A stretch of DNA of 64,000 nt. Source: Cloacibacterium normanense. Its GTDB lineage: Bacteria; Bacteroidota; Bacteroidia; Flavobacteriales; Weeksellaceae. The position numbers and the translations under genes were made by a program. Where the stretch lies: positions 1,426,001 through 1,490,000 of the forward strand of contig NZ_CP034157.1 in NCBI RefSeq assembly GCF_003860565.1, written 5' to 3'. Of the stretch, positions 1 to 64,000 are shown in pieces; position 1 is the stretch's first letter, and each line of letters begins with the position of its first letter. Under the pieces are notes generated by a model. That model ran no database searches and was not told the origin of the DNA. It worked only from the letters and a program-made list of their open reading frames with translations.

Positions 1-1597
1 TTCTAAAAGTAGTTCTAAGAGACCATTCTAACAAGCCTGTAATCCAATGTGTAAAGTTATCTAATTGTTTTTCGAACCAAAGAATGAATTTTTCAAAAGC
101 ATTTTTACCTGTAAGATGTTGTAATTTTCCAAATCTTGATGACAACCAAGGTATAATGGTAAAAGAGGCCAACAATGATAATAATGTTGCAATAACCACG
201 GTTACACAGAATTGTGCCAAGATATTAGCTACAAGACCTGTACTCATCGCAATTGGCAAAAATACTACCACAATTACCAAAGTAATAGCAGCAACGGTAA
301 AGCCAATTTCCGCAGCACCATCATACGCTGCTCTAATTTTGCTTTTTCCCATTTCCATGTGACGATAGATATTCTCTAGAACCACAATCGCGTCATCTAC
401 CAAAATCCCCACAACTAACGAAAGTCCTAATAAACTCATCAAGTTTAAGGTATATCCCATGAGATACATGCCGATAAAAGCTGCAATTAATGAAGCCGGA
501 ATAGAAACCATTACAATAAATGCATTTCTAACACTATGCAAGAACAACAACATTACAATAGCCACCAAAACAATAGCTAAGAATAAATCGAAAATAACGT
601 GGTCTGCAGATTCTAATGTAAAATCTGTAGTATCATTTACTACTTTTAATTTTACCCCTTGAAGTTTATATCCATCTTCTACTGTTTTTATTGTTTCTTG
701 AATGCTTTCTGAAACCGCTACAGCATTAGCATCAGACTGTTTTTTAACCTGCATTAAAATAGTAGGAAACTGGTTGAATCTCGCTAATTTTTCAACATCT
801 TTTTGAGCATCAAAAACAGTTGCTACATCAGAAAGACGAACTTGGGCTCCGTTTTTATTCGAAACCACAAGATTGCTCATTTCTTCTACAGATTTATATT
901 TACCAGATAATCTAATGGTAGATTTATTAACTCTGGTTTTTAAACTACCTGTAGGGAAATCTAAGTTTGAAGTAAGGATTGCCTGTTGCACTTCCCCAAT
1001 AGAAAGTCCGTAACCTTGTAATTTTTTATCATCAATATTTACCTGAATTTCTCTCTCTTGTCCACCAACAAGGTCAACTTGCGCCACACCATTTACACGA
1101 GAAAAAATAGGTTCTATTTTTTTGTCTAAAAGGTCATAAAGTTCTTTATTATTTAATTTATCAGACGAAATACTCATGGTGATAATAGGCAAATCATCCA
1201 AAGAGAATTTATTAAGAGAAGGCGCATCTACATCATCTGGAAGGTCTGCCAATATTGCATTTACCTTACGCTGTGCATCATTAAGCGCATAATCTACATC
1301 TGCACCATTATTAAGCTGAACCATAATAACAGACAAACTTTCGTACGAAGAAGATTCTACTTTTTTTACGTTTTCTAAAGAACCTACCGCATCTTCAATT
1401 TTTCGGGTAACAGATGTTTCTACTTCACTAGGAGAAGCTCCTGGATAAACGGTAGAAATAGTTACTATATTGGTTTCAAATTTTGGAATGAGCTCGTATC
1501 CCATCATAGAATAGCTCAAAAGTCCTCCTAACGTTAGCAATGTAAATAATACAATAACCAACGATGGTCTTTTAATCGATATTTCTGCTAACTTCAT
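1..1597 (-). CDS. RND efflux transporter, inner-membrane subunit (N-terminal part)
   Basis: AcrB/HAE1-type proton-driven pump of the inner membrane. My translation of the minus strand begins MKLAEISIKRPS and runs into a first membrane helix, and it stays open for 532 residues to the window edge, so the C-terminal half is missing. A GILVDDAIVVLENIYRH segment holds the paired Asp of transmembrane helix 4 (residues 401 and 402), the proton-relay residues of this family (AcrB D407/D408). The gene starts one base after the stop of the membrane-fusion gene, so the two are translationally coupled in an efflux operon. Its substrate cannot be read from sequence. Confidence 0.93.
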   Translation of the reverse strand, partial: MKLAEISIKRPSLVIVLFTLLTLGGLLSYSMMGYELIPKFETNIVTISTVYPGASPSEVETSVTRKIEDAVGSLENVKKVESSSYESLSVIMVQLNNGADVDYALNDAQRKVNAILADLPDDVDAPSLNKFSLDDLPIITMSISSDKLNNKELYDLLDKKIEPIFSRVNGVAQVDLVGGQEREIQVNIDDKKLQGYGLSIGEVQQAILTSNLDFPTGSLKTRVNKSTIRLSGKYKSVEEMSNLVVSNKNGAQVRLSDVATVFDAQKDVEKLARFNQFPTILMQVKKQSDANAVAVSESIQETIKTVEDGYKLQGVKLKVVNDTTDFTLESADHVIFDLFLAIVLVAIVMLLFLHSVRNAFIVMVSIPASLIAAFIGMYLMGYTLNLMSLLGLSLVVGILVDDAIVVLENIYRHMEMGKSKIRAAYDGAAEIGFTVAAITLVIVVVFLPIAMSTGLVANILAQFCVTVVIATLLSLLASFTIIPWLSSRFGKLQHLTGKNAFEKFILWFEKQLDNFTHWITGLLEWSLRTTFR

Positions 1598-1598
1598 A

Positions 1599-2660
1599 CT
1601 ACTTTATGATATTAATTTTAGAACCATTATCTAGGTTAATTTGTCCACTGGTAATCACTTGGTCTCCATTTTTAAGACCGTTTAAGATTTGAACTTTATC
1701 GCCGTACACTTTTCCAGGCGTTACTTTAATCAATTTAGCAACTCCGTTTTGAGCTACAAAAATTTGTCCAGAACTCACTCCGTTTACGAATGCAGTAGCT
1801 GGTACCGTTAACATATTTTGAGTTTCGGCACCATTATTCGTTTGGAAAATTGCAGTAGCATACATCCCAGCTTTTAAGTTTCCTCTGTTTTGAACTTCAA
1901 TTTCTACAGGGAAATTAAGTGAAGCATCACTTTTTGGAGCAATAAATGTAATTCTACCACTGAAAGAATCTTCTGGTAAAACATTTACATTAATAGCAAC
2001 TTGTTGTCCTAATTGAATTTTCCCAACCTGACTTTCATCTACTAAAACAGAAAGTTTCAAACTGTTGATATTTACAATCTCAAACATTGGAGTGCCAGGA
2101 GAAACCACAGTTCCCGGTTCTACCATTTTTTTATTAATAGTTCCGCTAATTCCTGCGCGGATGCTGGTATCACTAATTCTAACGCTTTGAGCTCTTACAG
2201 CAGCTTGAGCATTTTTAAGTTGCAATCTTGAATTATCTAATTGCTGCTTAGTAACACCACCAGTTTTATAGGCATTTTCGTAACGTTGATTGTCTATAAT
2301 AGCGTTTTGCAAGTTGTTCTGAGCCTGAGAAACATCTACATCTATAGCATCTCTTTTGATGGTTGCCAAAGTTTGACCAGCACCTACTCTAGTACCTTCT
2401 TTTACCAAAACACTTACAATTCTACCAGAAATTTCAGAAGATTGATTCATTTCTTGTTTTGGAAGAAAAGTTCCGTTTGCTGTATAATCTGTATTAATGC
2501 TTTCGTATTGAACGGTAATAACATTTACGTTAATTTTATCAACTTCTTTTGCTACTTCCGCTACTTCCGCTTCTTGTTTACTCTTATTACTTGAAATTTT
2601 ATAAGCAGCCAATCCTACTAAAACCGCTGCAATAACAATATATATTAAAGTTTTTTTCAT
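1599..2660 (-). CDS. Efflux RND transporter periplasmic adaptor (membrane fusion protein)
   Basis: HlyD/AcrA-type adaptor of 353 residues that links the RND pump to the outer-membrane channel. Residues 1-25 form an uncleaved or signal-anchor helix without a lipobox cysteine. Then follow the first half of the lipoyl/barrel-sandwich domain (around 65-110), a short alpha hairpin rich in Gln and Asn (around 110-160), the second lipoyl half with GTVVSPGTPMFEI, and beta-barrel plus membrane-proximal domains to the end. It lies 6 bases behind the TolC-type gene and 1 base ahead of the RND gene, the usual tripartite layout. Family assignment is firm; substrate is unknown. Confidence 0.93.
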   Translation of the reverse strand: MKKTLIYIVIAAVLVGLAAYKISSNKSKQEAEVAEVAKEVDKINVNVITVQYESINTDYTANGTFLPKQEMNQSSEISGRIVSVLVKEGTRVGAGQTLATIKRDAIDVDVSQAQNNLQNAIIDNQRYENAYKTGGVTKQQLDNSRLQLKNAQAAVRAQSVRISDTSIRAGISGTINKKMVEPGTVVSPGTPMFEIVNINSLKLSVLVDESQVGKIQLGQQVAINVNVLPEDSFSGRITFIAPKSDASLNFPVEIEVQNRGNLKAGMYATAIFQTNNGAETQNMLTVPATAFVNGVSSGQIFVAQNGVAKLIKVTPGKVYGDKVQILNGLKNGDQVITSGQINLDNGSKINIIK

Positions 2661-2666
2661 TATAGT

Positions 2667-3992
2667 TTATTTTAAATAATTTTTAAGTTCTCCTTTTGAT
2701 TTGTAGTATTGTACTTCGGCAATTTTATAATCTAAAATCGCTGTTGTGTAGTTATTTTTAGCTTGTACCAAAGAATTTTCGGCATCTAATAAATCTGTAA
2801 GCGTTGCCAAACCGTATTGATAATTACTTTTTGTATCTGCTAAAACATCTTCTGCTAATTTCACATTCGCTTTTTGGCTTTCTAAAGTTGCAAGGCTATT
2901 TTCAATCTGAGCTTTTGCGTTTTGATAAGCTTGGTCTAGCCCAAGTTTGGTATCTTTAATATCTATTTCGAGTTTATCAATATCAATTTGATTCTGCTGA
3001 ACTTTTGCTTTTGTAGCAAATCCATTAAAAATAGGAATATTAATACCCAATCCTATTGCAGAATAATCTGACCACATTACTCCTTTTGAACTCCCATTCG
3101 TTAGAGGAAACTTCTCTCCTAATCCTTGCCAATTATAGTTAGCCGTTAGATTAACTGTAGGATAATAATTTGCGATAGTTGCTTTTTTCTGATATTCAAG
3201 AAGTTCTTTATTTTTTAGCAAAACCTTTACTTCTGTTCTTTCGTCAGTATTTACAGTTTCGTCTAAAAGATGTGGAGTTACAGCCATATCTTCTTGCACC
3301 AATTGTATTTTGGTTTCAATAGGCATTCCCATGTAGAATTTCAAAGCATTTTCGGCTTGCGTAATTCCATTATTACTTTGTTTTATGTTAGTTTCTATGT
3401 TGGTAAGGTTAACATTAGTTCTATCTAAATCTATTTTTTTTGATAAACCGTTATCATACAAACTCTTAATTACATTTCTTACTTTCTCTGTACTGCTATA
3501 GCTGCTTTCTAAAGTATTTTTCTGCTCTTGAGCAGTAAAAACCTGAAAATACGCGTTAGAAACCCTTTCAATAATCTGCTCTTCGGTAAGATTGGCATTC
3601 AATTGATAAAATTCTTTGGTAGATTTTGCCGCTTTTAAACCAATAAAAACTTGTTGATTAAAAAGCGCTTGTTGCAACTGAACTCCCGCCACAGCAACCC
3701 AAGGCTGTCCCATTTTGAAAGTTTGCCCTCCAAGTGCAATCTCTTGGATTATTGGATTGTATGTAATATTAGCATTCCCTGTTACTTTCGGGAGCGCACC
3801 TGCCTTTGCTTCTAGAATTTTTGCATCTGCATTGGTAATATCTAGCCTAGATTTTAGAGCATCTGCTTTATTTTGCAAAGCAAATTCTATAGCTTGTTTT
3901 AAGGTAACAGTCTGCTGAGAGTACGCTAAAGTACTTGCAACAGAAAAAATACCTATAGCTAATTTTTTCCACTTTATCATTTTAAATGTCAT
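2667..3992 (-). CDS. TolC family outer-membrane efflux protein
   Basis: Outer-membrane channel of the tripartite pump, 441 residues, the usual length for the family. It has an N-terminal signal peptide (best read from MIKWKKLAIGIF, so an ATG four codons inside, at 3980, is an equally good start) ending near AYSQ. Two related halves follow, each with long amphipathic helices rich in Ala, Gln and Asn and short beta segments such as GLGINIPIFNGFATKAKV. It precedes the adaptor by 6 bases. TetR lies 107 bases upstream in the same direction, so the operon may be read from the TetR promoter, from a promoter in that gap, or both. Confidence 0.93.
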   Translation of the reverse strand: MTFKMIKWKKLAIGIFSVASTLAYSQQTVTLKQAIEFALQNKADALKSRLDITNADAKILEAKAGALPKVTGNANITYNPIIQEIALGGQTFKMGQPWVAVAGVQLQQALFNQQVFIGLKAAKSTKEFYQLNANLTEEQIIERVSNAYFQVFTAQEQKNTLESSYSSTEKVRNVIKSLYDNGLSKKIDLDRTNVNLTNIETNIKQSNNGITQAENALKFYMGMPIETKIQLVQEDMAVTPHLLDETVNTDERTEVKVLLKNKELLEYQKKATIANYYPTVNLTANYNWQGLGEKFPLTNGSSKGVMWSDYSAIGLGINIPIFNGFATKAKVQQNQIDIDKLEIDIKDTKLGLDQAYQNAKAQIENSLATLESQKANVKLAEDVLADTKSNYQYGLATLTDLLDAENSLVQAKNNYTTAILDYKIAEVQYYKSKGELKNYLK

Positions 3993-4099
3993 AATTTATT
4001 TTTAACTTTTTAGACGTTTGTTTACAATTTTTACTTTATTTTTTTCTTTCTTTTTTCAGATTACGAAAATCTTCCTTAATAAACCTCTTGCTTCATTAT

Positions 4100-4717
4100 T
4101 TAAATATTACTGTATTGATATTTTTCTTTTAATTCATTTAGTCTTTGTTTGCCTTCATCCGTAACTATTGCATCTAAGTATAATAATTTCATAGCTACAG
4201 AAAGTTTCTTTTTATTTTTTTCTTCTGTAAAAAGTGGAGAAATTTCTGCTGAAAAAAAGAGTGTAATTAAGAATTTAATGTATAAATCTATGGAAATACC
4301 TCTCCTAAAATAACCAATTTCAACACCTGTTTCATAATCTTCTTTTAAAATTTTAATAATCCTTACAGAAATAGAAATTTGGTGAGAATGAAAAATATCC
4401 GGATAATACTTTAATAATTGTATATCGAATATATTCTTTTCTTTACAAGTTATTTCATCCATTCTAGCACCAGAAACAAGAAGAGATTCAATAGGACATT
4501 TATATTCTTGTCTTATTCTATCTACCTCATCAAGTCCTTCTTTTGACATAAAATCTAAAACATCACAAATTAAATTTTCTTTATGGCTATATTTCTGATA
4601 CAAGGTTTTCTTAGAGATAGAAAACTCTTTTGCAATATCGTCCATTGTTAATGTTTTCACGCCATATATATGAAACATCTCAAACAATTTTTCTAAAAAA
4701 TATTTTTTATCATCCAT
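4100..4717 (-). CDS. TetR/AcrR family transcriptional regulator
   Basis: One-component repressor, 205 residues from the chosen start. The N-terminal helix-turn-helix is clear (TMDDIAKEFSISKKTLYQKYSHKENLI, about residues 24-49), followed by an all-helical ligand-binding domain without a recognisable ligand signature. The open frame extends 13 codons further upstream, but that extension overlaps the promoter (4727-4757), so the ATG at 4717 (MDDKKYFLEK) is preferred. It is the first gene of the efflux operon and probably represses it, as TetR proteins next to RND pumps usually do. Confidence 0.9.
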   Translation of the reverse strand: MDDKKYFLEKLFEMFHIYGVKTLTMDDIAKEFSISKKTLYQKYSHKENLICDVLDFMSKEGLDEVDRIRQEYKCPIESLLVSGARMDEITCKEKNIFDIQLLKYYPDIFHSHQISISVRIIKILKEDYETGVEIGYFRRGISIDLYIKFLITLFFSAEISPLFTEEKNKKKLSVAMKLLYLDAIVTDEGKQRLNELKEKYQYSNI

Positions 4718-4726
4718 AATCGGGTG

Positions 4727-4757
4727 CAAAGATAGAAAACGGAAACTAAAAAACAAA
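4727..4757 (-). promoter_or_regulatory. Bacteroidota-type promoter of the TetR/efflux operon
   Basis: On the minus strand a TTTG (4754-4757) lies 19 bases ahead of TATCTTTG (4727-4734), matching the -33/-7 consensus of Bacteroidota. The box ends 9 bases before the TetR start codon, so the transcript would have a very short leader. Confidence 0.7.
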
Positions 4758-4917
4758 AAAAGTTTCCAAGTTTTTATCTATTTCGTTTTAGATAAAATCT
4801 ATCACAAAAAAGAGTGAATCCTAATTAAACATGATTAAAGTTAAACTTCTTATCACCGAAAACAGTGATATTATTAAAATAACAATTTTTGATGAAAAAA
4901 ATGATATTTATCATGTA

Positions 4918-4925
4918 TACATTTG
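4918..4925 (+). promoter_or_regulatory. -7 box of the curlin gene
   Basis: TACATTTG fits the TAnnTTTG consensus and lies 25 bases before the ATG of the curlin gene. No TTTG sits at the ideal -33 distance. This box falls inside the longest open frame, which supports the start at 4951. Confidence 0.55.
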
Positions 4926-4950
4926 TATCGCTAACCAAAAATATTTAATC

Positions 4951-5901
4951 ATGAAAAAAATTATTTTAAGTGCTTTTGCACTTGTTGCTTCTGCAACTTT
5001 ATTCGCACAAGCAAATTCTGATGTAACCACTCAAGTAGGAAATCTTAATTTAGCTACAGTAAATCAAGTGGGCTTTTTAAATGGCAATGTACTAGATCAA
5101 TACGGAGATGAAAACACAGCCGCTGTTGGTCAAAATGGAGCATTAAATTCTAATTATACGCTTCAGTGGGGAAATAAAAACGACGCTATTATTTCTCAAG
5201 TGGGGCTCATGAACAGCAATCAATCATACTCAATTGGAAATAGAAATTCTGTAAATGTAGACCAATTTGGCTGGTTTAATGAAAGTTTAATCATTCAACA
5301 AGGTAACAGAAATTCTGCAGAAGTAGACCAAGTAGGTATTGCAAATTCTAGTGAACAATACCAAACTGGAAATAGAAACTCTGCTTCTACCAACCAATGG
5401 GGAACTGCAAATTACAATATGCAAGACCAATGGGGAAATAGAAACAAAGCTGTGACATTACAAGTTGGATTATCTAACTCTGCCGAACAATGGCAATACG
5501 GAGATGACAATAACGCTAGAAGCAAACAAACAGGAACCAACAACATGTCTCAACAACAACAAATGGGCAATGATAACGTTGCAAGAGTAGTTCAAGATGG
5601 TTCAAATAATTACGCTGGACAAGGGCAATACGGTAATGCTAATTTTGCTAGATCAAAACAAGTAGGTGATGCAAACTATAGTTTACAGCTACAATATGGA
5701 GACAATAATGAAGCTAGAGTAAGACAAACTGGGGATGATAATATGGCATTCCAAACTCAGCTTGGTTTTGGAAATTATGCAAAAGATATTCAAACTGGTA
5801 ATGATAATCTTTCTGTAGTAAATCAAACAGGTGGATTCCACTATCATCTTGGAACACAAATTGGCAATTCTAATGCTATGTTTATTAATCAATCAAACTA
5901 A
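4951..5901 (+). CDS. Curlin-repeat amyloid fibre subunit (CsgA/CsgB type)
   Basis: Secreted amyloid subunit of a curli system, 316 residues. A signal peptide (MKKIILSAFALVASATLFAQ) is followed by an uninterrupted series of roughly 22-residue curlin repeats with the pattern GNxNxAxxxQxGxxNxxxxxQ, about a dozen units, roughly twice as many as in E. coli CsgA. Asn, Gln and Gly dominate and cysteine is absent. The frame is open 40 codons further upstream, but that part has no signal peptide and spans the -7 box. A strong terminator follows it, so this subunit may be made in excess over the secretion genes. Whether it acts as major subunit or nucleator cannot be decided from sequence. Confidence 0.9.
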   Translation: MKKIILSAFALVASATLFAQANSDVTTQVGNLNLATVNQVGFLNGNVLDQYGDENTAAVGQNGALNSNYTLQWGNKNDAIISQVGLMNSNQSYSIGNRNSVNVDQFGWFNESLIIQQGNRNSAEVDQVGIANSSEQYQTGNRNSASTNQWGTANYNMQDQWGNRNKAVTLQVGLSNSAEQWQYGDDNNARSKQTGTNNMSQQQQMGNDNVARVVQDGSNNYAGQGQYGNANFARSKQVGDANYSLQLQYGDNNEARVRQTGDDNMAFQTQLGFGNYAKDIQTGNDNLSVVNQTGGFHYHLGTQIGNSNAMFINQSN

Positions 5902-5921
5902 ATTTAGCACATTTATAATTG

Positions 5922-5952
5922 AATATGAGAGACAAAAGTCTCTCATATTTTA
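5922..5952 (+). terminator. Terminator or attenuator after the curlin gene
   Basis: A 12-bp perfect stem (5922-5933 with 5938-5949, loop AAAA) is followed by a T-rich tract. It separates the curlin gene from the rest of the cluster, which fits partial termination and higher dosage of the first transcript. Confidence 0.75.
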
Positions 5953-6013
5953 TTTAAAATAGATATTTATATTATATTTTTTATTATATTTACATTAAAC
6001 AAAAACACAAACC

Positions 6014-6430
6014 ATGAAAATTATAATTTTAGCTTTCATCCTAATATTTGCATTATCTGTTCCCGCTCAAAATCTAAATTTTGACAATATGGATAGTGCT
6101 AAACTACTTTCATTATTACAATCTGAAAATTTAGACAGTAAAAACACTATTAGTGAACCTAATATTGTGAGTAAAATCTTACAAATTGGTGATAAAAACA
6201 TTGTAGATGTAACTTTATACCCTGATAACAAATTAAATTCTACGCAAATTGGAGACTATAACACTTTAATTTATCAAGAATTTTACCCACAAAAAAATAA
6301 TTTCGAGCTAAACGTTACCACTCAAGGTAACGGGAACTACTTAGATATTCTAGGAAGAAACAGTATTTCTGATGGTATGATCATTAAAACCTTTGGAAAT
6401 AATAAAATGATTTTCATAAGAAACTTCTAA
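6014..6430 (+). CDS. Small curlin-like protein, possible minor subunit or nucleator
   Basis: Secreted protein of 138 residues with a signal peptide (MKIIILAFILIFALSVPAQ). After a non-repetitive stretch come degenerate curlin-like motifs (KILQIGDKNIVDV, STQIGDYNTLIYQ, TTQGNGNYLDI, KTFGNNKMIFI) spaced about 25-30 residues apart. It lies between the major curlin and the assembly genes, the place where a CsgB-like nucleator would be expected. That role is inferred from motif and position; the repeats are too weak for a firm family call. The start is set by the signal peptide. Confidence 0.7.
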   Translation: MKIIILAFILIFALSVPAQNLNFDNMDSAKLLSLLQSENLDSKNTISEPNIVSKILQIGDKNIVDVTLYPDNKLNSTQIGDYNTLIYQEFYPQKNNFELNVTTQGNGNYLDILGRNSISDGMIIKTFGNNKMIFIRNF

Positions 6431-6441
6431 AAATTAAACTT

Positions 6442-6831
6442 ATGAAAAGGTTAATTTTATTTTACATATTCATTAATATGATTTTATTTCAAAAAATATC
6501 TGCTCAAGAAAATATAGAAGCAAAAATAAATCATGAAGAAATAAATAATTTCATCAAAATAGAAAATGTAGCCATCAATAATTCTGAACTCCATAAAGAG
6601 TTAGAATATTTATTTATTGGTATTAGAAAAAATAAACAAGGGAATATTTCATCTAACAAACAAAGCGGAAAATTCTCTATCCCCCCTAAAAGCACAAAAA
6701 AACTATCTGAAACAACCATCAATATTGATCCCAGTGATGAACTGAAATGCTATCTTTACCTAAAAGATGAAAACAGCAAAGCTTTAATTAGCAAAGACAG
6801 CCTAATGTTTAATGTAAAAAAAAAACTTTAG
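6442..6831 (+). CDS. CsgH-like curli chaperone domain (5' part of a frameshifted CsgH-CsgE gene)
   Basis: Signal peptide (to about ISAQ, residue 21) followed by a small beta-rich domain with the pattern RKNKQGNISSNKQSGKF and later TINIDPSDELKCYLYL, which resembles the CsgH curli-inhibitor fold that precedes CsgE in some Bacteroidota proteins. The frame stops at 6829-6831, directly after a run of ten A (6816-6825), while the CsgE domain continues in the -1 frame. In the zero frame this product is a free secreted CsgH-like protein of 129 residues; with slippage it becomes the first half of a fusion. The CsgH assignment is by pattern only. Confidence 0.65.
   Translation: MKRLILFYIFINMILFQKISAQENIEAKINHEEINNFIKIENVAINNSELHKELEYLFIGIRKNKQGNISSNKQSGKFSIPPKSTKKLSETTINIDPSDELKCYLYLKDENSKALISKDSLMFNVKKKL
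6816..6825 (+). other. A10 slippery run joining CsgH-like and CsgE frames
   Basis: Ten consecutive A. In the zero frame the run reads gtA AAA AAA AAA, so it contains A-AAA-AAA heptamers in the correct phase for -1 ribosomal slippage, and it is long enough for transcriptional slippage. The zero-frame stop lies four bases after the run, and the -1 frame then reads into the CsgE domain. Confidence 0.75.
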
Positions 6832-7157
6832 AACTCGATAGCAGCGACCCGAAAATATTTTTACAAAATCTTACAATAGACGAAACTAAAACAAGAGCGG
6901 GAAAAGATTTTTATGATAATTTCTACATAAAAATCAATCAAATGAATAAAAAATACAATAAGACAATCTCCATTGTAGAGCTGCCTACTTTTGCAAGAAA
7001 TACCCAAATTCAAATTTTTGTAGAAGATAGATTAATCAATCAATTTATTGTAAATCCATCTGAAGAGTTTTTAGAGAATCAAGTAAATTTTACAATCAAT
7101 ATACTTGATGAGCTTTTTGCCAATGACCAAAATTTCAAAAAAGAATTTTCCTACTAA
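6816..7157 (+). CDS. csgE: CsgE curli secretion specificity factor domain, in the -1 frame
   Basis: Read in the frame one base back from the CsgH-like gene, the sequence gives LTIDETKTRAGKDFYDNFY, then TISIVELPTFARNTQIQIFVEDRLI and a C-terminal helix. This matches CsgE (core pattern D-x-T-x-T-x-x-G-x-D-F-Y), the periplasmic factor that gates CsgG and delivers curlin. The frame is closed by a TAA at 6810-6812 and has no start codon before the CsgE motif; the first ATG (6942) lies inside the domain. It can therefore be made whole only by frameshifting at the A10 run, or if the run is misread or phase-variable. CsgF follows 12 bases later. Confidence 0.78.
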   Translation, partial: KKKTLELDSSDPKIFLQNLTIDETKTRAGKDFYDNFYIKINQMNKKYNKTISIVELPTFARNTQIQIFVEDRLINQFIVNPSEEFLENQVNFTINILDELFANDQNFKKEFSY

Positions 7158-7169
7158 AAATTAAACAAA

Positions 7170-7574
7170 ATGAAAAAAATTATCGCCTTATGTTTTGTTT
7201 TAGCATTTGCCGAAAATAATGCTCAACAGTTTGTCTATAAACCTTTAAACCCTAATTTCGGAGGAGAAACATTTAATTATCAAATGTTACTAAGTTCTGC
7301 TAATGCTCAAAATCAATTTGATAATAATGATAACACTTTACGTGATTTTAATATCAATAGTTTAGATAATTTTACAGAGTCTCTTAACCGTCAATTATTA
7401 AGCCAATTATCTCAAAAAATTTTCCAAGAACAATTTGGCACAGGAGATTTAAAACCTGGCGTTTACAATTTCGGTTCACTTTATATTGAGATTACCAATG
7501 GTTCTGGTGGTCTGTACATTAATATTCTAAATACAACCACTGGTGAACAATCACAAATCTTTATACCTCAATAA
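7170..7574 (+). CDS. csgF: Curli assembly protein CsgF
   Basis: Secreted curli assembly factor, 134 residues. The signal peptide ends near ENNA, and the mature protein starts QQFVYKPLNPNFGG, matching the CsgF N-terminus that inserts into the CsgG channel. LLSSANAQN and a beta-rich C-terminus follow. In the characterised system CsgF caps the CsgG pore and anchors the nucleator at the cell surface. It lies 12 bases after the CsgE stop and one base before the csgG start, so it is part of the operon. Length matches the family. Confidence 0.92.
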   Translation: MKKIIALCFVLAFAENNAQQFVYKPLNPNFGGETFNYQMLLSSANAQNQFDNNDNTLRDFNINSLDNFTESLNRQLLSQLSQKIFQEQFGTGDLKPGVYNFGSLYIEITNGSGGLYINILNTTTGEQSQIFIPQ

Positions 7575-7575
7575 T

Positions 7576-8931
7576 ATGAAATGGACACATCAATTTTTAT
7601 TTTTATTTGCCACAGCTTTTATTACAAGTTGTGCCACTTTACTTAAAATACCCGATGGTAAATCTGATCCAAAGCTAGGAGAAAAAACAAATCTGCAATT
7701 TCCAATTAAAAAATTACCACCTCCAAAAGAAAAAATTGTGGTAGGAGTTTATAAATTCAGAGACCAAACTGGCCAATACAAACCTACAGAAAACGGCAGC
7801 AGTTTTAGTACAGCAATTCCGCAGGGAATAACTTCTATTCTTATAAAAGTTCTAGAAGACAGTAATTGGTTTATCCCTATAGAAAGAGAAAATGTAGCCA
7901 ATTTATTAAACGAAAGACAAATCATAAGAACTACAAAACAAGAGTATAGCCAAAATAATAAAAACAATAGCAACCAACAGTTGCCCCCATTACTCTTTGC
8001 GGGTGTTTTGTTAGAGGGCGGTGTAATTTCTTATGACACCAATGTTTTAACTGGAGGATTAGGCGCTAGATACTTTGGGATAGGCGCCTCTACACAATAC
8101 AGACAAGATAGAATATCTGTTTACCTAAGAGCGGTTTCTACCATGAATGGAAAAGTTTTAAAATCTGTGTATGTAGATAAAACTATACTCTCTACCACTT
8201 TAAACGGAAGTATTTTTAAATACGTAGACACAGAGAAACTTCTAGAATCAGAAGTAGGAATCACCCAAAACGAACCCGTACAAATTGCAGTAAAAGAAGC
8301 TATTGAAAAAGCAGTACAAGCACTAATCATCGAAGGAATTCAAGACAAAATATGGGAGCCAGACCCTAATTCCATAAAAGAAACAGATGCGGCAATAAAC
8401 GCAATTAAAGAAGAACAAAAACAAGTGGACTTTTTAGCAAACAAAGCTAAATATTATGATGTAAAAGGAAAACACTACTCTATCATTGGAATGGTAGAAG
8501 CAAATACTCTTCAAGGAGATTACGAATCTCCCACCACTACTCCCGGTCTACGATTTGGCATAAGATATAATTTTAATAGATTTTGGAACATAAATCTTTC
8601 ATCTGCTTTTATAACCTTGGAAAACAAAGAAATCGTAAGACGCAGATACCAAGCTACTGACCTAAATTTAGAATATCTAATGCTTCCTGCCAATAAATTC
8701 TCACCATTTCTTTTTGCAGGAGGAGGTTTTATAGTTAATAGAGAACCAATGAAATTTAAGTATCAATTAGGTGGAGGTTTTGAATATTTCTTAAAAAATT
8801 TCTCTATAAGATTACAGTCACAATATGATTTAGGTTTTGATGATGATTGGGATACTAAAATAAATGGAGACTTAAACGATAGAGCTTTACGATTTGGACT
8901 AGGAATCTCCTATCACTTCAGAAAAAAATAA
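7576..8931 (+). CDS. csgG: Curli secretion channel CsgG with C-terminal beta-barrel extension
   Basis: Outer-membrane lipoprotein channel for curlin export, 451 residues, far longer than the ~277 of E. coli CsgG. The signal peptide ends in an ITSC lipobox. Residues about 45-270 are the CsgG domain (VVGVYKFRDQTGQYKP, FIPIERENVANLLNERQIIR, LLFAGVLLEGGVISYDTN). After a linker, residues about 300-451 form alternating beta strands (GLRFGIRYNFNRFW, PFLFAGGGFIV) ending in GLGISYHFRKK, an OmpA-like barrel with a terminal aromatic. The open frame begins 11 codons earlier inside csgF, but the ATG one base after the csgF stop gives the proper signal peptide. Confidence 0.92.
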   Translation: MKWTHQFLFLFATAFITSCATLLKIPDGKSDPKLGEKTNLQFPIKKLPPPKEKIVVGVYKFRDQTGQYKPTENGSSFSTAIPQGITSILIKVLEDSNWFIPIERENVANLLNERQIIRTTKQEYSQNNKNNSNQQLPPLLFAGVLLEGGVISYDTNVLTGGLGARYFGIGASTQYRQDRISVYLRAVSTMNGKVLKSVYVDKTILSTTLNGSIFKYVDTEKLLESEVGITQNEPVQIAVKEAIEKAVQALIIEGIQDKIWEPDPNSIKETDAAINAIKEEQKQVDFLANKAKYYDVKGKHYSIIGMVEANTLQGDYESPTTTPGLRFGIRYNFNRFWNINLSSAFITLENKEIVRRRYQATDLNLEYLMLPANKFSPFLFAGGGFIVNREPMKFKYQLGGGFEYFLKNFSIRLQSQYDLGFDDDWDTKINGDLNDRALRFGLGISYHFRKK

Positions 8932-8936
8932 TAATT

Positions 8937-10436
8937 ATGAAAAATTTCTTAAAATTAACCATATTTCTGGTTGCATTATTTAGTTTATTTTCTTGTAGAG
9001 AAGATTTAATTTCTAAGACTAAAACAGCCACACTAAGAGGTGTAGTAACGGCAAAAGAATCAGGAACTCCGCTTTCTAATGTTAGAATCACCACTTCTCC
9101 CATTACAGAAGCAGTGACAACGGATGCTAGTGGAACCTTTGAAATTAAAGATATTCCACTTGGAGATTATTCATTAAAAGCAGAAGCTGATGGTTACGTT
9201 ACAAAAGCAATGGGGATTTCTATAAAAACTGAAGGGCAAATATCTTCTGTGGCAATAGAATTATTAGATGACAAAACCCTCAATTCATCACCTGCTATTC
9301 CTGATTTAATTACTCCTGCTAATAATACGGTAGATCAACCTTTAAGTATTAACTTTTCATGGAACTGCTCAGATCCTGACACCAAAGATATTTTGAAATA
9401 CACACTTATTTTAAAGAATAGCAGCAATACAGATGTAATTGAAATCAATGATATTAAAGAAAAAAATTACGAAGTTAAAAATCTAAAATATGGAACCACA
9501 TATTTTTGGCAAGTTATTGTAAATGATGGAGTAAACACCCCTGTTTATAGCGTTAGTAATAAATTCACCACCTCTAATTCTCCTTTAAATAGGCTTCATT
9601 ATGTACAAAATAACAACGGAAAACTCACTTTAGTTTCTAATAACTTAGAAAACAACAATCTTTTTACTTTAAAAGAAAATGCGTGGAGGCCAAGAAAAAA
9701 CAATAGCGCTAACTTAATCGCTTATCTCAAATCCGTTGCAGGAGATATCCATATATTTACAAGCAAACTAGATGGTTCTGCAGAATTTCAAGTAACTAAA
9801 ATTCCTATAGGAGGATTTAATTCTAAAGAATTAGACTACTCTTGGAACCAAGGTGGAACACAATTAATCTATGGCAGTTTTGACAAATTGTATAAAATAA
9901 ATAAGGATGGAACGGGAACCACTTTAATTTACACAGCGCCTGTAGGAGAATTCATTACTGAATGTGATTGGAGTTACGACGAGGCTAAAATTGCAGTTAA
10001 AACCAACAATATTAATGGCTACAATTCTAATATTAGAATCTTAGATATGGTAGGAAATGTGTTGACAACCATAGTTAATAATAGTATAGGTGCAGTAGGC
10101 GGAATAAACTTTTCGGTAGATGGAAAAAAATTCATTTTCTGTCAAGATGTTTCTAATTATCAAGATTCCAGTTATAGGCAACTAGACACTAGAATTTTCT
10201 TATATGAATTTACTACATCTACCCTTACAGATTTGTCTGATTTAAGTAAAAAAACATTAGGAACCAATGATTTAGACCCTAGATTCTCTCCTAATAATGC
10301 AGAAATAATCTTCACCAACACTTCTAATGATGGTATTTCACCAAAAAATATACAAAAAATATCACTAGACTTGTCTCTTCAGAATTTACAAAGAACTACA
10401 TTGTTTACTAATGCAGAAATGCCAGACTGGCAATAA
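8937..10436 (+). CDS. Curli-cluster lipoprotein with carboxypeptidase-regulatory-like, FN3-like and beta-propeller domains
   Basis: Predicted lipoprotein of 499 residues with an LFSC lipobox near residue 20. In order: a carboxypeptidase-regulatory-like beta-sandwich (about 30-110, RGVVTAKESGTPLSNVRITT and GTFEIKDIPLGDYSLKAEADGY), an Ig/FN3-like domain (about 125-215, ISFSW-type strands and TYFWQVIVNDG), then TolB/PD40-like propeller repeats (about 225-499: YSWNQGGTQLIYGS, CDWSYDEAKIAVKT, PRFSPNNAEIIFTN). It starts 5 bases after csgG and ends the operon at a terminator. It is not a canonical Csg protein; a surface or fibre-anchoring role is inferred from context only. Confidence 0.8.
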   Translation: MKNFLKLTIFLVALFSLFSCREDLISKTKTATLRGVVTAKESGTPLSNVRITTSPITEAVTTDASGTFEIKDIPLGDYSLKAEADGYVTKAMGISIKTEGQISSVAIELLDDKTLNSSPAIPDLITPANNTVDQPLSINFSWNCSDPDTKDILKYTLILKNSSNTDVIEINDIKEKNYEVKNLKYGTTYFWQVIVNDGVNTPVYSVSNKFTTSNSPLNRLHYVQNNNGKLTLVSNNLENNNLFTLKENAWRPRKNNSANLIAYLKSVAGDIHIFTSKLDGSAEFQVTKIPIGGFNSKELDYSWNQGGTQLIYGSFDKLYKINKDGTGTTLIYTAPVGEFITECDWSYDEAKIAVKTNNINGYNSNIRILDMVGNVLTTIVNNSIGAVGGINFSVDGKKFIFCQDVSNYQDSSYRQLDTRIFLYEFTTSTLTDLSDLSKKTLGTNDLDPRFSPNNAEIIFTNTSNDGISPKNIQKISLDLSLQNLQRTTLFTNAEMPDWQ

Positions 10437-10443
10437 ACTCAAT

Positions 10444-10482
10444 AAAAAAAGCCTTTCTATCATGTGACAGAAAGGCTTTTAT
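10444..10482 (+). terminator. Terminator at the end of the curli operon
   Basis: An 8-bp stem (10451-10458 with 10469-10476) flanked by A-run and T-run can act in both directions. It separates the curli operon from the convergent regulator. Confidence 0.75.
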
Positions 10483-10501
10483 ATATAGAGTGAGTGTGTT
10501 T

Positions 10502-11149
10502 CTAAATCATATTATTCTGCATTGCAAATCTTACAATACCAATTGAATTTTTCACATTAAATTTCTGAATAATTTTTTTTCGATGTGTTTCTACAGTATT
10601 TATACTTATGAATAACTCTTCTGCAATTTCTTTACTATTATAACCTTCACAAATAAGTCTCATAACATCTTTTTCTCTAATTGTTAGTAAACCTTGAACC
10701 ATTTTTACCGAATTTTTACATGGGCTATTATCAAAATATTCTGAAAAAAAACGCTCTCTTATTTTTACATCTAAATATATTTTACCACTCACCACAGAAT
10801 CTATAGAATTAAGAAGTTCCCCGTTATGAGATTTTTTTTCTAAAAAACCATGTACCCCACTTTTATAGAGTCTTCTAATCTCTTTAATATCTAAACCATC
10901 ATTTAGAACAATAATTTTAAGATTTTTAAATTCATTTTTAATTTGTTCTATCAAAAAGTGAGAATTAGGACTCATCATACTAATGCCAAATAAAATAATG
11001 TCAGCATTTACTCCATAAAGACATTCTAGTAAAGAACCTTCATCACTATGAGAACCTACAACACTATAATTTGGCTGTGAATTAATAAAAAACTGCAAGG
11101 CTTCATTAAAAAGCTGTTGTTCTTCAAAAAGAAAAATACGAGTCATCAT
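10502..11149 (-). CDS. LuxR-type regulator with degenerate receiver (CsgD-like)
   Basis: Two-domain regulator of 215 residues. The C-terminal part (about 150-207) is a clear LuxR/GerE helix-turn-helix (LTIREKDVMRLICEGYNSKEIAEELFISINTVETHRKK). The N-terminal part has the receiver fold, but the phospho-acceptor position is Gly55 (ADIILFGISM), the acidic pair is Glu9-Glu10, and the switch Ser/Thr is Asn83; only the conserved Lys near 105 remains. It should not be phosphorylated in the ordinary way. E. coli CsgD also has a non-canonical receiver, and this gene lies convergent to the curli operon, so control of curli genes is a reasonable inference. The start could also be the second Met. Confidence 0.85.
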   Translation of the reverse strand: MMTRIFLFEEQQLFNEALQFFINSQPNYSVVGSHSDEGSLLECLYGVNADIILFGISMMSPNSHFLIEQIKNEFKNLKIIVLNDGLDIKEIRRLYKSGVHGFLEKKSHNGELLNSIDSVVSGKIYLDVKIRERFFSEYFDNSPCKNSVKMVQGLLTIREKDVMRLICEGYNSKEIAEELFISINTVETHRKKIIQKFNVKNSIGIVRFAMQNNMI

Positions 11150-11169
11150 TTTGTGTTTTTATGTTTGGT

Positions 11170-11177
11170 CAAATTTA
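11170..11177 (-). promoter_or_regulatory. -7 box of the CsgD-like regulator
   Basis: TAAATTTG on the minus strand, about 20 bases ahead of the start codon, fits the TAnnTTTG consensus. No -33 TTTG is found at the ideal distance. Confidence 0.45.
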
Positions 11178-11310
11178 TATTTAAATAACCAACAAAAAAA
11201 ATGAAAACCCTCACAAAATCTTAAAATCATACAAAATACGTATACAAATTTAACATTTCATTAAGATTACTGCTTTATTTTTTTTGTTCAAAAAAACACT
11301 TTTTCTAATT

Positions 11311-11337
11311 AAAAAACCGAGACAAAATCTCGGCTTT
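11311..11337 (-). terminator. dnaE terminator
   Basis: Immediately after the dnaE stop, the minus strand forms a hairpin (CCGAGA stem around a TTTTG loop) followed by six T. Confidence 0.75.
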
Positions 11338-11340
11338 ATG

Positions 11341-14300
11341 TTAGTTTAAATAAATTTCAAATTTTCCAAATTCATGAATTTTTTCAAGCAATTGATTATT
11401 AATATTAATCGTTTGATGCAAGGCTCTCGCTTCTACAAAAGTATTGTCTAAAGGATTCTGGAGAAAAACATTCAATTTATGTTCTCCTTTTTCTGCCAAC
11501 AATTGTGTTTTGAAAAATTCTATATCTGTTTTATTCAGTTCATTTACAGGAATAATCAGCGACAAGGATTTAGCATACTTTTCGAAAGCATCTTTCAAAT
11601 CCATAATATCTGTAACATTGGTAAAAACTCTGCCTTCACTTCCTTGTGTAAATTTCATTTTTACGATGACAAATCGGTCTTTGGCAATTTTTTCACGCAA
11701 CTTCATATAATCTCTATCACCTAATCTGAAACTGTAACTTCCCGTGTAATCTTCTAAGGTCAAGAAACATATTTTTTCACCAGAATTTTTCCCATCTCTC
11801 AAAATCATTTCGGTAATCAATCCAGAAACCGTGTATTCTCTAGCATTATCAAACATTTTTTGTCTTTCTTTCCAATCTTTTGGCGCTTCAAAAAGACTTC
11901 CTGCAGGAAATAATTGTTCTTTGAACGCATCAATTTCGTCTAAATTCAAGAAATTGAAGTTTCCTTTTGGTTCAGCTTTTTTAGCAGAAGATTCTTCTAC
12001 CAATTCTTCATCTTCTGAAACATCTAAACTTATATCAATGCTTTCATCATCGTCTGATTCCTCATCTAAAATTTTGGCTGACAAGTCATTTGGAGCAATT
12101 TCATCTTTTTTATTGTCTTCTAAAACGAAATTTTTAGAAAATTCTCCATTGATAAACTTATACTGGAATTTATATTCATCTAAAGGATGCGCCGAAAGAT
12201 AGAAACCGATGATTTCTTTCTCACGATTGAGTTTATGCATATTTTGCCATTCTGCACAAGGTAAAAGTTTCGGTCTTTCAATCTGAACCTCATCTGCAAA
12301 ATCAGCAAAAAGTGAATTCTCCACCGAGTTTTTATTATCTTGAAACGATTGTCCGTAACGCAAAAGCTTTTCAATATTGGTTCTACCAACATTATCCACA
12401 TCGAAATATTGCGCTCTATGATAAGAATCTAATTCGTCAAAAGCACCTGCAATCACCAAACTTTCCACCACTCTTTTATTAACTTGCGAAGAAGGCATTC
12501 TTTCAAAAAAGTCATAAATATCTTTGAATCTTCCGTTTTGTCTTTCTAAATATATGGCTTCAGAAGGGGCTTCTCCCATTCCTTTAATCGCTCCCAAACC
12601 AAATCTGATTTGTCCTTTTTCGTTCACCGCAAATTGGAACTGAGATTCATTAACATCTGGCCCTAAAACATCTACCCCAATCGTTCTACAATCTTCCATA
12701 AAAAGTGTAATTTGCTTAGTATTGTTAATGTTATTACTCATCACACTCGCCATATATTCCGCAGGATAATTAGCTTTGAGATAAGCAGTGTGGTACGCAA
12801 TTAAGGCATAACAAGTGGAGTGAGACTTGTTAAACGCATATTCTGCAAACGCTTCCCAGTCTTTCCAAATTTTATTGAGTTTTTCTTCGTTAAGATTATT
12901 CTTTTTTCCACCTTCTATAAATTTCGGGTACATTTTATCCAGAACATCTTTCTGTTTTTTACCCATTGCTTTTCTTAGCGTATCAGCTTCACCTTTGGTG
13001 AAATTCGCCAATTTCTGAGAAAGCAACATTACCTGCTCTTGATAAACCGTGATTCCGTAGGTTTCTTTTAGATATTCTTCGGTTTCTGGTAAGTCGTAAA
13101 CAATTTCTTCCAAACCGTGTTTTCTGTTGATGAAATTTGGGATGTATTTAATCGGTCCAGGTCTGTACAAAGCGTTCATCGCAATTAAATCCGCAAAAAC
13201 CGTAGGTTTCAGTTCGCGCATGTATTTTTGCATTCCCGCACTTTCATACTGGAAAATCCCAATCGTTCTCCCTTCTTTGAAAAGTTCGTAGGTTTTTTTA
13301 TCATCCAACGGAATTTCATCCGTATTGATTTCAATTCCGTGACGTTGTTTAATAAGTTTTATTGCATCTTTAATGATGGTTAAAGTCCTTAAACCTAAAA
13401 AGTCCATTTTCAACAAACCAGCACTTTCTGCCACCGAGTTATCAAACTGAGAAACCAAAATTCCTGCATCTTTTGCAGCAATAGAAATCGGAACTAAATT
13501 TGAAATATCTTCTGGCGTAATAATCACTCCACAAGCATGAATTCCAGTATTTCTGATGCAACCTTCCATTTTCTGTGCCGAAGCCAAAACTTGATGACGA
13601 GAATCATTCGGATTCGCTAAAATCGCCTTCATTTCTTCGGCCAAAGGTTTATCTTCTGGTTTTAATTTTTCTGGTTTATTGAGTGCTTTTGCAATATTCA
13701 TTCCCGGAGTTTCAGGAATTAATTTCGCAATCGCATTCGTATCAGGAATCGAAACATCCAGAACTCTTCCTGCATCTTTAATCGCTGATTTCCCTCCCAA
13801 AACCGAGTAAGTAATAATCTGCGCCACGTTCATTTGTCCATACTTTTCAATTACCCATTTGATAATAGCATCTCTACCTTCATCATCAAAATCGATATCA
13901 ATATCGGGCATTGAAATACGCTCTGGATTCAAGAAACGCTCAAAAAGTAAATCATATTTAATCGGATCTACATTGGTAATTCCTATGCAATACGCAACTG
14001 CAGAACCTGCTGCAGAACCTCGACCAGGACCAACTGAAACGCCCATTTTTCGGGCTTCATTACAGAAATCCTGAACAATCAAGAAATAACCTGGATAACC
14101 TGTATTTGCAATTACTTCTAGCTCAAAATCTAATCTTTCTCGAATTTCATCGGTAATTTCTTCGTATTTTTTCTTTGCACCTTCATAAGTCAGATGTCTT
14201 AAATAAGCATTTTCGCCACGTTTTCCCCCGTCTTTTTCGTCTTCTTCACTTTGAAACTCTTCGGGAATATCAAATTTCGGAAGCAAAACGTCTCTTTTTA

Positions 14301-15945
14301 AAGTATAAGGTTCAAATTTTTGTAAAAAGTCTTTGTATGCTTCAAAAGCATCAGGAAACTGACGAAAAGTTTGTTTCAATTCTTCTGCATTTTGCACAAA
14401 ATAATGGTCATTCGCTAAACCTTTTCGTTTCCCAAAACCTTTACCAATAGGCGTAGAAACTCTTTCTCCGTCTTTGATACAAGTAATAATATCCTGAATT
14501 TTAGCATCTTCTTTTTTGGTATAAAAAGTTTCATTCTGTGCTAAAATTTTTACATCATGTTTATCGGCTAGTTCTAATAAAACTTCGTTTAAGTGCTCTT
14601 CTTCTTCTATGTCATGATTCTGAATTTGCACATAGAAATCTTCTCCAAACTGCTCTTTCCACCAAAGAAAAACTTCCTCTCCTTTTTGTTCCCCGAAATT
14701 TAAAATCGCATTTGGAACATCTCCGTAAATCCCTGCTGTAACAGCGATAAGATTTTCTTTATATTCGGCAATTTGTTTCTTAGAAATCCTTGGTACACCA
14801 GCATAATAACCGTTGGTATAACCTAAACTCGATAGTTTTGCTAGATTTTTATATCCTTGAAAATTTTTCGCCAAAAGAACCATGTTTGTTCTTCTGTCTG
14901 GATCATCTTTGGTAAATTGTTTTTGCTCTGGTCTTTCTGAAATATAAAATTCACATCCCAAAACTGGAACCAAAGGTGTTTTAGTAAACACTTCACCTTT
15001 TTCTTCGGCTTCTACTTTCTTTTTTTTGAGGTCGCCGTTGTATTTTTCGACTTCGGAAACAAACTTAAAAGCACCCATCAAATTCCCTAAATCTACCATT
15101 CCAACTGCCTTAAAATCGTTTTCGGAAGCTACTTTTATCAGTTCATTAAAATGTGAAGTTGCTGCAAGAGTGGAATAAATGGTGTGATTATGAAAATGGA
15201 AATAATCGCCAATTTCCACTTCTTTGGTATCTCCAAAATCAACAGTAGATTTCTTTTTCTTAGAATCTGCAACTTGTCTTCTGATGACAATATCAAACGG
15301 TTTAATTGGCTCACTCCAAATTTTCTGAAATTGCTGAAACTGAGCATCAGTCCATAGCATTTTCTCTGCAGGAATAATGCGTTGTCTCGCCATTTCGAAG
15401 AAAATCTGCGCCGTCGCATTTACGTCTGCCGCAGCATTGTGCGCTTCATCAAATTGGTAACCGTATAATTTTTCGAAAAGTTCACCTAATTTTGGAGATT
15501 TGAACCTTCCTCCTCTTCCTCCTGGCAAAGCACAGAAATCGGTTCCCAATTCCATGGTATCAGCCTTTGGAATTTCTTGAAGATTATTTTCGATTTCTTT
15601 TCTAAAAAATTCTGCACCTACAATTTTATAATCAAAATCAATGTTGTGACCAACACCAACTTTTGTTTTCTCTAATGCTTTTTTAAATTCTTCTAAAACC
15701 CATGCCAAATCCTTTCCTTCTTCTTTGGCCATTTTGGTAGAAATACCGTGAATTCTGGTCGCGTTAAAAGGAATATCATACCCTTCAGGTTTAATGATAT
15801 AATCCTGATTTTCAATTAATTTACCTTCATCATCATGCAATTGCCACGCAATCTGAACCATTCTAGGCCAATTATCTGAATCTGAGATGGGTGCGTTAAA
15901 ATTTTGGGGTAAACCAGTAGTTTCCGTATCAAAAATCAAGTACAT
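11341..15945 (-). CDS. dnaE: DNA polymerase III subunit alpha with N-terminal proofreading exonuclease
   Basis: Replicative polymerase of 1534 residues. Residues 1-190 form a DnaQ-like DEDDh 3'-5' exonuclease with D6 and E8 (FDTETTGL), D103, H169 and D174. A PHP domain follows (HFHNHTIYS, about 250-450), but its usual TDHGN motif reads VDLGN, so a metal-binding His is gone. The polymerase core has the catalytic MPDIDIDF motif at 679-686 and GPGRGSAAGS before it. The C-terminus carries the tandem HhH and OB-type domains (VSGLITEMILRDGK). The fused exonuclease makes a separate proofreading subunit unnecessary. It is transcribed alone, from a -7 box at 15963-15970 to a terminator. Confidence 0.97.
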   Translation of the reverse strand: MYLIFDTETTGLPQNFNAPISDSDNWPRMVQIAWQLHDDEGKLIENQDYIIKPEGYDIPFNATRIHGISTKMAKEEGKDLAWVLEEFKKALEKTKVGVGHNIDFDYKIVGAEFFRKEIENNLQEIPKADTMELGTDFCALPGGRGGRFKSPKLGELFEKLYGYQFDEAHNAAADVNATAQIFFEMARQRIIPAEKMLWTDAQFQQFQKIWSEPIKPFDIVIRRQVADSKKKKSTVDFGDTKEVEIGDYFHFHNHTIYSTLAATSHFNELIKVASENDFKAVGMVDLGNLMGAFKFVSEVEKYNGDLKKKKVEAEEKGEVFTKTPLVPVLGCEFYISERPEQKQFTKDDPDRRTNMVLLAKNFQGYKNLAKLSSLGYTNGYYAGVPRISKKQIAEYKENLIAVTAGIYGDVPNAILNFGEQKGEEVFLWWKEQFGEDFYVQIQNHDIEEEEHLNEVLLELADKHDVKILAQNETFYTKKEDAKIQDIITCIKDGERVSTPIGKGFGKRKGLANDHYFVQNAEELKQTFRQFPDAFEAYKDFLQKFEPYTLKRDVLLPKFDIPEEFQSEEDEKDGGKRGENAYLRHLTYEGAKKKYEEITDEIRERLDFELEVIANTGYPGYFLIVQDFCNEARKMGVSVGPGRGSAAGSAVAYCIGITNVDPIKYDLLFERFLNPERISMPDIDIDFDDEGRDAIIKWVIEKYGQMNVAQIITYSVLGGKSAIKDAGRVLDVSIPDTNAIAKLIPETPGMNIAKALNKPEKLKPEDKPLAEEMKAILANPNDSRHQVLASAQKMEGCIRNTGIHACGVIITPEDISNLVPISIAAKDAGILVSQFDNSVAESAGLLKMDFLGLRTLTIIKDAIKLIKQRHGIEINTDEIPLDDKKTYELFKEGRTIGIFQYESAGMQKYMRELKPTVFADLIAMNALYRPGPIKYIPNFINRKHGLEEIVYDLPETEEYLKETYGITVYQEQVMLLSQKLANFTKGEADTLRKAMGKKQKDVLDKMYPKFIEGGKKNNLNEEKLNKIWKDWEAFAEYAFNKSHSTCYALIAYHTAYLKANYPAEYMASVMSNNINNTKQITLFMEDCRTIGVDVLGPDVNESQFQFAVNEKGQIRFGLGAIKGMGEAPSEAIYLERQNGRFKDIYDFFERMPSSQVNKRVVESLVIAGAFDELDSYHRAQYFDVDNVGRTNIEKLLRYGQSFQDNKNSVENSLFADFADEVQIERPKLLPCAEWQNMHKLNREKEIIGFYLSAHPLDEYKFQYKFINGEFSKNFVLEDNKKDEIAPNDLSAKILDEESDDDESIDISLDVSEDEELVEESSAKKAEPKGNFNFLNLDEIDAFKEQLFPAGSLFEAPKDWKERQKMFDNAREYTVSGLITEMILRDGKNSGEKICFLTLEDYTGSYSFRLGDRDYMKLREKIAKDRFVIVKMKFTQGSEGRVFTNVTDIMDLKDAFEKYAKSLSLIIPVNELNKTDIEFFKTQLLAEKGEHKLNVFLQNPLDNTFVEARALHQTININNQLLEKIHEFGKFEIYLN

Positions 15946-15962
15946 TCTTTAGAAAATTTGTT

Positions 15963-15970
15963 CAAATTTA
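15963..15970 (-). promoter_or_regulatory. -7 box of dnaE
   Basis: TAAATTTG on the minus strand, 17 bases ahead of the dnaE start codon, fits the Bacteroidota consensus. Confidence 0.5.
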
Positions 15971-16045
15971 ATCGAAAAAAAATTAAAAAAAATATATTTA
16001 TTTATAATTTCTATTGACTAACAAAATTAGAGTCTTAACAATTTA

Positions 16046-16053
16046 TATCTTTG
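16046..16053 (+). promoter_or_regulatory. -7 box of the subtilase gene
   Basis: TATCTTTG lies 18 bases before the ATG at 16072 and overlaps the alternative TTG start at 16051, which rules that start out. Confidence 0.6.
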
Positions 16054-16071
16054 CAAAAACTACGAATTATT

Positions 16072-18171
16072 ATGAAAAAAAATATATTTATTTTAACTTG
16101 TCTTTTCCTAATCAGCAATTATTACGGACAAAACACAAGATTAAATTCTATTTTAGCTAAGGATAGAATAGAAAATAATAATAGGCTTTCCTCTTTTCTA
16201 AAAAATTCTTCTCAAAAATTTTCAAAGAGTCAATTAAAAGAAATTATTTCCACTCATGCTGGATTTGCAGGCAACATTCCTCTTTTTTGGGAATCTGAAG
16301 ATATGCGTGCCAATAAAAGCGCCAATATTCTTTCCCTACAAAATGGAACCCTCACTGGTTTAAATAATATTTCGATCAATGGTAGCGGTCAGAAAATTCT
16401 AGTTATGGATGGAGGCAGAGTTTTCGAAAAACATAACGAATTTGGAGGACCAACTAATGGAGGAAACAGAATCTTTGATCAAGAAAATGGAGAAATAGCC
16501 TATGCAAGTCACGCAACAAACGTTGCTGGAATCATTGGAGCAATTGGGATAGGAGATCTTTCTAATCCATATGGAACTTCTGGAGCAAAAGGCGTACTAA
16601 CTAATGTAATGATTGACAGCTATAGCTTTAACAATACTACAAAAGGAAACAATTATCAAAAACTTGCTGCTTCAAATGCTAATATCTCCAATCATTCTTA
16701 TGGTGTAAATGTAGGATGGAACTATGTGTCCACTCCATTTTCTATTTACACTACTAAAGGCTTTTATTGGGTTGCTAATTATGAATTAAATACTGAAGAT
16801 ACATATTCTGGAGCTTACAGTTTGAGAGATAAAAGTTTTGATGAAATTGTTTATACAAATCCCAATCAAATCGTCATCAAATCTGCTGGAAATTATTATG
16901 GGACCCATCCTAGCCAAAATACTTTTCTTCCAAAATTTAAATATGATAATTTATCCAATACTTATGTTCCATTTGACGCAGCAGATGTAATTCCCGCCGC
17001 AAATTGTAGCCAAGGGTACAACTGTATAGGTGAAGGATCTTTAGCAAAAAATATTATAGTCGTTGGTGCAACTAACCAATTAACCACTGCTGATTACCAA
17101 TATACCACTTCCAATGATGTAGCCAAAGCAAGCTACAGTAGTGCAGGACCTAGAAAAGATGGAGCGATAAAACCTGACATTTCAGCAGTAGGAAGCACTA
17201 TGGCACTTGCAAGTTACTCAAACGCAACCACTTATAACACTTATGGATTAGGCGGAAACGGAACATCATATTCCGCGCCAATAGTTACTGGAATTGCTGG
17301 AGCTTTAACAGAGGTAAATAGAATGTTATACAACAATAACAGCTTCATTTTTAAAGCAGATGAAATGAAAGCTTTATTAACCCATACTGCAAATGAAGCA
17401 GGAAATCCTGGACCTGATGTATGGTATGGTTGGGGATTTGCGGATGCCACAAAAGCAGCTCAACTTCTTATAGACAAAAAAGACAATAAAGCATTTTTTG
17501 AAAGAAATGTATTAAACTCTGGGGCTAAATTTACTAAAACAGTAACTGCTAAATCTGGAGAGCCATTAAAAGCAACAATATCATGGATAGACCCAGCTGC
17601 AACTCCTTTTTCTACAGATTACGAACTTCAAAATAATCATTCTTCTATGATTATTAACGACTTTGACCTGAGAATTATAGATACAGTAACCAATACTATT
17701 TATTATCCTTGGAAATTAGATATTAGCAATCCTATGGCACCTGCTACCCAAGGTGATAACACTGTTGATAATGTAGAACAAATTATTATTCCAACTCCAA
17801 TTGCTGGTAGAATGTATAGATTAGAAGTTTCTCAAAAAGGAAATTTAGTAGACAACAACCAAAATATTTCTTCTCAAAATTACGCTATCATCATTACAGG
17901 TTTTGATTCTTCTGCATCTTTACAAACCTCCGAAAATTCAAAAGAGAAATTAGTGACTGTTTATCCTACAAAAACTAAAGATATTGTTAATATACTTATT
18001 CCAAAAGGTGCTAAAACAATTGATATTTTTGACTTATCAGGAAAATCTGTTCTAAAAACAGAAGCAAAAAGTTTCCAAACCATTGATGTAAGCCAATTGC
18101 CAAAAGGTACTTACATTATCAATGTGAAGACCGACAAAAATGTAAGCTCTCACAAGTTTATTAAAGAATAA
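16072..18171 (+). CDS. Secreted S8 (subtilisin-like) serine peptidase with T9SS sorting domain
   Basis: Extracellular protease of 699 residues. A signal peptide (MKKNIFILTCLFLISNYYGQ) precedes an S8 domain with catalytic Asp113 (VMDGG), His147 (SHATNVAGI) and Ser399 (GTSYSAP), and an oxyanion Asn in KSAGNYYG. A beta-rich domain spans about 480-620. The last ~75 residues (TVYPTKTKDIVNI, IDIFDLSGKSVL, LPKGTYIINVKTD, HKFIKE) form a type A sorting domain that directs export through the type IX secretion system. The gene stands alone between its own promoter and a strong terminator. Confidence 0.93.
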   Translation: MKKNIFILTCLFLISNYYGQNTRLNSILAKDRIENNNRLSSFLKNSSQKFSKSQLKEIISTHAGFAGNIPLFWESEDMRANKSANILSLQNGTLTGLNNISINGSGQKILVMDGGRVFEKHNEFGGPTNGGNRIFDQENGEIAYASHATNVAGIIGAIGIGDLSNPYGTSGAKGVLTNVMIDSYSFNNTTKGNNYQKLAASNANISNHSYGVNVGWNYVSTPFSIYTTKGFYWVANYELNTEDTYSGAYSLRDKSFDEIVYTNPNQIVIKSAGNYYGTHPSQNTFLPKFKYDNLSNTYVPFDAADVIPAANCSQGYNCIGEGSLAKNIIVVGATNQLTTADYQYTTSNDVAKASYSSAGPRKDGAIKPDISAVGSTMALASYSNATTYNTYGLGGNGTSYSAPIVTGIAGALTEVNRMLYNNNSFIFKADEMKALLTHTANEAGNPGPDVWYGWGFADATKAAQLLIDKKDNKAFFERNVLNSGAKFTKTVTAKSGEPLKATISWIDPAATPFSTDYELQNNHSSMIINDFDLRIIDTVTNTIYYPWKLDISNPMAPATQGDNTVDNVEQIIIPTPIAGRMYRLEVSQKGNLVDNNQNISSQNYAIIITGFDSSASLQTSENSKEKLVTVYPTKTKDIVNILIPKGAKTIDIFDLSGKSVLKTEAKSFQTIDVSQLPKGTYIINVKTDKNVSSHKFIKE

Positions 18172-18201
18172 TTTTGAGTCATAAAAACTCCTAAATCATT
18201 G

Positions 18202-18236
18202 AAAACGCTAACTTTACGAGTTAGCGTTTTTTATTT
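18202..18236 (+). terminator. Subtilase terminator
   Basis: An 11-bp perfect stem (18202-18212 with 18220-18230) with a 7-base loop ends in a T tract. Confidence 0.85.
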
Positions 18237-18257
18237 TCAATCAAAAGAGAGAATGCT

Positions 18258-18265
18258 TATATTTG
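18258..18265 (+). promoter_or_regulatory. -7 box of the E1 dehydrogenase gene
   Basis: TATATTTG lies only 6 bases before the ATG at 18272, so the transcript would be leaderless or nearly so. It overlaps the alternative TTG start at 18263 and argues against it. Confidence 0.55.
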
Positions 18266-18271
18266 TTTTCT

Positions 18272-20350
18272 ATGGAATCTGACTTTACAACAAAAGAAAT
18301 TATTTCAAAAGAAATTTTGCTCAAGGCATACACTCAAATGATGCTGGCAAAATCAATGGCCGATATTTACGAAGAAAACAGAAATATTTGCAAGTACGTA
18401 CACAGTACTTCTAGAGGCCACGAAGCCATACAATTGGCTACGGCTTATCAATTATCCAAAGAAGATTGGGTATCTCCTTATTACAGAGACGAATCTTTAT
18501 TATTGGGAATAGGCTTCACTCCTTATCAATTAATGCTCCAATTATTAGCAAAAGCAGAAGATCCTTTTTCAGGAGGTCGTTCTTATTATTCGCATCCAAC
18601 CAGTAAATTAGAAGGACTTCCTAAAATTATTCATCAAAGTTCTGCTACAGGAATGCAAGCTATTCCAACCACTGGTGTTGCTCAAGGAATCAAATATATT
18701 GAAGATTTCAAACTTCAAAACTTTGAAAAAAATCCTGTTGTCATTTGTAGTTTAGGTGATAATTCTGTTACAGAAGGAGAAGTAGCCGAAGCTTTTCAAT
18801 TTGCAGCACTTCATCAACTACCTATTATCTTTTTGGTTCAAGATAATGAATGGGGAATAAGCGTAACCAAGGAAGAAGCCAGAACTTCTGATGCTTATGA
18901 TTATGCAGCAGGATTTGTAGGACTGAATAGAATGAGAATTGATGGAACTGATTTTGTAGAAAGTTTCATTCAGATGCAAAAAGCGGTACATTTTGTAAGA
19001 GAAGAAAGAAAACCTCTTTTGGTTTGTGCTAAAACGGTATTGATTGGGCATCACACTTCTGGAGTAAGAAGAGAATTTTATCGAGATGAAGCAGATTTAG
19101 CCAAGCATAGAGCAAAAGACCCGGGAATTATTCTCAAAAAATATTTATTAGAAGAAGGTTTTAACGAAGAGACCTTATCTCAAATAGAAATTGAAGCCAG
19201 AAAACAAATAGAAGAAGACTTTAACAAAGCCATTCTCGCGCCAGACCCAAAACCAGAAACCGTAAAAGAGCATGTTTACGCTCCTACTCCTATCACCGAA
19301 GAAAAAGGAACCAGAATTCCTGAAAATGGAGAAAAAATTCCAATGGTAGATGCAGGAATTCATGCCATACAAGAATTAATGCACAAACATCCTGAAGCAT
19401 TACTTTATGGTCAAGATGTAGGCGGAAGAATTGGGGGAGTTTTCAGAGAAGCGGTAACACTTCAACAAAAATTTGGGAACAAAAGAGTTTTCAACACCGC
19501 CATTCAAGAGGCATACATCATTGGTTCTACTGTAGGAATGAGCGCAGTAGGTCTTAAACCTATCGTAGAAGTACAGTTTGCCGATTATATTTATCCAGGG
19601 ATTAATCAATTGGTGACAGAAGTTTCTAAATCTTGCTACCTCAGCAACGGAAAATATCCTGTTTCGAGCATCATCCGAGTTCCGATTGGAGCTTATGGTG
19701 GTGGCGGTCCTTATCACAGCGGAAGCGTAGAGACCATGTTGGCACAAATCAAAGGAATTAAAATCGCTTATCCAAGTAACGCTGCAGATTTTAAAGGCTT
19801 GTTTAAAGCTGCTTTTTACGACCCAAATCCTGTCATTTTCTTAGAACATAAAGGTCTTTATTGGAGTAAAGTTCCAGGAACAGAAGAGGCAAAAACCGTA
19901 GAACCTGCAGAAGATTACATTTTACCTTTCGGGAAAGCCAATATTGTAAAATTTGCCAATGAAGAAGAAATACAGAAAGGCCGAACTCTAGTTGTTGTTA
20001 CCTATGGAATGGGCGTTTATTGGGCCAAAGAAGCCGCTAAAAATTTTGAAGGAAGGGTAGAAATCATCGATTTGAGAACCATCAAGCCGATAGATGAGGA
20101 ATTGGTTTTCGAAAGGGTTAAATTACACGGAAAATGTATTCTTTTAACGGAAGAAGCTCTCAACAACTCTATGATGGAAGCTTTCGGGGCAAGAATTTCT
20201 AAAAATTGCTTTAAATACCTCGATGCTGCAGTAGAAATCATGGGTTCACTGGATTTACCTGCTGTTCCCATCAATTTGATTTTAGAAAAAGAAATGCTTC
20301 CCAATGCAGAAAAACTAAGCCTTAGAATCAATGAGCTTCTCCAAAACTAA
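18272..20350 (+). CDS. 2-oxo acid dehydrogenase E1 component, alpha-beta fusion
   Basis: Thiamine-diphosphate-dependent E1 of 692 residues, alpha and beta subunits in one chain. Residues 1-340 form the alpha part with the TPP/Mg motif GDNSVTEGEVAEAF and QDNEWGIS. Residues about 355-692 form the beta part with HPEALLYGQDVGGRIGGVF, PIVEVQFADYIYPG and a C-terminal transketolase domain (VVVTYGMGVYWAKEAA). It decarboxylates a 2-oxo acid and passes the acyl group to an E2. Similarity in layout to branched-chain (2-oxoisovalerate) E1 suggests that substrate, but pyruvate cannot be excluded. No E2 or E3 gene is adjacent; a Crp/Fnr regulator follows by 4 bases. Confidence 0.9.
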   Translation: MESDFTTKEIISKEILLKAYTQMMLAKSMADIYEENRNICKYVHSTSRGHEAIQLATAYQLSKEDWVSPYYRDESLLLGIGFTPYQLMLQLLAKAEDPFSGGRSYYSHPTSKLEGLPKIIHQSSATGMQAIPTTGVAQGIKYIEDFKLQNFEKNPVVICSLGDNSVTEGEVAEAFQFAALHQLPIIFLVQDNEWGISVTKEEARTSDAYDYAAGFVGLNRMRIDGTDFVESFIQMQKAVHFVREERKPLLVCAKTVLIGHHTSGVRREFYRDEADLAKHRAKDPGIILKKYLLEEGFNEETLSQIEIEARKQIEEDFNKAILAPDPKPETVKEHVYAPTPITEEKGTRIPENGEKIPMVDAGIHAIQELMHKHPEALLYGQDVGGRIGGVFREAVTLQQKFGNKRVFNTAIQEAYIIGSTVGMSAVGLKPIVEVQFADYIYPGINQLVTEVSKSCYLSNGKYPVSSIIRVPIGAYGGGGPYHSGSVETMLAQIKGIKIAYPSNAADFKGLFKAAFYDPNPVIFLEHKGLYWSKVPGTEEAKTVEPAEDYILPFGKANIVKFANEEEIQKGRTLVVVTYGMGVYWAKEAAKNFEGRVEIIDLRTIKPIDEELVFERVKLHGKCILLTEEALNNSMMEAFGARISKNCFKYLDAAVEIMGSLDLPAVPINLILEKEMLPNAEKLSLRINELLQN

Positions 20351-20354
20351 CATT

Positions 20355-20930
20355 ATGGACATATCAGATAATTTTTTACTCGATTTTTTTAAAGATATTC
20401 CTAAAACGGAACTTATTAGTATTTTCGGATTGATAAATAGAAAAAAACTCAAAAAGAATGAAATCTTTATAGAAGAAGGCACATTTTATAACAAGTTTTT
20501 TTATATCAATAAAGGATTGGTGAGAGGTTTCTACAGCAATGCTGATGGAGAAGAAAAAACCATTTTCTTTCGTTGGGAAAAAGAATTTGGCGCTGACCCA
20601 GAAAGTTACTTTAACCATAAACCCTCTAAACTGACTTGGTGCGCCATGGAAGAAACAGAAATTTTTGAAATCAATTTTCAAAAATTCGAAGAATTAAGCA
20701 AGAGAAATGTTGGCCTATTAAAACTCAGAATAATGGCGAGCAAAAAATTACTGAATAGAATGTATGAAAGATTAGAAAGTTTTATTCTATACAGTCCTGA
20801 AGAAAGATTCCAACATTTATTGGAGACTCATCCTGATTTATGCGAAAGAATTCCTGATAAATATTTAGCCTCATTTCTAGGCATTACACCTGTCTCTTTG
20901 AGCAGAATTAAAAAAAGATTAGAAAATTAA
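20355..20930 (+). CDS. Crp/Fnr family transcriptional regulator
   Basis: Protein of 191 residues with an N-terminal cyclic-nucleotide-binding beta-roll (FIEEGTFYNKFFYINKGLVRGFY, EKTIFFRWEKEF) and a short C-terminal helix-turn-helix (KYLASFLGITPVSLSRIKKRLE). The cNMP-contacting Arg/Glu pair is not evident and there is no Cys cluster for an iron-sulphur centre, so the effector is unknown. The ATG at 20355 follows the dehydrogenase stop by 4 bases, so the genes are probably co-transcribed; an earlier in-frame start overlaps the upstream gene and looks unlikely. Confidence 0.85.
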   Translation: MDISDNFLLDFFKDIPKTELISIFGLINRKKLKKNEIFIEEGTFYNKFFYINKGLVRGFYSNADGEEKTIFFRWEKEFGADPESYFNHKPSKLTWCAMEETEIFEINFQKFEELSKRNVGLLKLRIMASKKLLNRMYERLESFILYSPEERFQHLLETHPDLCERIPDKYLASFLGITPVSLSRIKKRLEN

Positions 20931-20962
20931 CATTTGTTAATTTTTATTTTATATTAATCATT

Positions 20963-20970
20963 TACTTTTG
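20963..20970 (+). promoter_or_regulatory. Isolated -7 box ahead of a short transcript
   Basis: TACTTTTG matches the -7 consensus and is followed by an AAAGGAG stretch and an ATG at 20989, then by the hairpin at 21012-21045. It could drive a small RNA or a 22-codon peptide. Confidence 0.35.
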
Positions 20971-20988
20971 CAGAAAGGAGAAACACAA

Positions 20989-21057
20989 ATGACTGAAAAA
21001 CAATCCTTTACAAGAAAGCCTTCTGTTATAGCAGAAGGCTTTCTTAGTTTTATATAG
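20989..21057 (+). CDS. Possible 22-residue peptide
   Basis: A short open frame (MTEKQSFTRKPSV...) begins 8 bases after an AAGGAG sequence, unusual here because most genes in the window lack a Shine-Dalgarno. A -7 box lies just upstream. Its second half is the stem of the shared terminator, so it may be accidental, or the region may be an untranslated small RNA. Confidence 0.2.
   Translation: MTEKQSFTRKPSVIAEGFLSFI
21012..21048. terminator. Bidirectional terminator between the Crp/Fnr and amt genes
   Basis: A perfect 14-bp stem (21012-21025 with 21032-21045) with a 6-base loop serves the two convergent genes. Confidence 0.8.
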
Positions 21058-22396
21058 ATTCATTGTGTTGCGAAATATCCAATCCTAATTCTTCGGAGGT
21101 TTCTTCTACTCGAAGTGGAATAATAAAATCTGTAATTTTATAAATCACCAAGGCTCCAAAAAAGGTAAACACAGACACCAAAAGTAGCGCAGTCATGTGA
21201 TGTGCAAAAACGCCTACTCCACCATGCAGAAGACTCGCGTTCTCTCCTCGAGCAAAGATAGCGGTGAGTATCATCCCCATAATTCCTCCGATTCCATGAC
21301 AGGCAAAAACATCTAAGGTATCATCTACGCTTTTCAGTTTTTTCCAGTTGACCGCCATATTAGAAACAATTGCCGAGATAAAACCAATAAATATACTTTC
21401 TGCAATGCTTACGTAACCACAACCTGGTGTAATCGCCACCAATCCTACTACTGCACCAATACAAGCTCCTAATGCTGAAATCTTTCTTCCATTAATTCTG
21501 TCAAAAAATATCCAAGTCATCATCGCAGAAGCAGAAGCAATGGTGGTAGTTCCAAAAGCCATCGCTGCAGTGGCATTAGCAGCTAAAGCTGAACCCGAAT
21601 TAAACCCGAACCAACCAAACCACAACATTCCTGTTCCTAAAATCACATACGTAATATTGGAAGGTTCATGGTGGTCATTTTTTCTTTTACCAATCATCAA
21701 AGCGCCTGCTAAAGCTGCAAAACCAGCACTCATGTGAACTACAGTTCCGCCCGCGAAATCTTTAATTCCAAAAAATTTAACCAAGAATCCGTCTCCGCTC
21801 CAAACCATGTGAGCCAAAGGTGCATAAATGAACAGTGAAAACAGCACAATAAATAAAAGGTAACTTACAAATCTTACTCTCTCTGCAAAACTTCCTGTGA
21901 TAATAGCAGGAGTAATCACTGCAAATTTCATTTGGAACAATGCAAAAAGGATGAAAGGAACAGTAGGAGCCATTTTAGAATGTGGCAAAACGCCTACTTG
22001 GTTAAAAAAAGTAAAACTAAAAGGATTGCCTATGATTCCGTAATGTTCTTTGCCAATATAAAATCCTAGAGAATCTCCGAAAGAGAGCGAAAAACCAACC
22101 ACTACCCAAACTAAACTAATGACTCCCAGTGCAATAAAACTCTGCAACATGGTAGAAATTACATTTTTTTTGCCCACCATTCCGCCATAGAAGAAAGATA
22201 AACCCGGCGTCATCAAAAGGACTAAACCCGATGAAGCCAATAACCAAGCAATATCTGCTCCTACTAAATTATTTTCTTCTAAAAAAACTCCCGAACTAGC
22301 ATCTGGCAACTTTGTTGGCCAGAATAAACTTACCATTGCTACTATCGCTGTAATGATAAAAGCAATAACCCAACGTTTTTCTACTTTCAATAACAT
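21050..22396 (-). CDS. amt: Ammonium transporter
   Basis: Amt/MEP/Rh channel, 448 residues with about eleven to twelve hydrophobic helices. Family signatures include FYGGMVGKKNVISTMLQS, DFAGGTVVHMSAGFAALAGALMIGKRK (first pore His) and FACHGIGGIMGMILTAIFA (second pore His). It moves ammonium across the inner membrane. No glnK/PII gene is adjacent within the window, unlike the common pairing. A -7 box (TACATTTG, 22418-22425 on the minus strand) lies 21 bases ahead of the start. Length and signatures are normal. Confidence 0.95.
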   Translation of the reverse strand: MLLKVEKRWVIAFIITAIVAMVSLFWPTKLPDASSGVFLEENNLVGADIAWLLASSGLVLLMTPGLSFFYGGMVGKKNVISTMLQSFIALGVISLVWVVVGFSLSFGDSLGFYIGKEHYGIIGNPFSFTFFNQVGVLPHSKMAPTVPFILFALFQMKFAVITPAIITGSFAERVRFVSYLLFIVLFSLFIYAPLAHMVWSGDGFLVKFFGIKDFAGGTVVHMSAGFAALAGALMIGKRKNDHHEPSNITYVILGTGMLWFGWFGFNSGSALAANATAAMAFGTTTIASASAMMTWIFFDRINGRKISALGACIGAVVGLVAITPGCGYVSIAESIFIGFISAIVSNMAVNWKKLKSVDDTLDVFACHGIGGIMGMILTAIFARGENASLLHGGVGVFAHHMTALLLVSVFTFFGALVIYKITDFIIPLRVEETSEELGLDISQHNESI

Positions 22397-22429
22397 ATTT
22401 TTCTGTTTTAACCCCTACAAATGTAAACA

Positions 22430-22915
22430 TTTTATTTAAAAAAATATATCTTTTGAAACACAACCCATATATTTTTATATTAATTTTTAATATTTATACA
22501 TTTTAAATACACTATACCCCTATAATAACATCACAACAAAAAAATAATTTTCTTTATAAAAAGATTCTTGGCTTTGCTGCGCTTCGTTCAGAACGACAGG
22601 AGTCTATGAAACGGATTATTTTTATCACAAAGTTCACTAAGTATTGGTGAAATGATTTCGTTTTTAAGTTCTCTAAGGAACATCATAGATGTTCTATGAA
22701 GTTCACAGGTTTTTCTATTTACACTTTAAAAAAAATTTTTCTCTTCATAAAGATATTCTTCACTATGCTGCGCTTCGTTCAGAATAACAAGGTTCTGTTT
22801 TGTAATTATGAATTATAAATCTATGAGTACAGAATAATGTCTACATAAAAAAGCCACAGCACTTCCTGTAAAGAAAGCGTTGTGGCTTTGTGAATAGCAT
22901 CTAATAGAAAGAAGC
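22430..22915. other. Gene-free stretch with dispersed repeat copies
   Basis: No supported gene. It contains two half-copies of a repeat also found at 30600 and 49411 (22561-22600 and 22751-22790, core TGCTGCGCTTCGTTCAGAA), and between them (about 22615-22715) a diverged copy of the AAAGTTCAC...AACATCATAGATGTT sequence that is duplicated at 32841-33181. Confidence 0.6.
22849..22890 (-). terminator. Terminator of the small HTH-like gene
   Basis: An 11-bp stem (AAAGCCACAGC with GTTGTGGCTTT, one G-U pair) followed on the minus strand by T-run lies just downstream of the 66-residue gene. Confidence 0.6.
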
Positions 22916-23116
22916 TTAATGGTCTTTAGAAAAAATCTTTCTAATATCATCGGCGTTTATGCCCAGATAAGCACCTACTTCTTCTACAGTTACTTTCTGA
23001 TGCTTGAGTTTTCTCTTGGATTTTCTTATTTCCCTCAAGATTCTTCTGCAATGCCCGATACTGTAATCAGTAATTGCTTGAACGTCATTAGCGTTCATAA
23101 TCAATTTTACTTTCAT
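22916..23116 (-). CDS. Small basic helical protein, possible DNA-binding
   Basis: Unrecognised protein of 66 residues, rich in Lys and Arg (CRRILREIRKSKRKLKHQKV). The end (VTVEEVGAYLGINADDIRKIF) looks like a helix-turn-helix. MNANDVQAITDYS at codon 7 is an alternative start. It has its own downstream hairpin and lies beside a 1.2 kb gene-free region, so it may belong to a mobile or regulatory cassette. No function is assigned. Confidence 0.5.
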   Translation of the reverse strand: MKVKLIMNANDVQAITDYSIGHCRRILREIRKSKRKLKHQKVTVEEVGAYLGINADDIRKIFSKDH

Positions 23117-24255
23117 TGTGTTCTACATGGCTATTAAGCTCTATTATTTACATAATGGAGCGGTTGATATTCCGTGATGACAGTTAAGAAAATAAAATAG
23201 GCTAAATGCTAAGAAGTAAGCAAGAAATAAAACGAAGCAGTAGAAAGAGGTTTATAGTTAGTGTTTTTCATAATTAAATTTTTCAGTTTTGTAAATGTCT
23301 TATGACATAAAAAGGGTTTAAGGATTATGTATCACCTGCTCTTTGTTGTACACATTATTTTACAACGGGTAGTATAAATTATTAAGTTTTATAAAAATAA
23401 ATTAGTGCATAATCTTTTCCGTGCATAGGTATTTTAGAATACTTGCACGATTTATTAAAAATCTACAATTTGTTTTATTTCCGTTACCTCAAAGAACTTA
23501 TACTACAGTACATTCTCTACTGTTCTTTCAAAGGTAAAAAGAAAAATCTAAAATATGGCGATGTATTTTTCCACAATTACATAGAAGTAGCATGAATAAA
23601 GGGTTTTCTAAAAATTAGGATAAAAGCTGATTGCTTTACAGCACTTTACAAATCTCTGTAAACCACGATAAACACTGGGCAAACCACGATAAAAGACCTC
23701 ACCATTAATTAATTAAACTACTGTTTAAACACACCGTTTAAACCCCTATGGATAAAGGATTACTCGAAAAATGAGCACTCCGTAAAATGATGCGAAAAAA
23801 CCCTATTTACAGCCTCTATTTTCATAGAAGAAGACTTCTTTTCTACTTATTCTTTCTCTAAAGTAAGGATGCCCCAATCAACAATTTTTAAGCTAAAGAA
23901 ATATCCCCCATAGTGACAAGATATTCTTATAAAACCACTGGTTCTATACCCCAATTTTTAGTCCTTGTAAAAATGACGAATCCATGCTCATTAAAAACTT
24001 CACCATATTCTATTTTTTTGACACGAGATTGACACGAGATTGACACGGGATTGACACGGGACTGACACGAGACTAGAATAAGGAAGAATTGAAGTGTTTT
24101 TTAAATAGCCTATTGTCTTGTTAGGTTATGAGACAAAACAGACTTAAACGAACATTTTGAAACAAAACGAACTATAAGTTTTTATCTGCACAAAATGCAC
24201 TTATTAGAATAAAAAGAATCAAAAAAAACAAAGACGAACCAAACGAAACATGGCA
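23117..24255. other. 1.1 kb gene-free region with short direct repeats
   Basis: No supported open frame. It holds two copies of AAACCACGATAAA 21 bases apart (23660-23672 and 23681-23693), two GTTTAAAC palindromes 13 bases apart (23723-23730 and 23736-23743), and the 11-bp repeat at 24020. The cluster of small repeats beside orphan genes suggests a decayed mobile element or a protein-binding region, but nothing shows which. Confidence 0.45.
24020..24074 (+). repeat. Five tandem 11-bp repeats
   Basis: Five head-to-tail copies of GACACGAGATT, with G/A and T/C changes at two positions. The 11-bp period is about one helical turn, so all copies face the same side of the DNA. The array lies about 180 bp ahead of a strong promoter. 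Confidence 0.85.
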
Positions 24256-24287
24256 TTTGGAGAGGGTTTATTGCTTATCTATCTTTG
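24256..24287 (+). promoter_or_regulatory. Full Bacteroidota promoter of the orphan gene
   Basis: TTTG (24256-24259), a 20-base spacer and TATCTTTG (24280-24287) make a textbook -33/-7 promoter, 62 bases before the ATG at 24350. Confidence 0.8.
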
Positions 24288-24349
24288 TGGAGTAATGCAT
24301 TGGCCAATGGTTACCCAAATCATTTATTAACACCCAAAAAACAAGTATT

Positions 24350-25099
24350 ATGGCAAGAGAAATGTCCATTTTAAAACTTCGAGGGAAACTCGATGGAATG
24401 AGTTTCTACAAGAACTCAGAAGGCCACTTTGTAAGAGCGAAAGGTGGCGTAGAACGCAACAGAATCATGAATGACCCTAACTATGAAAGAACGAGGGAAA
24501 ACATGAGTGAATTTGGCACTATTGCCAGTAGTGGTAAATTACTAAGAAACAGTATTTCTATACTGATGAATCGTGCAAAAGATACCAGAACCAGTAATAG
24601 AATTGTAAGTCTGATGTCTACTATAAAAAATTTAGACAACCAATCTCTAAGAGGACAACGCAAAGTTGCTGAGGGGATAAAAAGCGTAGAAGGAAAAAGA
24701 GTTTTAGAAGGTTTTGATTTTAATAAAAACTCACCTCTTGGCATTTTATTTAAAGCTCCCTACACGCTAGATGTAGAGGCTGGCAGTGTAAATATAGCCC
24801 TTTTTAATCCTAAAGAGCATTTATTACTCCCTGAGTATGCAACACATGTTTCCTTAAGCATCGCTTGTGCGAGTTTAGATTTTGAACTGCAACAATCTGA
24901 AGTAGCGTATAGTGAAGTGCATACCATAGCGATAGATGCAGATGCCGCCCCTCTGGAAATAGGATTAGAAAATCTTCCTACCCTAGAAGGAACTTTATTT
25001 TACCTGTTACTGGTAGAGCTGATGCAGGAAATAAATGGGCAATTGTATCCTTTGAAAAATGGTACTTACAATGCGCTGAATCTTATTAAGGTAGTATAA
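24350..25099 (+). CDS. Conserved-looking hypothetical protein
   Basis: Cytoplasmic-looking protein of 249 residues, not recognised. The N-terminus (MAREMSILKLRGKLDGMSFYKN, then FVRAKGGVERNRIMNDPNYERTRENMSEFG) is basic and polar and resembles orphan proteins that recur in flavobacterial genomes. The C-terminal half is acidic and beta-rich (VNIALFNPKEHLLLPEYATHVSL, LEGTLFYLLLVELMQEINGQLY). There is no signal peptide or enzyme motif. It has a near-perfect promoter and its own terminator, so it is expressed as a single gene. The neighbourhood is repeat-rich, which hints at accessory origin. Confidence 0.7.
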   Translation: MAREMSILKLRGKLDGMSFYKNSEGHFVRAKGGVERNRIMNDPNYERTRENMSEFGTIASSGKLLRNSISILMNRAKDTRTSNRIVSLMSTIKNLDNQSLRGQRKVAEGIKSVEGKRVLEGFDFNKNSPLGILFKAPYTLDVEAGSVNIALFNPKEHLLLPEYATHVSLSIACASLDFELQQSEVAYSEVHTIAIDADAAPLEIGLENLPTLEGTLFYLLLVELMQEINGQLYPLKNGTYNALNLIKVV

Positions 25100-25142
25100 C
25101 CTATCTGTAAGATTTTTCATAACGAATTAAATAAAATGAATT

Positions 25143-25170
25143 AAGCAGACCTATGGTCTGCTTTTTTTGT
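25143..25170 (+). terminator. Terminator of the orphan gene
   Basis: A 9-bp stem (AAGCAGACC with GGTCTGCTT, loop TAT) is followed by a T-run. Confidence 0.8.
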
Positions 25171-25345
25171 GAGATCATAACTTTCTTTTCCCTGCGTTCT
25201 ACAAGTTCAGGCACTGGGCTTCGTGAACTACGTTCGCAGACCTTTGGTCTGTGCTCAGGCAAGGAGTTGGAAATAAAAAATCTTTTTCCCCGACCCTAAA
25301 GGGAGAGATTTTTCTTGGTATTTTTGGGTGGAAATTATTAACCAT

Positions 25346-25375
25346 AAAAAGCACGAGGTTCGTGCTTTTTTTATT
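25346..25375 (+). terminator. Hairpin with T-run, terminator-like
   Basis: An 11-bp stem (25346-25356 with 25360-25370) with a 3-base loop ends in a T tract. No gene lies directly ahead of it on the plus strand. Confidence 0.55.
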
Positions 25376-25445
25376 TTTTATGGGGTGTATTTTTTTAGCG
25401 TGAGCTCACGGATTACAAATCCGGGAGATCGGGTGATGTGTTTAC

Positions 25446-25770
25446 TCTCAACTTCGGCAAAGTTTGGAACTTTTTTAACTTCTTCAACTTCGGCAAAGTT
25501 TAAAACTTTGCCGAAGTTTTCTTTGCCGAAGTTTTCTTTGCCGAAGTTCTCTTTGCCGAAGTTCTCTTTGCTGAAGTTCTCTTTGCTGAAATTCTCTTTG
25601 CCGAAGTTTTCTTTGCCGAAATTCTCTTTGCTGAAGTTCTCTTTGCCGAAGTTTTCTTTGCCGAAGTTCTCTTTGCCGAAGTTTTCTTTGCCGAAATTCT
25701 CTTTGCCGAAGTTCTCTTTGCTGAAGTTCTCTTTGCTGAAGTTCTCTTTGCTGAAGTTCTCTTTGCCGAA
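25446..25770. repeat. Palindrome plus 15-bp tandem array A (intergenic)
   Basis: After two half-copies of AACTTCGGCAAAGTTT comes a perfect 33-bp palindrome (25486-25518; 16-bp arms, one central base), then about 17 tandem 15-bp units of the form CTTTGCCGAAGTTCT. Read on the minus strand each unit encodes E-N-F-[G/S]-K. The array ends against a 3' remnant of the RAYT transposase gene. Confidence 0.9.
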
Positions 25771-25820
25771 GTTAAATTTCCACAATTCTCTGGTGACAAA
25801 ATTTAAAATTATCAATGTCT
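25769..25820 (-). pseudogene. 3' remnant of a second RAYT transposase copy
   Basis: About 50 bases match the end of the complete transposase gene at 25996-26047 almost exactly and encode the same last residues ([13 protein letters not shown], then TAA). Nothing else of the gene remains, so this is a fragment left by duplication or excision. Confidence 0.75.
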
Positions 25821-25844
25821 GCAAAGTTGGAACTCTTTTTTAAC

Positions 25845-25999
25845 TTCTTAAACTTCGGCAAAGTTTGGAACTTTTTTAACTTCTTCAACTTCGGCAAAGT
25901 TTAGAACTTTTCTTAACTTCTTCAACTTCGGCAAAGTTTAAAACTTTGCCGAAGTTCTCTTTGTTGAAGTTCTCTTTGCTGAAGTTCTCTTTGTTGAAA
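25845..25999. repeat. Half-palindromes, palindrome and short array B, abutting the transposase stop
   Basis: Two half-copies precede the full 33-bp palindrome at 25924-25956, followed by three 15-bp units that run directly into the stop codon of the RAYT gene. It has the same design as array A. Confidence 0.85.
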
Positions 26000-26602
26000 T
26001 TAAATTTCCACAATTCTCTGGTGACAAAATTTAAAATTATCAATGTTTTCAAAGTATGAAATTACTTCTTCTCTTTTTAATTCTGTTTTAGAGTTTGATA
26101 AAATAATTTTATAGGAAGAAAAATCATACTTTTCTAATTGCTCATTAATATCTAAAGAATTTTGATGAATATAAATTATACAGTTTCTAAGATAAACCTC
26201 ATCCGTTATTCTTATTCTTTTAAAAGGGGTCTCAAATAGACTACCATGTCTATTATAATATTTATTAAAACCTTGTGTATAACTACTCATTAATTTTGCA
26301 AATTGCTTGCTAACAATAGAATGTAACGCATGAATTCCCTCAGTTCTTATTTTAGTGTTTTTATTCTGAGAATCAAAAAAAGTTTTTAATTCTACTTCTG
26401 GTTTTATTCTTACCAACAAGTGAAAATGATTTTTCATAAGGCAATAAGCATAAATATCAGCAACTGGCAATAAAAATTCTTTTGCCTTTTTTAAAAAATA
26501 CAAATAATTATCTTTGTTTTTATAAACATCTTCACTGTTAATTCCTCTGTTATAGATGTGATAAAAAAATTCTGGCTCAAGATGGTCTCTTCTTATTTCC
26601 AT
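26000..26602 (-). CDS. REP-associated tyrosine transposase (RAYT, Y1/IS200-like family)
   Basis: Single-strand HUH transposase of 200 residues. The HUH motif is HFH at 59-61 (CLMKNHFHLLVRI), and the helix with the nucleophilic tyrosine lies around 108-118 (SYTQGFNKYYNRHG), followed by GSLFETPFKRIRI, typical of the REP-associated branch. Such proteins act on short palindromic repeats rather than classical insertion-sequence ends. Here the gene sits between palindrome arrays B and C, and its 3' end is duplicated beside array A. Which palindrome it recognises is not known. The gene appears intact. Confidence 0.87.
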   Translation of the reverse strand: MEIRRDHLEPEFFYHIYNRGINSEDVYKNKDNYLYFLKKAKEFLLPVADIYAYCLMKNHFHLLVRIKPEVELKTFFDSQNKNTKIRTEGIHALHSIVSKQFAKLMSSYTQGFNKYYNRHGSLFETPFKRIRITDEVYLRNCIIYIHQNSLDINEQLEKYDFSSYKIILSNSKTELKREEVISYFENIDNFKFCHQRIVEI

Positions 26603-26631
26603 TTTAGTTTTATGATTTTAGTTTTTTTTAA

Positions 26632-26884
26632 TCAACTTCGGCAAAGTTTGGAACTTTTTTTAACTTCTTCGACTTCGGCAAAGTTTGGAACTTTTTTTTA
26701 ACTTCTTCAACTTCGGCAAAGTTTTAAACTTTGCCGAAGTTCTCTTTCCCGAAGTTCTCTTTGCTGAAGTTCTCTTTGCCGAAGTTCTCTTTGCCGAAGT
26801 TCTCTTTGCCGAAGTTCTCTTTGCTGAAGTTCTCTTTCCCGAAGTTCTCTTTGCTGAAGTTTTCTTTACTAAAGCTATTTAAGT
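26632..26884. repeat. Half-palindromes, palindrome and array C
   Basis: Two half-copies lead into the 33-bp palindrome at 26709-26741, then about nine 15-bp units, some with CCC in place of GCC. The array ends just after the stop codon of the restriction-modification gene, whose last codons (ACC GAA GTT) themselves resemble a palindrome half. Confidence 0.85.
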
Positions 26885-27140
26885 TTTAAACTTCGGTGAA
26901 GCAAATATCATCTATTTTCTTCATCAGTTCATCTGTTTTGGTAAGGGCGTAGATGATTTTTTGGTAATGAAGAATGTCTTCATAAGAAAGTTCTCTTTCT
27001 TTACGGTCTTTTAGCCATTTTTGTGCAGGTTGATAGCCTCCGATGTAGAAATTCCATGCGGTTTCTGGTACGTTGTCGAAATACTGGGTTTCGTTGATGA
27101 AGACTTTTCCTGTGAGGTTTTCAACTTCTGGAGCGCTCTT

Positions 27141-27290
27141 AACTTCGGCAAAGTTTGAAACTTTGCCGAAGTTTTCTTTGCCGAAGTTCTCTTTGCTGAA
27201 GTTCTCTTTGCTGAAGTTCTCTTTGCCGAAGTTTTCTTTGCCGAAGTTTTCTTTGCCGAAGTTCTCTTTGCTGAAGTTTTCAGTTTTTAC
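27141..27290. repeat. Palindrome plus array D inside the restriction-modification gene
   Basis: The 33-bp palindrome (27141-27173) is followed by eight 15-bp units. The frame is kept, and on the minus strand it encodes eight NF[G/S]K units ending in KVSNFAEV, the last part coming from the palindrome. Confidence 0.9.
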
Positions 27291-27662
27291 AAAAGTAGGT
27301 TTTGCTACTACGTTATTTCCTGCAATAGGATATTTGGTTTGTAGGTCTTTATTGGCTATTTCTTCTAAAAGATGGAGTTTTCTAATTTCTGAACCTAGTT
27401 GTACTAAATCCCAAAAATTCTTTTGAATAGTGGACAAGTCACGACTTGTACCTACAGCATCTGGAAAAGGTACTCTAGGGAAATCTATTTTTAAAAATTC
27501 TTTATAGGTTTCTCTGTATTTTGGGGAGTGTAAAACGGCGTAGATGTAATCTAAAAGATTGAGTGGAGAAAAGTTTGTTTTTTTACTCTCAGCTTTTGAG
27601 GCGTTCTCAGCTTTTGAAGCGTTCTTAGCTTCAGGAGTGTTCTCAACTTCTGAAGTGTTCTC

Positions 27663-27792
27663 AACTTCGGCAAAGTTTAAAACTTTGCCGAAGTTCTCTT
27701 TGCCGAAGTTCTCTTTGCCGAAGTTCTCTTTCCCGAAGTTCTCTTTGCCGAAGTTCTCTTTCCCGAAGTTCTCTTTCCCGAAGTTCTCATCA
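27663..27792. repeat. Palindrome plus array E inside the restriction-modification gene
   Basis: The 33-bp palindrome (27663-27695) is followed by seven 15-bp units in frame, encoding seven NFGK units ending in KVLNFAEV on the minus strand. Confidence 0.9.
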
Positions 27793-28289
27793 TCTATGCA
27801 TTTCATTCCGAGTTTTGCTTCTATCTCTGCCAGAATTTTAGGATTGAAATTAGGGATTCTTTCTCGCTCATCAAATGCAGTCGGTTCTTGGTAAATGTAA
27901 AGTGGAAGAATAAAAGGTGACCTTTTCATTGCAGAAAAAACACTTTGGTCTGTAATAAATTTTGAAATAAATAAATCTGAATAAAAATCTGGTCCACCTT
28001 GTGCTGGTTTATTTGAAATCAAAGCAAGATTTTCTCCAATTAAAAAATGTTTCATTGTATCAAATCTTGGATAGCAATGGAATCCTTTAGATTTACCAGT
28101 ATAAAATGTCCATCTATCATCAAAAGGGCGATATGATATTTTCAAAAACTTGCCTTTATTTGGATAGTTATCATTTAAATCTTTTTTAGCAAAATTTACT
28201 TGCCAATCTCTTACATCTTTTCCTAAATTAAATCTTCTTCTTGCAGATTCATCATCTAAACTTAAAAATTCTTCAATTGTATTTTGAAC

Positions 28290-30461
28290 TTATTCTTTTT
28301 TAGAATGTATTGTAAAATTATCTCTAGCTGTTACAATTCCTACATTGTTTAAAGTAAAAAAATCAACAATAGAAAATCCTTTATTATATATGTTTTCTGC
28401 ATCAAAATCTTTATTTACCATAAAATACATAGGTGCTTTATTAGGTAATTCTTTATAATCAATAGTTTTAATAGAATTTTGATTTAAAAAATCATACTTA
28501 TCATTTCGCTTTCCATATAAATCAAAATGAAAAACTTTTCCTAATTCATTTTTAGCCTTTTTATTGGTTTTTACAAAAAGATTAATGGAAACACCTTGCA
28601 TAATATCAAATACATTTTGGTCTGCACTTCCATCTGGTGCAGTTTCTTTTTTCTTGCTGTTTCCATGCAAATCGATGGTGTAAATTTTATCAAAAGTTTT
28701 TAGCAAATTCCAACGCATACCTCTAAAAGTTGGGTTATCTAAAAAACCATGAGGATTGATAAAAGCAACGATTCCTTCTCCGTTTTTTTCTACTAAATAT
28801 TGAGCAAAACGAATGAATTTCACATAATCATCATTTATCCATTTCGGATTTCTTTCTTTCAATTTTTCTTTTCCGCCTGGTTCTTTTTTGTAATCTTCCA
28901 TCAAATCCATAATCCAATCACTTTTATTAGAACTTTCGCCAGAATACGGCGGATTTCCAATCACGCACATTACAGGGGTGTCTCGCTTAATTTGGTTTGC
29001 CAAAGTAGATTCATCAGAAAGCCAACTGGCGAAGAGTGTTCCTGTATCTTTGTGGTGTTCTTCCAGAGAATTGGTGAGAAAAATATTAAAACGCTGGTCT
29101 TGGTTGGTTTCGTAACCTGTTTCAGAAAGCAGCATATCTAGTTTAAGATGCGCCATAGAATAACTCGCCATCAAGAGCTCAAAACCATTAATTCTAGGAA
29201 TGAGGTCTTTTTCTACATATTGAGGCCAAATTCCCTCATTAATATTTTTAAAATTCTCTTCGTAGATGTGTTTTATGGTTTCGGCTAAAAAGGTTCCGGT
29301 TCCTGTTGCTGGGTCTAGAACTTGCACTCTGTGGAATTCTTTATTATCTTGTATGTATTTCTGTGTACGTTTATCAAAATTTTGTGTATCTACTTTTTTC
29401 TTAATTTTAGAAGTATCTGCCAAACCTTGAGACAATCCAAATTCAGATTTCAGCAAATCATCTACTGCACGTACAATAAATTGCACCACAGGTTGTGGAG
29501 TGTACCAAACGCCACGAGATTTACGGAGTTTTGGGTTGTATTTTCCCAAGAACGTTTCGTAGAAATGAATAACGGGGTCTTCTTGTCTGGTAGATTTACC
29601 GAAGTTTTTCATAATGTCCTTCACATCAGAAGCGAGGAAAATCTGCACCAATTCTTCCACAATCCATTTGAGACGTATATCTAAATCAAAACCTGCAATA
29701 TGCTGAAAAAGTTTCCTCAAAAAAGGATTAGATTTCGGGATAAGATTGGCGGCTTCTATCCTATCAAACGTAGGCAAAGTAGGGTCGTGATAACGTGCCA
29801 CGAAAAGTCCGTAAGCAATGGTTTGAGAATAGAGGTCTGCAAACAACTGATTGTCTATATCATGAATCAGCATATCTTTAAACGCTGTTCTTTGCTGTAC
29901 CAATTCTGTGTTTTTTTCCGCCAAATCGTCTTCGTCTAAAGCATTGTGAATGACATCTGCCATTAACAAAGCTTTATTAGCCATCATTTCTGCTAGTTTT
30001 TCAGAATTTTTGATGGTTTGCGAGACTTCTTGTCCAAAATCTTTGATGAGATGAATGAATGTTTCAAAGTTTTTCTCATGTGGAACGATTTCGTTCATCA
30101 AGATTTCGCCAAGAGCGATTTTGGTTTTCAGTTCGCCATTTTTATAGAATTCAAAATGTAGATAATCTGTAATAATTAGATTTTCGAGTGCGTTTCTATA
30201 ACGGTCAAACTGTGGTTTATTTTTCTTATGGTCTATTCCTAATTTTAAGTCTTTGGCTTCTATGTAACCAATGGGCACTTCTTTTTTGGAAACAATATAA
30301 TCTGGAGCGCCACATTTTTGGCGGGTTGGCTCATTAATTACGGCAAATTCTTTGCCTAGAATCTCCTGAAGCAGAATTTGTAAATCTCCACGATAAGAAT
30401 GTTCGGTTGCATTTCCTGCAAAATATAATTGAGAAAGTTTAGAAAGGTATTGATTAATCAT
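28290..30461 (-). pseudogene. Type IIG restriction-modification protein, nuclease and methylase part (gene interrupted)
   Basis: N-terminal 723 residues of an Eco57I-like single-chain enzyme that cuts and methylates DNA. A PD-(D/E)xK nuclease is visible (PD54, E68, K70 in GAPDYIV...GYIEAKD), then a helical region, then an N6-adenine methylase with motif I LDPATGTGTF (D383) and motif IV NPPYSG (N503). The chain ends at an in-frame TAA where the target-recognition domain should begin; the same frame goes on to 26886. The ATG at 30461 (MINQYLSKLSQLYF) suits the family better than an upstream start. If the stop is real, the protein lacks specificity and is probably inactive. Confidence 0.85.
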
Positions 30462-30524
30462 AGTTATTATTGAAGTGCATAAAATTAATGAAAAGTTTTT
30501 AAAAAATGTTATTAGAACAAGAAA

Positions 30525-30549
30525 AAGCACAGCGTAGATTGCTGTGCTT
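30525..30549 (-). terminator. Terminator-like hairpin without obvious owner
   Basis: A 9-bp stem (30525-30533 with 30541-30549) is followed by five T on the minus strand. No minus-strand gene lies directly upstream. Confidence 0.4.
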
Positions 30550-30599
30550 GTATTTATATGCTCATGGATCGGAAGTTTGTATTACATATAAAACATTTT

Positions 30600-32830
<2,231 letters not shown>

Positions 32831-33329
32831 TAACAATCTTTTCTATCACAAAGTTCACGAAGAACAGTTGATGTGTTTGTGTTTTTGAGAACTCTAAGCA
32901 ACATCAAAGATGTTGTTCAATATTCTTCAATCGCAAAGATTTTTTATTTTGCTTAATCTTTTAAGATAGCAAAGTTGGCGAAATTCATTCGCTGTGAAGC
33001 GATATGTGAAGCAGATAATTTTCTATCACAAAGTTCACGGAGAACAGTTGATGTGTTTGTGTTTTTGAGAGCACTAAGCAACATCATAGATGTTGTTCAG
33101 TATTCTTCAATCGCAAAGATTTTTTATTTTGCTTAATCTTTTAAGCAAGCAAAGTTGGCGAAATTCATTCGCTGTGAAGCGTGCGCTTTTTACATTCGCT
33201 AGCGAATTTACTCTTTGGTTCCTTTGATTTTATTTTTAGCTGTGAAAAAATTTGCTTTTTTAAAATTCTACAAAAAAATTGCATTTGAAAATAAATAAAA
33301 AGCTCAAGAAAATTCTTGAGCTTTTGCTT
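32831..33329. other. 500-bp gene-free stretch with a tandem duplication
   Basis: No gene. It is mostly the two 161-bp repeats described separately. A hairpin-forming AAAAGCTCAAGAAAATTCTTGAGCTTTT lies at 33299-33326 and is the likely terminator of the minus-strand gene that ends at 33330. Confidence 0.6.
32841..33181 (+). repeat. Tandem direct repeat, two 161-bp copies 180 bp apart
   Basis: 32841-33001 and 33021-33181 are nearly identical, beginning TTCTATCACAAAGTTCAC and ending TTCATTCGCTGTGAAGCG. Within each, AACATCAAAGATGTT forms a small palindrome. A diverged relative lies at about 22615-22715. Confidence 0.85.
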
Positions 33330-33758
33330 TTAAATAGAAACTTTAACGGCTAATTCATAAAAATGAGAATTGGCAAGTTTCTTTAATCTTTCTTTTAAAC
33401 AAGGAGAATTATGATAATCTCCATTAAAAATAATCACGTTTTGAGCATTGAGTGTGTTTTGATTTTCGCAATCATAATTTTGTTCATGTTCGGCTGGAGT
33501 GTATTTTTCAAAAAACTCATCATTAGAATAAAAAACCGTATAATCCTCTGAAAGTTCTACATTGAACGGCATTTTCTTTTCTACTAATTTTGCTTTATCT
33601 GAAAATTCTGGCTCTATTTTTCCGTCATGATATACAATCTCTGTGAGTTCGCCATTGGTTTTTTGGGCAAACTCTTCTGCTTGTTTGTAGTTTCCAAAAC
33701 CCGTATAGATTTTGAAATTTCCTACCATAAATTCTAATATTTTTTTCCCGTAGTGCAT
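33330..33758 (-). CDS. Hypothetical protein, paralogue of the gene at 35935
   Basis: Unrecognised cytoplasmic-looking protein of 142 residues. It shares an ordered set of motifs with the gene at 35935: GELTEI, then AKLVEKKMPFNVEL, VFYSNDEFF, RLKKLA and the ending YELAVK. The middle (AEHEQNYDCENQNTLNAQNV) is variable. There is no signal peptide or membrane helix. It starts 7 bases after the membrane-protein gene upstream, so the two are probably co-transcribed; a second possible start lies 10 codons in (MVGNFKIYTGFG). No function is assigned. Confidence 0.7.
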   Translation of the reverse strand: MHYGKKILEFMVGNFKIYTGFGNYKQAEEFAQKTNGELTEIVYHDGKIEPEFSDKAKLVEKKMPFNVELSEDYTVFYSNDEFFEKYTPAEHEQNYDCENQNTLNAQNVIIFNGDYHNSPCLKERLKKLANSHFYELAVKVSI

Positions 33759-33765
33759 TTAATTT

Positions 33766-34158
33766 TTAATTTTTTAAATCGTTATACTCAATATTTTTAA
33801 TTTTTGCTTCTATTTTTTCGGCTTTTAGGTTTTGTCTCAGTAAACAAAATAAGCTCATGTAAATATTGGCTATCCAAACCAATGAAAATCCTGCAATGAG
33901 ATATCCTCGCCAATCTTCAAAAAACAAGGTGAAATTTGTGATCAACAAGAAAAATATCGTTACATAATGACTAAAACAATACTCACAAGTAAAGAGATAA
34001 AAAAACTTTTTCTCCCAGAGTGAAGTTGCGTTTTTTACTCTTTTTTGACAATATTCTCGCGGTTCTCTGAAAATTTCTTCATGCGTAACTGTCCACGCAA
34101 TACAAGCAATAGGTATCGCCAGAATAAACAGTTGCAGTATGTGATTAAAACTAAGCAT
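33766..34158 (-). CDS. Small integral membrane protein with CxxC motif
   Basis: Protein of 130 residues from the chosen start (MLSFNHILQLFILAIP). Hydrophobic segments lie around 5-25, 70-90 and 93-115. A FTCEYCFSHYVTIFF motif places a CxxC at the membrane surface next to a His, suggesting metal binding or a disulphide. The longer open frame adds 10 codons, but a -7 box (TAATTTTG, minus strand, 34171-34178) lies just ahead of the shorter start. The family is not recognised. Confidence 0.65.
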   Translation of the reverse strand: MLSFNHILQLFILAIPIACIAWTVTHEEIFREPREYCQKRVKNATSLWEKKFFYLFTCEYCFSHYVTIFFLLITNFTLFFEDWRGYLIAGFSLVWIANIYMSLFCLLRQNLKAEKIEAKIKNIEYNDLKN

Positions 34159-34273
34159 GATTCTACAGTACAAAATTAGATTAAACAAGCACTTAGTATT
34201 TTATAATATTTTCTTGATTTTATATAGAATTAACATTTGACAATAATCATAAAATTCCTGCACTAGTTTGTAG

Positions 34274-34281
34274 TAAATTTG
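34274..34281 (+). promoter_or_regulatory. -7 box of the SulP transporter gene
   Basis: TAAATTTG lies 16 bases before the ATG at 34298 and fits the Bacteroidota consensus. Confidence 0.5.
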
Positions 34282-34297
34282 TACAAATATTTACCTC

Positions 34298-35863
34298 ATG
34301 GAATTGCACATTGATAGAACGTTTAAGTATTATTGGCTCATGTTTAAAAAGCATGATTTTGCTTCTGGATTAACGGTTTTTCTAGTTGCACTTCCCTTGT
34401 GTTTGGGCGTAGCATTAGCTTCTGGAGCTCCCCTTTATTCAGGAATTTTATCAGGAATTATCGGTGGAATTGTAGTAGGAGTTTTGAGCGGTTCAGATTT
34501 AGCGGTTTCTGGTCCTGCTGCTGGTTTAACAACTTTGGTTTCCGCTTCTATCATTAGTCTAGGAGATTTTCAAACCTTTTTATTGGCGGTAATTATTGCT
34601 GGACTTTTCCAAATAATATTAGGCGTTTTAAAACTAGGCGTTTTTGCCAGTTATTTCCCAAGTTCTGTGATTAAAGGAATGATGGCTGCTATAGGAATTA
34701 TCTTGATTTCTAAACAAATTCCATTGGCTTTAGGATATAATCAACCTGATTTTTGGACGAGTGGTTTTGTACAAATCTTCACTTCTAAAAATTTCTTTGG
34801 AAACTTAGTAGAATTTAATTCTCATATTACCAGAGGTGCGGTTTTTATTTCTGTGATTTCTTTGGCGATTTTAATTCTGATGAAAAAGCCACAGTTTCAA
34901 AAATTCAATAAAATTCCTGCTCCACTTTTGGTGGTTATTTTTGGAATATTTATCAATTTTTTAATGAATTATTTCGGTTCTTCTTATGCTTTGAAACCTA
35001 ATCAATTGGTGAATATTCCAGAAAATATGTTTGCAGAAATTAAATTTCCTGAATTTTCAAAAATTCTGAGCAATCAAGAAATCTGGAAAGACGGAATCCT
35101 TATAGGAATTTTGGCAACGCTAGAGACTTTGCTTTGTATAGAAGCGATGGATAAACTAGACCGTCACAATAGAATAACCCCTGTAAATCGTGAATTGATT
35201 TCACAAGGAATTGGCAATTTTCTCTGTGGACTTTTAGGCGCGATACCTATGACTGCAGTAGTAGTAAGAGGTTCTGCAAATATAGAAGCTGGCGCAAAAA
35301 CTAAAGTTTCAGCCTTCATGCATGGAATATTTTTATTGCTCTCTGTATTGCTGATTCCGTTTCTGATTAACATGATTCCGTATGCTTCTTTATCTGCTAT
35401 TTTGATTATTACAGGTTTTGGATTGACAAGAATTGAGATTTATAAACACCTCTTTAAACTCGGTTTAAAACAGTTTATTCCGTTTATCGCAACCATTATT
35501 ATTATTCTTGTAACAGACTTACTCATTGGAGTTTCTATCGGTTTATTGATTTCTATTTATTACATCATCAAAGAAAATTTCAAAGAAAACTACGAAATAG
35601 AAAAAACACATTTTCAAGGTATTGACCAATATAAATTGAAACTTCACAGCAATGTAACCTTTATCAATAAAGTGAAAATTAAAAATGCTTTGGATAAAGT
35701 TCCTGCTTATTCTGTATTAACTATTGACGGCTCCGAAGTTCATTTTATAGATCATGATGTTTTAGAAATTATTTCAGATTTCAAAAATAAAGCACATGAC
35801 AGACACATCCAGCTTCAAATGATAAATATAGAAACCGTAGAAACTGCTGCAATTTCTCACTAA
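34298..35863 (+). CDS. SulP family inorganic anion transporter
   Basis: Membrane transporter of 521 residues. About twelve to fourteen hydrophobic helices carry the SulP signatures (FLVALPLCLGVALASGAPLYSGILSGIIGG, SGPAAGLTTLV, QGIGNFLCGLLGAIPMTAVVVRGSANIEAGAKTK). A C-terminal STAS domain (about 440-521) contains VLTIDGSEVHFIDHDVLEIISDF. Substrates in the family include sulphate, bicarbonate and chloride; no carbonic anhydrase or sulphate gene is adjacent to choose between them. It is a single gene with its own promoter and terminator. Confidence 0.92.
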   Translation: MELHIDRTFKYYWLMFKKHDFASGLTVFLVALPLCLGVALASGAPLYSGILSGIIGGIVVGVLSGSDLAVSGPAAGLTTLVSASIISLGDFQTFLLAVIIAGLFQIILGVLKLGVFASYFPSSVIKGMMAAIGIILISKQIPLALGYNQPDFWTSGFVQIFTSKNFFGNLVEFNSHITRGAVFISVISLAILILMKKPQFQKFNKIPAPLLVVIFGIFINFLMNYFGSSYALKPNQLVNIPENMFAEIKFPEFSKILSNQEIWKDGILIGILATLETLLCIEAMDKLDRHNRITPVNRELISQGIGNFLCGLLGAIPMTAVVVRGSANIEAGAKTKVSAFMHGIFLLLSVLLIPFLINMIPYASLSAILIITGFGLTRIEIYKHLFKLGLKQFIPFIATIIIILVTDLLIGVSIGLLISIYYIIKENFKENYEIEKTHFQGIDQYKLKLHSNVTFINKVKIKNALDKVPAYSVLTIDGSEVHFIDHDVLEIISDFKNKAHDRHIQLQMINIETVETAAISH

Positions 35864-35895
35864 AAAAGCCTCCAAAAACTGAAGGCTTTCTGTCT
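35862..35895 (+). terminator. Terminator of the SulP gene
   Basis: A 7-bp stem (AAAGCCT with AGGCTTT) overlaps the stop codon. Its T tract is weak. Confidence 0.5.
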
Positions 35896-35934
35896 AAAAA
35901 TCAAATACTGAAAATATGAAGTAATTTTGTCTGT

Positions 35935-36411
35935 TTAAGTATGGTTAGTTTTTACAGCAAGTTCGTATACATTTCCTCGCATTAAAAACTTTATTCTTTC
36001 TCTAGTCGTTACGGTATTTACACCGCTTTCATCTGTGATAATGATTCTATCTCCTGGTGCAATATTTTGGTCAGACAAAATATCTTCTGGCAGCATGTCA
36101 TTTTCTGCTTTTTTCATGTCAAAAAGAATTTGGTCTGCCATTTCTTGAAATCCTTCTGCATCAGAATAAAGCACTCTATAATTGGGATGATCTGGTAATT
36201 CTACTTTAAAAGGTTTTTTACTTTCCACCAACTTCGCCGAATCATTCGGTGTAGGATTATCAGAACCATCTGTAAAACCTACTTCTACCAATTCACCTTG
36301 GTGTTCATTAGCATAATTTACCGCATCTTCAAAAGTTGCAAAATTGGTGGTTACTGTATATTGGTCAAATTCATAATGCTGTAATCTATCTTCGGTGTGA
36401 TGTGTAGTCAT
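35935..36411 (-). CDS. Hypothetical protein, paralogue of the gene at 33330
   Basis: Unrecognised acidic protein of 158 residues from the chosen start MTTHHTEDRLQHYEF. It shares GELVEV, SAKLVESKKPFKVEL, VLYSDAEGF, RIKFLMRG and the ending YELAVK with the gene at 33330, and is longer by an inserted stretch (DILSDQNIAPGDRIIITDESG). The open frame extends 22 codons upstream, but a TATCTTTG box (36441-36448, minus strand) lies between, so the later ATG is preferred. The two genes flank the SulP transporter on both sides. Function unknown. Confidence 0.7.
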   Translation of the reverse strand: MTTHHTEDRLQHYEFDQYTVTTNFATFEDAVNYANEHQGELVEVGFTDGSDNPTPNDSAKLVESKKPFKVELPDHPNYRVLYSDAEGFQEMADQILFDMKKAENDMLPEDILSDQNIAPGDRIIITDESGVNTVTTRERIKFLMRGNVYELAVKTNHT

Positions 36412-36557
36412 TTTGTAAAAATTTTGTGATTTGGTTAAGGCAAAGATAGATGGACACGTCTCCAAATTTTTATACAATTATGTTAAATACTTTCAAAATT
36501 GTGAGATGATGATATTTTTTGATTAATTTTAGGCTCTCATTTTAAAAATATGAATTA

Positions 36558-38696
36558 ATGCTTAAGAAAACGTTTATTATAGCGACATTATTTCAGGCTG
36601 CTGCTTTTTTTGGTCAGCAATACGGTGGAATGTGGATTCCAACTGAAATTAATGAAAAAGAGATGAAATCTCTGGGAATGAAAATCAAAGCCCAAGACAT
36701 TTGGAACACTGAAAAACCGAGTATTAAAGACGCTGTAGTTCAGTTTGACGGAGGTTGTACTGCAGAAATTATTTCACCGAAAGGTTTATTATTAACCAAT
36801 CACCACTGCGGTTATGATAATATCCAAAGCCATTCTACCGTAGAAAATGATTTATTGACCAATGGATTTTGGGCAAAAAACATGGACGAAGAATTGCCAA
36901 ACCCTGGCGTTACCGTAGATTTTGTTACGGATATTAAAGAAATTACTCAAGATATTTTAGGCAATACTTCTTCATTAAGCGGAGCAGAATTGACTAAAAA
37001 AATCAATGAAAATATAGACGCTTACAAGAAATCTCAAAAAATAGAATCTTACCAAAGTATTATTGTAAGACCTATGTTTGCAGGTAATAAATATTATGCA
37101 TTTGTAGTAGAAACCTATAAAGACATCAGATTAGTAGGAGCACCACCACAAAGCATTGGTAAATTCGGTTCTGATACGGATAACTGGGTTTGGCCAAGAC
37201 ATACTGGAGATTTTTCTATGTTTAGAATTTATGCTGACAAAAACAACAAACCAGCGGAATATTCTAAGGACAATGTTCCTTTTACGCCAAAACATTTCTT
37301 ACCGATTTCTGTAAAAGACATTAAAGAAAATGATTTCACTTTCGTTTTCGGATTTCCGGGCAGAACCAATGAATATTTGCCAAGCGTAGCGATTGAAAAA
37401 ATCATCACAGATACCAATCCAGCGAGAATTGAGGTAAGAGACATCGCGCTAAAAACGCTAGACGAAAAAATGCGTGCAGACGATGCTACCAGAATTAAAT
37501 ATGCTTCTAAATACGCTTCTGTAGCCAACTATTGGAAAAAATGGATTGGCGAAACAAAAGGTCTTAAAAAATCAAATGCTGTTGCCAAAAAACAAGCTTA
37601 TGAAAGTTCATTAGTAGCTAAAAATTCAGAAATTAAATCGTCTCTTGATGAATTTAAAAAACTGTATGACCAACAAGCGCCTTATGCTTTAAACAATGCT
37701 TATTACAGCGAAATTCTAAGAAATGCTGAAACATTAACGTTGGCAAATCAGTTTTATGCTTTTGTACAAAATTATGAAGCAGGAAAAGTAGATGATAAAG
37801 CTGTAAAAGGTTTTAAAAACAGACTTTCTGGCTTCTACAAAGATTATGACGGCGAATTAGATGCTAAAGTTACTGCTAAACTTTTGGCTTTATATGCAAA
37901 TAAAACCGCACCAGAATTTTTACCAGAAGGTTTTACTCAATTCAAAGATGTGAACCAAAATCTTCAAGTTCTTGAAAACTGGAGCAGAAATTCTGTGATT
38001 TCAGGAAGAAATTCAGTAAACGGAGCTACCGTTTATTCTAATATTGACCAAGTTTTCTCAAATCTTCCAGAATTGGTAAAAACTCTGAAAGCTGACCCTA
38101 TTTATCAGACTTTAACCAAAATGAGAGAAACTTATGTAACTAAAGCAGATGCTCAATATGTAGGTTTACAAAGCAAAATAGACGCTTTACAAAAGAAATA
38201 TTTAGCGCAAATGATGGCTACAGATACCGAAAGAAAATTTTTCCCAGATGCCAATTCTACACTGAGAGTGACTTACGGAAAAGTGAAAGGTTCTAATCCT
38301 GCAGATGCGATTTCTTACCACTACGAAACTACTCTAGATGGTGTAATGGAAAAATATGTTCCGGGCGATTATGAATTTGATGTTCCACAAAAATTAATTC
38401 AGTTGTACAACACCAAAGATTATGGCGATTACAAAAATGCAGCTGGAAAAATTCCATTAGCATTTACGGCAACCAATCACACCACTGGTGGAAACTCAGG
38501 AAGTCCAGCTCTTGACAAAAAAGGAAACCTTATCGGTTTAAATTTTGATAGACAATGGGAAGGTACGATGAGTGACATTAATTTTGACCCTAGATTCAGC
38601 AGAAATATTATGGTTCAGACCAAGTATATTTTATTTATCATCGATAAATTTGCAGGAGCAAGATGGTTATTAGACGAAATGAAAATTGTAAAATAG
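36558..38696 (+). CDS. S46 family dipeptidyl-peptidase (DPP7/DPP11 type)
   Basis: Periplasmic serine exopeptidase of 712 residues that releases dipeptides, feeding the peptide-fermenting metabolism common in Bacteroidota. The signal peptide ends near AAAFFGQ. The triad is visible as His82/83 in TNHHCGYDNI, the Asp of SDTDNWVWPRHTGDF (206 or 208) and Ser647 in GGNSGSPALD. Arg665 in NFDRQWEG stands where, as I recall, DPP11 has the Arg that selects Asp/Glu at P1 and DPP7 has Gly, so DPP11 specificity is likely. It stands alone with a terminator behind it. Confidence 0.93.
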   Translation: MLKKTFIIATLFQAAAFFGQQYGGMWIPTEINEKEMKSLGMKIKAQDIWNTEKPSIKDAVVQFDGGCTAEIISPKGLLLTNHHCGYDNIQSHSTVENDLLTNGFWAKNMDEELPNPGVTVDFVTDIKEITQDILGNTSSLSGAELTKKINENIDAYKKSQKIESYQSIIVRPMFAGNKYYAFVVETYKDIRLVGAPPQSIGKFGSDTDNWVWPRHTGDFSMFRIYADKNNKPAEYSKDNVPFTPKHFLPISVKDIKENDFTFVFGFPGRTNEYLPSVAIEKIITDTNPARIEVRDIALKTLDEKMRADDATRIKYASKYASVANYWKKWIGETKGLKKSNAVAKKQAYESSLVAKNSEIKSSLDEFKKLYDQQAPYALNNAYYSEILRNAETLTLANQFYAFVQNYEAGKVDDKAVKGFKNRLSGFYKDYDGELDAKVTAKLLALYANKTAPEFLPEGFTQFKDVNQNLQVLENWSRNSVISGRNSVNGATVYSNIDQVFSNLPELVKTLKADPIYQTLTKMRETYVTKADAQYVGLQSKIDALQKKYLAQMMATDTERKFFPDANSTLRVTYGKVKGSNPADAISYHYETTLDGVMEKYVPGDYEFDVPQKLIQLYNTKDYGDYKNAAGKIPLAFTATNHTTGGNSGSPALDKKGNLIGLNFDRQWEGTMSDINFDPRFSRNIMVQTKYILFIIDKFAGARWLLDEMKIVK

Positions 38697-38716
38697 TTTT
38701 CGATAAATATTTTAGT

Positions 38717-38750
38717 AAGAACGCGCCAAAAGGTGCGTTCTTCTTTTTTT
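38717..38750 (+). terminator. Terminator of the S46 peptidase gene
   Basis: An 11-bp stem (38717-38727 with 38732-38742, loop AAAA) is followed by a T-run. Confidence 0.85.
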
Positions 38751-38763
38751 TAAATCTAGACAT

Positions 38764-38793
38764 AAAAAAAGCCTCAGAATTTCTTCTGAGGCC
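38764..38793 (-). terminator. Terminator downstream of the M16 peptidase gene
   Basis: A 9-bp stem (GCCTCAGAA with TTCTGAGGC) is followed on the minus strand by seven T. It is about 110 bases after the M16 stop codon. Confidence 0.65.
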
Positions 38794-38904
38794 AAACACA
38801 AATGATGAAATTTACTCTTACCTCTGTAGAGTTATACAAATGTAAGTCTATTAAATTTTTTATTTGTTACACTATAATTAATTGATTTTATAGAATTTAC
38901 AGTT

Positions 38905-41775
38905 TTAATATCCAAAAATTTCTTCTAAACTCAGTTCTTGAAAATCTCCTAAGTTTTCAATCGCAGAATGGTCTAAATTTTCTTTTTTACCCATTATCGC
39001 AACGTTATAAGAGATGGGTTTTATTTCTTGATTGTAAAATTGAGTTAAATCTTCCAGCTGTAAACTTTCTATTTCGTGGTAAATTTTTTCTCTAATATCA
39101 TAATCTATTCCTATTTTTTTAAGATTTAAAAAATTAAAGAAAATATTGGTTCTGGTAATTCGGGTAGATGCAATTTGTTTCAGCGCAGAATTTTTAGCAT
39201 TATTAAATTGCGTAGGAATTTGAGGCAAATCTTGCATTAAATCCGCCATCGCCTCTACTGCTAAATGCAATTTATTGGCTTGTGTCCCAATGTAACTTAC
39301 TACATAATTATGTCTATCCAAATAAGTTGCGGTAGAGTAATTTACATACGCAGAATACGCTAAACTCTTGCTTTCTCTGAGCTCCTGAAAAACAATAGAC
39401 GACAAACCTCTGCCAAAATATTCATTAAAAACATTGATTTTTCCGTAATTTTTGGTATTCAGTTGAGAAGCCCTACCAATTTTACTCATTTCCATTTGCA
39501 CCATATCATAATTGGTAAAGAAAACTTTTCCTTGAGTTTCCAGTTCTTGATAAATTTTCGGCTTTGGAATGGTGAGTGTTGCTTTTTCTAACAAAGGTTG
39601 AATTTTTTCCTTGAACCCATCAAAATCTTTACCGTAGAAGAAAATTTCATAAGGTAATTGTGTCAAATTTTTCACTTTTTCTGTGAGATTTTCAATTTTA
39701 ATCGCTCTTAATTTTTCTTCAGAAATCACATCTCTGAATCTAGAATTTTCACCAAATTTAGCATAATGACTTAATGCCGTCATGATTCTTGACTTGTCTT
39801 TTTTAGCCACATTTCTGCTTTCTAAAATCAATTCTATCGTACTTTCATAGACTTCATTATCAGGTTTTACTTCGGTAATCCAATGTTTTAAAAGTTCAAA
39901 ACCTTTGATTAGATTTTCCTCAAAACCAGTGAGCGAAATAATCATTTGGTCGTCATACGTTTTGAAATCATTGCTGATTCCCAATTTAAAAAACTCTTGA
40001 CTTAATTGATCCGCCGAAAAACGAGAAGTTCCCAAATATTGCAAAACTTGCACCGCTAAGAAAAGCTCTTTATCATGGTCAGTTCCGATTTTATAAATCA
40101 AATGCAACTGCGCAATGTGATTGTACTTATTTTTGACAAAACTGATTTTTTTATCTCCTATTTGAGTTTCTTCGATGATGCTTTTATAATCAATAAATTT
40201 CGGAGTAATTTCTGAAGATTTTTGGCGAAGAATTTCGGTCAAAAACTCAGATTGTGCTTTTCTATTGATTTTAACAGGTGTAATTCCCGGATTTTCTACT
40301 CGGATAAGATTTTCGTTTTCTCCACGTAATTTTTTAACGATAACATAATTTTTTTGGAAGAATTTTTGTGCAAAATCTACCACTTCTTGCTTGGTAATTT
40401 TCTCAAATTTCTCAATTTCTGAAAGTTCTTCTTCCCAAGTTCTGTCATTGATATAAATTCCGTAAAGCGCTGTTGCTAAACCATCTGCAGTTTCCAGATT
40501 TCTGATTTTTTGCAATTTCATATCATTGATAATCGCAGGAATAAGCCAATCTGGGAAATCACCATTTTTCACTTTTTCTATCTCTGCCAAAAGCAATTGT
40601 TCTGCCTCTTCTAAAGATTGATTTTCCTTCGGAACAATCATGAGCGAGAACAATCCGTACTGCTTAAAACCCAATTCATAAGCATAACTTCTGAGTGCTT
40701 TGTGTTTTTGGTTGATATTTAAATCTAGCAAACCTGCTTCGCCAGAATTGGAGAGAATTTGAGCCACCATTTCTGCCAAATGCTCTTCTTTGGTTCCATA
40801 AGAATCTGTTCGCCAAGCAATGTTTAATCTAGGCGCAGAAGGACTTTTTACAATTCTTTCTACAATTTCAGTTTGAGGTTCTTCTATAATTTTTTCTTTC
40901 TTCGGAAGTTCTTTGTATTCAAATTTTCCAAAATATTCATCGACCAAAAGAATGGTTTCTTCGAAATCTAAATCTCCCACCAAAACCATCGCCATATTAT
41001 TAGGCACATAAAAATCATTGAAATATTGATGAATAGCCTTCATAGAAGGATTTTTCAAATGCTCAGATTTCCCCAAAGTGGTTTGTTGACCATTAGGATG
41101 CTTCGGAAAAAGGGCTTCCATGAGTGCATAATTTACCAACCTCACATCATTGTCTTGTGCACGATTAAATTCTTCATAAACCGATTCTAGCTCAGTATGA
41201 AAAAGCCTTAAAACAAGACCAGAAAAACGCTCTTTTTCTATTTTGAGCCATTTTTCCAATTCATTATTCGGAATGTTATTTTTATAAACGGTTTCGTCTA
41301 ACCAAGTGTGAGCATTGGTTCCTGTTGCACCCAGAGAAGAAATGACTTTATCATATTCATTCGCAATAGCATATTGACTGGCTTCTTGAGAAATTTCGTC
41401 GATTTTTCTATAAATTTCCTTCTTTTTTTCTGGGTTTTGTTCTGATTTGTGTTGTTCGTACAAATCAGAAATTTGGTCTAATAAAACTTTTTCTTTTTCC
41501 CAATCCAGCGTTCCTAATCTGCTCGTTCCTTTGAACATCATATGTTCTAAATAATGCGCTAATCCTGTATTGTCTGATGGATCATTATTGCTTCCTGTTC
41601 TTACTGGAATATAGGTTTGGATTCTAGGAGCATCGTCATTTTGAGCCAAATAAACCGTTAATCCATTGTTTAATTTGTAGATTCTTACACCCGTTTCGTC
41701 TCCTTCTACTTGTTGGTAAGTGTACCCATTTTTATCTGTAAAATTTTTAGTTTTTAATACTAATTTCGTCTGCAT
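38905..41775 (-). CDS. M16 family zinc metallopeptidase
   Basis: Two-half pitrilysin-type peptidase of 956 residues. The inverted zinc motif is H74-Y-L-E77-H78 (HYLEHMMFKG), and the third ligand probably lies in ELESVYEEFNRAQD. The first inactive-type repeat follows (about 240-420), and the second half (from about 520) contains YFGRGLSSIVFQELRESKSLAYSAY. No signal peptide is visible, which suggests a cytosolic role in peptide breakdown, although many relatives are periplasmic. It lies 18 bases after the amidase gene, so the two may be co-transcribed. Function beyond peptidase is not clear. Confidence 0.92.
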   Translation of the reverse strand: MQTKLVLKTKNFTDKNGYTYQQVEGDETGVRIYKLNNGLTVYLAQNDDAPRIQTYIPVRTGSNNDPSDNTGLAHYLEHMMFKGTSRLGTLDWEKEKVLLDQISDLYEQHKSEQNPEKKKEIYRKIDEISQEASQYAIANEYDKVISSLGATGTNAHTWLDETVYKNNIPNNELEKWLKIEKERFSGLVLRLFHTELESVYEEFNRAQDNDVRLVNYALMEALFPKHPNGQQTTLGKSEHLKNPSMKAIHQYFNDFYVPNNMAMVLVGDLDFEETILLVDEYFGKFEYKELPKKEKIIEEPQTEIVERIVKSPSAPRLNIAWRTDSYGTKEEHLAEMVAQILSNSGEAGLLDLNINQKHKALRSYAYELGFKQYGLFSLMIVPKENQSLEEAEQLLLAEIEKVKNGDFPDWLIPAIINDMKLQKIRNLETADGLATALYGIYINDRTWEEELSEIEKFEKITKQEVVDFAQKFFQKNYVIVKKLRGENENLIRVENPGITPVKINRKAQSEFLTEILRQKSSEITPKFIDYKSIIEETQIGDKKISFVKNKYNHIAQLHLIYKIGTDHDKELFLAVQVLQYLGTSRFSADQLSQEFFKLGISNDFKTYDDQMIISLTGFEENLIKGFELLKHWITEVKPDNEVYESTIELILESRNVAKKDKSRIMTALSHYAKFGENSRFRDVISEEKLRAIKIENLTEKVKNLTQLPYEIFFYGKDFDGFKEKIQPLLEKATLTIPKPKIYQELETQGKVFFTNYDMVQMEMSKIGRASQLNTKNYGKINVFNEYFGRGLSSIVFQELRESKSLAYSAYVNYSTATYLDRHNYVVSYIGTQANKLHLAVEAMADLMQDLPQIPTQFNNAKNSALKQIASTRITRTNIFFNFLNLKKIGIDYDIREKIYHEIESLQLEDLTQFYNQEIKPISYNVAIMGKKENLDHSAIENLGDFQELSLEEIFGY

Positions 41776-41793
41776 TAATTTCTTATTTCTTAA

Positions 41794-42795
41794 TTATTTA
41801 TTCGGATATTTCTGAATGAGAGCCTGTAAAATCGCCCAAGTTTCTATATCTATTTTTCCATCGTAATTTTGTGGTCTAAAATGATATTGGAAAGCCTCTA
41901 TAGTCTTCTTAGTAGCATCATCCCAAACTCCAGTTTCTGTAATTCCATAGCCAAATTGTTTTAGGGCAATCTGCACTTTCATCACAAAAGCCATTTCATT
42001 GATTTTTGCATTAAATTCTTCTGGAATAATTTGAGATTGGAAACTCTGCACTGTAGCATCATCATACCACATTCCTATTCCGTATTCGTCATATAATTTT
42101 TTCCAAGGAAATAATGGACCTGGATCTTGTTTACGAGTTGGCGCAATGTCTGAATGCGCTAAAACATTCGTAGGCGGAATTTGATAACGCATTACAATAT
42201 CTTGAACCAAAGCCGCTACTTTTTTCACTTGATGCTCAGGAAACGGAACGAAAACTCTTTTTCCGTCAACTACTTTAAAACCTTCATTCACGATTTCTAT
42301 CCCGATAGAAGTATCATTAAGCGTTGCATCTTTTCTCCATGAACTGATTCCTGCGTGATAAGACCTTTTATTTTCGTCTACCAACTGATAAATTTCTATA
42401 TCGGTAGAATCATTCACCAAATAGTGAGAACTTACGGCTTGAGTGGTTAAAACCCTCACAGATTTATCATGATCTAAAGCTGTGTAATGTAAAATCACAT
42501 ATTTCTGTCTAAAATTTTGTGCAACGGCAGGAAAATGATTTCTGGTTACTTTATAACCTTCTGGTTTTGCTCCTACCAAAGAACCATAACTGATGGTGTT
42601 ATCATTTTTAGTTGGGTCTGCTATATTTACTGTAAAATAATCGCCATGTACATCATGTTTTATCTCTGATTTGGGAGGATTTGGTATCGTAGATGTCGCA
42701 GGTTGAGGTAAATTATTGGGTTTTGCAATTTCTTTTTGTGAACCACAAGAAATTATTAAAGATGCTAAACCTATGAAATATAATGAATTACGCAT
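41794..42795 (-). CDS. Lipoprotein N-acetylmuramoyl-L-alanine amidase
   Basis: Cell-wall amidase of the Amidase_2 (AmiD/AmpD) family, 333 residues. A lipoprotein signal with IISC box at about residue 17 anchors it to a membrane. The zinc ligands are seen in YVILHYTALDHD and NVLAHSDIAPTRKQDPGPLFPW. The C-terminal ~70 residues (KVQIALKQFGYGITETGVWDDATKKTIEAFQ) form a peptidoglycan-binding domain. It removes the stem peptide from muropeptides, in recycling or remodelling. It is upstream of, and probably co-transcribed with, the M16 peptidase gene. Confidence 0.93.
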   Translation of the reverse strand: MRNSLYFIGLASLIISCGSQKEIAKPNNLPQPATSTIPNPPKSEIKHDVHGDYFTVNIADPTKNDNTISYGSLVGAKPEGYKVTRNHFPAVAQNFRQKYVILHYTALDHDKSVRVLTTQAVSSHYLVNDSTDIEIYQLVDENKRSYHAGISSWRKDATLNDTSIGIEIVNEGFKVVDGKRVFVPFPEHQVKKVAALVQDIVMRYQIPPTNVLAHSDIAPTRKQDPGPLFPWKKLYDEYGIGMWYDDATVQSFQSQIIPEEFNAKINEMAFVMKVQIALKQFGYGITETGVWDDATKKTIEAFQYHFRPQNYDGKIDIETWAILQALIQKYPNK

Positions 42796-42927
42796 TTTAT
42801 TGATTTTTTAAAAGATTATTTATTCAAAAATACGAAAATTTTTAGCATTTTTTTTTGGTTATTAAGGAAAACTGTCCTATATTTGCACTCGCAATTACGG
42901 AAGAGAAGTTCTTAAAAGAATTTGCAA

Positions 42928-43012
42928 GGAGGGTTGCCGGAGTGGTTAACGGAGCAGTTTGCTAAACTGTCGACTCGCAAGGGTCGCAAGGGTTCGAATC
43001 CCTTACCCTCCG
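42928..43012 (+). tRNA. tRNA-Ser (anticodon GCT)
   Basis: An 85-base class II tRNA with a 7-bp acceptor stem (GGAGGGT with ACCCTCC), a long variable arm (CGACTCGCAAGGGTCG) and a T-arm with GGTTCGAATCC. The anticodon GCT is at 42961-42963. The 3' CCA is not encoded. Confidence 0.96.
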
Positions 43013-43025
43013 CAACCAAGAAATT

Positions 43026-43100
43026 CGGGGTGTAGCGTAGTCCGGTCATCGCGCCTGGTTTGGGACCAGGAGGTCGCAGGTTCGAATCCTGCCACCCCGA
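43026..43100 (+). tRNA. tRNA-Pro (anticodon TGG)
   Basis: A 75-base cloverleaf with acceptor stem CGGGGTG/CACCCCG and anticodon TGG at 43061-43063 in the loop TTTGGGA. The 3' CCA is not encoded. Confidence 0.96.
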
Positions 43101-43131
43101 CAAAAAAAATCGAAAATTTTAAGAAAATTAA

Positions 43132-43192
43132 GGTTCGTAGCTCAGTTAAATTGAGCATTCCGATTTTAATCGGAACGGTCTCGAGAGAAACC
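43132..43192 (+). pseudogene. Degenerate tRNA-like fragment
   Basis: GGTTCGTAGCTCAG...GAGCATTCCGATTTTAATCGGAACGGTCTC follows the layout of the genuine tRNA-Arg just downstream (D-arm, anticodon stem, start of variable arm), but the anticodon loop is shortened and the T-arm and acceptor 3' strand are gone. Confidence 0.6.
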
Positions 43193-43206
43193 TTTTTAAA
43201 AACTTC

Positions 43207-43280
43207 GGGTGCGTAGCTCAGCTGGATAGAGCATCTGCCTTCTAAGCAGACGGTCTCAGGTTCGAATCCTGACGCGCTCA
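43207..43280 (+). tRNA. tRNA-Arg (anticodon TCT)
   Basis: A 74-base cloverleaf. The acceptor stem GGGTGCG/CGCGCTC pairs fully with two G-U pairs, the anticodon stem is TCTGC/GCAGA, and the anticodon TCT is at 43241-43243. The 3' CCA is not encoded. Its 3' half is the source of the partial copies in the repeat units that follow. Confidence 0.95.
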
Positions 43281-43282
43281 CG

Positions 43283-43317
43283 AAAGAGAAATCAGAAATG
43301 GTTTCTCTTTTTTTTTG
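43283..43317 (+). terminator. Terminator after tRNA-Arg
   Basis: A 9-bp stem (AAAGAGAAA with TTTCTCTTT) followed by a T-run closes the tRNA cluster. The same hairpin recurs in every unit. Confidence 0.75.
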
Positions 43318-43337
43318 TTCTTAAATCAAAAAAATAA

Positions 43338-43750
<413 letters not shown>

Positions 43751-43830
43751 AATTCAAAATAAAAATTACGCTCACGAAAGAGAAATCAGAAATGGTTTCT
43801 CTTTTTTTTGTTCTTAAATCAAAAAAATAA

Positions 43831-44266
<436 letters not shown>

Positions 44267-44321
44267 CGAAAGAGAAATCAGAAATGGTTTCTCTTTTTTT
44301 TGTTCTTAAATCAAAAAATAA

Positions 44322-44702
<381 letters not shown>

Positions 44703-44822
44703 AGCATTCCGATTTTCTAAATCGGAACGGTCTCAATTCAAAATAAAAATTACGCTCACGAAAGAGAAATCAGAAATGCTTTCTCTTTTTTTTGTTATTA
44801 AATCAAAAAAATAATCGAAAAT

Positions 44823-44900
44823 TCAGCTTGATAGAGCATTCCGATTTTCTAAATCGGAACGGTCTCAATTCAAAATAAAAATTACGCACACAAAAGAGAA
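44823..44900 (+). pseudogene. Terminal tRNA-Arg fragment without GIY-YIG gene
   Basis: The fourth unit keeps the end of the gene (ATCGAAAATTCAGCTTGATAG) and the tRNA-like stem-loop but has lost the nuclease coding region, probably through deletion between repeats. Confidence 0.6.
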
Positions 44901-44959
44901 ATAAGAAATGGTTTCTCTTTTTTGTTTTATATTCGTTTTGTTTTCAATATTTTTGAAAT

Positions 44960-46174
44960 ATGAAAAATTTGATAATCATTGGCAAGGTTTTTCCAGAGCC
45001 TAATTCTACAGCTGCCGGTTCTAGAATGATTCAATTGATGGATTCATTCTTAACTCAAAATTATCAAATCACCTTTCTTTCCACGGCTTCTATTTCAGAA
45101 AACAGTTTTGATTTGAGTTCAAAAAATATTCAGTTTCAAAACATTATACTCAATGAGAACAGTTTTGACGAACTCATCAAAAATCAAAATCCAGATGTAG
45201 TTGTTTTTGACAGATTCACTACCGAAGAACAATTCGGGTGGAGAGTTTCCGAGCAAGTTCCGAATGCCGTAAAAATTCTTGACACTGAGGATTTACATTT
45301 CCTAAGAAACGCCAGAGAAAAAGCTTTTAGACAAAATAAATTTTTAGAAAACTCAGATTTAATCAATGATGTTTTCAAACGTGAAATGGCTTCCATTTTA
45401 AGATGCGACCTTTCCCTCATCATTTCCGAATTCGAGATGAATTTACTCATCGAAAAGTTTAAATTTGACGAAAATATTCTCTTTTACCTTCCACTTTTTG
45501 GAGAAGTTAAAAAACCTAAAACTTCTTTTCCAGAAAGAAAAAATTTTATCAGCATCGGTAATTTTTTGCACGAACCGAATTGGCAAACAGTTCTTCAATT
45601 GAAAAAAATTTGGAAAAACATTAAAAACCAACTTCCAGAAGCCGAAATTCATATTTATGGTGCTTACGCAAGTGAAAAAGTCTTTCAGTTGCACAACGAA
45701 AAAGAAGGTTTCATCATCAAAGGAAGAGCCGAAAATGTGGAATATGTTTTTAACCAAGCAAAAGTTTTACTTGCACCCATTCCTTTTGGAGCTGGGATTA
45801 AAGGAAAATTGTTCGAAAGCATGCAATTTGGATTACCCAATGTTACTTCAACAGTTGGCGCAGAAGCAATGCAAGGAAACCATGACTGGAATGGTTTTAT
45901 TACCAATAACGAAACAGAATTCATAGAAAAAGCAGTTCTACTCTATCAAGATGAAAATCTTTGGCAAATATCCCAAGAAAACGGATTCAAGATTATAAAA
46001 AACAGATTCAAAAAAGAATTTTTTGAGCCCCATTTCATTCAAAAAATCCAAGAAATTTCTGAAAATTTAGAATCACACAGAAACCTAAATTTCTTAGGTC
46101 AAATTCTTCAACATCACACTTTACAAAGCACTAAGTACCTGAGTAAGTGGATTGAAGAAAAGAACAAAAAATAA
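44960..46174 (+). CDS. Glycosyltransferase, GT4-like
   Basis: GT-B-fold glycosyltransferase of 404 residues. The N-terminal domain starts IIIGKVFPEPNSTAAGSRMIQLMDSF, typical of sugar transferases that bind the acceptor there. The C-terminal nucleotide-sugar domain has FISIGNFLHEPNWQTVLQLKKIW, AEIHIYGAY, VLLAPIPFGAGIKGKLFESMQFGLPNVTSTVGAEAM. The donor and acceptor are not evident, and no polysaccharide cluster surrounds it. It is first in a run of plus-strand genes with the AAA protein gene 41 bases behind. Confidence 0.87.
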   Translation: MKNLIIIGKVFPEPNSTAAGSRMIQLMDSFLTQNYQITFLSTASISENSFDLSSKNIQFQNIILNENSFDELIKNQNPDVVVFDRFTTEEQFGWRVSEQVPNAVKILDTEDLHFLRNAREKAFRQNKFLENSDLINDVFKREMASILRCDLSLIISEFEMNLLIEKFKFDENILFYLPLFGEVKKPKTSFPERKNFISIGNFLHEPNWQTVLQLKKIWKNIKNQLPEAEIHIYGAYASEKVFQLHNEKEGFIIKGRAENVEYVFNQAKVLLAPIPFGAGIKGKLFESMQFGLPNVTSTVGAEAMQGNHDWNGFITNNETEFIEKAVLLYQDENLWQISQENGFKIIKNRFKKEFFEPHFIQKIQEISENLESHRNLNFLGQILQHHTLQSTKYLSKWIEEKNKK

Positions 46175-46215
46175 TCCCACAAAATTTCCGTATTTTTACG
46201 CATTAAAGTGAAAAT

Positions 46216-47562
46216 ATGCCGCAAAAAATCACAGAATTAGCTCAAGAATTGGGAGTTGCCACAGAATCTCTTAAAAACTTCATCGAAGATTTTGATTTAG
46301 ACCTTTCAGAATGTCTTTTTCCAAACCTTGAAGTAAAGGATGATTTTGCCAAATTCGCTAGAGAAAACGTTAAGTTTTTGAAGAAATACGAAAAAGACTT
46401 AGTTGAGGAAAAATCTTCTACTCAAATTGCTTCAGAAATTCAACAGCCCGTAGAAAAAGTAGAAGCCATTATCAAAAAAAATAAACCCAATTTATTTGAA
46501 AACGGCTTGTATAAATCATCGGTTTCTAGCTTTGGTATAGACAATAAATTAGGCGGAAATTACAGTTTCGTTTATGATTATTTCGGGCATATTACCTCAT
46601 TAACTCAGCGAGATTTCATTGGCTATAGAGATTTATATTTCTACATCACAGAAATGCTGAATCCTTTTATTGATGAGACTCAGACCAAAGATTGGGGCAT
46701 CCAAAAACCTGCCGGAATCATTTTATACGGTCCACAAGGAAGTGGAAAAATTTTCTGGGCAAGAAGAATCGCCGAAATCATCAATTATGAGTTCAAAGAA
46801 GTCATGAATTCTTATTTGAGAACCAGTTTTATCAACGGAAAAAGAAGTGATTTCAATGATTACTTAACGGCAATGATGAAGGAAGATAAAGTCTTGCTAT
46901 TTTTAGAAAACTTCCACGAAATTGCTCAAGAAAAACCCATTGACGACAGCATTTTCTCTGAAAATAAATCTACCAAAGACATTATTCTTCATTCGATTCA
47001 TAAATTTGTAAACGAAGATTTATTGATGGTAGTTGCCGCTAATAATTTAGTTGGAATAGACAATGAAGTTTTTGCACCAGGAAGATTTGACATAAAAATT
47101 CCAGTTTTCCCACCTAATGAAGATGAAAGAGCACAAATGATTATGCAATACATGACGCTCAACTTATCTGAAGACGCTATTCTGATGAAAATTTTAAAAC
47201 ACAATGGTGCGGACAAAAAACCATATTGGAGTGACTATGCAAAACGCATGAAACTCTTTAGCAATACCATGATGATTGATTTCACCCAAAGTGTAAAAAA
47301 ACGTCTCAGAAATGTATATTTGCGTAAGAAAACTCATGCTTGCAAAATTGAAAAATCAATTCTAGAAGCCAGTTTCATAGAATGCGCCAGTAAATTGACC
47401 GATGAATATTTAAACGAAGTTCAGCAGTTCATCAGAGAAGTTTCAGCCAATGATTATGATGTCTTTGCAGCCAGAATTGAAGCCATGAAAAAAGAATTTC
47501 AAGCTTATATTATTAAAGAAAAACCACACAGAAAAATAGGTTTCAACGTAGAAGAAGATTAA
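46216..47562 (+). CDS. AAA-family protein with degenerate Walker motifs
   Basis: Protein of 448 residues. Residues 1-95 hold two small helical modules (ITELAQELGVATESLKNFI, SSTQIASEIQQPVEKVEAIIKK). The AAA core (about 130-330) has Walker A GPQGSGKI at 172-179 with Ile in place of the usual Thr/Ser, and Walker B VLLFLENF at 226-233 with Glu-Asn in place of Asp-Glu. A FAPGRFDIKIPVFPP motif remains, as in AAA proteins with an arginine finger. It may bind ATP but hydrolyse it poorly. It is followed after 1 base by an RNA methyltransferase gene, so the two are coupled. Confidence 0.82.
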   Translation: MPQKITELAQELGVATESLKNFIEDFDLDLSECLFPNLEVKDDFAKFARENVKFLKKYEKDLVEEKSSTQIASEIQQPVEKVEAIIKKNKPNLFENGLYKSSVSSFGIDNKLGGNYSFVYDYFGHITSLTQRDFIGYRDLYFYITEMLNPFIDETQTKDWGIQKPAGIILYGPQGSGKIFWARRIAEIINYEFKEVMNSYLRTSFINGKRSDFNDYLTAMMKEDKVLLFLENFHEIAQEKPIDDSIFSENKSTKDIILHSIHKFVNEDLLMVVAANNLVGIDNEVFAPGRFDIKIPVFPPNEDERAQMIMQYMTLNLSEDAILMKILKHNGADKKPYWSDYAKRMKLFSNTMMIDFTQSVKKRLRNVYLRKKTHACKIEKSILEASFIECASKLTDEYLNEVQQFIREVSANDYDVFAARIEAMKKEFQAYIIKEKPHRKIGFNVEED

Positions 47563-47563
47563 A

Positions 47564-48724
47564 ATGGATACAGAAAATTTAAAAATTCAGATAAAAACAT
47601 TTTTTGGTTTAGAAGAAGTTCTTGCCGAAGAAATTAAAAAGTTAGGTGGAAGAAAAGTAGAGGTTAAAAACCGCGCTGTAAACTGTGAAGGCGACCTTGG
47701 TTTTCTATACAAAATCAATTATTCAGCAAGAACCGCTGTTAAAATTTTGGTTCCTATTGCAACTTTTAAAGCATGGAATGAGAATAAATTTTATGACAAA
47801 GTTTTCGATTTTCCTTGGGAAACCGTGATGAGTGTAGACCAAAGTTTTGCTATAGATTCTACGGTCTATTCTGAAACGTTCACACATTCACAATTTGTAG
47901 CCTTGAAAATGAAAGATGCGATTTGTGATTATTTCGTGATGAAAGAAAGACGCAGACCAGATGTAGACCCTAAAAATCCTGACATCAAATTTCACCTTCA
48001 TATTGACAGAGAATTAGTAACGATTTCTTTGGATTCTTCTGGAGACCCTTTATTTAAGCGTGGTTACCGAAAAGAACAAGGTGAAGCTCCGATTAACGAA
48101 GTCTTGGCTTCGGGAATGTTGCAATTGGCTGGTTGGGACGGAAAAGGAAATTTTCTTGATCCAATGTGCGGAAGTGGAACACTTTTGATAGAAGCAGCGA
48201 TGCTCGCAATGGATTTACCTGCGCAAATTTTCAGAAAGAAGTTTGCATTCCAAAATTGGAAAAATTATGATGCTGAGTTGTTTGCAAAAATCAAAGAATT
48301 TAGAATCAACAGAATTAAGGAATTTACAGGAAAAATCGTAGGTTATGATATTGATGCAAGAATGCTCAACGCTGCTAGAATCAACATAGAAGCCGCAGAA
48401 ATGGAAGATATAATTGAAGTAAAAAAACAGAATTTCTTTGAATCTGAAAAAGATATGTTCCCGCTGTTAATGGTTTTCAATCCGCCTTATGATGAGAGAA
48501 TTGCGATTAACCAACCCGATTTTTACAAGAAAATTGGTGATACTTTTAAACAAAAATATCCAAATACTTTGGCTTGGATGATTTCTTCTGATTTAGAAGG
48601 TGTGAAAAATGTAGGTTTAAGACCTTCCAGAAAAATAAAATTGTTCAACGGAAAATTAGAATGCCGTTTCTTGCAATACGAGATGTACGAAGGCACGAAG
48701 AAAATTCATAAATTGGAAAAATAG
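47564..48724 (+). CDS. Class I SAM-dependent RNA methyltransferase with THUMP domain (RlmL/TrmN-like)
   Basis: Protein of 386 residues. A ferredoxin-like/THUMP N-terminus (about 1-165, KTFFGLEEVLAEEIKKLGGRKVEVKNRAVNCEG) is followed by a Rossmann methyltransferase with LDPMCGSGTLLIEAAM (D199), GYDIDARMLNAARINIEAAEM and NPPYDERI (N306). The NPPY motif indicates N2-guanine or exocyclic-amine methylation, and the layout matches the N-terminal half of RlmL (23S rRNA m2G2445). tRNA as target (TrmN/Trm14-like) is possible. It begins 1 base after the AAA gene. Confidence 0.9.
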   Translation: MDTENLKIQIKTFFGLEEVLAEEIKKLGGRKVEVKNRAVNCEGDLGFLYKINYSARTAVKILVPIATFKAWNENKFYDKVFDFPWETVMSVDQSFAIDSTVYSETFTHSQFVALKMKDAICDYFVMKERRRPDVDPKNPDIKFHLHIDRELVTISLDSSGDPLFKRGYRKEQGEAPINEVLASGMLQLAGWDGKGNFLDPMCGSGTLLIEAAMLAMDLPAQIFRKKFAFQNWKNYDAELFAKIKEFRINRIKEFTGKIVGYDIDARMLNAARINIEAAEMEDIIEVKKQNFFESEKDMFPLLMVFNPPYDERIAINQPDFYKKIGDTFKQKYPNTLAWMISSDLEGVKNVGLRPSRKIKLFNGKLECRFLQYEMYEGTKKIHKLEK

Positions 48725-48726
48725 CA

Positions 48727-48785
48727 TCTCGCAGATTGAGCAAATTTGGCTGATTTAATCTGCTTAATCTGCAAAATTTGCGAGA
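48727..48785. repeat. Imperfect inverted repeat
   Basis: TCTCGCAGATT and AATTTGCGAGA form the ends of a hairpin with internal ATCTGCTTAATCTGC repeats, right after the methyltransferase stop. It may serve as terminator or be a dispersed repeat. Confidence 0.5.
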
Positions 48786-48856
48786 GAAACAAAATTATTA
48801 AATTTCTTTTTTTGAGGTAAATCCTTATCTTTACACAACAATTTTCAAAAAATTCC

Positions 48857-49402
48857 ATGCAAAATACAGCTTTACAATTTAGCGAAGTTATTCATCAATG
48901 TCGTGATTTATTTTCTAAAAAATTACAAGATTACGGTGCAGCTTGGCGTGTTTTAAGACCGAGTTCTATTACTGACCAAATTTACATTAAAGTCAATAGA
49001 ATCCGTACTTTACAGATGACAGACGTAAAAATGGTAGATGAACACGAAGAAGATGAATTTATTGCGATTGTGAACTATTCTATTATTGGTTTGATACAAT
49101 TAGAGAAAGGTTTTTCTGAAAATTTAGACGAAGACAGAACCGAAATTCTGAAATTATATGATGATTACGCTCAAAAAGCAAAAGATTTAATGCTTCGCAA
49201 AAACCACGATTATGGTGAAGCATGGCGCGAAATGAGAATTTCATCCATCACCGATTTAATTTATCAAAAAGTTCTTCGCACGAAACAAATTGAAGACAAT
49301 CAAGGAAAAACTCTGGTTTCTGAAGGTTTAGACGCTAATTATTATGACATGCTGAATTATGCAGTTTTCTGTCTCATTAAAATGATGGAAGAGAAAATTT
49401 GA
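48857..49402 (+). CDS. DUF1599 domain protein with two internal repeats
   Basis: Protein of 181 residues made of two copies of one module: QDYGAAWRVLRPSSITDQIY-type (about 20-90) and HDYGEAWREMRISSITDLIY-type (about 110-180). This matches DUF1599, a Bacteroidota family distantly related to all-alpha nucleotide pyrophosphohydrolases; conserved acidic residues (EHEEDEF; LDANYYDMLNY) could hold metal, but the second copy keeps fewer of them. Substrate unknown. It is not overlapped by its neighbours. Confidence 0.85.
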   Translation: MQNTALQFSEVIHQCRDLFSKKLQDYGAAWRVLRPSSITDQIYIKVNRIRTLQMTDVKMVDEHEEDEFIAIVNYSIIGLIQLEKGFSENLDEDRTEILKLYDDYAQKAKDLMLRKNHDYGEAWREMRISSITDLIYQKVLRTKQIEDNQGKTLVSEGLDANYYDMLNYAVFCLIKMMEEKI

Positions 49403-49410
49403 AAACGTTT

Positions 49411-49491
49411 GTCATTTTGAGAGAAACAAAGTGAAGCGAAAAATCTATTTTAAAAAGATTCTTCATTTCGTTACACTGCATTCAGAATGAC
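49411..49491. repeat. REP-like palindromic repeat copy
   Basis: GTCATTTTGAGAG and ATTCAGAATGAC are imperfect inverted ends around AAAATCTATTTTAAAAAGATTCTTC. It is a second full copy of the element at 30600-30683. Confidence 0.7.
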
Positions 49492-49512
49492 AAAAAAACC
49501 AAACTAAAAAAA

Positions 49513-50592
49513 ATGAAAAGAATTTTAAGATACATTATTGCCATTATTTTCATTGCATCTGGCTTTGTGAAAGCGATAGATGTGAAAGGTTTTTCTTTTA
49601 AACTCGAAGAATATTTTTCGCCAGACGTTTTTAATTTGACTTTTTTACAAAATTTCACGTTAGAAATTGCAATTTTAGTAGTCGCATTAGAATTGATTTT
49701 AGGATTAATGCTTTTGTTGAAAATGAAGCTAAAATGCACACTTATTTCGTTAATTGCATTGTGCGTTTTCTTTGCATTTCTCACGTTTTATTCGGCTTAT
49801 TATAACAAAGTGACAGATTGCGGTTGTTTCGGAGATGCCATCAAATTCACACCATGGCAAAGCTTCTGGAAAGACATTACGTTACTTTTCGGTTTAATTA
49901 TTCTTTGGTTTTTAAATAAAAAATCAGACACATTAAATAATGAAAAAGGATTTCTAAAAATACCATTCCTTGGGATTGGAATTTTAATTTCCGCTTTCAT
50001 CATTTACTACGGAATTGCACACGAACCTTTGATTGATTTCAGAGATTATAAAATTGGGACTGATTTAAATCTTGAGAAACAAAAAATCGCGGCTAATCCT
50101 TCGGAATACAAAACTTCTTATACTTTAAAAAATTCAAAAACTGGCGAAGAAAAAGTGGTAGGACAAGACGATTTCGTGAACCAAAAAGAATATTGGGAAG
50201 AAGGAACGCCTTGGCAAATTCAAAAAGGGAAAGAAGTTTCTGTTTTGGTAAAGCAAGGTTATCAGTCTTCTATTGATAAATTTAAATTAGAAGACGAAAA
50301 CGGAAATGATGTTTCTGACCAAATTCTTCATTTACCGAAAGTGTATTTGATTTTTAGTTATAAACCAAAGGAAATTTCAAAAGAAGATTTTCTAAAATAT
50401 GAAAGCTACATTAAAGCTAATGAAAAGGCTTTTGGAATAACAACCGAAAAAGGTATTTTCAAAACAATTCCTAATTTAACAATGGACGGAACTGCCATCA
50501 AAACCATTGCAAGGAGCAATCCTTTCGTTTTGGTTTTAGAAAATGGTAAAATAGTAGAAAAGAAAAGTCTGGAAGATTTTTTAAAACATTAA
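49513..50592 (+). CDS. BT_3928-like membrane protein with MauE/DoxX-type domain
   Basis: Protein of 359 residues. Four hydrophobic helices in residues 1-145 contain the conserved TDCGCFGDAIKFTPWQSFWKDI motif of the MauE/DoxX group, in which the paired Cys suggests a redox role. Helix five (about 152-172) leads to a periplasmic C-terminal domain of about 190 residues (TSYTLKNSKTGEEKVVGQDDF, PKVYLIFSYKP) that looks thioredoxin-like in layout but lacks a CxxC. It is upstream of the TerB-like and tpiA genes. The precise role is unknown in the family. Confidence 0.82.
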   Translation: MKRILRYIIAIIFIASGFVKAIDVKGFSFKLEEYFSPDVFNLTFLQNFTLEIAILVVALELILGLMLLLKMKLKCTLISLIALCVFFAFLTFYSAYYNKVTDCGCFGDAIKFTPWQSFWKDITLLFGLIILWFLNKKSDTLNNEKGFLKIPFLGIGILISAFIIYYGIAHEPLIDFRDYKIGTDLNLEKQKIAANPSEYKTSYTLKNSKTGEEKVVGQDDFVNQKEYWEEGTPWQIQKGKEVSVLVKQGYQSSIDKFKLEDENGNDVSDQILHLPKVYLIFSYKPKEISKEDFLKYESYIKANEKAFGITTEKGIFKTIPNLTMDGTAIKTIARSNPFVLVLENGKIVEKKSLEDFLKH

Positions 50593-50667
50593 AATTATAA
50601 ATAAAAAATTTTGCGCTCACTGCGAAAAACTTTGCGACTTTGCGTGAAAAAAAATAAATAAAATAAA

Positions 50668-51015
50668 ATGAGAAAAACCAACAAATCCATCGCAGGATAT
50701 CATTTATTGATGATTCTTTCGGCTGTAGATTATAAATTTCATTCAGGCGAAGAAAAAGTCATCAGAGAATATCTAGAAGAAGAATTTCCGTTCCATGTGA
50801 ATTTGGATAACGAGTTAGAAGTGATTTCTGCACTTCAACCTAGCGATTGGAAAGACCATTTTGAGTTTCAAGCACATTGTTTCCTAGACGATTCTACCGA
50901 AAAAGAACGTAAAGAATTTAAACAATTTGCAAAAAAACTCATCAAAGCAGACTCAACTGTTTCAGAAAGAGAGCATGATTTCTACTCTTTGATGAAAACC
51001 ATTTGGAAAATGTAA
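50668..51015 (+). CDS. TerB-like helical protein
   Basis: Protein of 115 residues, all helical, with the TerB/DjlA-type acidic pattern: LLMILSAVDYKFHSGEEKVIREYLEEEF near the start and KADSTVSEREHDFYSLMKTIW at the end. These repeated Asp/Glu turns can bind metal in TerB proteins. It stands alone between the membrane-protein gene and tpiA. A role in tellurite resistance should not be inferred from the name. Confidence 0.7.
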   Translation: MRKTNKSIAGYHLLMILSAVDYKFHSGEEKVIREYLEEEFPFHVNLDNELEVISALQPSDWKDHFEFQAHCFLDDSTEKERKEFKQFAKKLIKADSTVSEREHDFYSLMKTIWKM

Positions 51016-51202
51016 TTGGTAATTAGTAATTGGTAGTTGGTAATTAGATTCTAGATTTATTTTAAGTAAATCTCCGAAAATCAATAAAATCTACGAAAGA
51101 AATTCATTAAAACTGATTCAATTCATACCCTCAAATTTCTGTAAATCTTTAAAAATTCAGAAATTTGTAAAAATTTAAATTTAACCTCAACACTTTATAA
51201 AA

Positions 51203-51964
51203 ATGAGAAAAAACATCGTAGCAGGAAACTGGAAAATGAACAAAAATGTGATTGATGCTCAGCAATTAATGGCTCAATTATTAGATTATAAAAAAGCAAA
51301 CGCTACCAACTGCGAAGTTTGGATTGCACCGCCTTCATTGTACTTAATGATGGCAAGAGATATTTTCGAAAATAACGAAGTTGGTGTTTTTTCACAAGAC
51401 ATGAGCGAATACGAAAGTGGCGCTTACACCGGTGAAATTTCTGCAGATATGTTGCAATCTATCGAAGCGGACGGTTCTATCATCGGACACAGCGAAAGAA
51501 GACAATATCATGGAGAAACCGATTCTCACTGCAATAGAAAAGTAAAATTGGCTTTAGATAAAGGTTTAACTCCTATTTATTGCAACGGAGAAACTCTAGA
51601 ACAAAGAAAAGCTGGTCAACATCTTGAAGTGGTGAAAAACCAAACTGAAACTGCTCTTTTCACGCTTACTGCTGAAGAAATTAAAAAAGTGGTAATCGCT
51701 TACGAACCAGTTTGGGCAATCGGAACTGGCGAAACAGCTTCTCCAGAACAAGCGCAAGAAATTCACGCACACATCAGAAGTTTAATCGCTGCGAAATACG
51801 GACAAGAAGTAGCTGATGAAATCTCTATTCTTTACGGAGGTTCTGTAAAACCAGACAATGCGAAGGAAATTTTCTCTCAGCCAGACATTGACGGTGGTCT
51901 AATTGGTGGAGCGGCTTTGAAATTAGAAGATTTTTCTAAAATTATTGAAGGTTTTAATCAATAA
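51203..51964 (+). CDS. tpiA: Triosephosphate isomerase
   Basis: Glycolytic TIM-barrel enzyme of 253 residues that interconverts dihydroxyacetone phosphate and glyceraldehyde 3-phosphate. Substrate Lys and Asn are in GNWKMNK, the electrophilic His in IIGHSERR, the catalytic Glu in AYEPVWAIGTG, and the phosphate loop in ILYGGSVKPDNAKE and GGLIGGAAL. Length and motifs are fully standard. It is followed by its own terminator. Confidence 0.98.
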   Translation: MRKNIVAGNWKMNKNVIDAQQLMAQLLDYKKANATNCEVWIAPPSLYLMMARDIFENNEVGVFSQDMSEYESGAYTGEISADMLQSIEADGSIIGHSERRQYHGETDSHCNRKVKLALDKGLTPIYCNGETLEQRKAGQHLEVVKNQTETALFTLTAEEIKKVVIAYEPVWAIGTGETASPEQAQEIHAHIRSLIAAKYGQEVADEISILYGGSVKPDNAKEIFSQPDIDGGLIGGAALKLEDFSKIIEGFNQ

Positions 51965-51990
51965 GAGCCAAGTAAAAATAGCCAAGTAAA

Positions 51991-52024
51991 AAGTAGAAGT
52001 CGGGAATTATTCTCGGCTTTTTTT
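51991..52024 (+). terminator. tpiA terminator
   Basis: An imperfect hairpin (AAGTCGGGAA with TTCTCGGCTT) ends in a T-run. Confidence 0.65.
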
Positions 52025-52616
52025 GTAGCACACGTTTTGGGATTTTTCCACTTTTCTACACGCTGTCCGTTGCAATCTTTTTAAAAATTTTGCCAGCACA
52101 CAACCCTTTCTGCGTTCAAACGCAAAAAGGGTAACCTTACAAAAATTTTAAAAAAGGATTTCCACTACCATCGTGGCTAAAATTCACGGGCAGTTTATCT
52201 TTTCACTTTTCTAAACTACCCCGTCTTCAAAAATTATAAATTTTTGAATCCACCCCTTCAAAGAAGGGGAATTTTGTGAACGTTCAAAACTTTGAAAACA
52301 ATCGACGCTCGCTTCGCTCGCGCCGAAAAAAAACTTCCAAAAGCGAAGCGTCTCAAAAATCTCAAAACTTTTTTGTGAACTTTGTAAAAATCTTCGTGAA
52401 CTTTGTGTTACAAAAAAATCATTTACTTTAAAAACATAAGACTTCCAAAAGCAAAGCGTCTCAAAAATTTAAACAAACCTTATCCACGTTGTGACAAACT
52501 TGGAAAACTTGGTGTTACAAAAAATTTACGAAAAAACTTTACCCTATTACGTAAAACAAATTCCGTAGATTTGCAAATCTCGTAACCCGAATCTCGTAAC
52601 TCGAAACAATAAACAA
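52025..52616. other. 590-bp gene-free stretch
   Basis: No gene supported. It contains two copies of ACTTCCAAAAGCRAAGCGTCTC (52332 and 52441), CTTTGTGTTAC-type short repeats, and small hairpins such as CCCCTTCAAAGAAGGGG (52254-52270). Otherwise I see nothing in it. Confidence 0.5.
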
Positions 52617-53444
52617 ATGCAAAACTATACAGAATTCAACTTCAAAATACAACCGCTAGAACCTTGGAATGAAATCTTAATGGCAGAACTTATCGAAATA
52701 GGTTTTGACAGTTTCACCGAAGAATTAGAAGGCATTTTGGCTTATATTCCAACGGATTTGGTCAACGAAGAGAATTTCAAAACTCTAGAAATTTTCAATA
52801 ACGAAAATGTGAAGATTTCTTACACTTTCCAAGAAATGCCGAACATCAACTGGAACGAAGAATGGGAAAAAAACTTCTCTCCAATTAATGTAGAAGACAA
52901 AGTTTTAATCAGAGCAGAATTCCACGAACCAAATCCTGCGATGGAAGAAATCATTATTCAGCCGAAAATGTCTTTCGGAACGGGACATCACCCAACTACG
53001 CATCTCATGATTCAGCAAATGCTGGAAATGGATTTCAAAGACAAAAAAGTTTTGGATATGGGTTGCGGAACATCCGTTTTAGCGATTTATGCCAAAATGA
53101 AAGGCGCAAAAGATGTTCTCGCAATTGATATTGACGAATGGTCAGTTGAAAATTCTAAAGAAAATGCTGAAAGAAACAACGTAGAACTCAGAATAGAATT
53201 GGGAACGGTTGAAAATTTAGGCAAAGAAAAATTTGATATTATTTTAGCGAATATCAATAGAAATATCTTGATTTCAGACATCCCAACTTACGTAAAAGAT
53301 ATGAACCAAGGCAGCGAATTATTGCTTTCTGGCTTATGTTTCTTTGATGTAGCAGATATTTTGGAAGTTTGCACAGAACAAGGTCTTAAACTCAAAAACA
53401 AACAACAGCGCGAAGAATGGTGCAGCTTGCTTTTGGAAAAATAA
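52617..53444 (+). CDS. prmA: Ribosomal protein L11 methyltransferase
   Basis: SAM-dependent enzyme of 275 residues that trimethylates lysines of ribosomal protein L11. An N-terminal L11-binding domain (about 1-95) is followed by the diagnostic [18 protein letters not shown], then motif [35 protein letters not shown] and the post-I NINRNIL. Length is normal for Bacteroidota PrmA. A strong terminator follows it. Confidence 0.95.
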
Positions 53445-53452
53445 ATTTTTAG

Positions 53453-53486
53453 AAAAACGCTCAAATGAATTTGAGCGTTTTTTTAT
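53453..53486 (+). terminator. prmA terminator
   Basis: A 14-bp perfect stem (53453-53466 with 53469-53482) is followed by a T-run. Confidence 0.9.
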
Positions 53487-53509
53487 TTCCACATCATGTT
53501 CAAAATCAT

Positions 53510-53517
53510 TAAATTTG
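53510..53517 (+). promoter_or_regulatory. -7 box of alaS
   Basis: TAAATTTG lies 36 bases before the ATG at 53554 and overlaps the alternative TTG start at 53515. Confidence 0.55.
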
Positions 53518-53553
53518 CGTTTTTACAAAACATATATAGAAAGCATTATCAAT

Positions 53554-56211
53554 ATGACTTCACAAGAAATACGCCAACAGTTTTTAGATTTTTTCAAAAG
53601 CAAAGGACACTTAATTGTTCCTTCTGCTCCAATTGTGCTGAAAGATGACCCTACTCTGATGTTTTCCAACTCTGGAATGACGCAGTTTAAGGAGTATTTC
53701 CTTGGTTACAAAGAACCAAAAGCACCTAGAATTGCCGATACTCAAAAATGTTTGAGAGTTTCCGGTAAACACAATGATTTAGATGATGTAGGTCGTGATA
53801 CGTATCACCACACCATGTTCGAAATGTTGGGAAACTGGAGTTTTGGAGATTATTTCAAAAAAGAAGCCATCGATTTTGCTTGGGAATTACTGACAGAAGT
53901 TTATAAAATTCCAAAAGAAAACCTATATGTAACCATTTTTGAAGGAGACGCTTCAGAAAATTTAGAGCGCGACCAAGCTGCTTATGATTTCTGGAAAGCA
54001 CACATTTCAGATGACAGAATTATCAATGGAAACAAGAAAGATAATTTCTGGGAAATGGGCGAATCTGGACCTTGTGGACCTTGTTCAGAAATTCACATAG
54101 ACCTACGTTCTGAAGAAGAAAAAGCAAAAACTCCAGGAGTTCAGTTGATTAACCAAGATCATCCTCAAGTTGTAGAAATTTGGAATAACGTATTCATGGA
54201 GTTCAACAGAAAAGCTGATGGAACTCTAGAAAAACTTCCTGCGCAACATGTAGATACAGGAATGGGATTTGAGAGACTTTGTATGGCGTTGCAAGGTAAA
54301 AAATCTAATTATGACACCGATGTTTTCACTCCGCTGATTGCAAAAGTAGAAGAACTTTCTGGCAAAAAATATGAAGGAATTTTAGAAAACGAAAAAGATA
54401 TTGCGATTAGAGTTGTGGTAGACCATATTCGTGCGGTTGCTTTTGCCATTGCAGATGGTCAGTTGCCTTCTAATGGTGGTGCTGGTTACGTAATTCGTAG
54501 AATTTTGAGAAGAGCGATTTCGTATTCTTACAGATTTTTAGATATGAAAGAGCCTTTCTTATATGAATTGGTGGCTGTTCTTAAAAATCAAATGGGCGCT
54601 TTCTTCCCAGAAATTGTGAAGCAAGAAAAATTGGTGACCGAAGTGATTAAAGAAGAAGAAAATTCTTTCTTAAAAACCATCGAACACGGTTTGGTTCGTC
54701 TAGATCACATTATCAAAGATACCATTGCTAAAAACGAAAAAGTATTACCTGGAGCCGAAGTTTTTGAATTGTATGATACTTATGGTTTCCCTGCCGATTT
54801 ATCTAGAATTATTGCAGAAGAAAAGCAATTAACAGTTGATGAAAAAGGCTTTGATGAAGAAATGGAGAAACAAAAACAACGTTCTAAAAAATCATCTGCG
54901 CAAAAAGTGTATGACTGGGTAATTTTAGAAGAAAAACCAGAAACGTTCGTAGGATATGACCAAACTTCTTCTGAAACTTATATTACAAGATATAGAAAAG
55001 TAGAAAATAAAGACGGAGAATTCTTCCAAATTGTACTGAATAAAACGCCTTTCTATCCTGAAGGTGGTGGTCAGGTTGGTGACAAAGGAATTCTTATCCC
55101 AAGTTATGCAGAAGGTTTTGACCTTACTAATCCTGCTGCTTTTGACAGAGAAAATTCAACTGAAATTTTAGAAGTTTTAGAAACTAAAAAAGAAAATAAT
55201 CTGATTATTTCTTTGGTGAAAGAATTGCCAAAAGATGCTGGAGCGCTTTTCTACGCAGAAGTAAACACCGCAGACAGAAAAAACACTCAAGCGAATCACT
55301 CAGTAACACACTTGTTGCACGAAGCTTTGAGAGACGTTTTAGGAACTCACGTAGAACAAAAAGGTTCTTATGTAGGTCCAGAATATTTGCGTTTTGACTT
55401 CTCGCATTTTTCTAAAATGAACGAAGAAGAATTAGCTTTGGTTGAGGAAAAAGTAAATGCTAAAATCAAGGAAAACATTCCATTACAGGAATTCAGAAAT
55501 ATCCCGATTCAGGAAGCGCTAGACAAAGGAGCGATGGCACTTTTCGGGGAAAAATATGGTGACAATGTAAGAATGATTCAATTCGGAAGTTCAAGAGAAT
55601 TATGTGGTGGAACTCACGTAAAATCTACTGGCGAAATTGGGCATTTTAAATTGGTTGCAGAAAGTTCTACTGCTGCTGGAATTAGAAGAATAGAAGCAAT
55701 TTCTGGTGATAAAGCATCGGAATATTTCAAAAATTTAGAAAACCAACTGAAAGAAATTTCTGTATTGTTAAAATCTAAAGATTTAGTAAAATCTATCGAA
55801 AAATTGCTGGAAGAAAACGCAGCTCTAAAATCTGAAGTTGAAGCTTTGAAAAAAGAAAAAGCAAAAGGCGAAATTAATGATTGGAAAAACGCTTTCGTAC
55901 AAAAAGGCGACAAACAATTATTGGTAAAACGAACTTCTCTTGACGCTGGTTCTGTAAAAGATATTGTATTCCAATTGAAAAAAGAAATTCCAAATTCTGT
56001 AACGATTGTGGTTTCTGACGCAGGCGAAAAACCAATGATTACCGTTGGTGTTTCTGCAGATTTAGAAGCAAATTATCATGCAGGAAATATCGTAAAAGAA
56101 CTCGCAAAAGAAATCCAAGGTGGCGGTGGTGGAAACCCAGGTTTCGCAACTGCCGGTGGAAAAAACCTTGCAGGAATTGAAAATGCTTTGAATAAAGCAA
56201 TGGAAATTTAA
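53554..56211 (+). CDS. alaS: Alanyl-tRNA synthetase
   Basis: Class II aminoacyl-tRNA synthetase of 885 residues. Motif-1 region [18 protein letters not shown] and [17 protein letters not shown], catalytic domain with [18 protein letters not shown], then motif 3 in [16 protein letters not shown]. The editing domain has the zinc-binding [12 protein letters not shown] and [15 protein letters not shown]. The C-Ala domain ends with [15 protein letters not shown]. The ATG at 53554 gives the usual N-terminus (MTSQEIRQ); the extra 13 codons before it include the promoter. Confidence 0.98.
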
Positions 56212-56340
56212 TTTTACGAAAATTTAAAATATTTTAACCCTTTCAAGAAAATTGAGAGGGTTTTTTAATAAAAATTTGTGATTTTATGAGCCTTTGTGTA
56301 ACATTTTAATCCATAGTTTTGTCTTATTAGAAAAAACCAA

Positions 56341-58794
56341 ATGAAAAAAACTTTATCGGCGCTATTTCTCCTTATTTTTACTTTATATTTTTCTCAAAAT
56401 CAACTTCAAGTTATCAATGCTAAAAATCAAAAAGCGGTGTACAATGCTGCTGTATATTGTGATGATGATTTGCTTGGAAAAACTGATGCAAATGGGAAAT
56501 TAACTTTCAAAACCAAATGTAAAAAAGTAGAAATTTTTGCCAATAATTTTGAAGATAAAGAAGTGAGCGTACAAAAAGAAATGAAAGTTTCTTTGGCGCC
56601 AAGTAAAGAAAAAACGGGAAACATAGACAAAGTTATTCTCACCGATAAAAGCGACGCAAAAGCACTAAAAATCCTAGACGAATTCAATAAAAATTACAAA
56701 AAAAACAGTCCACAAGCATTAGATTCTTATCAATTCAAATCATACAGTAAAATTTCGATTGATGTAGATAAAGATTCACTTTCTACTTACAAAGAATTTT
56801 TAGCAAAAAGAGAAGATTCTCTGGCTAGAATTGAGAAAAGAACATTCAAACAAAAAGACAAAGAAAAGAAAGATTCTCTTCTAGGAGAAGATTTTGTGAA
56901 TGCAACCAAAGAAAGTCAGTTTTTCCTTTGGGAAAAAGCTTCTGAACATAAATTTTCTAAAAAATATGGCGAAAAAACCAATATTTTAGACAACAGAATG
57001 TCTGGTTTTCCGAACCCAATTTATGAAGCTTTGGCATTGAACATTTCTTATCTCAATCGTATTCCAAGACAGTTAAGTCCAGAAAATCGCAACATTTATC
57101 GTTATTATCTTTCAGACACTATTGAAATTGACAATAGAAAAACTTATGTGATTAAATTCAAAGAAATCACCAATAAATTGAAGCAAAATCCGAGAAAATA
57201 CAATGGTAAAATTCACATTGATGCAGAAAATTATGCTTTAAAAAAACTGGAAACCAGCAGTAAAAAACGAAACGAAGGAAGCGGAACCATCATTTGGAAA
57301 CCTATTAACAATAAATGGTTTTTGGTTTCTGAAAACCTGAAAGTAAAAATGGGCGACTCTCGTTTTGAAACAGCCAAAAAAGACAGTGTGAAAAAAGACG
57401 AAAAGCAAAAGTTCAAAACCAAAAAATTTGGTAATTTTCTGTATGTAAAAAACCAATATTTTGATTTTGAAACCAATATTACTCAACAAAAAAGTGATTT
57501 TTCTGGCTATTCTTTAGAAGTGAAAAATGCTGACGGAAGCTTGCTTTCTCAATACAGAACCGATTCTCTAACTACAAGAGAAAGTGCAACTTACAACAAA
57601 ATAGACACCCTCGTAAAAAAAGCAAATATTGAAAAGAAAGTGAGCCTTTTCACCAATTTAATGAAAGGAAATTTCCGTTATAAAATGCTGGATTTTGATT
57701 TAACAAAACTCATAAAATTTGATCAATACGAAGGTTTACGATTAGGAACTGGTGTAAAACTCAACGAAAAATTTTCTAAAACTTTTTCTCCCGATGCTTA
57801 TTTTGGTTACGGTTTCCGAGATCACACTTGGAAATATGGAGCAGGTTTAGATTTCAAAATTTCACAAAAAAGAACTTCTATTTTCAGAATTCAATATTTT
57901 GATGATGTTTTTGCGGCAGGAAGATTTAGCAATAATTTGTGGGATAATTTCACAAAAATGCAAGATTTGGATTTAGATTTACATAACGCTAATTTTTATA
58001 AAAATCAACAAATCAGCACTTCATTTTTATATGATGTCACCAATTCATTAACTTTTAAATTAGCTTTAAATAAAGAAAAACAAAAAGCACTTTTCGATTA
58101 TCAATACAAAAATTTTGCAAATAATTTCGAGAATTTCAGCACTACTCTATCTCTGAAATATTCGCCAAATGACAAAAATATAATGACACCTGGTGGAAAA
58201 TATACTTATGAAAAAAAATTCCCACAATTTTTTGTGAATTTTGAAAAAGGACTAGAATCTTTCGGTGGAAAATTAGATTACCAAAGACTTGATGCTCTTG
58301 CTATTCATCAATTCAGAAGCAAAATAGGCGTTACCAATCTTAAATTTTTTGGTGGAATTTCTTCAGGAACAGCTCCTATTTGGAAAAATTTTGAATTGGC
58401 AGGACAAACAGACATTTCAACAGAAAAATTGCGAGGTAGAATTAATACGCCTTCTAATTTAGGTTTCGTAACGATGCCTTCTGGAACTTTTTACGCCGAT
58501 AAATTTGTGGCTTTTCAGGTTTCTCAATTGCTTCCTTTCAAATTTAGAACTTTGGGGAAAAATCTATCTTCTTTGCAAATAGAGTATCAATCTGCGGTTG
58601 GAAATTTCAAAAATCCTGAAAATCATCAGTTTAATTTCCAAGTTTTAAATCATAATTATCAAGAAGTTGGATTGGTTTGGAATAGATTTTTGGGAACAGG
58701 TTTAGGTTTAGGATTTTCCTATAGATTAGGCTATTATCAAACTTCGGAGTTTAAAGATAATTTTGGATTACAGTTGAGATTTGTAAGTTTTTAG
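56341..58794 (+). CDS. DUF5686 outer-membrane protein
   Basis: Protein of 817 residues with a signal peptide (LFLLIFTLYFSQ). A short carboxypeptidase-regulatory-like domain (about 22-90) is followed by the DUF5686 middle region (DSYQFKSYSKISIDVD; ESQFFLWEKASEHKF; NPIYEALALNISY) and a C-terminal beta-barrel half with many alternating strands ending in LQLRFVSF. The terminal aromatic suggests BAM-dependent insertion. It is a Bacteroidota-specific family of unknown role, thought to sit in the outer membrane. It stands alone. Confidence 0.88.
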   Translation: MKKTLSALFLLIFTLYFSQNQLQVINAKNQKAVYNAAVYCDDDLLGKTDANGKLTFKTKCKKVEIFANNFEDKEVSVQKEMKVSLAPSKEKTGNIDKVILTDKSDAKALKILDEFNKNYKKNSPQALDSYQFKSYSKISIDVDKDSLSTYKEFLAKREDSLARIEKRTFKQKDKEKKDSLLGEDFVNATKESQFFLWEKASEHKFSKKYGEKTNILDNRMSGFPNPIYEALALNISYLNRIPRQLSPENRNIYRYYLSDTIEIDNRKTYVIKFKEITNKLKQNPRKYNGKIHIDAENYALKKLETSSKKRNEGSGTIIWKPINNKWFLVSENLKVKMGDSRFETAKKDSVKKDEKQKFKTKKFGNFLYVKNQYFDFETNITQQKSDFSGYSLEVKNADGSLLSQYRTDSLTTRESATYNKIDTLVKKANIEKKVSLFTNLMKGNFRYKMLDFDLTKLIKFDQYEGLRLGTGVKLNEKFSKTFSPDAYFGYGFRDHTWKYGAGLDFKISQKRTSIFRIQYFDDVFAAGRFSNNLWDNFTKMQDLDLDLHNANFYKNQQISTSFLYDVTNSLTFKLALNKEKQKALFDYQYKNFANNFENFSTTLSLKYSPNDKNIMTPGGKYTYEKKFPQFFVNFEKGLESFGGKLDYQRLDALAIHQFRSKIGVTNLKFFGGISSGTAPIWKNFELAGQTDISTEKLRGRINTPSNLGFVTMPSGTFYADKFVAFQVSQLLPFKFRTLGKNLSSLQIEYQSAVGNFKNPENHQFNFQVLNHNYQEVGLVWNRFLGTGLGLGFSYRLGYYQTSEFKDNFGLQLRFVSF

Positions 58795-58941
58795 TTTAGC
58801 AAAATTTTTAAACCACAAAAGACACAAAAGAAATTATTTTAAATTTTAGTATTTCAAAAGAACAAAAAGACTTATTTGTTCTTTATTTGTTTGGAATTTT
58901 ACTTCTTTAAAATTGGTTAAAAACTTTTGTTCCTTTTGTGG

Positions 58942-59418
58942 TTAATTCATTTTCCACAATCCCAATTTTTTATTTCTGGCAGATTTTTCAGCTTTGGTAA
59001 AAACTTCTACAAATTTTACATTTGGTGGAAATGTAGAAACCACAGCAAAACCATTTTCTACTAAATATTGATTGAGAAAAACTCCATTTTCTAAATAAAC
59101 ATAAGCTAAAACTCTTCCGTATCTGTCTGTTTTTTGAACATCAAAAGTCAGTTTCACCTTTTTGTTTTTTAAAAGTTGTGTAACGAAAATTTTAGCTTCG
59201 GTTCCGAAATATTCTTTACGAACTTTCACGCCTAGGTTTCTAGTTTCTGGCGCATCAATGCCAATTAATCTGATTTTATATTTTTCTGATGATGAAGTAG
59301 TGACTTAAAAAGTATCACCATCTGTAATTTTAGAAACTTTGTACCAAGTGTTTTCTTGTAATTGAGCTTGAGCAAAGAAAAACAGAAAAGTAAAAAGGAA
59401 AATGAGTTGGGTTTTCAT
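58942..59418 (-). pseudogene. Thermonuclease (SNase) family gene interrupted by TAA
   Basis: Read from the ATG at 59418 the minus strand encodes a signal peptide (KTQLIFLFTFLFFFAQAQ), then WYKVSKITDGDTF, a TAA at 59305-59307, and in the same frame VTTSSSEKYKIRLIGIDAPETRNLG and LTFDVQKTDRYGRVLAYVYLENG to the end. These are the SNase-fold motifs of secreted nucleases, including IDAPE and DRYGR. Without the stop it would be 158 codons, normal for the family. A GTG at 59229 could restart only a fragment without the active-site Arg of the IDAPETR strand. It is a pseudogene unless the TAA is an error or read through. Confidence 0.8.
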
Positions 59419-59476
59419 TCCACAAAACTAGAAATTTTAAAAATAAAAACAGTGGCCTACAATCTAAATAAAACCT

Positions 59477-59484
59477 TATTTTTG
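59477..59484 (+). promoter_or_regulatory. -7 box of prfB
   Basis: TATTTTTG lies 20 bases before the TTG start codon of prfB and fits the Bacteroidota consensus. Confidence 0.5.
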
Positions 59485-59504
59485 CACATCTAAAGATTTT
59501 AGTT

Positions 59505-60617
59505 TTGATTACAACAGACCAACTTAAAGATACACAAAAACGCATCGAAGATTTGCATAAATTTCTTCAAATTGAAAAGAAGAAACTAGAAATCATCAAC
59601 GATGACGAAAAAACGGCTGCTCCAGAATTTTGGGACAACCCAAAAGAAGCGGAAGGCTTCCTAAAACAACTGCGTTCTAAGAAAAAATGGGTGGAAGAAT
59701 ATGAAGAAATTCATACTCAGTTTGAAGATTTACAAGTTTTGGTAGAATTTGCCAAAGAAGATGCGGATTCTGAACAAGAATTAGATGAGCAATTCCCTCA
59801 ATTAGTTGAAAAAATTGAAAATCTAGAGTTCAAAAACATGCTGTCTAATGAAGGCGATGAACTTTCTGCCGTGCTACAAATTACTGCAGGAGCTGGTGGT
59901 ACAGAATCGTGTGATTGGGCTTCTATGCTCATGAGAATGTATCAAATGTGGAGCGAAAAACAAGGCTATAAAATCCGTGAACTGAATTACCAGGAAGGCG
60001 ATGTAGCTGGTGTAAAAACCGTGACTTTAGAAATTGACGGAGAGTATGCTTTCGGATATTTGAAAGGCGAAAATGGAGTTCACAGATTGGTGAGAATTTC
60101 ACCATTTGACAGCAATGCAAAACGTCATACCAGCTTTGTTTCGGTGTATGTTTATCCTTTGGTAGATGATTCTATAGAAATTAATATTAATCCAGCAGAT
60201 ATTAGCTTTGAAACCATGAGAGCTTCTGGAGCGGGTGGACAAAACGTAAACAAGGTAGAAACTGCAGTACGTCTTCGTCACGCTCCTACTGGAATTATTA
60301 TTGAAAATTCAGAATCTCGTTCTCAGCTTCAAAACAAAGAAAAAGCGATGCAACTCTTAAAATCTCGTCTCTATGAAATGGAATTGGAAGAAAGAATGAA
60401 AGCCAGAAACGAAATAGAAGCAGGAAAAATGAAAATTGAATGGGGAAGCCAAATCAGAAACTACGTAATGCATCCTTATAAATTGGTAAAAGACGTGCGT
60501 TCTGGCTATGAAACTTCGGATGTTGATGGCGTAATGAACGGAAATCTCACTCCATTTTTGAAAGCTTACTTAATGAACGAAGGAACTGCGGTTTCTGATG
60601 ATGATTTTGACTTGTAA
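59505..60617 (+). CDS. prfB: Peptide chain release factor 2
   Basis: RF2, 370 residues, releases the peptide at UAA and UGA. The recognition motif SPF is at 199-201 and the catalytic GGQ at 244-246 ([18 protein letters not shown]). The start is TTG ([17 protein letters not shown]); no in-frame ATG lies nearby and the N-terminus aligns with the family. The frame is continuous, so the autoregulatory +1 frameshift with an early UGA seen in many bacteria is absent. Confidence 0.95.
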
Positions 60618-60682
60618 CATTTCTTCTGAAAAACAATGATTTATAAAAATTATTTTCTAATTTAGTAGCAAATTAAAGAAAG

Positions 60683-60991
60683 ATGAAAAAATTGTATTTA
60701 CCATTATTGTTGGCAATTTCATTTGTTTCTAAAGCTCAAATTTTAGATTCTACAAAAGTTGAAAAAGCAGCAGTTTATTCTTTAAAAATAGCAAATCCTA
60801 TTGTAAACAAATCTTTGTTTTTTAAAGAAACTCAAAATGAAGGGAATGACATCCAAAGAAATTTGAATCAACTTAATTCAAGATTTACCGTTAATCCTTA
60901 TCAAATTCCAAAAACCATTACCAATCCTAATGGTGTTGCAACGCCCAAACAAGCTATTATTTCGGGATTATTAAAAGGAATAACAAGATAA
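60683..60991 (+). CDS. Small secreted hypothetical protein
   Basis: Unrecognised protein of 102 residues with a clear signal peptide (MKKLYLPLLLAISFVSKAQ). The mature part is polar, with DSTKVEKAAVYSLKIANPIVNKSLFF and a C-terminal TPKQAIISGLLKGITR. It has no Cys or known domain. It lies 65 bases after prfB and ends at a shared terminator, so it may be read through from prfB. Confidence 0.6.
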   Translation: MKKLYLPLLLAISFVSKAQILDSTKVEKAAVYSLKIANPIVNKSLFFKETQNEGNDIQRNLNQLNSRFTVNPYQIPKTITNPNGVATPKQAIISGLLKGITR

Positions 60992-60993
60992 AA

Positions 60994-61029
60994 AAAAGGA
61001 AGTTTAAAAATTTAAACTTCCTTTTTCTT
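60994..61029. terminator. Bidirectional terminator
   Basis: A long stem (AAAAAGGAAGTTTAAA with TTTAAACTTCCTTTTT) separates the small secreted gene from the convergent DedA genes. Confidence 0.85.
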
Positions 61030-61671
61030 TGAAAAAAATATTTGTTTGATAAGCGGAATATTCGCCAAAATGATGATTCCCCAAATCATTAAATCTAAAT
61101 TTTCTTTTACCCATTCTATTTTCCCTAAGTTGTAGCCTAACAATCCTATTACACCTACCCAAAGAAATGCTCCAATCATACTAAAACTTAGAAAAGTAGA
61201 ATATTTCACTTTGGTAGAACCACATAAAAATGGAACGATTGTTCTAATTACGGGAACAAATCGGGCAATGATGATAGAGTTTTTTCCGTTTTTATCAAAA
61301 AAATCTTTGGCTTTTTCTAGATGTTTTTTCTTAATGAAAAAATCTTTTTCGCTGTTCATGATATAATCACCAAAGCGTTTTCCCACGTAATAGTTTAGAT
61401 TATCTCCTAAAATCGCCGCGAAAATAAGCAAAGGAATCACCAAATATATATTAAGAGAACCTTCTTGAGCCAATAAACCAATGGTAAATATCAATGCATC
61501 ACCAGGTAAAAATGGCATGAGAAAAGAAGCAATGATAAGACCTGTTTCTGCAAAAATGATTAAAAACAAGAAAACATACACCCAATTATGATACTTTTCG
61601 ATAATCGCTAAAAGTACCTGATCAGGCTTGGAAACAAAATCTAAGAGGAAACTCCAAATGCTTTCTAACAT
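61012..61671 (-). CDS. DedA family membrane protein, copy 1
   Basis: Inner-membrane protein of 219 residues with about five helices. DedA/VTT signatures are seen: FAETGLIIASFLMPFLPGDALIFTIGLLA, GDNLNYYVGKRFG and KNSIIIARFVPVIRTIVPFLCG. The family is linked to lipid scrambling, undecaprenyl-phosphate recycling and membrane homeostasis. The gene lies 5 bases after its paralogue at 61677, so the pair is one operon. Which lipid each handles is unknown. Confidence 0.9.
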   Translation of the reverse strand: MLESIWSFLLDFVSKPDQVLLAIIEKYHNWVYVFLFLIIFAETGLIIASFLMPFLPGDALIFTIGLLAQEGSLNIYLVIPLLIFAAILGDNLNYYVGKRFGDYIMNSEKDFFIKKKHLEKAKDFFDKNGKNSIIIARFVPVIRTIVPFLCGSTKVKYSTFLSFSMIGAFLWVGVIGLLGYNLGKIEWVKENLDLMIWGIIILANIPLIKQIFFSKKKEV

Positions 61672-61676
61672 CTATG

Positions 61677-62309
61677 CTATTTTCTTTTAATTGCTTTAAA
61701 GATAATAGGTAAAACTGAAATAAACACAATTCCTAAAACAAATTTTTCAAAATTTAATTTCACCCACTCAATATTTCCTAGAAAATATCCAAGCAAAGTA
61801 ATAGAAGTCACCCAAATAAAAGCACCAGTAATACAGTACAATAAATAAGTTCTGTACTTCATTTCTCCCGCTCCTGCTACGAAAGGAGCGATGGTTCTCA
61901 CAATTGGGATAAATCTTGCTAGAATTACTGTTTTTCCCCCATTTTCCGCAAAATATTTCTCGGTGTCTTCAATATGAGATTTCTTTAAAAAGAGTATTCT
62001 TTCTTTAGATTGAATAAAATCCCCGAATTTTTTCCCGATAAAGTAATTCAAATTATCTCCTAAAAGCGCAGCTAAAACCAATAACGGTATAATGGTATAA
62101 ATATCTATTTGACCTGTTGTAGAAGCAATTAAACCCACTGCAAAAAGTAGAGAATCGCCAGGCAAAAATGGCATTACTACCACACCTGTTTCTACGAAAA
62201 TCACTAAAAATAAAAATAAGTAAATATAAATACCATAGTCTCTAATAATTTCGGTAAGCACTAATAAGGGATTTCCTAAAAAATCTAGGATAAATTGTAA
62301 TAATTCCAT
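61677..62309 (-). CDS. DedA family membrane protein, copy 2
   Basis: Protein of 210 residues, paralogous to its downstream neighbour over the whole length: FVETGVVVMPFLPGDSLLFAVGLIA, GDNLNYFIGKKFG and KTVILARFIPIVRTIAPFVAGAGEMKYR. It is the first gene of the two-gene operon. The proline and arginine residues typical of the re-entrant loops are kept in both. Tandem DedA paralogues may have partly redundant roles. Confidence 0.9.
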   Translation of the reverse strand: MELLQFILDFLGNPLLVLTEIIRDYGIYIYLFLFLVIFVETGVVVMPFLPGDSLLFAVGLIASTTGQIDIYTIIPLLVLAALLGDNLNYFIGKKFGDFIQSKERILFLKKSHIEDTEKYFAENGGKTVILARFIPIVRTIAPFVAGAGEMKYRTYLLYCITGAFIWVTSITLLGYFLGNIEWVKLNFEKFVLGIVFISVLPIIFKAIKRK

Positions 62310-62409
62310 TCAGTTAATTTATATGACGACAAAGATAATATTTAAAAACAAAAACATCTGTTAAAGAATTCTAAAAAAATCAACAAAAAGCCATTAAAAA
62401 AGCTTAACT

Positions 62410-62417
62410 TATTTTTG
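62410..62417 (+). promoter_or_regulatory. -7 box of dnaG
   Basis: TATTTTTG lies 12 bases before the dnaG start codon, giving a very short leader. Confidence 0.5.
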
Positions 62418-62429
62418 TAATTTTACAAA

Positions 62430-64000
62430 ATGATTTCTCAGAAGACCATAGATAAAATTTTCTCTACGATTCGAGTAGAAGAAATTATCGGTGAATATGT
62501 TCAGTTAAAACGTGCAGGCTCTAATTTTAAGGGCTTGAGTCCGTTTCATGAAGAAAAAACGCCGAGTTTTGTGGTTTCTCCCAGCAAACAAATTTGGAAG
62601 GACTTCTCCTCTGGAAAAGGTGGAACTGCCATCACTTTCCTCATGGAAATAGAAGGATTTACCTATCCTGAAGCGCTAAGACATGCTGCCAAAAAGTACG
62701 GCATAGAAATAGAAGAAGACCAAGTAGAATATTCTGAAGAGCAAAAAAAAGCTCAATCCGAAAGAGAAATTCTTTACAAAATACATGAAGTAGCCAACAC
62801 TTTTTTCCAAGAAAACCTTTGGGAAACCGAAGAAGGAAAAACCATTGCACTCTCCTATTTCAAGGAACGTGAACTGCATGATGACATCATCAAAAAATTT
62901 CAATTAGGCTATTCTCCAGAAAAGAAAAATGCTTTTACAGAATATGCTTTAGCAAAAGGTTATGAAAAAGAAATTTTAGAAAAATCTGGAATTTCAATTT
63001 TCCCAGAAAATTCACCATCAGGAATTGACCGATTTCGTGAACGTGTAATTTTTCCAATACATAGTTTTTCGGGAAGAGTTTTAGGTTTCGGAGCCAGAAT
63101 TCTGAAATCCAATGTAAAAACTGCCAAATATCTCAATTCACCAGAAACCGAAATTTACCATAAATCTAACGTTCTCTATGGTTTAAACCAAAGCAAACAA
63201 GCCATTTCCAGAGAAAATTTATGTTTATTGGTAGAAGGTTATATGGATGTGATTTCGCTTCACCAAAGCGGAATTGAAAACGTGGTAGCAAGTTCTGGAA
63301 CTGCGCTTACAACGGAACAAATTAAACTCATCAAACGTCTCACCGAAAACGTAACCATACTTTTTGACGGCGATGCTGCAGGAATTAAAGCCAGTTTCAG
63401 AAGTATAGACATGTTGCTTTCTGAAGGAATGAATATTCGTGTGGTATTATTTCCTGATGGCGATGACCCTGATAGTTTTGCTAGAAAAAATCCTAGAGAT
63501 TTTGTAGAAGATTTCATTAAAAATCAAGCGAAAGATTTCATTGATTTCAAAGCTGAAATTCTTTTAAAAGAAGCCAATAACGACCCTATCAAAAAAGCGG
63601 AAGCGATTAGAGATATTGTAAAATCTATTGGTTTCGTTTCTAATGCGTTAAAACAAGAGGTTTACCTAAAACAAGTTTCTACTCATTTTGGACTTTCGGA
63701 ACAGTCGCTTTTTAATGAATTAGGCGTTCAGAAACAAGTGGTTCAACAGCAAAAACCTGCTGAGAAAAGAGAAGCAAATGTTGTAAAACTTGAAAAAGTT
63801 CAAGAATTTACAGAAACCATCAATCCTCTTTTGGTTTTAGAAGAAAAATTGGTAGAACTCATGTTGAAATTTGGTCAATTTAAACTGTTCAGAAAAACAC
63901 CAGACAACGAAAATTACGAAACCACAGTCATTGAAGAAATCATTAATCATTTAGAAGAAGACCAATATCAACCTATTTCTCCTTTGAATAAAAGAATTAT
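62430..64000 (+). CDS. dnaG: DNA primase (5' part)
   Basis: Replication primase; the first 523 codons lie in the window (MISQKTIDKIFSTIRVEEII). The N-terminal CHC2-type domain is present, but three of the four zinc ligands are replaced: Ser37 for Cys, His40 kept, Asp58 and Ser61 for Cys (GLSPFHEEKTPSF, IWKDFSSGKGG). The RNA polymerase core with TOPRIM motifs LLVEGYMDVISLH and LFDGDAAG is intact. I recall a similar zinc-less domain in other flavobacterial DnaG proteins. The C-terminal helicase-binding domain lies beyond the right edge. Confidence 0.95.
   Translation, partial: MISQKTIDKIFSTIRVEEIIGEYVQLKRAGSNFKGLSPFHEEKTPSFVVSPSKQIWKDFSSGKGGTAITFLMEIEGFTYPEALRHAAKKYGIEIEEDQVEYSEEQKKAQSEREILYKIHEVANTFFQENLWETEEGKTIALSYFKERELHDDIIKKFQLGYSPEKKNAFTEYALAKGYEKEILEKSGISIFPENSPSGIDRFRERVIFPIHSFSGRVLGFGARILKSNVKTAKYLNSPETEIYHKSNVLYGLNQSKQAISRENLCLLVEGYMDVISLHQSGIENVVASSGTALTTEQIKLIKRLTENVTILFDGDAAGIKASFRSIDMLLSEGMNIRVVLFPDGDDPDSFARKNPRDFVEDFIKNQAKDFIDFKAEILLKEANNDPIKKAEAIRDIVKSIGFVSNALKQEVYLKQVSTHFGLSEQSLFNELGVQKQVVQQQKPAEKREANVVKLEKVQEFTETINPLLVLEEKLVELMLKFGQFKLFRKTPDNENYETTVIEEIINHLEEDQYQPISPLNKRI

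Follow-up and report, generated by a model that had tools for sequence, protein, structure and literature searches.

A RAYT-type transposase gene, its likely cognate 33-bp palindromes and one-sided arrays of a palindrome arm at a Type ISP restriction-modification locus

The window, which is the whole 64-kb stretch of DNA analysed here, contains a cluster of five 33-bp palindromes with 15-bp tandem arrays in and around two genes on the minus strand. One of them, between palindromes 2 and 3, encodes a Y1/HUH transposase of RAYT-like type and was absent from the preliminary description of this DNA. The other is a Type ISP restriction-modification gene, whose frame in the window is broken near an A run at about 28275, parting its 5' and 3' parts. 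Palindromes 4 and 5 and their arrays are in frame with this gene and read (NFGKE)n-NFGKVxNFAEV, which the preliminary description had also missed. The features are as follows.

25486-25518, minus strand: palindrome 1 (33 bp, perfect; inverted-repeat search)
25519-25773, minus strand: 15-bp array, 17 units, outside both genes
25774-25830, minus strand: transposase 3'-end remnant (internal-deletion copy), with the junction at a shared ACTTTG; right boundary approximate
25831-25923, minus strand: about 36-bp repeats, one palindrome arm each (TRF; boundaries approximate)
25924-25956, minus strand: palindrome 2 (33 bp, perfect; inverted-repeat search)
25957-26001, minus strand: 15-bp array, 3 units, overlapping the transposase stop codon
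26000-26602, minus strand: Y1/HUH (RAYT-like) transposase gene, 200 aa (Pfam PF01797, alignment, AlphaFold, Foldseek)
26632-26708, minus strand: about 38-bp repeats with palindrome arms (TRF)
26709-26741, minus strand: palindrome 3 (33 bp, perfect; inverted-repeat search)
26742-26861, minus strand: 15-bp array, 8 units, close behind the 3' end of the Type ISP gene
26886-28145, minus strand: Type ISP gene, 3' part (specificity part; PF18135, 1.7e-60)
27141-27173, minus strand: palindrome 4, in frame in the Type ISP gene, reads NFGKVSNFAEV
27174-27278, minus strand: 15-bp array, 7 units, in frame and translated within the Type ISP gene
27430-27455, minus strand: separate in-frame insert of about 10 aa with the look of a GTAG/GTGG-type REP palindrome
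27587-27668, minus strand: 18-bp degenerate repeats, after palindrome 5 on the gene strand (TRF)
27663-27695, minus strand: palindrome 5, in frame in the Type ISP gene, 11 residues
27696-27785, minus strand: 15-bp array, 6 units, in frame, reads (NFGKE)6
28290-30530, minus strand: Type ISP gene, 5' part (N6-methyltransferase part; PF02384, 8.7e-15)

All five palindromes that had been claimed are present and perfect, with the layout AACTTCGGCAAAGTTT-N-AAACTTTGCCGAAGTT, i.e. two 16-bp arms and one central base. A search of the 64-kb window for perfect inverted repeats (arms of at least 12, loop of at most 5) found 10, six of which have 16-bp arms, and five of these six are palindromes 1-5. For 20 first-order Markov controls, it turned out that 19 contained no inverted repeat and one contained a single one, and none had 16-bp arms. 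The whole genome (2.76 Mb, one contig) holds 6 copies at up to 3 mismatches, 5 of them within the window cluster, so the palindrome is hardly a dispersed family in this genome. The sixth copy, outside the cluster, has two paired changes and no array. In 3 of 7 genomes of the genus, a solitary array-less palindrome is located just after a hydrolase gene, in an orthologous place.

The arrays directly follow palindromes 1-5 on the plus strand with 17, 3, 8, 7 and 6 units respectively, and both TRF and the sequence itself bear out the earlier statement of 3 to 17 units on one side only. The 15-bp period runs without indels, and each unit consists of 13 arm bases plus a 2-base junction. On the plus strand the junction between units is CTCT for 33 of the 41 units and TTCT for the other 8, and C/T steps are common in such T-rich sequence. 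The same unit occurs in all arrays, indicating one origin and not five independent ones.

Read on the gene strand (minus), the module has the order [AACTTCGGCAAAGAG]n, palindrome, [GAAGAAGTTAAAAAAGTTCCAAACTTTGCCGAAGTT]m, with an 18-bp-type sequence in place of [GAAGAAGTTAAAAAAGTTCCAAACTTTGCCGAAGTT]m at palindromes 4 and 5. Thus copies of the left arm extend leftward with a 15-bp period at every palindrome, and copies of the right arm extend rightward with a period of about 36 bp at palindromes 1-3. These rightward copies are the half-palindromes that had been reported just before three of the palindromes, and five clear copies with TTTTTTAACTTCTTC-type spacers were recovered: one before palindrome 1 (25451), two before palindrome 2 (25852, 25888) and two before palindrome 3 (26635, 26672). 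One more, decayed, lies before palindrome 2. According to TRF they form a second array with a period of 36-38 bp.

The palindrome has a folding energy of -16 kcal/mol. Each arm is partly self-complementary, and the 15-mer alone folds at -1.7 kcal/mol and the arm of a relative at -3.7, but the full hairpin is far more stable. Array units fold no better than their shuffles (z +0.8); any slippage driven by a hairpin would therefore need to take place at the palindrome, and we ruled out the array as structured DNA on the same grounds. A CRISPR was ruled out by eye, as the units are contiguous and have no spacers. The arrays also give a match to Pfam Pentapeptide_2, which we judged to be a composition match to (NFGKE)n and not a real pentapeptide fold.

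The transposase matches Pfam PF01797 (Y1_Tnp) with 23.5 bits, just above the cut-off of 23. With the NCBIfam RAYT model NF047646 (REP_Tyr_transpos) it scores 27.7 bits, below the cut-off of 80, and therefore we do not claim the NCBI equivalog name. The HUH motif NHFH (N58 H59 F60 H61) and Tyr144 are invariant in 37 aligned sequences. A sequence search of solved structures (PDB) gave nothing convincing (best E 0.18). For the AlphaFold model (mean pLDDT 92.8), the first Foldseek match is 4er8, a REP-associated transposase bound to a REP hairpin (E 9.7e-7, TM 0.58 by query; 0.58/0.69), and the next matches are the IS608 and ISDra2 transposases. Foldseek also gives Thg1 proteins at E about 1e-4 with an rmsd of about 12-13. 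With its HUH motif and catalytic tyrosine in a predicted Y1 fold, the protein belongs to the Y1/HUH transposase superfamily.

Of 149 genomes searched, with that of the window among them, 33 have homologues of this transposase. The matches are 23-71% identical, fragments included, except for one at 99% in a second species of the genus (genome G004; the window genome is G000). The window genome has two further transposase genes, 49% and 39% identical to that of the window. Both are flanked on both sides by their own palindrome, and no tandem array of more than 2.2 copies lies beside them. Besides, the window holds a remnant of the transposase, matching residues 175-200 at 65% (25775-25852). The remnants, one in G000 and two in G004, all join at the shared ACTTTG, indicating that whole modules were duplicated and internally deleted. 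In several relatives (L040, L041, L053), palindromes are also seen inside the transposase reading frame.

To see how regularly the gene and a palindrome occur together, we used two sets of homologous loci. Of the best 80 of 575 confirmed loci from named genomes, labelled mostly Bacteroidota with a few Chloroflexi or otherwise, 39 have a palindrome within 200 bp on each side, 59 have one on at least one side and 21 have none, compared with 0 of 80 (both) and 0 of 80 (either) in the shuffled control. In a second set of 30 loci (L037-L066; within 250 bp), the counts are 19 for both sides, 25 for either and 5 for none, against 0 of 60 in shuffles. The G004 locus, whose arrays move the palindromes beyond this range, was scored as a miss. 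The palindrome design is common, and the 16-1-16 (33-bp) layout recurs across lineages, while the arm sequence is lineage-specific, e.g. AACTTTGCCAAAGTT, AACCTTGTCAAGGTT, AAACCTCATAGGTTT and AGACCTGACAGGTCT. When the arm sequence of one relative was searched in 11 genomes at up to 3 mismatches, three genomes had 20, 23 and 15 copies, several with paired changes; three more had 1 to 5 copies and five had none. Thus the gene is flanked by cognate palindromes that are also found elsewhere, which is the arrangement of a REPtron. This flanking and the dispersal in relatives suggest that the 33-bp palindrome and the transposase form a cognate pair, a REP-like element with its RAYT-type enzyme. The palindromes are not canonical REPs, for only 1 of the 48 palindromes in loci L037-L066 has a GTAG or GTGG on its 5' side at a distance of up to 6 nt, with both strands considered. 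By eye, no conserved insertion target was obvious in the flanks of the transposase loci beside the palindromes.

Among described systems, the nearest kin is TnpAY1/RAYT subclass 2.6 (Bertels group 5), which is likewise found in Bacteroidota and comprises HUH-Y1 proteins of about 180-200 aa with hairpins at the flanks and copies elsewhere in the genome (PMC6006769). The transposase family here shares two traits of that subclass, namely Bacteroidetes and flanking atypical secondary structures. Its motifs are close to those given for the subclass, not exact: NHFH, FE and YIHQNS in the window protein versus NH[LIV]H, WQ and YIH[QN]NP (PMC6006769), and as the W motif differs (FE vs WQ) we name subclass 2.6 as nearest kin only. 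Tandem arm arrays are not part of its description in the main text, where the word "tandem" does not occur (PMC6006769). REPINs (BIMEs) and their tandem clusters are similar in that inverted REP-like arms form a hairpin and the clusters adjoin a transposase gene; in the account of PMC3116915, however, such clusters repeat whole REPINs with flanks, whereas the repeat in the window is one arm only, with a period of 15 bp and no GTAG tag. In-frame REPs translated in protein linkers have been described in coding genes (PMC3733652; subclass 2.4 in PMC6006769), and compared with those of PMC3733652 the window palindromes differ in carrying an expanding pentapeptide array. PARCELs are also coding tandem repeats with dyad symmetry, and their description as a 25-residue motif in membrane proteins sets them apart (PMC2996958).

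Thus, of the earlier statement that no named element has such a design, one half does not hold, as palindrome plus transposase is a described RAYT/REP-type system. The other half stands: for direct 15-bp arrays of a single palindrome arm we found no description among openly licensed papers. The arm arrays are the new part, and the transposase-palindrome pair, in-frame REPs and whole-REPIN clusters are already known. The palindromic elements of Rickettsia are likewise kept in frame within genes, and they belong to another lineage and have another length than those of the window; we know of no transposase linked to them.

The arrays have a narrow distribution. A search for two joined units, with up to 3 mismatches allowed, was positive in 3 of 320 genomes of the family (own included), and all three are in the genus of the window. 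No exact match to the array pattern was found in the genome-contig and viral collections, for which the pattern was strict and from which near genomes are possibly absent. In the three species, all 12 palindromes with the window arm sequence (5 in G000, 6 in G004 and 1 in a third species, G002) carry their 15-bp array on one and the same side, with 0 of 12 on the other. The preliminary description had proposed to look for the palindrome and array in related genomes and to compare copy numbers. The first comparison found arrays at the orthologous locus in the two further species, and the second found unit numbers that differ between species: the orthologous arrays of linker 1 have 6 units in G000, 15 in G004 and 3 in G002, and those of linker 2 have 7 in G000 and 4 in G004. 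The longest array among the three species has 18 units. With 6 array-bearing palindromes at the same locus in G004 and 1 in G002, an assembly accident is unlikely. G002 lacks the stretch from the in-gene array to the outer palindrome, and with it the transposase and the end of the restriction-modification gene, which points to a deletion.

Arm-sharing tandem repeats of at least 2.5 copies were flagged in 9 of 110 transposase loci. Among these, L126 has arms repeated next to a palindrome, which makes a small independent case, and in L062, L148, L151 and L188 whole palindromes with flank are repeated. L173 and L181 were not counted as arm arrays, since they look like chance 7-bp and 12-bp repeats. 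In L188 (1941-2925), 16.6 copies of a 59-bp unit with a whole palindrome lie beside the transposase homologue.

The Type ISP gene is intact, as a single frame of 1225 aa, in G004 only; the G002 copy is shortened, and that of the window has the frame break described above. Of the 12 homologous loci other than G000 and G004, nine could be aligned, with L095 (motif mismatch) and L096 and L097 (weak matches) left out. None of these nine has an array, eight of them covering linker 1 and all nine linker 2. Linker 1 contains a DUF559 domain in L094 and a shorter unrelated insert in L092. In L094 (1000-1500; G044) the DUF559 domain (5.6e-30) is in frame in linker 1 and has GC-rich palindromic flanks. 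Across 26886-30530, L079 and L068, the stretch just before linker 1 differs between the three species with both sides conserved, and it is probably the target-recognition part. Sequences related to the separate insert at 27430-27455 are located at C1:1942868 and C1:2425061.

Taken together, we think it likely that the palindrome serves the Y1 (RAYT-type) transposase of the window as its cognate REP-like element, that it has spread locally, and that one of its arms was duplicated and then changed in number through slippage or recombination. The enzyme most likely recognises the hairpin that the palindrome forms in single-stranded DNA and makes its nick next to that hairpin, as judged from related enzymes: in vitro, RAYTs cut single strands at C/T beside the REP hairpin and then rejoin them (PMC8266576). 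Its activity would have produced the local palindrome copies, two of which went into linkers of the neighbouring Type ISP gene, where they may survive because they keep the reading frame. In a common ancestor of the array-bearing loci, one arm with 2 junction bases would have been duplicated in direct orientation, and the 15-bp unit would then have grown and shrunk in whole units via slippage or recombination aided by the hairpin. Nicks by the transposase at the C/T steps bounding each unit possibly helped this change in unit number. The array-palindrome module would also have been duplicated along with full or internally deleted copies of the transposase. That the array was copied out from the palindrome arm, as first suggested, is supported by the composition of the unit and by the array-less palindrome that three genomes of the genus have in an orthologous place. 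Slippage, or a transposase-assisted duplication, of the arm was most likely seeded by the palindrome itself.

The strongest competitor, to which we give a little less than an even chance, is that of a plain minisatellite, in which the arrays change by replication slippage and RecA recombination only and the transposase placed the palindromes with no part in the arrays. It overlaps with our explanation, in which the enzyme may or may not have had a part in the arrays. In its favour, the arrays differ by whole units without indels, the G002 locus looks like direct-repeat recombination that removed about 2.2 kb by the spacing of G000, the transposase remnants join at microhomology, and larger tandem repeats of whole palindromes and flank are found beside other transposases (L151, L188). 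However, the strict one-sidedness and the restriction to the window element are left unexplained, and the two other transposase-palindrome pairs of the window genome lack such arrays.

An ordinary insertion sequence of IS200/IS605 type, with terminal hairpins, moving as a whole and leaving decayed copies, would fit the transposase fold, the palindromes on both sides and the internal-deletion copies. We regard it as unlikely, for palindromes are also found away from the transposase, the other two genes of the genome are far from near-identical copies of it, and apart from that of G004 the homologues are as divergent as given above. Still less probable is a selected coding repeat, in which (NFGKE)n would supply the restriction-modification enzyme with linkers of tunable length and the remaining arrays would have spilled over from the gene. 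Two of the arrays do lie in frame in the specificity part, both of them in linkers that are variable among homologues, and array length differs between species. Against this, the 17-unit array, which is the longest in the window, lies outside the gene, the same unit occurs inside and outside it, and the gene is intact only in G004.

If the preferred reading of a cognate palindrome with a duplicated arm holds, the locus records how a palindrome element becomes a coding minisatellite within a gene for DNA defence. The spread of REPs has been called poorly understood (PMC8266576), and enzymes named in that study lie outside the Bacteroidota branch. The present locus offers a readable series at one element, i.e. 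palindromes with and without arrays, copies that bear deletions, and one locus whose orthologues in three species differ in unit number, and it could serve as a natural assay for the action of a transposase on its own hairpin. A bolder version seems rather improbable to us: that the RAYT-type transposase actively builds and trims direct arm arrays, cleaving single strands at the C/T step with which each unit ends and joining them again, which would give the Type ISP gene an enzyme-driven, frame-keeping length switch of 5 codons in its specificity region.

Other repeats were also observed in the window. TRF reports 5 copies of an 11-bp unit, TTGACACGAGA, at 24018-24072 and 3.2 tandem copies of a 493-bp unit at 43275-44864, and the repeat at 22541-22821 is also found near the ligase gene in G004 and G002.
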